Source of the DNA: a virus
DNA: 45,043 bases
IMG/VR virus record: IMGVR_UViG_3300042350_003251
Location: 1-45,043 of that record
Direction: 5' to 3' (one strand)
This document shows positions 1 to 45,043 of this stretch, in pieces. The notes below the pieces were generated by a model. That model saw nothing but the letters and a program-made list of their open reading frames with translations, made no database searches and had not been told where the DNA came from. Each line of letters begins with the position of its first letter. Positions within the stretch are counted from its first letter, which is position 1. A program made the translations under genes and the position numbers.

Positions 1-398
1 AGTATATTCCCCGACATCGTGCCTCCTGCTAGTGGCAGGTATTGATTGAATTTGGCAATGAGATCAAGCTGATTGTTGATGTCGCCCAAAATCAATCCCC
101 ATTGACTTGCTGCAATAGTGGTGTTACCTAATGTTTGATAGAACCCAAACACATCTATTAATGGCACTTCGTTCAGTCTGGCGTTGTCCACTAACAAAGT
201 CAACAACGTCAAACGGAGGTCTTCAGTTTGGTTAAGATCGTTTGCCCCTACAATTAGCTGTTGAAACCAATTTACATCATCGCTTTGTACCTGTGCATTT
301 TTGGATGCCTCAAGTAAAATACGAGCCTCCTTTGCCAATTCAGCAAATCTAAGCTGAATCTTAGCGTTGTATTCTATAAGGTCGTCAAGATAGTTCAT
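1..398 (-). CDS. Tail fibre protein, N-terminal part (runs off window)
   Basis: The gene starts at ATG 398, one base after the stop of the preceding gene, and stays open to the window edge, so only about 132 residues are visible. The first 110 or so look helical (MNYLDDLIEYNAKIQLRF...). The last visible residues are LPLAGGTMSGNI, the LPLxGGTMxG motif that recurs at the start of the shaft in many phage tail fibre and receptor-binding proteins. Its place at the end of the virion operon, after the capsid block, fits a fibre. A helical N-terminus for virion attachment followed by a beta-structured shaft is inference. The receptor-binding end is outside the window. Confidence 0.72.
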   Translation of the reverse strand, partial: MNYLDDLIEYNAKIQLRFAELAKEARILLEASKNAQVQSDDVNWFQQLIVGANDLNQTEDLRLTLLTLLVDNARLNEVPLIDVFGFYQTLGNTTIAASQWGLILGDINNQLDLIAKFNQYLPLAGGTMSGNI

Positions 399-399
399 A

Positions 400-1119
400 T
401 CAGCAAGGACACGCTTCAGCGCAGTTTAATGCCAGAAAATCAAGTTCAGCTTTTGCTTCTGTGTAATAGTCATTGCCTGTAACAGACCCAATCGGATATT
501 GTTCGGCAAGTAAAAGGTTTGATGTGATGCCCTGAATAAACATATTCTTTATTTGAACAGACGTTGTGTCACATTCCTTGCATCCACCCGCAACCCATTC
601 ATCAATCAATTCCCGACGTGCGTTGTTATAGCAATTCACCCCAGAAACATTAGCCCAAAAAGCTTTCTGTCCTATCTGAACAAAATCAACACTGCCATCA
701 TCCGAAAAAAATGTTGTTATATATCCCCAAGGGTCTACCGTCGCATACGCATTTGATAATATTGTAGCCCACGAATCGCCAGAAACGGAATTTACCATGA
801 AAACAAATTGGTAGATGTTGTCTGGTAATGGGTCTCCGTTTATGTCATTTAATCCAAATGTATGCGGTGGCGAAATAGCGACAGATGGGATAATTTCGTT
901 GTTTGGGTCAAATGGCAATGCCTGATACATCAAAAACTTATTCACCTGACTTTCTTCTGGTCTGGTAGAAGTTCCTGTTCCGGCAGGAGCATACCCCCCG
1001 GGATTAAGTGTTGGATCGCTTGGGTCGAAAGTCCCTGTTGCATCATCAATCAGCACCGAACTCCCGTCCTCCGCCAATGTGGCACTAAGCTTCAATATCA
1101 AATCTGAATACAACGCCAT
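400..1119 (-). CDS. Putative virion protein, 239 aa
   Basis: Not recognised as a named family. The protein is acidic and rich in aromatic residues, with alternating hydrophobic stretches that suggest beta structure (for example residues 100-150) and a conspicuously Cys-rich C-terminus: CKEC near 180 and CAEACPC at the very end. It lies between a 65-aa gene and the tail fibre at 1 or 2 nt spacing, so it is almost certainly co-translated with them. A tail or fibre-attachment role is inferred from position only. The C-terminal cysteines could bind a metal or form disulphides. Confidence 0.6.
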   Translation of the reverse strand: MALYSDLILKLSATLAEDGSSVLIDDATGTFDPSDPTLNPGGYAPAGTGTSTRPEESQVNKFLMYQALPFDPNNEIIPSVAISPPHTFGLNDINGDPLPDNIYQFVFMVNSVSGDSWATILSNAYATVDPWGYITTFFSDDGSVDFVQIGQKAFWANVSGVNCYNNARRELIDEWVAGGCKECDTTSVQIKNMFIQGITSNLLLAEQYPIGSVTGNDYYTEAKAELDFLALNCAEACPC

Positions 1120-1120
1120 T

Positions 1121-1318
1121 TTACCGATAGAGATTAGGTGAGTGATTCAATAGGTAGGTGGCACGAACAATGTTGTTCACCGAAAGACAATAGTTAATTT
1201 CCTGAACTAAAAGCCACATCAAAAAACTTTGCTCATCAGGACCCCTGCTGGTTGCCAATCCTCTTTGGGCCGCCATTTTGTAAGCCCCTTCAAGAAGTTG
1301 TTCTACTGTTGCTGCCAT
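1121..1318 (-). CDS. Small helical protein, 65 aa, unknown
   Basis: A short, probably all-helical protein starting MAATVEQLLEGAYKMAAQ and ending HSPNLYR. It starts just after the terminator at 1331-1365 and is followed by the 239-aa gene with a gap of 1 nt. Close packing with the downstream genes supports that it is real. No motif gives a function. A small virion or assembly protein is a guess from position. Confidence 0.5.
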   Translation of the reverse strand: MAATVEQLLEGAYKMAAQRGLATSRGPDEQSFLMWLLVQEINYCLSVNNIVRATYLLNHSPNLYR

Positions 1319-1330
1319 AGATGCAAATGT

Positions 1331-1365
1331 ATAAAAAAAGCCCCCATATTGGAGGCTCTTTTTTT
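1331..1365 (-). terminator. Rho-independent terminator, possibly bidirectional
   Basis: On the minus strand AGCCTCC (1357-1351), a 5-nt loop and GGGGGCT (1345-1339) form a 7-bp stem with one G-U pair, followed by seven T (1338-1332). The plus strand also has a T run after the stem (1359-1365), so it may work both ways. It sits just after the stop of the 326-aa gene and before the 65-aa gene, separating the capsid block from the tail-fibre block. Confidence 0.75.
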
Positions 1366-1384
1366 CTGTGAAACAATACTCAGA

Positions 1385-2365
1385 TTAAGACTCTGGCAAT
1401 AGATTGCTAGGAGTCTGTTGTTTTGAAGGACGAATAGCACTCGCTTTTGCAAGTCCCACCGCTTCTTGGAGCCTAAGATCAGCCTCTTCAATTTTTTTGT
1501 TGAACAGAATAAACATATCATTATTCCCTGCTGAAATCAGGAAGCGATAAATTGTCTGCACTTTTTCTTCAAAATCATCATTTTTAGTTGCAGAAACTAA
1601 TGCCTTACCATTTTCGCCATCAAAGGCAATCTTGGAATCAGAAGGACGGTAGACCAAAATATTTTCTTTTAATGCCCGACGAATCTTGCGCTTCAATACC
1701 GCTACATCTGGGCGTGAAAAAGCAAACTTTACATCTGACGAGTTTGTTTCGGCAAGTTTCATCAACCATTGACGAGCGTCCTTAAACAACCCTGTTCCAC
1801 CATACCCAAGGTCTTTGGCAATGTTAATCACCGCCTCCTCATCTGATGAAGCCTCCTTAATCATGTTCTTCACATCGAGAACTGTCATTTCTTTTGAATC
1901 AGCCTCTTCAATTGACTTCACAAAATCAATGATCTGAAACTTGTAATTCAAAAAATTCTCATCGCTCAATGTCGTTTTGCAATTGCCGCAAACATGAAGG
2001 AAGAAGTACAGTTGCTTGTGAACCGGATTGTCAGGGAAAATCACTTTCACGTTTTCTTCCGGCTTGATGTCCAGACAAAACAATGAATTGCCCTCAAACA
2101 CGGCAATCGGCATACTACCACCAGTGGAAGCATCGTAATATTCCCCACGCATCTTTTCAAAAATACGACCATGACGACGCTCTTTGTTGGTATCAATAAT
2201 CGGGCTGTCGTCGTTTGGATTTCGTGTTTGACTTACCAATTGTAATGAAGACCGACTTTCGTGCAATCCAATAGTGATAGGCTTGGTAAATTCAGGGATG
2301 CCTTTGTAGGCGCTAGAGGGGATGTCATTAAACGTAATCCCATTAACTATTTTCTTTTGAAGCAT
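1385..2365 (-). CDS. Unknown protein, 326 aa, downstream of major capsid
   Basis: No family recognised. The N-terminal half has mixed alpha/beta character with one CxxC pair (VCGNCKTT, about 125-132); the C-terminal half is helical and charged, ending in a Gln/Pro-rich tail. There is no signal peptide or membrane segment. It has its own transcription context: a terminator-like hairpin and a TAnnTTTG motif upstream (2392-2434) and a strong terminator downstream (1331-1365), so it may be made separately from the capsid protein. The single CxxC could be half of a zinc site. A head-completion or assembly role is possible from position only. Confidence 0.55.
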   Translation of the reverse strand: MLQKKIVNGITFNDIPSSAYKGIPEFTKPITIGLHESRSSLQLVSQTRNPNDDSPIIDTNKERRHGRIFEKMRGEYYDASTGGSMPIAVFEGNSLFCLDIKPEENVKVIFPDNPVHKQLYFFLHVCGNCKTTLSDENFLNYKFQIIDFVKSIEEADSKEMTVLDVKNMIKEASSDEEAVINIAKDLGYGGTGLFKDARQWLMKLAETNSSDVKFAFSRPDVAVLKRKIRRALKENILVYRPSDSKIAFDGENGKALVSATKNDDFEEKVQTIYRFLISAGNNDMFILFNKKIEEADLRLQEAVGLAKASAIRPSKQQTPSNLLPES

Positions 2366-2391
2366 AAAATATAAGAAATTGTTTCGTTACA

Positions 2392-2399
2392 AAGGTAAC
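2392..2399 (-). promoter_or_regulatory. Bacteroidota-type -7 promoter element (TACCTTTG)
   Basis: The minus strand reads TACCTTTG, an exact TAnnTTTG match, about 27 nt before the start at 2365. A TTG lies 23 nt further upstream, a little far for a -33 element. The position just downstream of the capsid terminator makes it a plausible promoter for the 326-aa gene. Confidence 0.35.
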
Positions 2400-2434
2400 A
2401 AAAAAGGAGCCACATTTCTGCAACCCCCTTTTTG
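2400..2434 (-). terminator. Probable terminator after the major capsid gene
   Basis: On the minus strand AAAAAGGGG and CTCCTTTTT can form a 9-bp stem with one G-U pair around a 15-nt loop, with the T run as its 3' arm. It begins about 16 nt after the capsid stop codon. The loop is long and the stem partly A-T, so it is weaker than the others here. Confidence 0.45.
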
Positions 2435-2449
2435 TCGTATTATCGTTGA

Positions 2450-3847
2450 TTAATAAATCACAGACAATACTTTGTTTACAGCCTTGGCACGGAACGCAAA
2501 GTCAGTAGCGTACACCATTTTGTGTTCCCATGCGTTGTTAATCGCAGGAGTCTGGTATGCCGATGCCACTTTGAGTCTGTTGCCCGGGTTACGGATATCC
2601 TCCTCCTGACCGAAGCAAAGGATTTCGAAATCAAGCGGCTGAACGCTGATTTGTCCATACGTGCCTAAGTCTGGATTGAATACTCCTGCACCAGTTCCCT
2701 GAGTTGGGATAACAACACCCGTGTTGGAATAGTATCCAGTGGATGCCTGTCCCATGTCCGTGATGTACGGGTGAGTAGCTTCTGGCAACGCATACAAGTT
2801 GAATGACTTGTTTGTTGCAGAAGTCCAAGAGGCAGATGGGAAGTTGATGTGACGATCTTTCGTACCCAAATCAGTATTGAAACGAACAAAGTTTGCTCCA
2901 AGAGATGTCAGATATGTTTGAACAGCAATCCCCAAGTTACGAGCCGTGTGGAAATCAACTTGTGATCCCATTTGGTTTGCATCCATGTAAAGACCAATGT
3001 TTGCTTCATCAGCAGCATCAAATGTACCACCGTAAGAAACAGACCCACCATAGTTCAATCCGATGGTGTGAAGTCCCATTGTTTCAGGATTGGCATTGGC
3101 AGAACCGAAGCCAGTACCTTTACCGTAGATGGTAGCGATACCTTTCTTAATCTCCATTCTCATCATGGTGTCAAGCATTTCCTGACGAAGTGGATACTCA
3201 GAACCACTCACCAAGATTCTCCATGCAGAACCAATAAATTCGTTTGTCATGAACGGAGTAGCCTCAGAAATCTTCTGAAAAACAAGGTCATACCGATCAA
3301 ACAATTGAAAGTATCCGTCTCCAAAGGCATCACCCTCAGCTTCGGAAGAACCAAAGAAAGAGATAACGGTTCCAATTGGATAAGCAGCAGCAAAAGCAGC
3401 AGCAGATGTTCCGTTCTGTGGCGTTACAGTGATGGTGGTGGTGGTGGTAGCCGAAGACTTTGCTGTAATACGACCACGAATAGGTGTAGAGGCAGCAGCC
3501 ACGATTTCCTTCACATTACCAACAGATGTAGGATCAGGCGTAACACCTGTTACCGAAGCGGCAGTGTAAGTGATAGCTACGGTAGTAGCGCCAGCAGTAA
3601 CAGTGGCAACAGTAGCCGTGTTAAAGATGGAACGCTTCTGGAAGTGCGATTGTTTCTTGGTGTTCACCAATTTCTCAGCACCATTGATTTTCAACTTGGC
3701 AAACATCCCCTGAAGGAAAGTTTCATCGTTGAAGTTATATCCCAATTCACGGACAATATCCCTTTGTGCTAGGATTTCGTCCGGTGTAAAGCTGGTCGAT
3801 TGAAGCTGATCTGCTCCAACCGGCGTTTGACCTAAAGTTCTTACCAT
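2450..3847 (-). CDS. Major capsid protein (putative)
   Basis: The 465-aa product fits a phage major head protein by size, composition and order: portal, then an acidic scaffold-like gene, then this gene. The body has globular, Gly/aromatic-rich segments (for example GSEYPLRQEMLDTMMRMEIKKGIATIYGKG, split here across about 200-235). Residues about 75-170 form a Thr/Ala/Val-rich beta-type stretch with a poly-Thr run encoded by a trinucleotide repeat near 3432-3450; this could be an inserted surface domain. A terminator-like hairpin follows, as expected for a highly expressed gene. HK97 fold is expected from the phage type but no diagnostic motif was identified. Confidence 0.68.
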   Translation of the reverse strand: MVRTLGQTPVGADQLQSTSFTPDEILAQRDIVRELGYNFNDETFLQGMFAKLKINGAEKLVNTKKQSHFQKRSIFNTATVATVTAGATTVAITYTAASVTGVTPDPTSVGNVKEIVAAASTPIRGRITAKSSATTTTTITVTPQNGTSAAAFAAAYPIGTVISFFGSSEAEGDAFGDGYFQLFDRYDLVFQKISEATPFMTNEFIGSAWRILVSGSEYPLRQEMLDTMMRMEIKKGIATIYGKGTGFGSANANPETMGLHTIGLNYGGSVSYGGTFDAADEANIGLYMDANQMGSQVDFHTARNLGIAVQTYLTSLGANFVRFNTDLGTKDRHINFPSASWTSATNKSFNLYALPEATHPYITDMGQASTGYYSNTGVVIPTQGTGAGVFNPDLGTYGQISVQPLDFEILCFGQEEDIRNPGNRLKVASAYQTPAINNAWEHKMVYATDFAFRAKAVNKVLSVIY

Positions 3848-3871
3848 TTCTTTGTTTTGTTTTTAATGATT

Positions 3872-4975
3872 TTACATGATACCCATTTGCTTTTTTGCTT
3901 CCTGAGAACCAGCTACCATTCGAAGACGGTCGGCAACAGAATTGCCTTCTTGTCGCCGTTGCTCTTGTGGCATTGGCTTAGTCCCTGTTTTGATAGCAAA
4001 TTCTTCTGCCGAAGCGCCAGAGCCTATTGCTTTGCCTTGTTCAAAGGCAGCTTTAATGATGTCATTAAAGTGTGACAGGATAAACTCATCGCTCGTGTGC
4101 CTTTCAAAGTCGTACTCATCCTCACCATCAGGACCATTGTCCTTTACGTATCTGGATTCGTATCCTGAAAAAGGGTCTTTTGCGAGGGCTTCGCCCATCA
4201 TCCGAAAGTTAGGAACCCTTTCTGCATCGAATTTAAATACAGCGCCATCCCCTAAGTCAATCTCAACCCCCTTGAACTTATCAAGTGATTGTAGACGATT
4301 ACCAAGAATAGCTTGCAATTCTTCAGCAGACAGAACGTCTTCCTGATCCTCTTCCTCCGGCATGAGTCTGGACAGATAGCCGTCTTGTTTCTCCTTGAGA
4401 AAAGCCAGCGCATCTTTGTCCTCACCCATGAAATCTTTCAAGTCAGCCCCTTCAAGACCAAACCCCTCCTCATCCTCAATAAGAGTGGGATATCGGTTTA
4501 ATAAGTCTCTGCGGAACCGCTCTCTTATTTCGTTCCCATCATATCCACGCTTGGCAATCATTTCAGCATTTTCGTGCTTCCACTTTTGTTCCATTCGGTC
4601 GATGGGTGAATAATCATTTTCGTAATCTCTTGCTGACTCCAAAGCATAGTCCCGAAGGTCTTTCTTGGAAGCAAAGAGTTGTGCCACCTCAATTGCCCGT
4701 GGGCTTTGATCCCGAAGTTCAAGTAAGCGTAAAGCAGCATCAAGGTCTTCTGGCCCCTTTAGTCTTCCTGCAACAAGTTTTATAAGCTGCTCCTCCATAG
4801 ATGGTGGTGCTGCTTGCTCGGCAGGAGGTTGTCCCATAGCGGCAGGGTCTTGCTCCATAGCGGCAGGGTCTTGTCCCTCAGCCATTGCAGGAGCCTGTTC
4901 CATTTGTTGCCCTTGCATTTGCGCTGCGGCGGCTTGTGCGTCCGCTTGTGCTTGAAGTTCTTCAGGTGTTGGCAT
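3872..4975 (-). CDS. Scaffold-like head assembly protein
   Basis: The 367-aa protein is acidic and helical, lies directly between portal and major capsid genes, and has a low-complexity Ala/Gln/Met/Pro N-terminus (residues 1-55). That order and composition are typical of internal scaffolding proteins, which are absent from the mature head. The middle part (about 90-260) is highly charged with Leu spacing suggesting coiled coil; the C-terminus is basic (about 330-367), where scaffolds commonly contact the capsid protein. No protease motif was seen. A 21-bp tandem duplication lies in the N-terminal coding region. Confidence 0.55.
   Translation of the reverse strand: MPTPEELQAQADAQAAAAQMQGQQMEQAPAMAEGQDPAAMEQDPAAMGQPPAEQAAPPSMEEQLIKLVAGRLKGPEDLDAALRLLELRDQSPRAIEVAQLFASKKDLRDYALESARDYENDYSPIDRMEQKWKHENAEMIAKRGYDGNEIRERFRRDLLNRYPTLIEDEEGFGLEGADLKDFMGEDKDALAFLKEKQDGYLSRLMPEEEDQEDVLSAEELQAILGNRLQSLDKFKGVEIDLGDGAVFKFDAERVPNFRMMGEALAKDPFSGYESRYVKDNGPDGEDEYDFERHTSDEFILSHFNDIIKAAFEQGKAIGSGASAEEFAIKTGTKPMPQEQRRQEGNSVADRLRMVAGSQEAKKQMGIM
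4834..4873 (-). repeat. 21-bp tandem duplication in scaffold-like gene
   Basis: CCATAGCGGCAGGGTCTTG occurs at 4834-4852 and again at 4855-4873 (period 21 bp) on the plus strand. It encodes two adjacent copies of a seven-residue unit, DPAAMEQ and DPAAMGQ. Such in-frame duplications point to a disordered linker. Confidence 0.8.
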
Positions 4976-5010
4976 AAATATTTATTAATTTTCAATAACC
5001 TCACTTTTTA

Positions 5011-7260
5011 TTATGAGGGCATTGTGTTTGTCTGGGCAAATATCTTTTCTTTTTCTGCGTTTTGCAAATCTACCTTAGTAGCCAATTCTTTATACTTAAA
5101 TTCCAACTCCTTTTGAAACTCATCATTTGCTTGTTTGATTTCAAGCATTAACTCTTCCAAATTGGATTTGTCAGATTGTTGTTGCTTCATCATTTCCGCC
5201 TCAGCTTTGGCTTGTATCTCCGCTATTTTGCCTTGAGTTGCAACTTGAGCCGAAGCTTGTTGAACTTGTGAATTAGCTTCCATATCAGCCGCCTTAGAAG
5301 CCATTGCTCGTTTTCTATTAATATTATCCAGATAGATGAAGTGATTCTGAGCGTCTTGAATCACTGGATTTGTAGTAATATAAATAAGATCAGCATACGA
5401 CAACCATCCTTGCCCTTGAGCATAGGCGGCATCGGCACTGGCGTACAACCTTTGCCATTCGAGTTCGGATGGTTTTAGCTTGGTTGTGGTATTGAAGATG
5501 TAATTACGGAAGTTGGCTTCGTTTATTTCGTAGTCGTCATGTCCATGGCACCCTGACTTGCCGGTATATTGGAATATCAGGCAAAGTTGTTTCATGGTTC
5601 TTTCATAGATGGACTGGCGGGCTTTTGAATATATTCGAAGGCCAGATGCCACACTTGAAAGAGCAGTGTCTGCCACCTTTGCTCCAGTACGTTCTTGTAC
5701 AATTCCGTCGGTAATAGCAGGCAGCCCGCAATACTCCCGAATGATTTCCATTTGACCTCTAATCTGATCAAGGGTTTGTGCCAATTGAACTACAGTGCGA
5801 TCCTCGGATGATGTAAACGGCTGACGGTTTGTTCCCCCTCTGAGGTCTGCAATCTTTTCAGACTCATAGAACAAGTCCCCGTTCTTCATGTAGCGGGTTA
5901 GAATCTTTCGCACTACATCAACTGACCTTACCCCTTCTGATGATTGTATGTCAGAAAGCATGGTGAGGTCAATGGCTGTGATCCCGGGCTTAATGTTATT
6001 GATTAGGTTGTTGTATTGATCGGTAAGCCGCTGCAACGTATCAATGTGTGGCATTATCCTGTCCATCCACGTCACCGAAACTCCTTCCGTCTGCATTGGC
6101 CGGTGCATAATAACCCCTAGCCTTGTCTTGAGTGGATTGACAATATTCAAATCCCTCGGATCAACAGGCATCGTGTCTCTTGGCTGTGGCACCACCATGC
6201 CGTAATTGAACATTACATCAGCATTCACAACGTATTTACCAGTGAAGGAGAATTCCCATTGCTTGCTTTCGTAAATGGACTTGCCAGACTTGCCCACTTG
6301 AAAGTTCATGGAAGACCCGTAGAATCGGAAGTCCCCACGGAAAGACCGGATGAATTCAAAATCCAATACCAGAACGAATTTCTCATTCTCAATGGCGGCC
6401 TGTCCTTGTGTTCCTACAAAGTTTTGAAACCCGATGCGACGAATGGATTCATATGTCCGTGCTACGGATTCAATCTTCTGCCACTCATCCGGTTCAAGCT
6501 GACTCATTATGTTTGACTTGAGCCATACAAGAGAATATGGCACCACCTCTGCATAAGAAGTGATGTCGGTGCAGTCATCCTTGTTTGAAAAGGAAGTGTT
6601 GGTATAACGTGGATTGATTTTGCGTATCACCATTTCAGGACCTGATGTATCCACACGAATACCACCAACCCCGTTACAAAGAATGTAGAAGGTTACTTCA
6701 TCCATCATTGTATTGAAGTTGTAATGGTCGTGCGTTTGCATCAGGGCCTTCACCATATTGGCTTCGTCCTGTAATGCTTGATTGCCATTTACAAGCGAAT
6801 CAATGAACTGTGGCTTGTCGGGGATTTCTTCCGGTGAGAGTTGTAGTTCCTGAGAGAGAGCGGCAATGTCAAGTCCCACTTGCTTTGCAATAATAGCAAA
6901 CTCAAGTTTTTGCTTGTATTCTTTTCTGAAATCACGAGCGGCAACATCTATGCGACTTACTTGTGGTTCAAATTGATCCTTTCCCAAAAGCCCGATGGCT
7001 GTGGTGAGCATCTTATTTGCAAACTGTACGTTTCGGCTATCACCATAATAAATCAGCTTCTTGTCGTTAGGGGCAACGTCAGGGGCTAGATTGTATGACA
7101 TAGGGCTTTGTGTACCAAAAGCATAGTTAATTTGCGTTTCCATAACGGGTAAGTTCCATTGGGATGAAGACCCACTTATCTTACCCGAAATGGGCTTCCA
7201 CATCTTTTGCGCTTCTTCAATGAGAAGGGCTTTAAGTTTTTCTTTTGGTAGTCCGTACAT
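5011..7260 (-). CDS. Portal protein (putative)
   Basis: The 749-aa protein is long for a portal but in the range seen in crAss-like and related phages. It is followed by scaffold and capsid genes, the usual partner order. Features: mixed alpha/beta body; a helical region with ERTGAKVADTALSSVASG (about 540-557) followed by a segment of the portal stem/clip type; and a C-terminal Gln/Glu/Lys-rich coiled coil (about 655-740) resembling the C-terminal helical barrel of podoviral portals. It starts 2 nt after the stop of the 253-aa gene. The assignment rests on overall resemblance and synteny, since portals have no short signature motif. Confidence 0.65.
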   Translation of the reverse strand: MYGLPKEKLKALLIEEAQKMWKPISGKISGSSSQWNLPVMETQINYAFGTQSPMSYNLAPDVAPNDKKLIYYGDSRNVQFANKMLTTAIGLLGKDQFEPQVSRIDVAARDFRKEYKQKLEFAIIAKQVGLDIAALSQELQLSPEEIPDKPQFIDSLVNGNQALQDEANMVKALMQTHDHYNFNTMMDEVTFYILCNGVGGIRVDTSGPEMVIRKINPRYTNTSFSNKDDCTDITSYAEVVPYSLVWLKSNIMSQLEPDEWQKIESVARTYESIRRIGFQNFVGTQGQAAIENEKFVLVLDFEFIRSFRGDFRFYGSSMNFQVGKSGKSIYESKQWEFSFTGKYVVNADVMFNYGMVVPQPRDTMPVDPRDLNIVNPLKTRLGVIMHRPMQTEGVSVTWMDRIMPHIDTLQRLTDQYNNLINNIKPGITAIDLTMLSDIQSSEGVRSVDVVRKILTRYMKNGDLFYESEKIADLRGGTNRQPFTSSEDRTVVQLAQTLDQIRGQMEIIREYCGLPAITDGIVQERTGAKVADTALSSVASGLRIYSKARQSIYERTMKQLCLIFQYTGKSGCHGHDDYEINEANFRNYIFNTTTKLKPSELEWQRLYASADAAYAQGQGWLSYADLIYITTNPVIQDAQNHFIYLDNINRKRAMASKAADMEANSQVQQASAQVATQGKIAEIQAKAEAEMMKQQQSDKSNLEELMLEIKQANDEFQKELEFKYKELATKVDLQNAEKEKIFAQTNTMPS

Positions 7261-7262
7261 TA

Positions 7263-8024
7263 TTATGCCCCAGCTAAAAATATCCCTCTGGCAACTCCTG
7301 ATCCGGCTTTCAAGTAATTTTCATTTCTTGAATTAATGGCATCGGTAATTAATGCTTCCCGTGTTTTTCGGTTTTCATCATCATACTGCGCCCGTATCTT
7401 TCTAAACTCATTAAGCCTGTTCTTGCGTTCTTGTTGTGAGGCAAGCCCCTGAGAAGCTAGATTATTATAAGCCCTGTTACGCATCCCTTGCACCCGTGTA
7501 GCACCAGCAATCACCGCTTCCGGCGTTGAAGCACCGGCTATTATTTGATTGGTCGCAAGGTTAGCGTTGGCTTCATTCTGTCCGGCTTGTTGTGCGTAGT
7601 TAGCTACTTTAGCAGAACCGGCTGCTAATTGTGCTTCACCCATCCCTTGTTTAAGGGACTCTGGCATTAAGTCTGGAATACCAAACTTCCTGAGTTTATT
7701 TAATCGTTGTTGCGCTTGAATACCTCCGACAATACCACCTATCACTTGCGGTGCAGCGCCAATCCCACCTGTCAGTGCTGCCCCTAATTTCTCTTCTTTT
7801 GCTGTGGCAAGAGCGGCTTTTGCGGCTTCTGTACCTTCTGGAGTTGTGGCAGCTTTAAGAGCGGTATTTGCTTCCCTTATCCGTGTAGAATATCGTTTTC
7901 GTGGAGGAGTTGGGATACCTCCAATGCCGTATCCGCCACCACCGCCATAGGACAGCCCAGATATTAAATCCGAATCAATCGTTACGGGTTGTCCTTGGAC
8001 CATTATAGTTATTGGCTGTCCCAT
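7263..8024 (-). CDS. Small Gly/Ala-rich virion protein, likely ejection protein
   Basis: The 253-aa product has a Gly-rich patch (YGGGGGYGIGG, about 27-37), an Ala/Gly-rich amphipathic or mildly hydrophobic segment (ALTGGIGAAPQVIGGIVGGI, about 83-102), and long Ala/Gln/Asn-rich helices after that. This composition is common in small internal virion proteins that enter the host envelope during podoviral DNA ejection. Its start overlaps the stop of the upstream tail gene as TAATG, implying translational coupling. It sits between the tail nozzle candidate and the portal. The family was not identified; function is inferred from composition and position. Confidence 0.5.
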   Translation of the reverse strand: MGQPITIMVQGQPVTIDSDLISGLSYGGGGGYGIGGIPTPPRKRYSTRIREANTALKAATTPEGTEAAKAALATAKEEKLGAALTGGIGAAPQVIGGIVGGIQAQQRLNKLRKFGIPDLMPESLKQGMGEAQLAAGSAKVANYAQQAGQNEANANLATNQIIAGASTPEAVIAGATRVQGMRNRAYNNLASQGLASQQERKNRLNEFRKIRAQYDDENRKTREALITDAINSRNENYLKAGSGVARGIFLAGA

Positions 8025-11000
8025 TATTTTAAGTTTGTTTGTGCGATGATGAATGAGGTCTCAATACTAACAATTTGTTTTGGATTTGAGTCTTCGTCTT
8101 GCAAAGATATGAATTGAACGACATCTTCCATACGTTGACCACTTATTAATCCGCCAACGGAATTTTCATCCCTTTTTACACTTCCGTCCCAAACCCCATT
8201 TGTATCCTGAAAATCCACCAACCTGATTGTAGATTGCTGTCCTTTTAAATTTGTAATCACCGCTTTCCATCCAGCAGACCCGCTATATTTTACGGAAAAT
8301 AATTCCTTGTTGAGTTCCGGCTGCACATTCACAACACATTGAACCATTGCGGTATAGTCTTGCCCATGAATTTGAGTGCCAGTGTTGAATTCATACAACT
8401 CCCCATTTAACATAGAGAACAACTGACTTGTATTCTGATTGTCCGTTAGCCAAGCAAAGAGTTCATTGTCCAGATTATAAGACCTGCGCCCTTGAAAGAA
8501 ATCAGATTCAAAGTTATAAGCAATGCCTTCAATGTTGTCTTTCACCAATACTTCCTTAAAGAATGGGTCGTATCCAATGATACTATTCTCCCCTAAATCA
8601 AGGGCGTGGCTTTTGAAATATTTCTGGTCGCTCACCGGATCAAGTCCGTTGTTTGATAGCTGAACCAAAATATTCTTTACCACATCAAATCCGAAAGCAA
8701 TACCCTTGTTTGTCATCACCGCTTGCGTCTTTTTCCCAATGCCATAATCGCCCTTCAGGACGTTGTGCGACCCGAATACATTAGTAGACAAACTCATTAC
8801 GCTATCCCCGTCAGTACCGGTTTGCTGCGTCCTGCCAAGGTATATCATTTCCACCCCGCTCTTGCACCAGACGTAGATGTTGTTTCCCGAATTGTTTGTA
8901 ACAGCAAGCAGCACCATCTTAACAATAGACCCTAGTTGAGACTGCGTGTTGGTTTGGTTGAGCGGATCAAAGGTGAAGATGTTATTAATCTTCGTGCCAG
9001 TGAGGTATTGCTCCGAATGCCGGATGGAAGAAGAAAGAACTTGCTCCTGCGGTTCAGGGTCAAGTACCACAACGTTTCCAATATCAGACGCCCACGTTTC
9101 CTGAAAGATTCCATTCAAGTTCATGGAAGACCAAAAGCCTTGCCAGTTTGGGAATGGCCTTGCAAAATAAGGCGGCCTTGAAAGAACTTGATCTATTAAA
9201 GTTTGTGTTAAATACCCATAATTCCTCTTATCACCACATATATAAGCATCCCCATAATATGTTCTGGCAGCCCCTGCCTCAAATTGGCTTCGTGTCCATG
9301 TAACCACTGGGACTACGTTATATTGATTGGTAGGTGTTGTTTGTTTTGAGTAAAGAACAATATCCCAAACTTGTTGATAATAAGCCTCTCCTCCTGTTAT
9401 TACGTTTTTAAGACGAAATGGTAATATTACGTCTCCTTCAATGACTCCAAACCGGAGGGCATCGCCAACAATTGCAAAAACACTTCCTGATGGTGGCGTA
9501 GATGTCACAACTTCTGAAAAAGGAACTTTACATATAAGAGTACTGCCAATTTGATCGGTTACTTCATATGTTTTTGCATTAGGTAGCACAACAGGGATTA
9601 ACGTCGGGAAATCAATACCGGGCCTTATTATGTTTGCTGAGTTAAATAATTGTCCTTTTATCTCAATGTAATAATTCTGTTCTGTTGAAAAATTAATTGG
9701 CTCTCCGCTGTTAAAAGTAAATCCAACGCCATAATATGAATAATTTTTATTGTCAAGAACTACATTTTCTCTATCTGCTGATAAATAATATACAAACCCG
9801 CCTTCTCCTTTAAAAATTATAAACGGCCTAACCAATGTTCGCAAATAGCTTACTGCTGATTGTTGTGTTTTAGCAATCAACTTCACCGTTTCAATTCGTG
9901 AGTCAATTGATGCTACTGGCGGGGTGATTATAACCCGTGCTTGATTCTCAAGATCAACCCGTGAATAAGCAACGGATTGAGAGAAGGGGGCATTATCATA
10001 AAGATAATCTACCACTTGATTCCATGGTAATTTATTTAAGTCTACCGAAGCAACTCCTGTATCCAGAATATCCTTCAAATCAAGCAAATAATAGCTACTA
10101 GGGTCGGGAGTAATAGTGAACGCCCCTAAGTCTGTACTACCCAATGCCCTGCCCAAATCATCATAAAATTCCAAGGCAAAAGCTTGTCTGTTCCTGAATG
10201 GAGCAAAAGTCCGATACTTCCTATCTGCAAGCGACACTGCATTATCATATAACACCGAAACAGATGCTGATGGAAGAGTTATGTCAACTCCGCTAGTAAG
10301 CCCTGCCAGTACCAATCGGCTATCAGCAAACAATAAGTCCTCTGCCCGACGTGGTACTCCGTCAGCCCCTAACAAGGCCGCAATCGAAGGCGTTCCAATG
10401 GCATTTAAGTCTGCTAGGTCGCCAAGCAAAAGCCCCACAGTAGGACTACCTAATCCTGCCGGTGTTATCCATTCGGTGGTAAGGTTTTTAATACGTCTGA
10501 AATAATTCCAGTCACCGGTATTGCCTCTTCGAAAATACCAACGAGTTGCCACAATGTAGGTGTTTGGAGCGCCTCCGATAACGGTCATATATCTAATAAA
10601 CTCCAATATTGGGATAAGCAAATACACCCCGTTATTCCACACCACTTCAGTGGGGTCGGAAAGCCTGCTCTCAATGTTGTTAATGTATTCGTAGTTGTAG
10701 GCAAATTGATACCCCTCATCTTCCACATCTGCCACAGGCTTTGGCTGTGTTTCTGCCACATACCCAACAACAGATGGATTAGAAAGGGATGTAGCCGGTA
10801 CAGGATTTGGGAATACTCTTAGTTTTGTTGCCGGTGGCCGGTGCAACTGGAATATCTCCCAATTGTCAATTGGTAGCTGATACCTTGGATCAACCGGTGA
10901 AGGGAGGAATGTATTTATCCCACGTTCAACATTCACTTGCCTAGGCTCCTCAATGTCGCTTGATGTCCATACCAGATACCCTGCATTGTAGTCCATGGAA

Positions 11001-11350
11001 AGGAGTGTGCTTGAACTAAACTCTAAATCCATTCTCAGTACAATCCGAAATCCTCCGCTTGCCGAATACTCATATATCGTATCGTTTGCATCCACGCTAT
11101 TCCAATTGGCAAAATACAAACGCTTGTTCACCCTGTCAGCACACCACCCTACGGCCTTGTTTGTGCCAGTGATGGGTAGCAATGGATTTGTGATAATGGC
11201 GTTTCCAGCTATCCGGTAGACACCGCTTCCGCCCAACGGGTTGGAGACTCCCACCCGCATATTCAAAGCGTCAATCAGTTCTGATACCTCAACACGCTTT
11301 GGGTCCTTATCAGGAACGACATTAACCGGATTGTATTGTTGCTTAATCAT
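8024..11350 (-). CDS. Tail nozzle / stabilisation-type structural protein
   Basis: The 1108-aa protein is dominated by beta strands with repeated aromatic and Gly turns. The N-terminus (about 35-130) has blade-like units such as RVNKRLYFANWNS and YNAGYLVWTSSDIEEPR, reminiscent of the beta-propeller found in podoviral tubular/nozzle proteins (T7 gp12, P22 gp10 and the crAss-like stabilisation protein). There are no transmembrane segments or enzymatic motifs. It overlaps the giant upstream gene by 8 nt and is coupled to the next gene by TAATG. The fold assignment is by pattern only; a host-surface adhesin is the alternative. Confidence 0.55.
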   Translation of the reverse strand: MIKQQYNPVNVVPDKDPKRVEVSELIDALNMRVGVSNPLGGSGVYRIAGNAIITNPLLPITGTNKAVGWCADRVNKRLYFANWNSVDANDTIYEYSASGGFRIVLRMDLEFSSSTLLSMDYNAGYLVWTSSDIEEPRQVNVERGINTFLPSPVDPRYQLPIDNWEIFQLHRPPATKLRVFPNPVPATSLSNPSVVGYVAETQPKPVADVEDEGYQFAYNYEYINNIESRLSDPTEVVWNNGVYLLIPILEFIRYMTVIGGAPNTYIVATRWYFRRGNTGDWNYFRRIKNLTTEWITPAGLGSPTVGLLLGDLADLNAIGTPSIAALLGADGVPRRAEDLLFADSRLVLAGLTSGVDITLPSASVSVLYDNAVSLADRKYRTFAPFRNRQAFALEFYDDLGRALGSTDLGAFTITPDPSSYYLLDLKDILDTGVASVDLNKLPWNQVVDYLYDNAPFSQSVAYSRVDLENQARVIITPPVASIDSRIETVKLIAKTQQSAVSYLRTLVRPFIIFKGEGGFVYYLSADRENVVLDNKNYSYYGVGFTFNSGEPINFSTEQNYYIEIKGQLFNSANIIRPGIDFPTLIPVVLPNAKTYEVTDQIGSTLICKVPFSEVVTSTPPSGSVFAIVGDALRFGVIEGDVILPFRLKNVITGGEAYYQQVWDIVLYSKQTTPTNQYNVVPVVTWTRSQFEAGAARTYYGDAYICGDKRNYGYLTQTLIDQVLSRPPYFARPFPNWQGFWSSMNLNGIFQETWASDIGNVVVLDPEPQEQVLSSSIRHSEQYLTGTKINNIFTFDPLNQTNTQSQLGSIVKMVLLAVTNNSGNNIYVWCKSGVEMIYLGRTQQTGTDGDSVMSLSTNVFGSHNVLKGDYGIGKKTQAVMTNKGIAFGFDVVKNILVQLSNNGLDPVSDQKYFKSHALDLGENSIIGYDPFFKEVLVKDNIEGIAYNFESDFFQGRRSYNLDNELFAWLTDNQNTSQLFSMLNGELYEFNTGTQIHGQDYTAMVQCVVNVQPELNKELFSVKYSGSAGWKAVITNLKGQQSTIRLVDFQDTNGVWDGSVKRDENSVGGLISGQRMEDVVQFISLQDEDSNPKQIVSIETSFIIAQTNLK

Positions 11351-14300
11351 TTAGCTTGGAATAAAAGTATTCTTTCAAATAATCTGTGTTGTCGCCCTTT
11401 GGCTTAATCTGGTTTAGCAACCGTAGTTGCTTGCGCTGACGGGCCTCTTGTGCCTTGTATTTAATCAATAGATTGGATAATGCATCTGGTCTTCCGGCGT
11501 AGAACTTCTTCACCGTCGTTTCACTCCCGTCTGCCAGATAGATAGTGGCATCCTTTTCTTTGCCTTGTGCCACTTCAAGAATGGCATATTCATTTTTGTT
11601 TGGAATGCCTTTATTGTTTTTGTCTGTCATAATAGATTCAGCAATCACATATGTCTCACCAGATTTTGCCAATTCTTTTTTAGCCTTTTCTATGTCACCA
11701 ATTTCAAGGTAGTTAAGAAGTTTTTTGCGGGCTATCTTTTCATCTGCACTGCCCGGGGAGAAATCTTCGGCAATTTCCTTTTTTTCTTTTTTCTCAAACA
11801 AATCTTTTGCCTTCTCTTCTTTCCTTTCACCCGCAAATTGACGACTCAATAGATATGCCGGTGCCGGAAGCCTAGCTAGTTTAAGGGCTAAAATCTCAGC
11901 CTCTTGTGCTAACCTGCCAGTAGGATCATCGGACTTTGCCGACATCACAAGCGGCTTGATAAATGCGTCTGAAATAATGCCTGCCTGACCGACAGTACCA
12001 TCAGAATAGAATGGGTTGTTATCTTTCTTTACCGACTCTTTTAGCATCTCAGGCAACTCCCCTTCCTTTTCCATTTTTCGGCCTTGCGCTTGGTATGCCT
12101 CAAATAGTCCTGCAACTCCATTATTGATTGCCTCTTGAACAATAATGTTCTGCGTTCCGCCTACATAGTTGAATGTTTCCTGAAGCGTTGATGAAATCAG
12201 TTTCTTAGTTCGATTCGCCTCCTCGTATTCTCGAAGCATCTTGCGCTTCCGCTCCTTTTCTTCCTCATCGTCGCCAGAGGTCTCTTCCTTAATTTTTTCA
12301 AAGAGAGAGTCTATTGCTCCATTGGCATAACTTCTTGCCACTTGAAACAAAATGCCAGCCATTACTACACCACCTAGATTTTGTAACGCTTCCATCTTTG
12401 CTTTTGTAGGCACAGATTGGTCGCCAATCTTAGCAACATTATCGTAAGCTGACATTACCATCTGGTGGGTAAAGTTGGTCAGGAAGTAAAGAAGTGGGGT
12501 GTCCTTCTGGCGCTGTGAAAACAAAATGCGGGTGTTCTCATTATTGGACTTCCCTTGCATCTGCTCTCCTGCCGACATAGCTTCACCATCCCACCCTTTT
12601 GAATCTTCTTTAATCAAATCAAATTGTGCGGCATTTTTTATTTTACCGTTCTGTATTTGATTCTGAATATATCCAGCAAGCGTTGCAATAATAGAAACTT
12701 GCTTGTCAGTCCATTCAAGACCCTTTCCTCCAGAAATCTTGTCAAGGATGTTTGAAAACTTCTCATAAGCTTGTTCTACCGAATTTTTATCTTCTGCAAA
12801 CTGGCTAGATATTTCAAGCATTTCTGGGATAGAAAGTCGAATACCTAACGTACCACTATTAACAAAAGATTCAAGAGCGGTTCTTAGCGGGCTTCCCTTT
12901 GGGGCTAGCATTGCTTTGATTGCAATTCCGGTTGCTGCTGCTGTTGATTGTGGCGCCATAGCCGCCGTGTTAGCGAGAGCCGTTAGCTGCTTGGGGAATT
13001 GGGTGATGTTTTTAATCAATCCACCAGTTACCGCACTCATTACATGGTTCTTAAATTTATGGAATCTGGTTCTGTCATCCAAATTGTATTTACCATGATT
13101 CTTTGTATCCAGAATGTATTGAATCAATGTGCCTTTCAGCGTGTTGAAACCTCTACCATAAGCAAGACGAGCCAATCCTTTGCTACTATTATACATGGCC
13201 TGCATCTGGTGGTATTCCTTTGCAGCCATGGCAATCATCATGGTTTCTCTAAGTCCATTGAAAAGGTTTACCTTTCCATCGGGTTGGTAGTAGCCATTCT
13301 TGCCAACAAGATTGGTGCGTCCCTTCTGTCTGCCAAAGAGATTGCCACCTACCTTTCCAGATGAATTGTAAAGAGAGAAGTCTTCAAGCTTGTCAGGAAT
13401 CGTTTGTTCGTCTGACTGTGCTTGCGTTTTAACGACATTACGAGGCCAGTAGTTTTGCACCATACCAACTTCTTGGTTGCCGTACAATGACATATTCTTG
13501 ATTGCCCTTGCCCCATATTTATCCAATATTTTTCGGGCTTCATCATACCATTTTTTCTCTCCTTCAGACAATTTCAAATCTTCCAGCTTTGAGTCAGCGG
13601 TAAGCCCCAACGATTCCACTGCTTTTTTCAGGGATTCGTATTCAAGCTTTTGCGCCTTGGCTGATTCGGTTTTGTCATTGCGGCTTTTATTCTCTGCTAT
13701 CTGATTGGCAAGCTTCTCTAAGTCGGAAAGCTTCTGTTCTTTTAGTGCATCAAATAATTCAGGGTTCCCTTCTGCTTCATTCAAGAATCCGAACAGATCA
13801 ATCCGATTAAAATTATCCTGCTTTAACCCCTGCTTCTTTGCTTCTTGAAGTAACAAGCCTTCTTCTACTACATACGCCGAATACACCTTGCTAGAAGCCG
13901 TAAGCCATGGCTGAATAATAGTGTTGCGAAGTTTTGCTACATTCTTTGAAAGGTTAACGTACTTGTTCAATAAGTTGGTGAGCGACCGTTTTTTGACAGC
14001 CTTTGTGTCTACTTGTTTGTTGAAAACAATGTTCTGCTTCACCAGATTGTCCACGGCATTATACACTTCAGCCTTGGCTGCAATGTCTCCCACGGCAAAC
14101 AATTCACCCGTATCCTCAAAATTGGATATTGCATTCTCCAACAACACAAGGTCGTTTTCGGAAAGCAATGACAGGTTTTGTTTTTTAAGCGTTTCTAGTA
14201 CACGTCGTGTTTCCTTGTCGGTATCTTCTGGTATTTCCAATGCCGCAATACGGGCATTCATATCAGTCTTTTGTTTTGGAGTAGGCTTCTTTGAATCAAC

Positions 14301-17300
14301 GAATTCCTCAAAGGTGGTAACGCCATCTGGCAGTTCTCCTTCATTTTTGGCTTTTTCGTATTCTTCTTTCAGATTCCTCTCCCGTCCAACCCGCATCTTT
14401 TCTGATCGCTCGTTGGTGATTTGATCTTGCACTTGCTTTTGTGCTTTGATGAACTCCATGAGTTGAGTTCGGTTCTTTAAGGACTTACCCACTATTTGCG
14501 TTCCCCAATTAATAAAGGACTGCAAAGCGTCGGGGTCCATGTGGTTAATTGAAAGCGATGCAAAGGCTTTGAATAAAGACTGATCATTTGCCGGAGTTCG
14601 ATCCGACTGAGACATTGACTTTACTCGTCCTTTCAATTTTGCAGCGGCTCGTTCGTTCAAGACGTAGTTGGCATCGTCAATTACTTTATTGACGTAATCC
14701 ATAAAGGCTTGCTTGCCTTCAGGTGAAAAGTCTCGCTGCTTGGCAAATTTTTCCAGTATGCCATTTATCTGTCGAGGATTAAGTTCTGCTTTTAGCCCCT
14801 CCAGTAAAGCCTTCATGGTTTTAGCTGCGGCAAGCTTTCCTTCCTTGATGCCCATTTCTTGGCCTTGCTCCACACCCACTTCCTTGCCTGTAATAAAACC
14901 TGACTTCTGCCCCTCTGTTGCTCCTTTCTGGAATCCTTGTTGTTTACCATATCCAAGGCCAATAGCATAAGCTTCATCAATGGCATTTTGAACGGCTTTT
15001 TTTACAGAAACATTCTTAACACCTGTGGCTTTGTTAATGTCACTCTGAATTGTTCCCTTTTCGTAATTATACACTGCCTTGGCAGCGTCAGCCATTTCTT
15101 CACTGCTGTATTTGTTACCAGCATTTATTTGCTTTTGAGCAGCATACATAGCTTGCCCTCTGGTAATAATTTTTCCTGCTGCCCGTGCTGCTTTTAGAAT
15201 GCCACTATACGCATCCAATAGTGCTTGTCCGGTTGCTGATAATAGGAATGGATCGGAATAGGTTTTGTTTCTAAGCTTCTTTCTAAGGTTGTCCACCGCA
15301 TCAATATGAGCATCCAACGCAGAACCACCTAATGGAATATTTAAACTACTGCCAACTGCTTTGTTTGGGTTGTACCCTTGGTAGTCAGCAAAGTTCGTCG
15401 TGCCACCTTTTGCCTGCGGTTTAGCAGAGAAACTTCCTGCGTCCATCACCCCAATCTTTATTTTAGACAATGGGATGTTATACTTTTTAGCAACATCATC
15501 TACGTCTGAATGAAGCATATCAATACTTCCAGACATCTCCCTCACCATCAATCCCTTGTCGGTTTCTGCCAAAATGTAGTAAGCCCCACCAGAAAAACGA
15601 TTGTAGTTTTGTTTTGTAGGAGCAAATAAAAATGATGAAACTGGTTTACCAGATTTATCCGTAAGCGAGAACACACTTGACTTAAACCCGGGCGCTTTTG
15701 CTTTTGCGTCCCAGTTAATATTGTCGGCTCCTATCTGTACGATTTGAGTCATTACAATATCGTCTTCTGTTATTTCATTTAGCTTTTTAAAAGTAAGACC
15801 AACCGTATCCTTATTTATTCGCTGAAAAGTAGGGATGTAATTGTCCGGATTAAACTTTGCAATTTCTTGTAGCTTTTCTATTTTTAATTGTGCAAGCGTT
15901 TCGTCATTTGTTAATGTGGTAAGGTCTCCATTGGATATCATAAAATGCCCAACTCCCTCAACATTAGAAACTCCCGATTTTCCATACGATGGCATATTGG
16001 CAACATTTGGGCCTGCCACATAAGTAAGCATACCATTTGCGGCATCCCTGACATACATCCAAAGTTTTGATTGACCTGTTGGGTCTCTATTGTCAACTAC
16101 TGAACCCCTTATTTTAAAGTCAACTCCATCCTTTACAGGGACGGTTTCTTGAGTTTGTTTTGTTATGGTTTTTGTATCAACCTTTCCTTCGTTTACATCA
16201 ATATCAAGTAACCCCATTTTTGTGAGGCCCCGATTAACCATCTGAGACATTCCAGAAAGAGAAAGCGTATTCACTGCCAACCCTCCATCTGATTCTGCAA
16301 CTAGCTTTGACCCAACCCCAAATACTGACCCACCAGCAGTGATGGCTATTATCGCCGACTTTACAACTTTTTTGGATACGTTTTCAATGTATGCCTGCGC
16401 TTTTTTCGAATACTTCTTAATCCCATCAAAGCCGTTAGACAAGAAAGCTTTTACGTCAGCCTTTAGAGCCTCTGTGAATGAAACCTTTTGATCTCTTTCG
16501 TTTTCGTATTCAGACTTACCCTCTTGTGTTTCCGATGCAGCCTCTTCAATAATTTTATTCCCCGTCAATTCTTCTGCTGACAGAGGAGTTGTGTCTTCTT
16601 CTTTTTCCTTTTCTTCTTTTTTTTCTTGCTTTGCAGCTTCCTCTTTCTCCGCCTTTGCCTTTTCTTTCTCGTTGCGATAAGCGGCTTCCATACGATTATA
16701 TTCTTCGATGCCGACTTGCTCTTTCAACGCTTCACGGGCCTTGCGTGCTGCTTCGCCTTTTGTATCAAATGCGGTGAAAGTGGATGGAGTTGGTTCATCG
16801 GGCGCAAACAATTCGTTGTATTGTTCGTCGGTCAAGTCCATTCCTTCCCAATACGAATCAGGAATGTCATCAAGGGAGTTGTCAACGTCTTTTGCAGCAT
16901 CCTCATTGAAGTCCTCTCCGTAAATGCCTTCGGGATCATATTGGAATTTGTGCTGTTCTTCAACCATATCATTCTGATCCAATATAGCCTTCACCATCTG
17001 ATTACGGCTGCTATGGTTTAGGATGATACTTTCCGCAATATCCCGAAAGTTATGCTTGTCTTCGGCCTCCTGAACGGTCATATTGTTGTCCTCCGCATAC
17101 TTTTCAGCAAGCAATTCTCCTAACCTATCAGCGGTTTTTATATTGCTTTTTTTGTCAAGGAATTGAATGCGTGGCTTGCGTTCGCCCTCTATGTTTTTTC
17201 GTCCTGACTTTGAGTTTTTATCCGGTCCTCCAAAGATGGATTGCAACAAATCAGGATGATATGTCATATCCATCATGTATTGCAGACTTGAATAATACGG

Positions 17301-20300
17301 GTCACCAAAGAACTGAATGTTCCTTGCGGCTATGGCGTCTGGGGTCCGGCCTGCGTTTCGAACTGGCGGATTCTTTTTTCGTACAGGGCCTTCATCTTTT
17401 GTTCCACCTTTTCCTTTCCGTACTTCTGTACCAGTTGTTTGTACTTGTTCATCGCTTTCAAATTTAAGTTCTTGTGTAACTTCCTGTCCTTCGTTTAATA
17501 ACGTGGTTAGTCGATTGACTTCGGCTTTTGCCTTTTCAAATCTATCTCTGAAGGGTTGTATTACTTTTTCTCGTTGTGCCGGATCAATACGTGGCATTTC
17601 AAAAAGACCCTGTTCAGATTCAACTTTTCGTTTGCCAAAAAGATCAGGAGCATCTTCTTTAGTGGTCTTATTTAGTTCCGCCTTTTTCTTGTCAAAGGCA
17701 CTTTTTGCCGCAGCCAATTCATCGTTAGCTTGGGCTAAAAGGGCTTGGGTGGCATTTCGGTCAATTACCTTTGGACTCTCCTTCCCCTTAGTTTCGGAAG
17801 CGACTTGTTCCGTTTTTACTTCTGCATACTGCCCTTGATTACTATCTATCCATGCTACGTCCCTTAGTTTCACTTTTTTAGAATAAGGCGTTTTATTCCC
17901 TGCGTAAAGCGTTGCCTCCATTTTTGATGGGGTTACAAAAACACCATCTTTTATAGGGTAAGATGAATAGACAATTACTTCACCATCCTCTAATGCTTTT
18001 TTTGCATCTTTTATTGTAAAATCAGGAGTGCCAATAAAATTATCATCATCTTTAAATGCCTGCTCTGGGGATAAAATATCTTCAACATTTCTGACCCATG
18101 TGTTTTGATCATTGGGTGCTGGATTTGTTTTATTTATTATATCCAATTGCTTTTGCTTCCTGATTTTTTCATCCATTTCCGCATTACCACTAGGCTTTCC
18201 CTGCTGCGCCAACAAGTCTTGTATAGCGTTGCCCTTTCCCTTTGGAACTTCAATAGGAACTTCTGTTAATCCTAATTCCTTGGCAGCTAAAACTCTGTGT
18301 CTTCCATCTTCAAAAGATATTTTACCATTAGCATCAACATTGACAACACTTGGTTCAAAAGATACTTTTGCGTCTGTTCTTTTGCCTGTCTTGGGATTTA
18401 ATGCTCTTTGATCTTTTAGGTAGTTCTTCAAAAACTCTTTAGCCTTTTCAACTCTACCTTTAATTCTGTTTTCTTCTTTTTGTATATCGTATGAAGGTTG
18501 GTCTGCTGCTTGTTTTTCTAGTAAAGCATCAATAGGAACAAATACAATTTCATTTTTTTCTGGTCGCCTCATTGTTAGTTCAACATCCCTAAGACTACCA
18601 AATCCCTCCTTTTTCTGCTGCGCCAACAAGTCGCTTATCGGCTTGTCGTACCTACCAGATACTTCATCATAAGCGGCCCTATCTGCATTGTTATTAAGCT
18701 TCTTTCTATCAACCCTGCCATCTGCTCCACGGTAATTGTCTGCATTCTTTATCTTTCTGTCAAGTTCCGCTTGCTCTTTGGCTCGGAGGTCGGCTATTTG
18801 ATCGGCTAGTGAGGATGGGGTGGGAGCGGCTTGTTCTTTTAGTTTATTAAACTGAACTTTTAACGCCTGTGCCGCAGGAACTCGAATTGATGGGTCAATG
18901 TATGAGCCAATAAGTTCCATTAGGTCAGACTCCATCCTTCCCGTATTGGTGCCTCTATTTTTTACAATACCCTCTGATATGCCATTTCTATCAAACTTTT
19001 CGTTTGGATATTTTTTCTTAAACGCCAATTCAAGTTGATCTAAAAGAAATTTACCATAGTCTGATAGTTTTGTTTCGGCAGCCCCTTGCTGTGCTGGTTG
19101 GGTTGATGCAACATCCTTGTTGAATATCGGGGCAAGAATATTGCCCACAACTCTTTTTGCCTCATCTTCGCCATATCCATCATTTGTGAATACCTTAACA
19201 ACGTCGGCAAGCATCTTTTCTGTATCAATGCCTCTTTTTGTTGCCTCATTCAATGCTTCTCGAATCTTCAACCCATCAGCGTACCACGTAGTAGGATTAC
19301 CAAGAACACCGTCCGAAAAGTCTTTCATTAATTCCCTTTCGGTAAGCTTGTCGGCATCCAAATATCTATCAGCAACTTCTTTCGTTTCCCTAGCATCCCT
19401 CTTTTCAATAAATGCCCCATACCCATTAGGCTTGTCTTTCTCTTTTTGTAATAAAGCATCAACCGACTTGCCAACATCTGCTAATGGAACATCGAAAACG
19501 GAAGCCTTCTCCCGTTTCTCCATTTCATTTTCTAGGGCATTAAATTCCTTTTGATTGTCGGGATTGCCTTCTATTTCAGCCATGCGGCCTTCTATTTCGG
19601 CATCGGTTTGGTTGTTTACATCTACTTCAATCTCCCCTACCTGCGCTTGCCGTGTTGGTGCGTTGGATTGAAAGGCGGCTAGTTCTGCATCGTATTTGGC
19701 GTTGATTTCGTTTGAGATTCTTTGCAATACTCTTTTAGAAAAATCTCGTTTCCAATCGGATAATTCTTTAGTTGTTAAGTCGCCATCATCTTTAAGTCTA
19801 TACTGCCGTAATACTTCTTTTTTTTCTTCGGGGGTTAATGGGATGTTGTCTTGAATATTTGTAAAGCCTTCGCCAAGATTTGCAGAAACTTCCTTCCCAG
19901 CAATATTCGCATTTATAATTCCTCTCCTACCTTCAAGAGCAGGAGTAATATTTTTTAACTCCTTCTCCCTTTGTACCTCTATGTCGGCTATGGAACGGGG
20001 CGTGGCGGCTCCTTCGGTTACGGGAGCCGGTGCTACCTGCGCTTGCTGAGTTTGCTCCACTTGTGGTAATGGAACGGCAGAGGATTGTTCTGTAAGAACT
20101 GGACCCGTCCCACTGCCAGTAGGTGTGGAAACCACTCCGGCATCAGTAACAACATTTTCTGATCCTGTTCGTTGGCCCACTCCCTCATCCACGACTGACT
20201 GGCTAGTTCCTGCGTTAGTGTTGTCATTGGCTTGCTGTCCATTGTTTATTACCCAACCATCACTTAAAACACCTAAAAGGCCCCACGGATTATTTGTCCC

Positions 20301-23087
20301 GTCTTCTATTATTTTGTTTCCGTCCCACGTCCCTGTCCGCTCTCTTTCTTGAAAAAATGTTAATTTATCTCCTACCGACAATTGCTTGGCAACTAATTCG
20401 GGGTCGTTTACTAGACTGCCTTTTCTTTGCAATCCTGTGCCGTCTGAAATCCTTTCTGTGTCTTTTAATGTAAAAGTCTTACCAACGCTTGAATTAGGTT
20501 GCTGCTTATTAGCCTCCAACTGCATCTGCACCATTGTCCGATAGTTCGGGTCTTCAATCTCTTCCAACGTCATTTCGCCATTCCTCACCGCATCAGCATC
20601 CTCTTGCACACCAGCAACCCTCTCCGGATTATTTTCCGCAAAGTTTGGGTCAGTTTGGAACGCATTCAGTTCGTCGTCGGTGACGGTGACGAAGGTGGTG
20701 TCAGATTCTGGTGTTACGACAGGGCCTTCTGGGGTTGAAGTAACTTCATTTGCCCATTGTTCTGCATCAATTGTAAATGTACCTTTTCTGGAGCTTTCTA
20801 CTATTACTTCTTCCTCAATTGCTTTCCTGACTTCGTTAGGATGATTGGCCTCAATATCAGCCCATGTCACTCTTCGATTGCCATATTCAAAGGCAACTCT
20901 ACTAAAAACTCTCTCTAAAGCCGCTTGTTTAATTTCCTCTTTTGTTCTTGGAGCCTCTTGTACTTCTATTACATCCCGACCAGCCCTTGATTTAGTTCTG
21001 CCAACAACCGTTACTGGCTTACCTGCCTGAAATACAACATCGCCTTCTTTTGCGTTTTCAAAAGTCACCCCTGTTTTAGCTTCTCCAGTTGTTTCGTCTA
21101 CGGGGGTTTCAGTAATAACCTCTGGCGTCTCAACTACGTCCTCAAACTGAACGTCTTCTATGCCATTGGCTTCGTCAGGAGTAACGGTGTATTGATATTT
21201 GTACTTTGGCTTTCCACCGCCAAACCATGAGGCTAATCCGGTTCTGGCAAACTCTTCTTTTTTGACTCTATCCCGATATTGTTGCGGAATGTTTGCTTCG
21301 TCAAATTCCGTTATAGTAACGCTTCCGTCCGGATTGGTTCGCTTGTTATTTACCTGCTGAGTCGGAATGCCGCCTAGTTGGGATGGTGGTGGTGGTGGGA
21401 TATTTGAATCATCATTGCCACGACCTGCAAAGGCACGTCCTAATCCGGCAGCACCAAAACCACCAATGGCTTCATTACCCGCTGCGCTTAAAATTCTTCC
21501 ACCTTGTCCTTCAAAACTTTCTAAAATACCCTTATTGGCCATTTTGCCTTCTTGTAGAACAGATGTGACTTCTTGTAGTCCACCAGTAGCACCTTCCCCT
21601 CCAGAAGCAAAACCTAATCCCGCTCCACGACCTGCTGCTTTACTCCATGTACTTTTGCCTAGCTTCCCAATAACCCAATCCCTAACGGCAGTGTAGCCAC
21701 CTTTTTTAGCAATAGAACTTGACACCATGCCAGCACCCACTCGCTCTAAAGCCGCTTGCGTCAAACCAACAACTTTTGCCATTGTCTTGCCGTCCTGACC
21801 AGACCGAATCACTTCTTCTGGTGTAATGCCTAATTCCTTTGCTCTGGCATCAACACCTGCTTTATACACTTGTGGAAGCGTCTGGAAATAGGTGGAAGTA
21901 CCATAGGTTGCTATGGATGGGGCAACTTGCATTATCACACTACCAACCGTATACAAAACCGATTCTGGAACTCTTTCCCAATTACCCTCAGTTATGTTTT
22001 TGAAAGCATCAGTAGAAATATTGTTTTTCTTAATTTCTCTGTCAAATCTTTCACTGATTTGTTTTTGAGCGTCGTATAATTCTTGATTTAATTTAACTTC
22101 AACATCTTGGGCCACAGATATCGGGTCTCTACCCTTATTCTCTGGCTTAGACATTTCATTTTGAATCTGAATCATTCTATACCCCTCTCCACTTTTTAGG
22201 TAGTCTTTAATACCTTCAAGCGTTGATGACCCAATCTGAAGCCCAAGTTCGCCCATGGTTTTATCAAAATCACCACCTATACCATATTTTTGAGCAAAAG
22301 AGCGTTCATTATCTTTTTTGTTTTGTTCAAATTGCGCTCCGGTTGATCCCTCAAGAGCAACTTGCTGTTGTTCTGGGGAAAGCTTTTGGAATTCTCGCTC
22401 TGCCTCCTTGGTTGGAAATATTAATCCATCGCTTGCCGCCCCTCTAGTCTTAATGGCAGCAGCAGCCTGATTCATTGTGTCGAACGTGGCTAACGGCTTG
22501 GACTCAATAGGTGCGTTCTTTTCAAATACACCAAACTTACCAGTTTTCTCATCCTGCCTCCACGTAAGCGGATTGGCTTCTGCCATTTGCTGCCTGTCGG
22601 CAAGCACAGCATTTGCTGCTTTATTTGCTAAGAAAACTGGGGACTTTGCCGCCTGATCTATCTCCGCTTGATTCTGCCATTGCTGAAAGTTTGGCCCCTG
22701 TGGCACAGCCATCGGTGTTGTCAATTGCTGACGAGTAACGTCCGTCAAACTAGGCCCTTGCTTTGTTTTAGGCGCTTTCTCTGGTGCCATTGGCATCATC
22801 GCTTGTTGGCCCGTAACCTGAGTCAGGCTTGGCCCCTGTGATGGGCGTGCCGGTTGGAGAAACGTAGGAACCTGAACTGGTTTAGGCGGTTCTGTTCCTT
22901 CCGGCTTACCAACAACAGCAAGATCAAAGTCATTACGAGAAAGGCGTGGACGCCCTATCTTGTCGTAAGCTTTGTTCAGATCGTTGAATAAAAGGTCTCG
23001 ATTGGATTTATCCGCAAGAATAACATCTTCGTTTGCATCAAAAGTACTTGATGAACGGCCAAGAGTTTTTCGAACCCGTAAAAGCAT
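11343..23087 (-). CDS. Giant virion/ejection polyvalent protein (about 3.9 kaa)
   Basis: One uninterrupted frame encodes about 3914 residues from ATG 23087 (3951 if ATG 23198, which overlaps the previous gene by 71 nt; the first 24 residues of the longer form are only an alternative reading of that gene's 3' end). Visible parts: Gln/Pro N-terminus with two copies of QGPSLT(Q/D)VT (about 83-136); Gly/Ala-rich helical region (370-560) ending in a proline run; a ParB-like DGRHRVLAAKELG motif (about 1590-1605); an ART-like stretch with GVFVTPSKMEATLYAG (about 1700-1730); charged coiled coils; a globular region (2315-2560); ten Gly spaced every four residues (2711-2750); NYWPR (about 3209); a hydrophobic segment (3527-3595). 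Multi-domain giants of this kind are polyvalent proteins thought to travel in the virion. Lying between the 565-aa gene and the tail nozzle, it is probably ejected with DNA. Confidence 0.7.
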   Translation of the reverse strand: MLLRVRKTLGRSSSTFDANEDVILADKSNRDLLFNDLNKAYDKIGRPRLSRNDFDLAVVGKPEGTEPPKPVQVPTFLQPARPSQGPSLTQVTGQQAMMPMAPEKAPKTKQGPSLTDVTRQQLTTPMAVPQGPNFQQWQNQAEIDQAAKSPVFLANKAANAVLADRQQMAEANPLTWRQDEKTGKFGVFEKNAPIESKPLATFDTMNQAAAAIKTRGAASDGLIFPTKEAEREFQKLSPEQQQVALEGSTGAQFEQNKKDNERSFAQKYGIGGDFDKTMGELGLQIGSSTLEGIKDYLKSGEGYRMIQIQNEMSKPENKGRDPISVAQDVEVKLNQELYDAQKQISERFDREIKKNNISTDAFKNITEGNWERVPESVLYTVGSVIMQVAPSIATYGTSTYFQTLPQVYKAGVDARAKELGITPEEVIRSGQDGKTMAKVVGLTQAALERVGAGMVSSSIAKKGGYTAVRDWVIGKLGKSTWSKAAGRGAGLGFASGGEGATGGLQEVTSVLQEGKMANKGILESFEGQGGRILSAAGNEAIGGFGAAGLGRAFAGRGNDDSNIPPPPPSQLGGIPTQQVNNKRTNPDGSVTITEFDEANIPQQYRDRVKKEEFARTGLASWFGGGKPKYKYQYTVTPDEANGIEDVQFEDVVETPEVITETPVDETTGEAKTGVTFENAKEGDVVFQAGKPVTVVGRTKSRAGRDVIEVQEAPRTKEEIKQAALERVFSRVAFEYGNRRVTWADIEANHPNEVRKAIEEEVIVESSRKGTFTIDAEQWANEVTSTPEGPVVTPESDTTFVTVTDDELNAFQTDPNFAENNPERVAGVQEDADAVRNGEMTLEEIEDPNYRTMVQMQLEANKQQPNSSVGKTFTLKDTERISDGTGLQRKGSLVNDPELVAKQLSVGDKLTFFQERERTGTWDGNKIIEDGTNNPWGLLGVLSDGWVINNGQQANDNTNAGTSQSVVDEGVGQRTGSENVVTDAGVVSTPTGSGTGPVLTEQSSAVPLPQVEQTQQAQVAPAPVTEGAATPRSIADIEVQREKELKNITPALEGRRGIINANIAGKEVSANLGEGFTNIQDNIPLTPEEKKEVLRQYRLKDDGDLTTKELSDWKRDFSKRVLQRISNEINAKYDAELAAFQSNAPTRQAQVGEIEVDVNNQTDAEIEGRMAEIEGNPDNQKEFNALENEMEKREKASVFDVPLADVGKSVDALLQKEKDKPNGYGAFIEKRDARETKEVADRYLDADKLTERELMKDFSDGVLGNPTTWYADGLKIREALNEATKRGIDTEKMLADVVKVFTNDGYGEDEAKRVVGNILAPIFNKDVASTQPAQQGAAETKLSDYGKFLLDQLELAFKKKYPNEKFDRNGISEGIVKNRGTNTGRMESDLMELIGSYIDPSIRVPAAQALKVQFNKLKEQAAPTPSSLADQIADLRAKEQAELDRKIKNADNYRGADGRVDRKKLNNNADRAAYDEVSGRYDKPISDLLAQQKKEGFGSLRDVELTMRRPEKNEIVFVPIDALLEKQAADQPSYDIQKEENRIKGRVEKAKEFLKNYLKDQRALNPKTGKRTDAKVSFEPSVVNVDANGKISFEDGRHRVLAAKELGLTEVPIEVPKGKGNAIQDLLAQQGKPSGNAEMDEKIRKQKQLDIINKTNPAPNDQNTWVRNVEDILSPEQAFKDDDNFIGTPDFTIKDAKKALEDGEVIVYSSYPIKDGVFVTPSKMEATLYAGNKTPYSKKVKLRDVAWIDSNQGQYAEVKTEQVASETKGKESPKVIDRNATQALLAQANDELAAAKSAFDKKKAELNKTTKEDAPDLFGKRKVESEQGLFEMPRIDPAQREKVIQPFRDRFEKAKAEVNRLTTLLNEGQEVTQELKFESDEQVQTTGTEVRKGKGGTKDEGPVRKKNPPVRNAGRTPDAIAARNIQFFGDPYYSSLQYMMDMTYHPDLLQSIFGGPDKNSKSGRKNIEGERKPRIQFLDKKSNIKTADRLGELLAEKYAEDNNMTVQEAEDKHNFRDIAESIILNHSSRNQMVKAILDQNDMVEEQHKFQYDPEGIYGEDFNEDAAKDVDNSLDDIPDSYWEGMDLTDEQYNELFAPDEPTPSTFTAFDTKGEAARKAREALKEQVGIEEYNRMEAAYRNEKEKAKAEKEEAAKQEKKEEKEKEEDTTPLSAEELTGNKIIEEAASETQEGKSEYENERDQKVSFTEALKADVKAFLSNGFDGIKKYSKKAQAYIENVSKKVVKSAIIAITAGGSVFGVGSKLVAESDGGLAVNTLSLSGMSQMVNRGLTKMGLLDIDVNEGKVDTKTITKQTQETVPVKDGVDFKIRGSVVDNRDPTGQSKLWMYVRDAANGMLTYVAGPNVANMPSYGKSGVSNVEGVGHFMISNGDLTTLTNDETLAQLKIEKLQEIAKFNPDNYIPTFQRINKDTVGLTFKKLNEITEDDIVMTQIVQIGADNINWDAKAKAPGFKSSVFSLTDKSGKPVSSFLFAPTKQNYNRFSGGAYYILAETDKGLMVREMSGSIDMLHSDVDDVAKKYNIPLSKIKIGVMDAGSFSAKPQAKGGTTNFADYQGYNPNKAVGSSLNIPLGGSALDAHIDAVDNLRKKLRNKTYSDPFLLSATGQALLDAYSGILKAARAAGKIITRGQAMYAAQKQINAGNKYSSEEMADAAKAVYNYEKGTIQSDINKATGVKNVSVKKAVQNAIDEAYAIGLGYGKQQGFQKGATEGQKSGFITGKEVGVEQGQEMGIKEGKLAAAKTMKALLEGLKAELNPRQINGILEKFAKQRDFSPEGKQAFMDYVNKVIDDANYVLNERAAAKLKGRVKSMSQSDRTPANDQSLFKAFASLSINHMDPDALQSFINWGTQIVGKSLKNRTQLMEFIKAQKQVQDQITNERSEKMRVGRERNLKEEYEKAKNEGELPDGVTTFEEFVDSKKPTPKQKTDMNARIAALEIPEDTDKETRRVLETLKKQNLSLLSENDLVLLENAISNFEDTGELFAVGDIAAKAEVYNAVDNLVKQNIVFNKQVDTKAVKKRSLTNLLNKYVNLSKNVAKLRNTIIQPWLTASSKVYSAYVVEEGLLLQEAKKQGLKQDNFNRIDLFGFLNEAEGNPELFDALKEQKLSDLEKLANQIAENKSRNDKTESAKAQKLEYESLKKAVESLGLTADSKLEDLKLSEGEKKWYDEARKILDKYGARAIKNMSLYGNQEVGMVQNYWPRNVVKTQAQSDEQTIPDKLEDFSLYNSSGKVGGNLFGRQKGRTNLVGKNGYYQPDGKVNLFNGLRETMMIAMAAKEYHQMQAMYNSSKGLARLAYGRGFNTLKGTLIQYILDTKNHGKYNLDDRTRFHKFKNHVMSAVTGGLIKNITQFPKQLTALANTAAMAPQSTAAATGIAIKAMLAPKGSPLRTALESFVNSGTLGIRLSIPEMLEISSQFAEDKNSVEQAYEKFSNILDKISGGKGLEWTDKQVSIIATLAGYIQNQIQNGKIKNAAQFDLIKEDSKGWDGEAMSAGEQMQGKSNNENTRILFSQRQKDTPLLYFLTNFTHQMVMSAYDNVAKIGDQSVPTKAKMEALQNLGGVVMAGILFQVARSYANGAIDSLFEKIKEETSGDDEEEKERKRKMLREYEEANRTKKLISSTLQETFNYVGGTQNIIVQEAINNGVAGLFEAYQAQGRKMEKEGELPEMLKESVKKDNNPFYSDGTVGQAGIISDAFIKPLVMSAKSDDPTGRLAQEAEILALKLARLPAPAYLLSRQFAGERKEEKAKDLFEKKEKKEIAEDFSPGSADEKIARKKLLNYLEIGDIEKAKKELAKSGETYVIAESIMTDKNNKGIPNKNEYAILEVAQGKEKDATIYLADGSETTVKKFYAGRPDALSNLLIKYKAQEARQRKQLRLLNQIKPKGDNTDYLKEYFYSKLND

Positions 23088-23127
23088 CTGCCCCACGGCT
23101 CCCTTGCCATCTGGTGGCCCCTCGATA

Positions 23128-24825
23128 TTAATATCCTCCTGTATTTCCACGGTATTGTTGTAATGCTTTAATTGGTGTTGATTCCCACTCTTTAACAATT
23201 ACGTCGTATGGCTTTGTTGAATAATCATTCCACCGACGAAGTAGTTCTGGTTTTGTTCTTGCTGTAAAGAATAGCGGTGGTACTGGGTCTCTTAGCGCTC
23301 CGCTTTGTGTTTGACCCGGGATGGTTGTATTTACCACAAACATTGGGTTGACAGAAATTGCGTTCTTGTTGGTTAGAAATGAATCCAAAGTTGGATATGT
23401 TTTACCACCATATCCAATCAACTTCACACCTCCTACTTTGTCAAATTCTTTTGCCAACTCAACCGGATCAAATGTTTCGCCTCTATTGGGATTGTATTTC
23501 AAAACAACAACATTCCCTCTTGCATCAACGGCTTTAAAATTTTGTTTTTCTCTGACAACAATCTCTGGGATTAAACTAATTTTATTATCTGTAAGCCCAT
23601 TATTTTTCCCATAATCAATTGTTTCTTTAGTTGTCAAAATACGGAATTTACCAGTTTTTTTATCATACACTTTTGCAGCCCCGACAGTTAGTCTTTCGCT
23701 TGCCCCTTGTTCATTTTGTGGTAAAGTAACCGTAAGTTCAGGGACTTTATAAGATGCTCCTATGTTGCCGCCCGGGATGTCATACTGAAAATCTGTTTCT
23801 AAAGGGGGCTTCCTGTACTCCAACTTTTTCCTTGCATCTTCTGTCAATTGGGATGCAAACTTATTCACATCCTGACTTCGATCAAATCGAGTTACAAGTC
23901 CTTGCAATCCCCCCAAATTTGGCACGACAATATGAGCAAACCTATTATCATTCATTGCCTTGTCGTAAGCAGCTTGATCTATATTGCCCGCTGCAAGTTG
24001 TTTGTCTAGCCCTGTTTTTAAAGAGGTAAATGGGTTGTTTGGGTCTTTAATGGCTTCCTGCTCAAAAGATGTTATATATTCTGTTCCTCCAGTTTGAGAC
24101 TGAAACAATCCATTAAATGCCCTTGTGTCAGGGATTAAGACTCCATTCGCATCTTTAGTAAACCCTAATGGAATTTGCGTCTTAATATCAAACCCTCCCC
24201 CAGTTTCGTTTTTTGAACCTTGTGCTTCAATATCTTTTCCGATAAGTTCCACCACTTTATTCCCAATATTACCGCCACGAATATTCCGGTAGTTTTGCTT
24301 GGCCTTCTGAACTACATCCTCTGCCTGTGGTTGGTCGGCAAACAAATCAACCCCGTTCTTATAAGTGGATTCTATCTCATTCTGCAACTGTCTCTGAACC
24401 TGAGCCGGATCGTAAAACTCCGTTGGCAACGCTGAAATCTGCTTACTAGCTGCATCCGATGCGGTCTTGTATTTGGTTGCGGTATTTTGCAAATTGGTCT
24501 TTAAAAGATTGGCTTCTTTAATAAGATCAGGTGTTGAAAGCGTTGGCATCTTGGCTTGCAATTCCTTCATTTTTTCGTTCTGGAATTGCTGAAACGGACC
24601 TGAATAAAGTCCTGCATCAAACCCGCCGCCTTCGATTGCTTTATTTCGTATTGTTTCTTCGAGCGCCGCCTGCGATTGTTTTTGTCTTGCAAGCTGAATT
24701 CGTCCACGTTCTGCGGCTTGCTGCTCTTGCATCCTTCTTACCCCAATGCGTTCTGCAAGGGCTAATGGTTCTGGGGCTTCCGCTATCCATGTTTTGCCCG
24801 TTCCGCCTATTCCAAATTCTGCCAT
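23128..24825 (-). CDS. Probable internal virion protein, 565 aa
   Basis: Family not recognised. The N-terminal 150 residues are helical and Gln/Ala/Arg-rich (about 25-60 form a likely coiled coil); the middle is acidic; the C-terminal half (about 360-520) has beta character with basic patches. There is no signal peptide. It sits 1 nt after the neck gene and directly before the giant gene, the position of internal core proteins in podoviral operons. An AGGAGG lies at its last codons (near 23135), but no ATG follows at usual spacing; the nearest in-frame ATG of the giant gene is at 23087. Confidence 0.5.
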   Translation of the reverse strand: MAEFGIGGTGKTWIAEAPEPLALAERIGVRRMQEQQAAERGRIQLARQKQSQAALEETIRNKAIEGGGFDAGLYSGPFQQFQNEKMKELQAKMPTLSTPDLIKEANLLKTNLQNTATKYKTASDAASKQISALPTEFYDPAQVQRQLQNEIESTYKNGVDLFADQPQAEDVVQKAKQNYRNIRGGNIGNKVVELIGKDIEAQGSKNETGGGFDIKTQIPLGFTKDANGVLIPDTRAFNGLFQSQTGGTEYITSFEQEAIKDPNNPFTSLKTGLDKQLAAGNIDQAAYDKAMNDNRFAHIVVPNLGGLQGLVTRFDRSQDVNKFASQLTEDARKKLEYRKPPLETDFQYDIPGGNIGASYKVPELTVTLPQNEQGASERLTVGAAKVYDKKTGKFRILTTKETIDYGKNNGLTDNKISLIPEIVVREKQNFKAVDARGNVVVLKYNPNRGETFDPVELAKEFDKVGGVKLIGYGGKTYPTLDSFLTNKNAISVNPMFVVNTTIPGQTQSGALRDPVPPLFFTARTKPELLRRWNDYSTKPYDVIVKEWESTPIKALQQYRGNTGGY

Positions 24826-24826
24826 G

Positions 24827-25564
24827 TTATTTCGTGTATCCTCTGTAAGCGTCCAAACTATCCATTACCAATTGCAAGTCAACAGGATGCATCGCACGAC
24901 GCATTCTTCTTTCCTCTAATAGCCAATTGGCTTCATACGATCCATCTCTGCGTCTATCCTTGCTATACCGATACTGTAAGAAAGCAACCAAAGCATTTTG
25001 AGAAAACGGATGGATAAGTGTTTCGTCGCTTAATTGAATACAATCGGATTTGTAGTCCATGTAGAAATTAGGCCAGTCCACATTAGCATCCAACTGAATA
25101 ACACCTGCTTCCCTGTTAATATAAAAAGCCCCATAGATTTCTGCCGGTCTGGCACTGCGTATCGGGCCTCTTCCAAATCCATTGTTTGCCAATCCGCTGG
25201 CATTGCTACCAATGTAATTACCACCCGCCCATGTGTCATTGTTTGACTGAGGCACCTCTGGGGCGTCCGTTATTGGGGCAATGTGATTCATTGTTTTCCG
25301 TTCGGATCGTTCAATGATTTTGTTATTCCTATCCACATAGCCTATCCGGATGAAATCCATGAAGCTAAGAGGGAGTGAAACTACTTTGTTTAATGGTACG
25401 CTATCTAGGTAAAGAGTAACAGGCTGAACGTCTATGAAAGACTTATAATGACGAAGGAACCACAAACTGTAAACAAGCAAGTTCTTACGCTCCTTTTCAG
25501 GAATGTCCATGGTAATCATTACCTCGCCTATTACACCCGATACGGGTTGAATCAGTTCAGCCAT
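24827..25564 (-). CDS. Neck / head-tail connector (ring-type) protein
   Basis: The 245-aa protein contains VVSLPLSFMDFIRIGYVDRN (about 65-84). The pattern hydrophobic - L/P - hydrophobic - D-[FY]-[IV] - [RK]-[IV]-G - V is one I associate with neck ring proteins of crAss-like and other Bacteroidota podoviruses. A central Asn/Gly-rich loop (about 105-130) and a basic helical C-terminus (about 200-245) follow. It starts at a TAATG junction with the previous gene, in a run of three connector-sized genes after terminase. The assignment combines remembered pattern and position. Confidence 0.5.
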   Translation of the reverse strand: MAELIQPVSGVIGEVMITMDIPEKERKNLLVYSLWFLRHYKSFIDVQPVTLYLDSVPLNKVVSLPLSFMDFIRIGYVDRNNKIIERSERKTMNHIAPITDAPEVPQSNNDTWAGGNYIGSNASGLANNGFGRGPIRSARPAEIYGAFYINREAGVIQLDANVDWPNFYMDYKSDCIQLSDETLIHPFSQNALVAFLQYRYSKDRRRDGSYEANWLLEERRMRRAMHPVDLQLVMDSLDAYRGYTK

Positions 25565-26169
25565 TATTGAGTATTGTTAGCGTCGTCCACATAGTCGGGC
25601 CTGCGAACCTTTGCCCCTAGTATTTTCATTACTTCCATCGTAACCAATTGCGCTAAAGAATCTGGCAATGTTGCATCGTTAGCAATGGCTAAATAGAAGT
25701 TTAAATTCGTTATCCGTGGCCTGCGTTTTTGACACCGGTCATACACTTTAAAAATATCTCCAGTCCAAACTCCATACAGGTCGCTGCCGTAATTGCGGAA
25801 TGTCCCGTTTGAAGGCATATTGAGCATTTCGATTTGCTTCATAATCAAAAGCTTTTGCTCCGGATCATTATATGTCACCGCTATCATACCCCTGTCCCGT
25901 GGCAGGTTTAACGGTTTTGCTGGCATGGTGGCCTTCTTTGCGTACAATCCATCATTGGTTAGAGCCACGTTTAAAAATGGCACCGTAAAGCAATCCTGAA
26001 CGCTGCTTTGGTTTTCAAGTTGATAGTTGTTGCGCCAGTCAATAGAGGCCACGTAGGCCGAACATAAGTCCACCTGATACTGCACCTCCTCTGGCGTTGG
26101 CTCTGAATCAACAGAACCACCTGTCAGCATTAGCCAGATTGATTCGGCAAGTTTTGAAATTCCTTCCAT
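25564..26169 (-). CDS. Head-tail connector-type structural protein, 201 aa
   Basis: An acidic-to-neutral protein with a helical N-terminus (1-45), a beta-rich centre containing DRGMIAVTYNDPEQK (about 93-107) and a helical C-terminus ending in DDANNTQ. It is the middle of three connector-sized genes between TerL and the internal virion genes, coupled downstream by TAATG. No enzymatic motif or membrane segment is present. Adaptor, stopper or a second ring protein are all possible; no specific family is claimed. Confidence 0.45.
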   Translation of the reverse strand: MEGISKLAESIWLMLTGGSVDSEPTPEEVQYQVDLCSAYVASIDWRNNYQLENQSSVQDCFTVPFLNVALTNDGLYAKKATMPAKPLNLPRDRGMIAVTYNDPEQKLLIMKQIEMLNMPSNGTFRNYGSDLYGVWTGDIFKVYDRCQKRRPRITNLNFYLAIANDATLPDSLAQLVTMEVMKILGAKVRRPDYVDDANNTQ

Positions 26170-26172
26170 CGG

Positions 26173-26841
26173 TTATATGCCTTGTTGTTTTTGCATGGTG
26201 GAATACTGAATCAGCGCCGGTGTGTTGGTTTGAACACCAAAGCTTTGACAAATATAATAAAGCAAATACGGGATTGCCCTATATCCCCATTGAATTTCAA
26301 CGGATGCAGTCTCGTCTATTTGAAAATTACTGTCATAAACCACCGTAGCACGGTCGGCCACCCTGATTATTTGAGCAGTGCCTACTGCCGGAACCGGATC
26401 GAATGTGGCAACAAAATTAGCTTTAACAAAAACCAAAGGGAACTGAACCGAAGGCATCCGTATTTTACTTTTGGTAAAAGTGAAAAAACGATTAGCTGTT
26501 GGCTCACGGGCTATTTCCCCGTCTGCAAACCACGCTTCTGCTTTGATTACTGTCTCTGGATTTGGTGTTTCAAAATCATCAACTACCTTGGTCAAAACAA
26601 CGTCATATTCCCTGAATGGGTCAAGCAAATTGTTCACATCGCTTGTCACCTCTGAAGTTACCTTTGGGACAGGGCGACCATCTTTATAGTCTGTAACCAG
26701 ACCTATAAGGAATACCTGTAACTGGTCGCTGGCACTATCAATTTGAAAACCAAGTTGTTCAGGCGTAACATACCCTTTTTGGTTGCTCCGAAGAAGGGTT
26801 TGTACCTGATTTACAAGCGACGCTAATTTTGGTGTTGCCAT
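26173..26841 (-). CDS. Head-tail connector-type structural protein, 222 aa
   Basis: The 222-aa protein begins with a helical pair (LASLVNQVQTLLRSNQ, about 6-21, then ITPEQLGF-like residues), followed by a beta-rich body (about 75-175) and a short helical C-terminus. It is the first gene after TerL and the first of three connector-sized genes, 3 nt before the next one. Position and size suggest a head-completion adaptor. The family was not identified. Confidence 0.45.
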   Translation of the reverse strand: MATPKLASLVNQVQTLLRSNQKGYVTPEQLGFQIDSASDQLQVFLIGLVTDYKDGRPVPKVTSEVTSDVNNLLDPFREYDVVLTKVVDDFETPNPETVIKAEAWFADGEIAREPTANRFFTFTKSKIRMPSVQFPLVFVKANFVATFDPVPAVGTAQIIRVADRATVVYDSNFQIDETASVEIQWGYRAIPYLLYYICQSFGVQTNTPALIQYSTMQKQQGI

Positions 26842-26864
26842 AGGGGCAAATGTAATAAAAAAAG

Positions 26865-29159
26865 CTATCTCATTTCACGTTCAACTTTTCTTATCAAATC
26901 AGCCATGCTTTCGCCGCCTGTGTATTGATCAAAACTCTCCTGCCGTGTTTTCTTCCCATAGTATTCCTGCTTCATCTTAAGGTAGGCGATCTGAAAACCG
27001 GGCAATAAACTCATTGTTAAATCTGCCTTAGTTCGCTGCTTTGGGTCAACGTCAAATACAAGTAAGTCGTCAACAGTTTCTTCAAATGGTATTCGCTCCA
27101 TTTGATTGGCAATATTAAAATCCCATCCCTGATACAAAATATCTTCTCCATTTATAAAGCGTGCCAAGTTGTTAATCAAATGCTCAATATTTTCAGCGCC
27201 TACAACCAGTCCGTATCGGCCAAAGTCTGAATCGGAAATCGTATCGGTGTGCGGGTCTTTAAACTCATAAGCTTTATAAAGAAATTTCTCATACCCCCGT
27301 TTTCGGAAGTAGTCGGCAATATCCGCTACGTTACCCTCAATTGCCAGACGCATTGAAAAGAAGTGGCAAGCCATCAGAATGTCTTCATAGAACTCATCCA
27401 TAATTTTTGGACGGGCTTTATACTTCAGGAATAGGCTTGGCGTCGGATAATAATCACTCCTTGTCTTCCCTCCGGCAACATATTTGGATTCCTCATTATC
27501 TATGTTAAAAAAGAAAATACCATGAGCGGCCCCTTTTGACGCCCGTTTCATATCCACTACAATTCCTTTTTTGTACGGGTCAAGGCTTATGCATCCTAAA
27601 TGGTGGTTTAACGGGATGGCTGTGCCAGCATCAAATCTTACCCGATTGGCTTCGTCAGGACTGGAGAAGAAAAAACTACATTCAAATTTCCCGTTCTTGT
27701 TTGGCACCCATTTAACAATACGCTTGGTGAAGTGATCATGCCACATAAAATCTCCCTTTTGACAAAGGTTTTCGTGGAGTAAATTATTGGATTTAATATT
27801 CATCTGAGCGGCTGTTAGCTTCTCAACATGAAACATTTGAACCTCACTCTGGATTAGGAATGGATCATTAATTGAAAGTGGGAATAGCTTTTTAAGCTTG
27901 TAGTATTCAGCCCAGTTCTCAGAAGAAGCAGCGTGTTCTAGTTGTTCAACAATATGTTGATGCGCACCGATGTAACGTGAAAGCCCGGGGTATTTTTCTT
28001 TTAGAAACACTAATTGATCCGGTGTCGGATCGTAAATAATTGGCTCTCCGTAGCGGCCAATAAATCCTTCTAATCGATATGTGCATGGGGTAAAGAAGGT
28101 TCGTAGTCCAGTGGATGTAGACTGCCTCATTTCGCTCCACGTATGTTGCCTTGAAAGCGTTACCAGCTTCTTTGCAATGTTGGTTGTTTTCTCATCTCCC
28201 CCTGACGTAGATGGAATAAAAATATTCCCCACTTTCACTCGCCCCGCACCTTGGGATAAACACTGCCGGTGAACAGAAAGCCACTCAAATAAATCGATTG
28301 GGAGTTTCAAAAACTCATCGGCCATAATCCGACGCATCTTCTTACCATCAAAAGACTTCATGGTAGTGGATGTGTAAAATATGTGGGAGTTTAGGCTTGT
28401 GGTGGCAGACTCAATGATTTTGCGTTTATCTTTTGTTCCTCTGGTATAAGATGAAAACAACACCTCCTTCCCGTCAGGTTTGGCGTTGTGTTTTGGTTGT
28501 AGCCAAATAGGAACTTTTAAAAATGCATTCACCCCAATTTGCTTGAAAGATTTCTCTGCATCATGTTCGGTGAAGTTGGTATGCCCACAAAGAAGGTTTT
28601 GGTCTGTTTGAGCCTCCAAGAATAATTCAGCCCATCCATCTACGGTGGCACCTGCTCGTCGGTGCTTTAATTCAATTACCCCAAATTCGGTTTGGGAAAT
28701 ATCGACATTCCATTTGAATATCCATTTCCACATATCCCATTCACGGTATTCTTTTTTACCATCCTCTGTTTCGGCTCCTATGTTCCAATAATTGAGGATG
28801 AAATAAAGGTAGCCATGAATCCAATATGGCACCCCATAAATCATCACCCAAACTCCTGTGACAAATATTTTTTGCTTCTCCTGCATTACAAAAGCAAGTT
28901 GTTGAGAAGTAAGTGCAATTTCATCCAACCCTTTTACATAATCAATTTTGTCCATGTAGGATGGGATGATGGTCTTTCGAAACCATTGTTCTTTTTTGGG
29001 TAAATTCCAATTCTCTACCTCCTCAATATCTTCTGGCAATAACGGGGTGTAGCAATCAAATTCAGATATGTTTTTCCACATCCGACCTTTTTTGATGGAC
29101 ACTCCTTCTGGAAGGGAAATGGTTTCATACCATTTTGAGTCTCTTTTTTTTATCGCCAC
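26865..29159 (-). CDS. terL: Terminase large subunit
   Basis: The 764-aa protein is the DNA-packaging ATPase/nuclease. Seen: GYLYFILNYWNIG (about 115-127), shared with large terminases of Bacteroidota podoviruses; a Walker A-like KHRRAGATV (about 163-171), where Arg-rich variants are usual in terminases; a Walker B-like RIMADEF (about 278-284) with the catalytic Glu; and a nuclease domain starting at CISLDPYKKG (about 520-529), followed by the acidic residues LAIEGN (about 600) and VDDLLVFDVD (about 700). Length and order fit the two-domain enzyme. Its start lies 35 nt inside the end of the upstream 582-aa gene. No clear small subunit was found; the 191-aa gene at 30854-31429 is a weak candidate. 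Confidence 0.85.
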   Translation of the reverse strand: MAIKKRDSKWYETISLPEGVSIKKGRMWKNISEFDCYTPLLPEDIEEVENWNLPKKEQWFRKTIIPSYMDKIDYVKGLDEIALTSQQLAFVMQEKQKIFVTGVWVMIYGVPYWIHGYLYFILNYWNIGAETEDGKKEYREWDMWKWIFKWNVDISQTEFGVIELKHRRAGATVDGWAELFLEAQTDQNLLCGHTNFTEHDAEKSFKQIGVNAFLKVPIWLQPKHNAKPDGKEVLFSSYTRGTKDKRKIIESATTSLNSHIFYTSTTMKSFDGKKMRRIMADEFLKLPIDLFEWLSVHRQCLSQGAGRVKVGNIFIPSTSGGDEKTTNIAKKLVTLSRQHTWSEMRQSTSTGLRTFFTPCTYRLEGFIGRYGEPIIYDPTPDQLVFLKEKYPGLSRYIGAHQHIVEQLEHAASSENWAEYYKLKKLFPLSINDPFLIQSEVQMFHVEKLTAAQMNIKSNNLLHENLCQKGDFMWHDHFTKRIVKWVPNKNGKFECSFFFSSPDEANRVRFDAGTAIPLNHHLGCISLDPYKKGIVVDMKRASKGAAHGIFFFNIDNEESKYVAGGKTRSDYYPTPSLFLKYKARPKIMDEFYEDILMACHFFSMRLAIEGNVADIADYFRKRGYEKFLYKAYEFKDPHTDTISDSDFGRYGLVVGAENIEHLINNLARFINGEDILYQGWDFNIANQMERIPFEETVDDLLVFDVDPKQRTKADLTMSLLPGFQIAYLKMKQEYYGKKTRQESFDQYTGGESMADLIRKVEREMR

Positions 29160-30873
29160 GTTTCAGTATTTTATGTTTTCGATTTTCGGATATTCTAGTC
29201 TTACAGCCAATAGGAAACTTCACTTCTTGGTTATGGTAATAAAGCTTTTGATCTCCAAAACCAATTGGCCTGCAAAGCCATTGGGTGCGTTCCCCTGTAT
29301 TGTAGTCTATCAAAATTGCATCCACAAAATCATGCGTGACAAAAAGCTTGGTCAAGGTTGAATCGCCGCATTTATCCCACCATGTTAGCAACCCATCAAA
29401 AGCAAGGCTTATCCCTTTGGTTAAGAGATGAGGAATGTAAGAGGCCCATATAAACCCTTCTACACGCCACAAAGAGCAAAGCATAATAGCGGCAGGATAT
29501 TCATCAAATGGCATATCGTAATCAACCCTCACTGTTATCTTTTTCTGTTCGGCATAGGTGGCAAGAAATGAAATCATGTGTGGTAGGTTCTCCCAGTCTT
29601 TTGCGCTTTTGATTGAAATGACTATAAAGTCAAAAAATAAGTCCCCATAGACAGTTCTCATGTGCTGAATAAAAAAGAATGCATAGTCCCTGTCCATGTT
29701 GAGAAGCACTCCAAACTTTGTGATGGTAAAAGTTTTTTTAAGTTTCTCAAACAACTTTGAACACATTGCCGCAGCTTCAAAAGGGTCGTCAAGAGGAAAG
29801 TAATCTTCCATGATAAACCCATCCATATAGTTGATTCCAGACTTCTTACGATTGGTCATGGGAAATTCGTCCGGCATTACAATTTCAGTTGTCACATCAA
29901 CCTTTCTTGCCATTACTCCGCATTTACGGCATCCCCATCTGGCTATGTATTCATAGACAATCATGTAGGTGCTGTCAAAATTAGCTTTGATTTTTTCGGG
30001 CCAATTATAAAAGCTTCCATAGCAATGGTAGTATTGCCCGGGCAATCGTGCGCCTTTAAACTGACTGTCCAACATCACAGGTATTTTATCTCCCTCAACA
30101 AAAGCAGGATCAACCCGTATCCCTAGTGGAGATACAGTTTTGGCGACGTCTACATCAACCTGAGACCGCTGAAAGTTATTGAGCAACATATGAGGAGGAA
30201 GATGGTCAATAGGGCTAAACACCCTAGCCATACCCATCATATGTGCCATGCCTTTTACTGGAGCGTCTGGGATTTTATGATGAAATGCAATGGTGTTTTC
30301 GCCATGAAGAATTTCAAAAACCATATACGGCACTTGAGTATATGGCCCAATTTCAATTAGAAGTAAATTGCCTTGCCCAATGTTTTCATCAAATCTATAG
30401 CTATCGGCAATTGTTTCATTATTCTCTTCCCCTAGATAAAGCACTTCCTTCAAATCCTTATCTAATTTATCCCCATATCTAACCTTGAGCCATCCTGCCC
30501 CTTCTGGCTCTGCTTTATGAAAGGTGGAGAATTGCAAGCTTTTTACATTAACTCGTCTGGATAGGTGAATGGCAAATATTGCTGTTTTATGGCCTGTCAC
30601 CATAGATGGTTTTAAGTCTGGTGGCATTCCAGAATAGCCATACATATATTTGAAAGGTTCATAAATATCCCCTTCAACATCCCATGCATATACTTGATCT
30701 CTGGATAGGAGAACTGTATAACAATCATTCCTCACCGCATTTACTTCGGTTGTGATGTAAGGAGAGGAAACCCAACTATTCTTTTCGGTTTGTCGATTCA
30801 CTCGCCATGGACCCACCTCTCCAAAGCATATGCGTCCATTGAGTTCGTGTTCTCTATTTCTTGGAAATGGCAT
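29125..30873 (-). CDS. Unknown protein, 582 aa, upstream of terminase
   Basis: No family recognised. It looks two-part: a beta-rich N-terminal region (1-190) with many aromatic and Gly turns, and an alpha/beta C-terminal region (about 330-560). A single CxxC (WGCRKCGVMARK, about 312-323) lies between them. The last 30 residues are strongly basic (HKILKRGDKKKRLKMV). There is no signal peptide or membrane segment. It overlaps the 191-aa gene upstream by 20 nt and TerL downstream by 35 nt, so it is part of the packaging operon. A large gene immediately before TerL is unusual; a packaging accessory factor or virion protein is possible. Confidence 0.6.
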   Translation of the reverse strand: MPFPRNREHELNGRICFGEVGPWRVNRQTEKNSWVSSPYITTEVNAVRNDCYTVLLSRDQVYAWDVEGDIYEPFKYMYGYSGMPPDLKPSMVTGHKTAIFAIHLSRRVNVKSLQFSTFHKAEPEGAGWLKVRYGDKLDKDLKEVLYLGEENNETIADSYRFDENIGQGNLLLIEIGPYTQVPYMVFEILHGENTIAFHHKIPDAPVKGMAHMMGMARVFSPIDHLPPHMLLNNFQRSQVDVDVAKTVSPLGIRVDPAFVEGDKIPVMLDSQFKGARLPGQYYHCYGSFYNWPEKIKANFDSTYMIVYEYIARWGCRKCGVMARKVDVTTEIVMPDEFPMTNRKKSGINYMDGFIMEDYFPLDDPFEAAAMCSKLFEKLKKTFTITKFGVLLNMDRDYAFFFIQHMRTVYGDLFFDFIVISIKSAKDWENLPHMISFLATYAEQKKITVRVDYDMPFDEYPAAIMLCSLWRVEGFIWASYIPHLLTKGISLAFDGLLTWWDKCGDSTLTKLFVTHDFVDAILIDYNTGERTQWLCRPIGFGDQKLYYHNQEVKFPIGCKTRISENRKHKILKRGDKKKRLKMV

Positions 30874-31429
30874 TGCGTTTATGGTCTTTTATCATGGCAA
30901 CCGTGGCAAGATCAGTAGACGTTTTAGTAGAAAGCAATAAAGCAAACGCATCTTTTGCTTCTGGATTGTTGAAAAAAAGCTTGTTCTCAAGACGCATTAA
31001 TTCGTCTCTTAATAAATTGCTTTTGATAAACATATCAATTTTTTTCACGCCAACAGTATGTCGGTCTGTATCATCAGTGGTATCTTCTTCTTTGACTTGC
31101 TCCCCGATAATTGCCATGTTGTTGATTAGAAGCTGACGCCCTTGAATATAGGCAAGCAAATCAAAGCTTAGGTGTTCGGCAATCCATTCGCATTGCAACT
31201 GAATTACTTCTGAGTCAATGAGGGTTTCAATTTCTTTCCGGTATCCATCATCTTCCAGTTTCATTGCTGTCTGCGGCAGAAAACCACAATGAATAAGCCC
31301 TTGAATTTGGAGCCTTAGCAATTCTGATGGGGTGTTTGACGGCTGGTAATTACCGTAGGTAGCCTCAAAATACTGGCACCAATCTTCTTTTCCAACGTGG
31401 GCCGCAAGGAATGATTCTTTGGTTGTCAT
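30854..31429 (-). CDS. Unknown helical protein, 191 aa (weak terminase small subunit candidate)
   Basis: The protein is almost wholly helical and acidic in the middle (VKEEDTTDDTDRHT, about 112-125), with a basic C-terminus (KDHKRNAISKK). It overlaps the GroES-like gene upstream as ATGA and the 582-aa gene downstream by 20 nt. Small terminase subunits have this size and a helical make-up and lie upstream of TerL, but no helix-turn-helix was convincing and another gene intervenes. The small-subunit idea is a position-based guess only. Confidence 0.5.
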   Translation of the reverse strand: MTTKESFLAAHVGKEDWCQYFEATYGNYQPSNTPSELLRLQIQGLIHCGFLPQTAMKLEDDGYRKEIETLIDSEVIQLQCEWIAEHLSFDLLAYIQGRQLLINNMAIIGEQVKEEDTTDDTDRHTVGVKKIDMFIKSNLLRDELMRLENKLFFNNPEAKDAFALLLSTKTSTDLATVAMIKDHKRNAISKK

Positions 31430-32220
31430 ATGTTTGAAACGATTGGCATGAAATCATAATTATTGGACGCTTTAAATTCCACCGGCTTCTCTGGTTTGAA
31501 GAAGGAAATCAGCGACAGCTTACTAACCCATCGAAGACTTCGTGGCAGAGTTTCGCTTGGGGTAAGGCCCACATACTCCCAATCAAAAACCATATATCCA
31601 ACGTGTCCAAATGTTGCCAATAGAACCTCATTAGGATATCCCACCTGCACAAACGGAACCGTTCTGGAATCGTACTCTTCATCCGGAAAAGTGTCGGCAT
31701 GAAATTTTGAAATATTAAGTCCTACATCATAGGCTTGCCGATTGTTCAATACATGACCAAATACCCGATGCCCATAAGTTTCAATGCGTCCGTTTTTCAC
31801 CACGCATAAAATGTCGGATGGCTTGCAAAGGAAGTATTTGTGATCGGGCTTTGAATTAGGAACAAGGTTTGCATCCACGGGATACTCATAAACATTGTTC
31901 TGAAAAGCAATCACGTCGCCAATTTCTAATCGGATGGGCAATGATGCTTCGTAGTGGGTGTAGCCGCTGTTGTCGATATACACGGCATCTGAAGGCCGGT
32001 ATTGAGAAGCAGTAGTTTTTGAAACGGGGATGGGTGGACCGTATGGTTTGTCTGGCAAAAGCGCAACACGGGCAATGTAAACATTTGACTGATTGGCCCA
32101 TAGCGTTTCAGTTAGTTCGTCTGGGCGCTGTGTCGGGGCTTCTAAATCAAGGGTGCCATAGGTGATTTTATCCCGCTGCTTTGTCCTCACTTCAATAACG
32201 CAACCTGCAAATAATCTCAT
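31426..32220 (-). CDS. GroES-like (co-chaperonin-fold) protein, 264 aa
   Basis: Start 32220 (MRLFAGCVIEV) was preferred over an ATG at 32271, because the longer form would be read through a terminator. Residues 98-142 read as a co-chaperonin C-terminal half: LEIGDVIAFQN (compare VGDRVLF of GroES), a variable loop, then HKYFLCKPSDILCVVKNG (compare GEEYLILREDDILAVV). The N-terminus has CVIEVRTKQ, comparable to the first GroES strand. Phage co-chaperonins such as T4 gp31 replace GroES in capsid folding, which would fit the neighbouring head genes. It is longer than GroES (about 95 aa), with an unknown 120-residue C-terminal extension. Similarity is by eye; a beta-barrel structural protein is the alternative. 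Confidence 0.45.
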   Translation of the reverse strand: MRLFAGCVIEVRTKQRDKITYGTLDLEAPTQRPDELTETLWANQSNVYIARVALLPDKPYGPPIPVSKTTASQYRPSDAVYIDNSGYTHYEASLPIRLEIGDVIAFQNNVYEYPVDANLVPNSKPDHKYFLCKPSDILCVVKNGRIETYGHRVFGHVLNNRQAYDVGLNISKFHADTFPDEEYDSRTVPFVQVGYPNEVLLATFGHVGYMVFDWEYVGLTPSETLPRSLRWVSKLSLISFFKPEKPVEFKASNNYDFMPIVSNI

Positions 32221-32235
32221 ATTGTAAAGAAAAGA

Positions 32236-32243
32236 CAAAATTA
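32236..32243 (-). promoter_or_regulatory. Possible -7 promoter element (TAATTTTG)
   Basis: The minus strand reads TAATTTTG, an exact TAnnTTTG match, downstream of the terminator at 32259-32287 and about 15 nt before the GroES-like start. No TTG at the usual spacing was found, so this half-site alone is weak. Confidence 0.3.
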
Positions 32244-32258
32244 TGAAACTATTTGACA

Positions 32259-32287
32259 ATAAAAAAGGCAACCGGTTAGGGCTGCCC
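32259..32287 (-). terminator. Rho-independent terminator
   Basis: On the minus strand GGCAGCC (32286-32280), a 6-nt loop and GGTTGCC (32273-32267) form a 7-bp stem with one G-U pair, followed by six T (32266-32261). It lies about 25 nt after the stop of the 202-aa gene. Confidence 0.8.
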
Positions 32288-32311
32288 TCTTATTGTTTGA
32301 CCCGACTAGTC

Positions 32312-32920
32312 TTATTCGGGAAGTGTGTTTAATAAAGTGCGAATATCTTGAGGTAAATCAAAACTGAATAATTGAAAATTATCGGAGGTAAAAAATGTAA
32401 TTACACTGCCTGTTTGAATCCCTGAATTATTCATATTTTGCCTTGGACTTGTAGCGTAAGGCCATGGGAAATCTGCTTGCATAACATGATACTCTCCTCG
32501 CATTGAAATTAATTTTTCAGTAGGAGAAGAAACAAAAGAAATACCAGACACAGGGCTTCCTTGCCCCGCAAGTAATAGTCTTATAACTCCATCTGTTTTT
32601 GCATTAGATTCAGGAATTGTGTTAAAAAAGTTATAAGCTTTTGTAATAGTGCTTGCTCCAGCGCCTGAAACATCTATCAACATTTGAGTTCTTTGCAAAT
32701 CAGCCCCACTATTTAGATATGTCAACAAATACCCATCTATGGGACTTACTGGTGAAATTTCAGGGACAATAAAATTAGCAGTCTCAATCATAAATGTTTG
32801 ATTAAGATTGACAGGAATTTCACGGATACCATTCCACGGGATTGGTGAAACCGGAACTCCCAATACAGGATTCCCAACACCATAGAAATAAGGATTTACT
32901 GCGTTTTGAACGTATGCCAT
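32312..32920 (-). CDS. Putative virion protein, 202 aa, separate transcription unit
   Basis: A beta-rich protein with few charges and many Pro, Gly, Ser and Asn (for example NPVLGVPVSPIPWNGIREIPVNLNQ, split here: Pro-rich 15-30, then strand-like). The composition resembles phage decoration or fibre-type structural proteins. It is bracketed by its own promoter (32949-32977) and a strong terminator (32259-32287), which suggests high and separately tuned expression, as for an abundant virion protein. There are no catalytic motifs, signal peptide or membrane segments. No family identified. Confidence 0.5.
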   Translation of the reverse strand: MAYVQNAVNPYFYGVGNPVLGVPVSPIPWNGIREIPVNLNQTFMIETANFIVPEISPVSPIDGYLLTYLNSGADLQRTQMLIDVSGAGASTITKAYNFFNTIPESNAKTDGVIRLLLAGQGSPVSGISFVSSPTEKLISMRGEYHVMQADFPWPYATSPRQNMNNSGIQTGSVITFFTSDNFQLFSFDLPQDIRTLLNTLPE

Positions 32921-32948
32921 GATTTTTTGTTATTTTGAATGGAAAGTC

Positions 32949-32977
32949 CAAATATAAATAAACTTGAAACAATCAAA
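32949..32977 (-). promoter_or_regulatory. Bacteroidota-type promoter for the 202-aa gene
   Basis: The minus strand has TTTG (32977-32974), 17 nt, then TATATTTG (32956-32949), matching -33 TTTG and -7 TAnnTTTG. The expected start of transcription is near 32945, giving a leader of about 25 nt before ATG 32920. The surrounding sequence is AT-rich. Confidence 0.5.
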
Positions 32978-32987
32978 ACAATCTTTT

Positions 32988-33479
32988 TTAAATTCCCAAC
33001 AACGCTTTCTTTACCCGTTCCTGTGCCGCAATGGCGTCTTGCTCTGTGCGGAATACGTTGCCGAAGTCGTACCACGCTGTATAAAATATATCATTATCCC
33101 AACGGAAAAAATCAATCTGACCATTATGAGAAATATACCAACACTTCTCCCCCACCTTCGGCTTCCACCGCTCGACGGGCTTCACCACCACATGATCCGT
33201 GATGTTGTCGACTGGAGCCAGAAACACTTCGCCTTTCGTGTTGCCAATAGGAATCCTACACCCTATTACACCAAACCCGTTGTCCACTTTGTCGAGTTCC
33301 GTCTCAAAGAAAGACTTCTCGTTTTTGGCCCTCCACGTCTCGTCTACGTTTAAAAGTAGCTGAAAAACGGCTTGGTGATACGAATCCGTTTCACGATCCA
33401 TTCTATTGCGGTACTCCGCCTTGAGTGCCTCCATCCCTTGGGAAAGAGCCTTTGTTTTGAATTGTTGTTCTTCTGTCAT
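32988..33479 (-). CDS. Unknown protein, 163 aa, with GNVFRTEQDA C-terminal motif
   Basis: The C-terminal 60 residues read as a small beta unit: PKVGEKCWYISHNGQID, then W-x-N-D, then DFGNVFRTEQDAIAAQERVKK. I recall similar endings (P-x-x-G-x-x-[YW]-[YW] ... GN-[VIC]-F-x-T-x-x-x-A) in many uncharacterised phage proteins. The N-terminus is helical and charged. It begins the stretch of small accessory genes running back to 35492. Function unknown. Confidence 0.6.
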   Translation of the reverse strand: MTEEQQFKTKALSQGMEALKAEYRNRMDRETDSYHQAVFQLLLNVDETWRAKNEKSFFETELDKVDNGFGVIGCRIPIGNTKGEVFLAPVDNITDHVVVKPVERWKPKVGEKCWYISHNGQIDFFRWDNDIFYTAWYDFGNVFRTEQDAIAAQERVKKALLGI

Positions 33480-33491
33480 GATGTTGCAATA

Positions 33492-33692
33492 TTATATTCG
33501 ATGTCCCATGTTCCCCACTTTCTTTCGACCAGCCCACGGATTTGTCGGTCGAGGGTCAAAGTTCCGGTAACCAAGCACCCGCAATTCGTCGCACTTAGCA
33601 CGACAACCAGCTTCAGACAGGTTCTTCACTGTTAGATTCGGCAAGTGTTTAGTTCCCTTCGGACCTTTGGCGTAGAGTGTGTATGTGGTCAT
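33492..33692 (-). CDS. Small basic protein, 66 aa, unknown
   Basis: A basic 66-residue protein with beta-alpha-beta character: strand MTTYTLYAKG, helix about 26-40 with two Cys (CRAKCDE), then a Gly/Pro/Arg-rich tail ending GNMGHRI. It starts 3 nt after the stop of the 80-aa gene and ends 12 nt before the 163-aa gene. This tight spacing supports it as a real gene. No family recognised. Confidence 0.5.
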   Translation of the reverse strand: MTTYTLYAKGPKGTKHLPNLTVKNLSEAGCRAKCDELRVLGYRNFDPRPTNPWAGRKKVGNMGHRI

Positions 33693-33695
33693 GGA

Positions 33696-33938
33696 TTAAT
33701 CGAAAAACTCTTCACACCATATGGGCGTCTTTTCTCCCACATAAGCGCCACTTACGTTAAAACTCATGTGGTCAATGGCTTCATCTTCAGTCATTTCACG
33801 CTTTAAAATCTCAATGCACTTGTTCACTGAGTATATCAGCCGCATTGAAGAAGTATCAACTCCTATGACGGCTTCATCAAATCCGTCTGCTATAAGGAAC
33901 TCTTCATCTGGGAGACCCGCTAAAATTTTGTCAAGCAT
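33696..33938 (-). CDS. Conserved phage protein, 80 aa, GAYVGEKTPIW motif
   Basis: The pattern DEAVIGVD...RLIYSVNKCIEILKREM...EAIDHMSFNVSGAYVGEKTPIW is one I recall from many small conserved phage proteins of unknown function; its C-terminal FN-x-x-GAYVGE-x-TPI is the most recognisable part. It is acidic with no signal peptide. It is packed 3 nt before the next gene in the accessory cluster. No biochemical role is known to me. Confidence 0.65.
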   Translation of the reverse strand: MLDKILAGLPDEEFLIADGFDEAVIGVDTSSMRLIYSVNKCIEILKREMTEDEAIDHMSFNVSGAYVGEKTPIWCEEFFD

Positions 33939-33960
33939 ATTTGTTAAAAATTAATGTGTT

Positions 33961-34185
33961 TTATCTCGGTATTGCAATTCTAATGTACTCGTTGCCCAGT
34001 CTTCTTTCCACAAACCCCTCTAGCACGCCCAATGCAGACAACACCTTGGCATTGTGAACCCGATGCTCATACGGCAGGCGTTCTTCTAACACCCAGACGG
34101 GGTTGAGTTCACGGGACGCCTTGGTGAGTTCCGCTTTCGGTTTGAGCGATGCGGCTAGAGTTTGAAGGAGTGGTAGGTGGTTCAT
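33961..34185 (-). CDS. Small basic protein, 74 aa, unknown
   Basis: Start ATG 34185 (MNHLPLLQTLAASLKPKAEL) was chosen because it directly follows the terminator at 34186-34210; a longer reading from 34341 would run antiphase through the SSB-like gene and the terminator. The protein has helix-rich segments and a winged-like end (VLSALGVLEGFVERRLGNEYIRI). The LEGFVERR-x-G-N-E-Y-I-R-I ending resembles the wing of a winged-helix fold, so DNA binding is possible but unproven. Confidence 0.45.
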   Translation of the reverse strand: MNHLPLLQTLAASLKPKAELTKASRELNPVWVLEERLPYEHRVHNAKVLSALGVLEGFVERRLGNEYIRIAIPR

Positions 34186-34210
34186 AAAAAAAGGCCCGTT
34201 TTCAGGGCCG
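34186..34210 (-). terminator. Rho-independent terminator after SSB-like gene
   Basis: On the minus strand GGCCC (34209-34205), a 7-nt loop and GGGCC (34197-34193) are followed by seven T (34192-34186). It begins 8 nt after the stop of the SSB-like gene and touches the next start codon. Confidence 0.75.
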
Positions 34211-34217
34211 TTGTAAA

Positions 34218-34580
34218 TTAGAATGGCAAATCGCTTTGGTTGCTGATGTCTGGAACAAACGATGGCGTTGGTGCCGGTGCCGCTTGTTGTGGCGGTAGCG
34301 TTGCGCCTTGTGGTGCTGATGATGCTCCTTCTTTCTTCCAAGCACGAATTTCATTATAAAATTTACCATTGTATTCCGATGTTTTAGTTTCGAAATGGAT
34401 GGTACAAACTTCTCCCAGCGTCACGGGAACTTTGTCATTCCATACCTCAAAGCACAATGACTTTGGATATTTGTCAGCTTCTTCTGTAATCACAAACGAT
34501 TGTTTTGACCACGTCCCACCATCTTTTTTTGTACCAGACACAACCGGTAATTCGTGTGTAATTTTTCCCTTGATTTCCAT
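34218..34580 (-). CDS. SSB-like single-stranded DNA-binding protein (DUF3127 type)
   Basis: The 120-aa protein starts MEIKGKITHELPVVSGTKKDGGTWSKQ and continues with FEVWNDKV and GEVCTIHFETKTSEYNGKFYNEIRAWK, the strand order of the Bacteroidota DUF3127 (OB-fold, SSB-like) family. Residues about 85-114 are a Gln/Ala/Pro linker, and the last residues, SDLPF, form an acidic SSB-type tip that in cellular SSB recruits replication and repair partners. It is expressed from its own promoter (34608-34637) and followed by a terminator. It probably coats single-stranded DNA during replication by the primase-helicase encoded upstream. Confidence 0.78.
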   Translation of the reverse strand: MEIKGKITHELPVVSGTKKDGGTWSKQSFVITEEADKYPKSLCFEVWNDKVPVTLGEVCTIHFETKTSEYNGKFYNEIRAWKKEGASSAPQGATLPPQQAAPAPTPSFVPDISNQSDLPF

Positions 34581-34607
34581 GCTTACCTTGTTTTTTTATT
34601 TAGAATT

Positions 34608-34637
34608 CAAAGATACCACTTGCCACAAGTAGGGCAA
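34608..34637 (-). promoter_or_regulatory. SSB-gene promoter with overlapping inverted repeat
   Basis: The minus strand has TTG (34637-34635), 19 nt, then TATCTTTG (34615-34608), an excellent Bacteroidota promoter. CTTGCC and GGCAAG (8 nt apart) form an inverted repeat that overlaps the -33 element and the spacer, so it may be an operator. The leader to ATG 34580 is about 20 nt. Confidence 0.6.
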
Positions 34638-34670
34638 GGAGTTTTCGACGAAATGGCGTTATTTCCCCAC

Positions 34671-34702
34671 AAAAAAGCCCCCATCAAAGACAAGGGCGTT
34701 TT
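34671..34702 (-). terminator. Rho-independent terminator, possibly bidirectional
   Basis: On the minus strand GCCCTTGTC (34697-34689), a 3-nt loop and GATGGGGGC (34685-34677) form a 9-bp stem with three G-U pairs, followed by six T (34676-34671). A T run also follows on the plus strand. It ends the unit that finishes at 34728. Confidence 0.65.
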
Positions 34703-34727
34703 TCAAATTGTTAACCATAAAAAAAAC

Positions 34728-34982
34728 CTATCTTTCTTTTTCCCTCACCTTATACCAATCCCCCTTCTCGTCTTTCCAATAGCTGCCACACTTGTGGTAT
34801 TGAATGCCGTCTAAGGAGTTGTTCTTGCGCCATCTTAGCCCCAGCCGTATTGCTTCTTTGCGGGATATGACAATCTCAAATTCGTGGAGCAGGTAAAGGT
34901 AAATACGTCGTATCATAGTTTCTTTCGGTTTTGTTGGTTTCGGCTCGTCTGCGTCCCAGACCCCGATGGATGGTTGGCTCAT
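34728..34982 (-). CDS. Unknown protein, 84 aa
   Basis: A basic 84-aa protein. The N-terminus is acidic and disordered-looking (SQPSIGVWDADEPKPTKPKE); a helical basic segment follows (MIRRIYLYLLHEFEIVISRKEAIRLGLRWRK, about 23-53) and a short strand pair with one Cys (KCGSYWKDEKGDWYKV). It overlaps the upstream gene as ATGA and is followed by a terminator. No family recognised. Confidence 0.5.
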   Translation of the reverse strand: MSQPSIGVWDADEPKPTKPKETMIRRIYLYLLHEFEIVISRKEAIRLGLRWRKNNSLDGIQYHKCGSYWKDEKGDWYKVREKER

Positions 34983-35173
34983 TTCTTGTTCCTGTATTCG
35001 TGTTCACTATAAATCTCCACCGGTCCCTTCTCCCGTATCGCTGCCGCCACCTCCTCCGCATTTTTAGCGTATTTCTGATCCGACACAAGGGCGTAGGTCA
35101 TGTCCGGAGACAAGCCACTGAAGAGAACGGCCTCATTGCCGTTGTCCAACATAAAGGTTAGTCTAATCAGCAT
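34979..35173 (-). CDS. Unknown protein, 64 aa
   Basis: The start ATG 35173 (MLIRLTFMLDNGNEAVLFSGL) gives an 11-nt overlap with the preceding gene; an ATG at 35200 would add nine residues. The protein has a beta-strand N-terminus and a helix (KYAKNAEEVAAAIREKG). It overlaps the next start as ATGA, which supports translation. Function unknown. Confidence 0.5.
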   Translation of the reverse strand: MLIRLTFMLDNGNEAVLFSGLSPDMTYALVSDQKYAKNAEEVAAAIREKGPVEIYSEHEYRNKK

Positions 35174-35492
35174 GGCTCTCTTGATATTGTGCCTCGACAA
35201 AATTAAATGCTTCCATGTGGTCGAAGAACCGTTGCTTCATGTCACTATCCATAGAATGAATCTGGCGGACAAGGCTGTAAAGCATTTCGTTCACCTCGAT
35301 TTCTAAGTCTTTGTGTTCTTTTCGCAAAAGCAAATGTAGGTGTTTTTCAAACCGGTTGGCAGCGTTAATTAGCTGGTTTGTCACTTGGTTCAATGCCGGT
35401 GAGAACCGCTTGTCAGGATCGTGTTTGAGAACGTCCCCTTGAATTGTCACCCCTTTCACGAAGGAGCAAAAAAGTGAATATTCGTTTGTCAT
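35163..35492 (-). CDS. Unknown helical protein, 109 aa
   Basis: Mostly helical and rich in His, Leu, Gln and Glu (NRFEKHLHLLLRKEHKDLEIEVNEMLYSL, split here as residues about 46-75). It is the first gene of a three-gene unit that ends at the terminator 34671-34702. TATGTTTG, a TAnnTTTG match, lies 4 nt before its start codon, but no TTG is suitably spaced. No signal peptide or catalytic motif. Function unknown. Confidence 0.5.
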   Translation of the reverse strand: MTNEYSLFCSFVKGVTIQGDVLKHDPDKRFSPALNQVTNQLINAANRFEKHLHLLLRKEHKDLEIEVNEMLYSLVRQIHSMDSDMKQRFFDHMEAFNFVEAQYQESHAD

Positions 35493-35560
35493 AATTCAAA
35501 CATATAACCACTACCCCAACCTTGCCGTGGTTGTTCGACCAAATCCCGTTCTCACTCGAC

Positions 35561-35591
35561 TAAAAGAAAAGAGGAGGCCATAAACCTCCTC
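35561..35591 (-). terminator. Strong Rho-independent terminator
   Basis: On the minus strand GAGGAGG (35591-35585), a 7-nt loop and CCTCCTC (35577-35571) form a perfect 7-bp GC-rich stem followed by TTTTCTTTTA (35570-35561). It lies about 40 nt beyond the structured region at 35630-35860, so it ends that transcript. Confidence 0.85.
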
Positions 35592-35629
35592 CTTTGCACA
35601 CATCTTTAAATTCAACCCTTAAAAATTTG

Positions 35630-35860
35630 CAGGGGGCAGCAGAGTCGAACTGCCGAAAATCCTTTAATATTATTCCCCCTGATTGCTGGGCCTCTATTCC
35701 CAGCTTTCTCGTGCCACAAGTATCAAACTTACCGGAATCTCGTCCTCTCAAAGTTCAGTATTCGGACTGAACGCCTAGCCCATTAGGGCGTCTTCGTCGG
35801 TTGGATATGCTTTTAAGAACGCTGTGGGCCTAAACCCGTTGCACTCCCGTAGGAGTTCGT
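35630..35860 (-). ncRNA. Structured non-coding RNA candidate with tRNA-like 3' element
   Basis: This gene-free stretch of about 230 nt is full of hairpins on the minus strand: ACTCC/GGAGT (35843-35856); GTTCAGT/ACTGAAC, 7 bp (35753-35772); GCTGGG/CCCAGC, 6 bp (35685-35704); and a 3' element in which CAGGGGG (35681-35675) pairs with CCCCCTG (35636-35630) around a T-arm-like hairpin, CGGCAG-TTCGACT-CTGCTG (35655-35637). The TTCGACT loop and its stem have the form of a tRNA or tmRNA T-arm stacked on an acceptor stem. Only about 19 nt separate the 5' acceptor-like strand from the T-arm, too few for D and anticodon arms, so it is not an ordinary tRNA. A terminator follows at 35561-35591. It may be a stable processed RNA at the 3' end of the ferritin operon. 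Confidence 0.45.
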
Positions 35861-35877
35861 TTTGAATTTATGTTGGT

Positions 35878-37236
35878 TTAATAGGGAGGGTTTATTGATC
35901 GCATAGAATTGAACCTATTTGATTTTTTTTTGGGTGGAATCATCATTCCGTTCTCGGCCTTTGGATTGATTTTTTTTAATCTATCCTTTCTACTCATTTC
36001 CAAAAGCATATCTATTCTTTTTAATTCAGCCGCATCTTCCTTAACTTTTGGATTAAGGCCGCTCTTCAGCATTTTTATCATCTTAACTTCTTCATGGCTG
36101 CTCTCCCCAAGATGTGGATAGTGTTTATCGCCCTGCTTGTCCGTCCAATATGGCATTTCTTTTTTTCCTGTTATGAAAGATTTAAGCTTTTCCAAAAGGT
36201 TTTGATTCATTCCCGGATACTGCATGGCTGGCGGTGGTTTTTGAGCAGGTTTTGGAATAGAAACCATTTCTGGCTTTCTGTTGTCGACCACATCCGGACC
36301 GGTGAAATTATAGTTTGCCGCCTTAGGGGTTAAGGCTTTTGGTACGATGATTTCTGGTTTAACCGGGGCTGGAGTTGGTTTTACCGGATTAACATTTGAA
36401 TAATCGTTGTTCTCTGCATAGCTATCCCAATACCCTTTTGGCTTTATTGATGGGTGATAAATATCAAAACTTCCACTTTTTAAGTAATTATCTATCTTCT
36501 GCTCATTAGAAAATTTTAACCGCTTAATCGTTACTTTTTTACCATCTTTTATTATGTCTGCCGATTGTACTTGATTTTCATCAGGGTATGTCCCCGGCTT
36601 TATGTTTTTATTTCTTTGCATTATTTCTAGTGCAAGCTTATCTAGTTTCTTTTTTGCCTCATCTCCTTCTTTTTTTAAGACAAATACCTGATTTGTTTTT
36701 TCGTACTCTTCCGGTGTGCTTTTACGTATTTGATCTGCTTTTTCAATTTGTTTTTGTAATTTATAATAATTGTACAAATCCAAGCTGTCCTGAGTTGTTG
36801 GCTTGCTTAAAATTGGGCGGGGCACCTTTTTCACCGCAGGAGGAACTATCTTCACGCCATCCTCGGCTTTTTGATTCATTGCTGACATGGGCATTGCTAT
36901 CATCATCCCATACTGAGCCTTGGCCGTCTTGGCTGCTTGCTTGAACTGGTCTGCGGTGGGCGCTCCGGCATCCCCGGGCTTACGCATCCGCTCACCACTC
37001 CCTGCCGCTATTCGCTCACGCTTGGCGTGGATGTTGGCGTACAGGCCATCTCCTGCCTTCTGATTGTCGTGCTTGAACTCCTTGAGGGAGCCAACAAACT
37101 TGTCCACCATCTCATGGTTGCCAGAATCAATATATCCCTTCACCATAGAAACCTTATCCTTGGGGATGACAGCCATGGTGCCGTTGGATGATTTGATGAG
37201 GATTTCTTTTCCCTCTACTTCCAGTTTGTTAGCCAT
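35878..37236 (-). CDS. Unknown protein, 452 aa, with GLYANIHAKR / KPG-GAPT motif
   Basis: Residues 62-106 read DGLYANIHAKRERIAAGSG, then ERMRKPG, GAPTADQFKQAAKTAK. I recall this combination (GL-[YW]-x-N-I-x-x-K-R ... GSGE-x-MRK-x-G-x-x-GAPT) from many short basic phage proteins of unknown role; here it is embedded in a longer protein. The rest is Lys/Pro-rich and mostly disordered-looking, with helical stretches (about 165-215) and repeated Pro-Lys segments (about 285-345). The basic, low-complexity character suggests nucleic-acid binding or a virion-packaged role. It is third in a tight operon after the ferritin-like and Cys-rich genes (3 nt gap) and precedes the structured RNA. Confidence 0.6.
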   Translation of the reverse strand: MANKLEVEGKEILIKSSNGTMAVIPKDKVSMVKGYIDSGNHEMVDKFVGSLKEFKHDNQKAGDGLYANIHAKRERIAAGSGERMRKPGDAGAPTADQFKQAAKTAKAQYGMMIAMPMSAMNQKAEDGVKIVPPAVKKVPRPILSKPTTQDSLDLYNYYKLQKQIEKADQIRKSTPEEYEKTNQVFVLKKEGDEAKKKLDKLALEIMQRNKNIKPGTYPDENQVQSADIIKDGKKVTIKRLKFSNEQKIDNYLKSGSFDIYHPSIKPKGYWDSYAENNDYSNVNPVKPTPAPVKPEIIVPKALTPKAANYNFTGPDVVDNRKPEMVSIPKPAQKPPPAMQYPGMNQNLLEKLKSFITGKKEMPYWTDKQGDKHYPHLGESSHEEVKMIKMLKSGLNPKVKEDAAELKRIDMLLEMSRKDRLKKINPKAENGMMIPPKKKSNRFNSMRSINPPY

Positions 37237-37239
37237 GAT

Positions 37240-37674
37240 TTATTTTCTTTGGAATCTAACTGCTTTTGATGCGTATGATTTCTTGCCAATACAACCCCAT
37301 GCCTTTCTGCTTAAATCGTTAGCGCAAGGCGGGTTGGAACACTTCTTGATGCCAGATGACCTAGCGCAATAGTTGTCGCCCTTTGGTGTGCCGGGGGATA
37401 TGCTATACCCCTTAGCACCGAATGAACGCTTCTTGCCGTTTATTGTAGCCGTGAATTTCTTCTTTATCACAGCCCCGTTCTTGGCAATGTCATCGGCTTC
37501 TTCTGCGCCATCTATCTTTCGAACGTAGCCATCTCCCACTTCAAGATTGATGCCGCCATTGGCGTGGCTCTTGCCCTTAAATTCCTGCATCACCTCCCAC
37601 TTACCACCGGCGATTGCCGCCTCCGGATTGGGGGTTTGCACAACTTTCATGGCCGACATAACCTTTGTATTCAT
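37240..37674 (-). CDS. Cys-rich protein, 144 aa, with SHANGGI and YCARS motifs
   Basis: Two halves are visible. The first has FKGKSHANGGINLEV (32-46), a G-x-S-H-x-x-GGI pattern I recall from Bacteroidota phage proteins. The second has KGDNYCARSSGIKKCSNPPC (98-117) and LSRKAWGCIGKKS (121-133); Cys103, 112, 117 and 128 could form a small zinc site. The protein is basic, with a C-terminal tail typical of nucleic-acid-binding or virion proteins. It lies 2 nt after the ferritin-like gene and 3 nt before the 452-aa gene, whose product shares its basic C-terminal style. Function unknown. Confidence 0.6.
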   Translation of the reverse strand: MNTKVMSAMKVVQTPNPEAAIAGGKWEVMQEFKGKSHANGGINLEVGDGYVRKIDGAEEADDIAKNGAVIKKKFTATINGKKRSFGAKGYSISPGTPKGDNYCARSSGIKKCSNPPCANDLSRKAWGCIGKKSYASKAVRFQRK

Positions 37675-37676
37675 GG

Positions 37677-38150
37677 CTACGCTTGAAGTAATCTAAAGTT
37701 TACAAATCCCACTCCCACAGATTCAACTTCGGCCAGAAGATCGGCATATTCACCCACAGCCATACGTTGAAATTTGATGTATTTCTGGATGTCTACTTTG
37801 AGTGAGTTGCTCTCGGCTTTATCATAGGCTTTTTCATACTTCTTCATCAGCCCTAGTTCAAGGTCGTAGGAAGCCGTGAGAACGCCCACAACAGACTCAT
37901 CTTTGAACACTACCTCTTTTGTTGATGGCACTTCAATCTCAAAGCCGTAGTCGTTGGATATGTCTCTCCACCCTTGCCAGTGTTCCATTTCAGACACCGC
38001 TTCAGCCTCATAGAACTTCTGGAAGCCTTGTATCTGCTTTGCTTGGCTGCATGATGCGGCATACAAATAATGCCGGTTGGCGTATAGTTCTTCGGCTGCC
38101 AGACTTTGAATCAGGTCTTGGTCTGAGATGGAGATGATTGCCTTTTTCAT
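37677..38150 (-). CDS. Ferritin-like (four-helix diiron) protein
   Basis: The 157-aa protein matches the ferritin layout: helix A LIQSLAAEELYANRHYLYAAS (13-33), the linker QIQGFQKFYEAEA, and helix B with VSEMEHWQGWRDISNDYG (52-69). E21, E54 and H57 align with the ferroxidase ligands of the ExxH pattern in bacterial ferritins. Then come a 'FEIEVPS' turn, a second pair of helices (about 87-145) with further acidic residues and a short C-terminal tail. Ferritins oxidise and store iron and can protect DNA. It is first in a three-gene operon with tight spacing. Ferritin versus Dps-like or another four-helix protein cannot be settled by eye, but the helix A/B motifs are clear. Confidence 0.72.
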   Translation of the reverse strand: MKKAIISISDQDLIQSLAAEELYANRHYLYAASCSQAKQIQGFQKFYEAEAVSEMEHWQGWRDISNDYGFEIEVPSTKEVVFKDESVVGVLTASYDLELGLMKKYEKAYDKAESNSLKVDIQKYIKFQRMAVGEYADLLAEVESVGVGFVNFRLLQA

Positions 38151-38232
38151 GGGGTAAATATAACGGAAATTAGTTTTGTGAGGAAAACTTGTGAGTTCAT
38201 CGAAATTCTGTATTTCACCTAGAACGAGTTAA

Positions 38233-38240
38233 TAATTTTG
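38233..38240 (+). promoter_or_regulatory. -7 promoter element (TAATTTTG) of the lone plus-strand gene
   Basis: TAATTTTG matches TAnnTTTG and lies only 4 nt before ATG 38245, so transcription would begin at or beside the start codon and the message would be nearly leaderless. No -33 TTG at the usual spacing was found. Confidence 0.35.
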
Positions 38241-38244
38241 TGTT

Positions 38245-38658
38245 ATGAAAAACGCACCACAACGCATATTTTTAAATCTAGGTCCAAATCCGGATCGGAA
38301 TGATTTTGCAAGCCACCATCAAGTCACTTGGTCTACCACTAGGATTAACAAGCATGACCTTGAATATAAATTTGTGAAGAAAGAAAAAGAACGGCCTGTT
38401 AATCAAAATCAGATTCGCAATCGCTTTTACAATATTGTGAGGCATATTTTTGATAATACCTATGGCCCCAGAAAGCCAATATCAGATCAAATGAAAGAAT
38501 TGTCTGAGATTAGCGAACTGGAGTTTTCCTCGTATCGTGGCGTTGGTAGCAACGTTATTGATGTTGCTGTTTTGGAACTTGAAAAATACGGACTTACTTT
38601 TAAGCCATTAGACAAAGTCAAAGAAAGAATTGGTGGGACGGGCGTGGGTCTTGGCTAG
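38245..38658 (+). CDS. Lone plus-strand gene, unknown, 137 aa
   Basis: The protein is basic in the middle (FVKKEKERPVNQNQIRNRFYNIVRHIF, split here as about 49-75) and Gly-rich at the end (GGTGVGLG). A TAnnTTTG element directly precedes it. It is the only plus-strand gene left of 44 kb and overlaps the 52-aa gene by 4 nt tail to tail. Its opposite orientation between the replication and ferritin operons suggests separate timing of expression, for example an early or host-takeover gene, but this is inference. No family recognised. Confidence 0.55.
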   Translation: MKNAPQRIFLNLGPNPDRNDFASHHQVTWSTTRINKHDLEYKFVKKEKERPVNQNQIRNRFYNIVRHIFDNTYGPRKPISDQMKELSEISELEFSSYRGVGSNVIDVAVLELEKYGLTFKPLDKVKERIGGTGVGLG

Positions 38659-38813
38659 GTGGCGTTGGCTAATATCTGTTGGTTAATTTTTCGCATCACT
38701 TCAACCGAAGCCTTCTCTCGCAATGCCACAACTAGAACGCATCTCCATGCCATTCGTTCGTTTTTAACAATTGAAACAAAGTCCCTGAACAAATGATAGT
38801 AAGGATTACTCAT
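38655..38813 (-). CDS. Small protein, 52 aa, last gene of the replication operon
   Basis: A short gene starting MSNPYYHLFRDFVSIVKNER and ending NQQILANAT. Its ATG overlaps the stop of the 89-aa gene as ATGA, the clearest reason to call it real. The protein is helical, with central residues MAWRCVLVVALREKASVEVM that suggest an amphipathic segment. It converges on the plus-strand gene, overlapping by 4 nt. Function unknown. Confidence 0.55.
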   Translation of the reverse strand: MSNPYYHLFRDFVSIVKNERMAWRCVLVVALREKASVEVMRKINQQILANAT

Positions 38814-39079
38814 GATTCAATGCCAAGGGCGGTTTTTGATAAAAAAACTGCATGATCCCAAACAACAGGGCATTTGGCTTTTAATTCTCCATAAACAGAA
38901 TCCCAATCGGTCTTATCAACTGTATGGCCTGTCAATGTTTGGGCATAAAAAAATTGTGATTCTTCTGGAGTATTCCAAAAGGCTTTGGGTATCTGGCAGG
39001 TTAAAAGCCACAAGTAATACCGGTGGGTATTTATTTTTTGAGTAGGGGATAAATCTGGCCCTTCGTTTCGTGTAGACAT
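38810..39079 (-). CDS. Unknown protein, 89 aa
   Basis: The N-terminus is polar (MSTRNEGPDLSPTQKIN); then comes an aromatic, helical core (HRYYLWLLTCQIPKAFWNTPEESQFFYAQ, split here as about 19-47). It overlaps the VRR-NUC-like gene by 49 nt, rather long, so an internal start is possible. It is coupled to the 52-aa gene downstream by ATGA. Function unknown. Confidence 0.5.
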   Translation of the reverse strand: MSTRNEGPDLSPTQKINTHRYYLWLLTCQIPKAFWNTPEESQFFYAQTLTGHTVDKTDWDSVYGELKAKCPVVWDHAVFLSKTALGIES

Positions 39080-39297
39080 TTTGCTTCGAATCCCTGTTTA
39101 ATTAACTGATCTATTCTGTGAATTTGTAGCGGCTTGATTGTATCCCTCCCTTCTTTGCATTCTACAAATATAGCCACTCCGTCACGAAAACAGAAGAGGT
39201 CTGGGAATCCATTCTCGCTTAATCTGATGGTTTTAATCACAAGCCAGCCGTCAGCCTTGTACTGCCGAATCAGCTTGTTTTGGAAATTTGATGCCAT
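39031..39297 (-). CDS. VRR-NUC-type nuclease, 88 aa
   Basis: The small protein matches stand-alone VRR-NUC (Holliday-junction-resolvase-like) nucleases: an N-terminal helix QNKLIRQYKADGWLVIKT, then GFPDLFCF with D33, and FVECKEG with the E46-x-K48 catalytic pair, followed by a helical C-terminus (QIHRIDQLIKQG). The G-x-P-D ... E-x-K pattern is the hallmark of this PD-(D/E)XK branch. Such small nucleases are common in phages next to SNF2-like helicases, and here the helicase gene is directly upstream, overlapping by 47 nt. A branched-DNA or structure-specific role in replication or recombination is expected from the family. Confidence 0.8.
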   Translation of the reverse strand: MASNFQNKLIRQYKADGWLVIKTIRLSENGFPDLFCFRDGVAIFVECKEGRDTIKPLQIHRIDQLIKQGFEAKCLHETKGQIYPLLKK

Positions 39298-40510
39298 GTT
39301 CTTTCAGGAAGTGTTGTGTCGTATATTTCTTTTTTCCCATTACCCGTTTGTAGATGGTTTTGTCAAGTGTATTGTTGGAAAAAATCCAGTATACGTCCGT
39401 TTCTAATCGGTCAATCGTTTGAGTTCTGGCCGTTCCCTGCCAGAATGAAACGGCACTAAAATCCACCGAAAAAAACACCAAACAATCTGCTTGTTTCAAA
39501 CTAATACCTTCTCGCCCCGATTGAATTTGCAAGGCAATGTTCTTATCGGTGGTATTGAACTCGTTCAGGTCGTTGGTCAATTCTTCGCCAAATATTTCTT
39601 TGAGTAACTCCCATTCAGCCTTGAATTTATAGAAAATTCCGATCTTTTTACCAGTAAAATACTGCTTTACAAAGGTCGCTTTTGTCTTGTCAATGGTGAT
39701 CCCATTGCCAGAATCTAAGATAATGGTTCCAGACCCCATCTGATGAATTTTGCTCATAAGCTTAACAGCAGAATCAGCCGTAACTGTATCTGTTTTGCCG
39801 ATAATTACAAAATCCTGCTTGAGCGTTTCAATCATTTCATAGGTTTTTGGTAGCATTTGAACTTCCAAAATATGTTCGGTGATCTTGCTTTTAAAACCGG
39901 CTTCTTCCTGAGTAAACGTCAACAGATACGGCTCAATAATTGGGTCTATTTTCTCTTTTATGGCCCTGTCGTACTTATTGACAAGTCCGTACCCTAGATT
40001 CATTTGGTATTTTTTTACAAATTCATCCGCCCATTTGTAAAAATTCACATAGTTCCGGAATGGAGACCGATGGCTCAATGAAAACTGGTGATACCATTGC
40101 GAAAAACTCTCCGGAGTCGGGGTGCCAGACATCAAAATCATGGGCAAATGCCCGAATCTTGCCCGAATATCTTTTGTGCTATTGCTTTGCTTTGGAAACG
40201 CTGAATGCTGATGGGCCTCATCCACAATCAGGAAGTCAAACCGGCCCTCAATTTTGTGCATTGATTGATGATTGATAATGATAATCTCAAATGGATATTT
40301 CCCATCTTCATAATCACCAATTATGCTTTTGAGTGCTATAATTTTTGTCAAAAAAAGCACCCGCTTCGCACCGAATTTTCGAGCCGCTTCCATACTCATA
40401 TGGGTTTTGCCGGTTCTTACACCGGCACCAAGATATACAAGCCCAAATCTTTTCAAACGATCCGCCATTTGGTCTGAAAGGGCTACTTGGTAATCTCTAA
40501 GTTTAAACAT
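39251..40510 (-). CDS. SF2 helicase, SNF2/DEAD-type
   Basis: Start ATG 40510 (MFKLRDYQVALSD) was chosen because it follows the primase stop directly and begins at the Q-motif-like RDYQ; ATG 40534 would overlap by 20 nt. Motifs: I GAGVRTGKT (28-36), II VDEAH (96-100), III MSGTPTP (127-133), a later QSGREGISLKQAD (motif V type) and WQGTARTQTIDR (357-368; motif VI type). This is a compact phage SF2 ATPase of the SNF2-like kind that works on branched or bound DNA. The companion VRR-NUC gene overlaps its end. A role in replication fork or recombination-intermediate processing is expected. Confidence 0.85.
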   Translation of the reverse strand: MFKLRDYQVALSDQMADRLKRFGLVYLGAGVRTGKTHMSMEAARKFGAKRVLFLTKIIALKSIIGDYEDGKYPFEIIIINHQSMHKIEGRFDFLIVDEAHQHSAFPKQSNSTKDIRARFGHLPMILMSGTPTPESFSQWYHQFSLSHRSPFRNYVNFYKWADEFVKKYQMNLGYGLVNKYDRAIKEKIDPIIEPYLLTFTQEEAGFKSKITEHILEVQMLPKTYEMIETLKQDFVIIGKTDTVTADSAVKLMSKIHQMGSGTIILDSGNGITIDKTKATFVKQYFTGKKIGIFYKFKAEWELLKEIFGEELTNDLNEFNTTDKNIALQIQSGREGISLKQADCLVFFSVDFSAVSFWQGTARTQTIDRLETDVYWIFSNNTLDKTIYKRVMGKKKYTTQHFLKEHGIKFPKQADSAVQG

Positions 40511-40514
40511 AATT

Positions 40515-42929
40515 TTAAAATGGGACGTCTTCATTTAAGTTAAACTTTGGAACTGACACCGATTCCCCTTTCCCATTTATGTAGGTTTCTTGTTTTGGAA
40601 TCTGTAATTCAGTCCACCTCTGTCCGTTACTACTACCCCTATCTGTTTTGCCGCCTTTGAACTTTGCATAAGCATCAAGCCATTGACTAAATCTCTTTTG
40701 ACTAAACTTTCTTTCGTCAGGATATTCGGCAGTAAACTGATCGTAAAACGGGGTGGGGTTGAATCTAACATTTTCTGGAAGTCCGGCATCCTGAACCCAT
40801 TCGTGAAAATCAATCGACGTTTCTTTCTGAAACTTTTTAACTTCAAGGCTTTTGAACGCACATGAAATTAGGCCCTTGGAAAGAAATAGTTGAAGACATT
40901 GAATCATAAAATTGTCAAACCGGCTCCATTCTTCAACATCCCAATCATCAAACAACATCTGCTTAAATTCGTCAAATGGAGTATGATGGCTTCCGAAATA
41001 GCTGGAAAGTTCTGCTTCAAACTTTCTCCTTTCGTGACTTCCGCCAACGCCCCCGATTGTGTAATTGGTTGTGATAACCACTTTCGGGCTTTTGTTCACA
41101 GGAAGCTTAACTGCGTCTTTGTTTTTCTTCTCAAGCGTAATGCCTTCGGTGACTAATGAAAATAGTGATTCAAAGTTGAAGTTCCTTTTTACATCGTCAA
41201 AAACCAATACTTGCGTACTTGCCTGAACCGTCTGGTAGGCAAAGTTTTTGGTATGGTCAAAAGACTTTCCATCAATTGTTGCGACCCGTTTCATCTGGCC
41301 GATTGCATTACAGAAAATCCCTTTGCCAGACCCTCCGTTCGGATTGTCCGAAATCACTTCGTCATTGAGGATAATGGCTTTGTTGTTCTTCCCGTTTTTA
41401 TAGCTATGCAAAAGGTAGCCAAGCACAGATCGAAGTGAATCGTAAGACCCTTCGTCTTCCCCTGCAATCAGTCTCATAAATCTTTCGAACATACAATTTG
41501 CAGGATCGGTCTGGATATAGTCCCGATTAATAATATGCTTTCTCCAAACGTATCCACCAAGGGTTGAGTATGGGATCACCTCAACTTCCCCCTCCGTTAC
41601 GCAAATCGCATGGTTGAGATAATACAGATATGCCGTCTCCGCTGTGTCTTCTTTGAAGCTTACCGTGGTTGTGTTTATTAGTGACAAGAAGTCTTCTTTA
41701 AAAAAAGCCGTCTTGCCAGTCATGTAGTCATACGGGTCCAGACCAAAGTCTCCGGTATAGAGATAATCAAGTACAAAATCCTTTATCAAATCGGTGGTTG
41801 TGTCTTCAATAAAATTGTCCACCACTTTTACAAACACAAAGTTCTTGCTTCCTTCTGGGTACAACTTGAAAAAGTTATTTTGCTCAAGGAACTGCTTAAA
41901 TCGGTGATTCACCAGAATTATGCGCTTTTGATTATTATATCGCCAGAACTCTGTAATTGATTCGCTTTGCTCCATTTCAATAATGGTTGCTTCAATTTCA
42001 GCAGGCGTGTGCAATGGGAACTCCGGTATAATTTCTTCTTGTGGTTTACCAGACTGAACCATCCGGATTATGCGTTTCTTTGCCGCCCTATCCTCAAATT
42101 GTTTCTTGCCATGTTTTTCTGTCGCTTTGTAAGCGGAAACAACTACCTTCCGAATCTCCTCTCCCTTACCAAAATCTCCCAATGAAACACAACTGTCTAT
42201 TGCTTGCGCCTTGTCTATCCCGTAGTCATTTAAGGCTGCTGCCAGAATGAAGAAATGGTCATTCTTCTTGCCGTCAGGCAAGCCAAATTTGCTTGTCCAC
42301 CACGCCAGAATAATGTTCAATGTTCTGTTTTCATCCCTGAGAGGGAATGTTGCTCTATATGGCTGATCACTCTCAATCTGACGCCTGTTTTCTTCAATCT
42401 TTTCTGTCCAGATTGTCGACTCCTGATTGACGTAGATATTTGGGTCGTAGCTTTCAAAGCAAATTCTGGAAACATCATTAGCCCCGGTGTCAAAATATGG
42501 GCATTTAAGGAAGTCTTTTATGGCATAGAAAAACCCTTTGTGATTGGCCGGTTCTGCGGGAATCTTAACCAAGAACTTTATGCCGTGTCCGGATGGACTG
42601 ATCCATGCGGCAAAACAAAACTCTAAACTCACAATGGTATCAAGCCATGTCTTGAGCGTGTCGTAGTCCGGAAACTTATCAAGGTCCAAACAAATCAATC
42701 CAGAGTGCTGGACAAGCCCCATTGCGTTTCTTTTGGAAAAAGTTCCCGAAAAAAGAACACATGGCAGCCCTAATTTTAGTGCCTTGATTTTGTCTGGCTC
42801 TTTTTCGTCCCTGATTTTTTCAATCAGTTCTTTTGACCTCCCGTTTTTAATCCGGTCAAGGGCCACCGTTACATCCTTGTGGTGCGCAGCCGTGGTTTCA
42901 CCAAAGCTAGGGAATAGCGTAACCTGCAT
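40515..42929 (-). CDS. Primase-helicase (BT4734/VirE-like primase + D5-like SF3 helicase)
   Basis: Start ATG 42929 (MQVTLFPSFG) fits the family's first strand and follows the HTH stop; an ATG at 42968 would overlap it by 35 nt. About 804 aa. N-terminal domain: LPCVLFSGTF (about 55-64), the catalytic-type LDLDK (81-85), SPSGHGIKF (111-119): BT4734/VirE-N-like primase. A PriCT-like helical region follows (about 190-290). C-terminal SF3 helicase: Walker A NGGSGKG (about 530-536), Walker B VLVFDD (about 573-578), sensor KVVITTNYT (about 625). It ends NEDVPF, like the tip of SSB proteins. It should prime and unwind DNA at the origin. No separate DNA polymerase is visible in the window. Confidence 0.88.
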   Translation of the reverse strand: MQVTLFPSFGETTAAHHKDVTVALDRIKNGRSKELIEKIRDEKEPDKIKALKLGLPCVLFSGTFSKRNAMGLVQHSGLICLDLDKFPDYDTLKTWLDTIVSLEFCFAAWISPSGHGIKFLVKIPAEPANHKGFFYAIKDFLKCPYFDTGANDVSRICFESYDPNIYVNQESTIWTEKIEENRRQIESDQPYRATFPLRDENRTLNIILAWWTSKFGLPDGKKNDHFFILAAALNDYGIDKAQAIDSCVSLGDFGKGEEIRKVVVSAYKATEKHGKKQFEDRAAKKRIIRMVQSGKPQEEIIPEFPLHTPAEIEATIIEMEQSESITEFWRYNNQKRIILVNHRFKQFLEQNNFFKLYPEGSKNFVFVKVVDNFIEDTTTDLIKDFVLDYLYTGDFGLDPYDYMTGKTAFFKEDFLSLINTTTVSFKEDTAETAYLYYLNHAICVTEGEVEVIPYSTLGGYVWRKHIINRDYIQTDPANCMFERFMRLIAGEDEGSYDSLRSVLGYLLHSYKNGKNNKAIILNDEVISDNPNGGSGKGIFCNAIGQMKRVATIDGKSFDHTKNFAYQTVQASTQVLVFDDVKRNFNFESLFSLVTEGITLEKKNKDAVKLPVNKSPKVVITTNYTIGGVGGSHERRKFEAELSSYFGSHHTPFDEFKQMLFDDWDVEEWSRFDNFMIQCLQLFLSKGLISCAFKSLEVKKFQKETSIDFHEWVQDAGLPENVRFNPTPFYDQFTAEYPDERKFSQKRFSQWLDAYAKFKGGKTDRGSSNGQRWTELQIPKQETYINGKGESVSVPKFNLNEDVPF

Positions 42930-42933
42930 ACTT

Positions 42934-43137
42934 TTATTGGGCGGTTCCCAGCCTTTTAATAATTTCATTCAATTTTTCAATTTTATCAATCCCTAAACCT
43001 CCTCTTCCTTTTAAATATAAAGAAAGGGTAGAATTAGCAACGCCTATTTGGATAGCAACCCACGATTGCTTAATCCCACGGTCGGCCAGCGTTTTTTTAA
43101 CAACCGCAAGCACCAAGTCTTTTTCTTCTGAACTCAT
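42934..43137 (-). CDS. XRE-family helix-turn-helix regulator, 67 aa
   Basis: A single HTH domain fills the protein: IKQSWVAIQIGVANSTLSLYLKG (23-45) gives the two helices, and KIEKLNEIIKRLG the last. This is the Cro/C1-type (XRE) fold, a DNA-binding repressor or activator. It is the first gene of the replication operon. The promoter in front contains a 7-bp inverted repeat covering both its -33 and -7 elements, so autoregulation by this protein is likely. There is no dimerisation domain, as in Cro. Which lysis/lysogeny decision, if any, it controls cannot be seen here. Confidence 0.82.
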   Translation of the reverse strand: MSSEEKDLVLAVVKKTLADRGIKQSWVAIQIGVANSTLSLYLKGRGGLGIDKIEKLNEIIKRLGTAQ

Positions 43138-43158
43138 TTTTGATCTGAATTATACTGC

Positions 43159-43190
43159 TGCAAACGTAATAACAAAATATTGTTTGCAAA
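43159..43190 (-). promoter_or_regulatory. Promoter of the replication operon with embedded operator palindrome
   Basis: The minus strand has TTTG (43190-43187), 18 nt, TACGTTTG (43168-43161): both Bacteroidota promoter boxes. TGCAAAC (43159-43165) and GTTTGCA (43182-43188), 16 nt apart, are a perfect inverted repeat whose arms lie on the -33 and -7 boxes. Binding of a dimer here would block RNA polymerase. The HTH start codon is 22 nt downstream. Confidence 0.65.
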
Positions 43191-43276
43191 AAAAAAGTTT
43201 GTTAATTTTTGCAGAATTTATGGGATGACTGGCTGAACGACTCGAATTACATAAAAGTGCGGATGATTTGAGGCCA

Positions 43277-43501
43277 AGAACGGATCGGTTTGGCGGGATT
43301 GTATTTATAACTCATTGAAAATCAAATTATAAAACGCAAGAACGGATAGAACGCATTTTTCGCACTCCTATACTCTCTATTTTTTTTCTTTCTATTTTCT
43401 TTCTTTTTTCTTTTTTCTCTTTCTTTTCTATCCGTTCTATCCGTTCTAAATATATATAAAATAAAGAGTAATAGAGAGTTATAAAAAATACAATCCGTTC
43501 C
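43277..43501. repeat. AGAACGGAT iterons, both orientations
   Basis: AGAACGGAT occurs at 43277-43285 and 43339-43347 on the plus strand, and as its complement ATCCGTTCT at 43430-43438 and 43439-43447 (directly adjacent), with a near copy ATCCGTTCC at 43493-43501. They lie beside the replication operon, between the promoter and the low-complexity DNA. Five copies in 225 bp in mirrored orientation are typical of replication-initiator or regulator sites. Confidence 0.6.
43372..43479. repeat. Polypyrimidine tract flanked by a 10-bp inverted repeat
   Basis: ACTCTCTATT (43372-43381) and AATAGAGAGT (43470-43479) are a perfect inverted repeat around a nearly pure C/T run on the plus strand (about 43380-43438) and an AT-rich segment (43447-43468). 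Strand-asymmetric pyrimidine tracts and AT-rich DNA beside iterons are common at replication origins; H-DNA or melting is possible. I see no gene here. Confidence 0.6.
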
Positions 43502-43759
43502 TATCCTACCCTAAAATCCATGAATACTGTATAAAACAGGTTGTATATTATGTCTATTGCAATATAAAAGGTATTAATATTACGATATGTGGATTCGGTG
43601 GTACTACTAGAAATGTTCACTATTTATACCACCAACATAACACTGCGCATAACGAACGCAATCACTCCAGACAATACAAACTAATACTTGATGGGAGAAA
43701 GCGTATTAGCACCCCAATACATAGCCCCCGTCGATGTGCTGACACAGGAAATGATTTGC

Positions 43760-43930
43760 GCAGAATGGGTGGGTTGATGATGGATGGCGATGTAGGTTTG
43801 ATTATGTGATGCTGGGGTGTGATAGGACACGATAGGATAGCGGATGGGGTGCGATGGAATAGTGGATGGGGTGAAATTTGATATGATGCTGTAGTGGATA
43901 GTGTGAAATGCACATGATGCTGTAGTGGTG
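43760..43930. repeat. G/T-rich imperfect-repeat region
   Basis: The plus strand is purine- and G/T-biased with degenerate repeats. Clear exact pairs are GGATGGGGTG (43842-43851 and 43864-43873) and ATGATGCTGTAGTGG (43883-43897 and 43914-43928). A minus-strand open frame covers part of it (43662-43913), but its protein is low-complexity His/Pro/Ser and looks like a by-product of the repeats. I see no gene here. Confidence 0.55.
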
Positions 43931-44173
43931 GCTCCCCCAGCCCAGCCCCCCGCCGCCGCCCGCCATGGGAAACGGATTGCCGCTACCCCGGTGGTCTGAT
44001 TCCGGTGTTTTCGATTTCTTTTTTCTTCGCTGATCAGATTTCAAAACAGAAAACCAAAAAAGCTTTTTGCTATTCCTTACGACCAAACCAAAAAAGGAAA
44101 TGGAACCGGACCGGACCAAAAAAATCCAGCGACAAAACAAACAGGAAACATTAATCCGATCGGGACAAAACTA

Positions 44174-44207
44174 AACCGGAACCGGAACCGGAACCGGAAC
44201 CGGAACC
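44174..44207. repeat. AACCGG hexanucleotide tandem repeat, about 5.7 copies
   Basis: Five exact copies of AACCGG (44174-44203) and a partial one, in a purine/A-rich stretch downstream of a C/G-rich segment (43930-43970). Slippage-prone repeats of this kind usually lie outside genes, and none is visible across 43930-44369. Confidence 0.85.
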
Positions 44208-44369
44208 AAGGGAATAGATTAGAAACTAGAAACTGATCGGACAGGAGACAAAAGACCGGTTCCAATGGGACAAAGTGAAGAGGGAAAAAAGTGGGTTCCC
44301 TTTCCAAAAATTTGCCAATTTCCGCAAACCCAAAAAAAACGTCACGTAAAAAAACCCCTACTTTGCAAT

Positions 44370-44684
44370 ATGATATCACATGACCTATTAGACGACTACA
44401 GAAATGCTATTTTAGCCCCTCTGATTGAATGGATTAAGGACGTTGGCAGCTGGAAAGTTTCGGCCTATTCAGGAGTCTCAAAACGACGCATTAACACAAT
44501 TGTAAAATACCCGCAATACCGTAAAAATCTAGATTTCAATGAGTTCTGTCTATTGTTTACAGCCTACCAAAAACACGGTTTTGTAAACAAAAGCCAAAAT
44601 TATTACGGCCAACATTTGCACAAAGCCCGCCGATTTCGTTTAGGTTCATCGAAAAAATCCGGTGATTCGTCGGTTAGTTCCTGA
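44370..44684 (+). CDS. Small HTH-like protein, 104 aa
   Basis: Start ATG 44370 (MISHDLLDDYRNAILAPLIEW) was chosen over an upstream ATG at 44265, because the 35 extra residues lie in A-rich repeat-like DNA. The segment WKVSAYSGVSKRRINTIVKYPQYRKNLDFNEFCLLFTAYQ (about 25-64, split here) has an XRE-like layout: helix, turn (SGVSKRRI), recognition helix, then an acidic helix. The C-terminus is basic and Ser-rich (ARRFRLGSSKKSGDSSVSS). TACTTTG, close to a -7 box, lies 5 nt before the start. A DNA-binding regulator transcribed away from the replication operon is likely; no family name is claimed. Confidence 0.55.
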   Translation: MISHDLLDDYRNAILAPLIEWIKDVGSWKVSAYSGVSKRRINTIVKYPQYRKNLDFNEFCLLFTAYQKHGFVNKSQNYYGQHLHKARRFRLGSSKKSGDSSVSS

Positions 44685-44732
44685 CGTTCATCGGAAAAAC
44701 GGCTTCCGGCCCGTTTCCGGTTTGGTGGTATA

Positions 44733-44807
44733 AAAGGATTTTTCATCCTTTGTCATGTCCAAAGGGGACAAAAAAACACTGTAACACAGCACACGGGAAA
44801 AGTGTGC
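44733..44807 (+). promoter_or_regulatory. Hairpin-rich leader before the last gene
   Basis: Three perfect hairpins follow each other: AAAGGAT/ATCCTTT (44733-44751), TGTCC/GGACA (44756-44770) and GCACAC/GTGTGC (44789-44807). None is followed by a T run on the plus strand, so they are not obvious terminators. They could be a structured mRNA leader or operators for the small gene at 44823. Confidence 0.4.
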
Positions 44808-44822
44808 CTAAAAAAAACGACC

Positions 44823-45026
44823 ATGCATAATTTTGATTTACTACGTTCTAAGGCCGCATTTTATCAGAGCGAAGCGGCATTTTTAAGAAGCCAAATTGTT
44901 GTTATTAATACTATGGCCGCAAAATGGCCGCATTACAAACCGGCTTTTTCTGACATTAAAAAACAATACGTAAAGGACGTAAAATCCTACTTGTTAGAGT
45001 CTTTTCGTCACAGAATGAATTTCTAA
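44823..45026 (+). CDS. Small basic helical protein, 67 aa, unknown
   Basis: Start ATG 44823 (MHNFDLLRSKAAFYQSEAAFLR) was chosen because it follows the leader hairpins; an ATG at 44802 lies inside the last one. The protein is mainly helical, with basic and aromatic residues (KAAFYQSEAAFLRSQIV; KKQYVKDVKSYLLESFRHR), compatible with a small nucleic-acid-binding protein. It is the second plus-strand gene at the right end. No family recognised. Confidence 0.5.
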   Translation: MHNFDLLRSKAAFYQSEAAFLRSQIVVINTMAAKWPHYKPAFSDIKKQYVKDVKSYLLESFRHRMNF

Positions 45027-45043
45027 TTTCTAATTATTAAACG

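Follow-up and report, generated by a model that had tools for sequence, protein, structure and literature searches.

An anticodon-less tRNA-like element in a phage 3' untranslated end, a candidate RNA-processing signal, and arrays of similarly built elements in related phages

Genes and structural features at the locus

The window analysed here is a stretch of 45,043 nt of viral DNA (IMG/VR record IMGVR_UViG_3300042350_003251, positions 1 to 45,043). The terminase places this phage near Flavobacterium and Cellulophaga phages (about 25 % identity), and the genome is of the Bacteroidota type. All features relevant to this study are on the minus strand, in the same direction as the surrounding genes, and they lie between a 452-aa gene that ends at 35878 and a gene that starts at 35492. 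Two genes upstream, a 157-aa gene scores 24.4 bits against the Pfam Ferritin model (cut-off 24.5), which makes the label of ferritin operon given to these genes in the first-pass annotation a fair one. From 5' to 3', the following features were identified:

35705..35877 (-): untranslated spacer of 173 nt with weak hairpins, 3' of the 452-aa gene; no notable ORF
35685..35704 (-): hairpin GCTGGG-AATAGAGG-CCCAGC, ending 3 nt upstream of the tRNA-like element
35681-35630 (-): tRNA-like element, CAGGGGG / 19 nt / CGGCAG-TTCGACT-CTGCTG / CCCCCTG
35675..35681 (-): its 5' acceptor strand CAGGGGG, tRNA positions -1 to 6, pairing perfectly with 35636-35630
35656..35674 (-): its 19-nt linker AATAATATTAAAGGATTTT, with GG inside, which replaces the D arm, anticodon arm and variable loop
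35637..35655 (-): its T-arm CGGCAG-TTCGACT-CTGCTG, the loop being the consensus TTCRANY
35630..35636 (-): its 3' acceptor strand CCCCCTG, the final G being the equivalent of position 73
35626..35629 (-): tail CAAA, 3' of the tRNA-like element
35602..35626 (-): A/U-rich hairpin directly 3' of the tRNA-like element, from the fold
35567..35595 (-): intrinsic terminator GGAGGAGG-TTTAT-CCTCCTC with a T-rich tail (fold z -3.5)

The element is composed of acceptor and T arms only, without an anticodon arm, and both sequence and fold give an acceptor/T-arm stack of 13 bp including a -1:73 pair. The encoded tail is CAA and not CCA. The order of parts is hairpin, tRNA-like element, hairpin and terminator, all in the 3' untranslated end: the element is located 173 nt and one hairpin past the 452-aa gene and 28 nt upstream of the terminator stem, and is flush with neither neighbouring gene.

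Several features had already been recognised in the first-pass annotation and were recovered here, i.e. the T-arm (35655-35637), the CAGGGGG/CCCCCTG stem of 7 bp with which it stacks (35681-35675 paired to 35636-35630), the strong terminator, which is intrinsic (35595-35567), perfect hairpins and a short frame, AYPTDEDALMG-stop. Two points were corrected, namely the strand and the 5' acceptor strand: no upstream sequence pairs in tmRNA fashion, as had been noted, but the element has a local CAGGGGG strand 19 nt before the T-arm. The short frame does exist, within the spacer 35705..35877, but its suggested role as a tag finds support in no evidence, structure or tRNA half, nor in any conservation of the sequence around it. 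A small ORF ending at the TAG of the upstream hairpin, an arrangement found in related phages, was considered and rejected, only 17 codons being open.

The descriptor used to search for such elements requires a T-stem of five pairs closed by G-C, a TTCRANY loop and an adjoining 7-bp acceptor, with a reach of 60 nt. In the window it has a single match. Neither 400 dinucleotide shuffles of the whole window nor 60,000 of the region produced any, and a version with a longer reach matched 358 times across 1.86 Mb of fetched phage DNA and never after reversal of that sequence. The T-arm/acceptor module lies far outside what chance produces, and the earlier reading, a tRNA mimic at the 3' end, is correct and has strong statistical backing. 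The tRNA-like part folds at -19 kcal/mol (z -2.4), and a stem of at least 6 pairs at the site of the upstream hairpin was found in 0.6 % of shuffles (p ~0.006). For the stretch 35628-35875 as a whole, the fold z is only -1.5, with 14 of 200 shuffles equally stable, so that several perfect hairpins are indeed present but the description of the region as hairpin-rich is a weak claim, the richness being at most weakly unusual. The proposal of a new stable RNA over 35561-35860 was not upheld: the upstream spacer (35705..35877) is weakly structured, and no relative of it was detected among related phage records and isolate phages. Among related phages, recurrence is limited to the small tRNA-like element and the hairpins beside it, placed in a way that suggests mRNA processing more than an independent RNA.

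Identity of the element and search for homologues

The element has the acceptor stem and the TTCRANY T-arm of a canonical tRNA and is devoid of its anticodon and D arms. ARAGORN predicted no tRNA and no tmRNA in the window, no Rfam family reached the gathering threshold anywhere in it, and an Rfam search of a 601-nt region, tmRNA and tRNA models included as the first-pass annotation had advised, gave no tmRNA or tRNA match at E<=10. The search was a fair one: applied to the phage contig L113, this library detects a tmRNA at 59 bits. The intron mode of ARAGORN returned an intron-containing tRNA-Thr at 35629-35748, which was rejected as its acceptor pairs at only 4 of 7 positions.

A resemblance to tmRNA had been put forward on the basis of GGATTTTCGG ahead of the T-arm, which looks like a tmRNA 3' end; the stop of the tag-like frame falls inside a hairpin, and the element shares with tmRNA an end made of a T-arm and an acceptor strand. 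A divergent or truncated tmRNA with the tag AYPTDEDALMG is nevertheless largely refuted and in our view extremely improbable: the Rfam tmRNA models that detect the L113 tmRNA remain silent here, ARAGORN agrees, no 5' tRNA half is present farther 5', the acceptor strand finds its partner locally (19 nt from the T-arm) and the G3-U70 pair is absent. In addition, TTTTCGGCAGTTCGACTCTGC, the string that had called tmRNA to mind, occurs in ordinary phage tRNAs, where it spans variable loop and T-arm. Elsewhere among the phage contigs, L113:1088-1533 (-) is a genuine phage-borne tmRNA (Rfam 59 bits) located among tRNA genes, and L032:9410-9521 (-), detected in the intron mode of ARAGORN, is a tRNA with perfect acceptor, D, T and anticodon stems and a 32-nt insert in the anticodon loop.

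Homologues of the element were searched in several ways. No homologue was retrieved from viral_contigs via the neighbouring proteins, none was found by blastn against isolate phages, and scans of viral contigs and bacterial genomes with exact and degenerate patterns yielded no further copy, the core being absent from 84,980 bacterial species genomes. Across 31 whole related records, only the terminator part was recovered, in a single genome (G001). The exact window RNA is, by these comparisons, unique within the searched sequences.

G001 is the nearest relative in IMG/VR and displays strong mosaicism with the window. The aligned block 34978-35624 is 84 % identical overall and its terminator stretch, 35540-35624, 100 % identical; this stretch may hold more than a terminator. 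In G001, the terminator comes after another gene, without a tRNA-like RNA. Upstream of the element, viral_contigs holds no close relative of the C-terminal part of the 452-aa gene, and a partial one (in G007) is directly followed by another gene, with no RNA. The 144-aa and 452-aa genes (35878-37674) correspond to distinct, rearranged segments of longer modular proteins encoded by related phages, matches that point to deletion or module shuffling beside the RNA.

The identity with G001 stops 5-6 nt 3' of the tRNA-like element, i.e. just past the acceptor strand, which puts a module boundary at the element and would suit a recombination or attachment site, a tRNA 3' half acting as the place of integration or module exchange. 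We give this explanation very little credit: its core is missing from all the bacterial species genomes cited above, no integrase gene stood out in the window, mosaicism extends to many other parts of the genome, and an attachment core needs no local 5' acceptor strand.

Arrays of anticodon-less elements in related phages

Three phages that have modules in common with the window carry rows of 6-13 anticodon-less tRNA-like elements. The same descriptor identified 6 such elements in G008, 8 in G010 and 10 in G009; with a covariance model, 11 elements were found in G009, three of which the descriptor had missed. The arrays are the following:

L253:10034-15420 (+): G008 array, between small genes
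L261:10050-15905 (-): G010 array, between small genes
L259:18870-20000 and L260:80-3470 (+): G009 array, between small genes
L199:7812-8831 (+): L199 array, between small genes

No Rfam family covers these arrays, and the first 50 kb of each of the annotated phages NC_055854 and MW202828 contain none.

The position of the elements relative to genes is highly regular. All but one begin at most 16 nt from the stop codon of the upstream ORF and are found on the coding strand just ahead of the next likely start, this stop codon lying mostly within or beside a 4-7 bp hairpin just 5' of the element. An overlap between the stop codon and the start of the element, seen in L199, was examined as a rule and rejected as not general. 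An upstream hairpin with a stem of at least 5 pairs was found for 17 of 24 array elements (3.4 expected from shuffles) and a downstream one for 14 of 24 (3.8 expected). The second hairpin, variable in sequence (TGCC..GGCAGATTA or ..CAGTTGTAAACCAA), follows the element and precedes the next ATG. Linkers range from 10 to 39 nt and are of two types, neither of which has an anticodon arm: the short type of G009 resembles a bare D-loop (ATGGTGCAGGC, TTGGAGCAGGC), and the type found in G008 and G010 retains an apparent D-arm (CGC-AAGG-GCG).

Across the 23 distinct array elements, 12 of the 13 base pairs show changes in both partners, with a covariation score of 0.85, versus 0.20 after shuffling and 0.12-0.21 with slid partners; the acceptor/T-stem pairing of this set is partly by construction, as the descriptor requires it. 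The -1:73 pair was not required in seven G009 copies and is retained in all seven. The covarying stems proposed at the outset as the mark of a conserved RNA are found only in these analogous elements of related phages.

The window element and the arrays have in common an anticodon-less acceptor/T-arm stack, the -1:73 pair and hairpins on both sides; the G73-CAA tail of the window element is also that of the G008 and G010 elements. The window element differs in being present as a single copy, not flush with a gene, followed by a terminator and endowed with an acceptor sequence of its own. A covariance model (R1) built from 11 short-linker copies of G009/L199 gave no match at 35681-35630 in an unfiltered search of the window that admitted E values up to 10. 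We do not claim membership in the G009/L199 arrays, because R1 does not recognise the window copy; the window element is built like the array elements and is not asserted to be a member of their family.

Other tRNA-like families were encountered in phage DNA. The largest, defined by the constant ends TAGTCAGG...GGTTCGAATCCTGTCCTGACTAC, was found in L014, L032, L068 and L102-L221 (e.g. L111, L117, L148); it has a tRNA-Leu-like D arm, a very variable middle and an overall length of 54-181 nt, and is present in at least 120 viral stretches versus only 9 of 84,980 species genomes, ARAGORN calling 39 of 168. Its members resemble the window element in their perfect acceptor and T arms, their -1:73 pair, their intergenic location and the fact that they are mostly not called as tRNA; they differ in their acceptor sequence and, for the most part, in having a D arm and a variable anticodon region. 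This family was rejected as the parent of the window element, whose acceptor is CAGGGGG/CCCCCTG and not TAGTCAGG/CCTGACTA. A second well conserved RNA of 140-180 nt with tRNA-like ends is found in L113 (-), L142 (-), L159 (-) and L206:970-1115 (+), with the layout TTG....GTGGTG ... GGGTTGACCACAAAGCCGGC ... T-arm, covarying acceptors (TGTCAGG/CCTGACA, TGTAAGG/CCTTACA, TGACAGG/CCTGTCA, TGTAGAG/CTCTACA) and no Rfam match. Finally, L091, L097 and L098, which are phage contigs from isolate genomes, share an element of 106-114 nt that is not called as tRNA (acceptor GCGGACG/CGTCCGC, T-arm GGCGGTTCGATTCCGCC).

The arrays bear on two further explanations of the window element. According to the first, it would be a relic, now functionless, of a phage tRNA gene that lost its D and anticodon arms by deletion. 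In ordinary phage tRNA-Ala genes (L094-L096, L101), the variable loop and T-arm have exactly the sequence TTTTCGGCAGTTCGACTCTGC, and the window copy adjoins no gene start; mainly because this copy has no relative, a relic is the strongest rival explanation. We still hold it to be unlikely, as both stems are fully paired, -1:73 included, where decay should bring mismatches, as many copies of this reduced form are maintained in related phages, and as hairpins flank the element on both sides like those of the arrays. The second explanation is a stable small RNA or decoy, whose tRNA-like end would protect an RNA or titrate either an enzyme of the host that binds tRNA or a defence nuclease that cuts it. 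Phages carry tRNA-based counter-measures, and the tRNA-like 3' end, the upstream hairpins and the downstream terminator would fit such an RNA. However, the upstream part hardly exceeds shuffled sequence in structure and is not conserved, an anticodon-less form is unable to bait an anticodon nuclease, and the elements of relatives are intergenic and not separate units; a decoy thus appears improbable.

A candidate RNA-processing signal

We propose, at about even confidence, that the window element is an RNA-processing signal in a 3' untranslated end, probably cut by RNase P. The host RNase P would gauge the acceptor/T-arm stack (12 bp, together with the T-loop) and would cut at the 5' edge of the acceptor, on or beside C35681, leaving an upstream mRNA that ends at about 35682 with its 3' end shielded by the GCTGGG/CCCAGC hairpin. 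The element would be the single-copy counterpart of the intergenic rows of related phages, in which each element would separate one cistron from the next. We infer that RNase P would recognise and cleave the element, that mRNA stability would be affected and that the window copy is functional and not a relic.

This processing reading is favoured because the element is absent from shuffles and reversed sequence, because the arrays, with their covarying stems, sit at fixed positions relative to genes and hairpins, and because the window shows an array-like order of parts, the -1:73 pair and the G73-CAA tail. It is also favoured because RNase P recognises T-arm/acceptor stacks and cuts phage and polycistronic RNAs: according to one review, any RNA presenting a T-arm/acceptor structure is recognised, the D-loop being apparently dispensable and the T-loop needed (PMC4919913), and the substrates of the enzyme include the M3 and C4 RNAs of phages as well as polycistronic bacterial mRNAs (PMC11143913). 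The window element has the stack of at least 12 bp, closed by a T-loop, that would be expected of an RNase P processing signal, its pairs numbering 13 with -1:73. Moreover, a mimic located between genes with flanking hairpins is what would be expected of a cutting mark that protects both new RNA ends. Against the processing reading count the lack of a homologue of the window copy among the searched sequences, the failure of R1 to find this copy, the fact that no gene adjoins the element on either side and a tail that is CAA rather than CCA.

Three known systems provide points of comparison. The t-elements of plant mitochondria are tRNA-like structures at mRNA ends that undergo cleavage by both RNase P and RNase Z and receive a CCA tail without being charged (PMC11658184). 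The window element is similar in being a tRNA-like structure at an mRNA end, proposed as a cutting mark and not as a translator tRNA; in contrast, t-elements are organellar and homologous to tRNA genes, whereas the window element is in phage DNA, has no anticodon arm and is a putative substrate for cleavage and CCA addition. The elements of related phages, which lie between successive genes of the same strand, recall mitochondrial tRNA punctuation, but they are not working tRNAs, and in the window a single one is found, ahead of a terminator. Other non-tRNA substrates of RNase P, i.e. the phage M3 and C4 RNAs, the tmRNA and 4.5S precursors and the 3' end of MALAT1 (PMC11143913, PMC4919913), likewise offer a T-arm/acceptor-like stack within a longer RNA. 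These are single RNAs, whereas the phage form recurs gene by gene in relatives and would be cleaved in the window.

Extended to the relatives, the processing reading suggests, at somewhat less than even confidence, that a group of Bacteroidota phages splits its polycistronic messages via intergenic anticodon-less tRNA mimics cut by host RNase P, the window holding a single-copy form at a 3' end. The unit of punctuation would then tentatively comprise a stop codon in or beside a hairpin, the mimic, a second hairpin and the next start, i.e. a phage version of mitochondrial tRNA punctuation.

Processing signals resembling tRNAs are already known in organelles and nuclei, as are single phage RNAs that serve as RNase P substrates. 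We know of no described case, in a bacterium or a phage, of dedicated and repeated tRNA mimics that direct such cutting gene by gene; no report of tRNA-like punctuation in phages was found in the literature, the coverage of which was incomplete, so that this is weak evidence of novelty. In this respect, the arrays of the relatives are more surprising than the window element. If the processing reading is true, these phages would exploit the tRNA-processing enzyme of the host to provide every mRNA with ends of its own, and this would explain the pseudo-tRNAs of environmental phage genomes that annotation tools discard.
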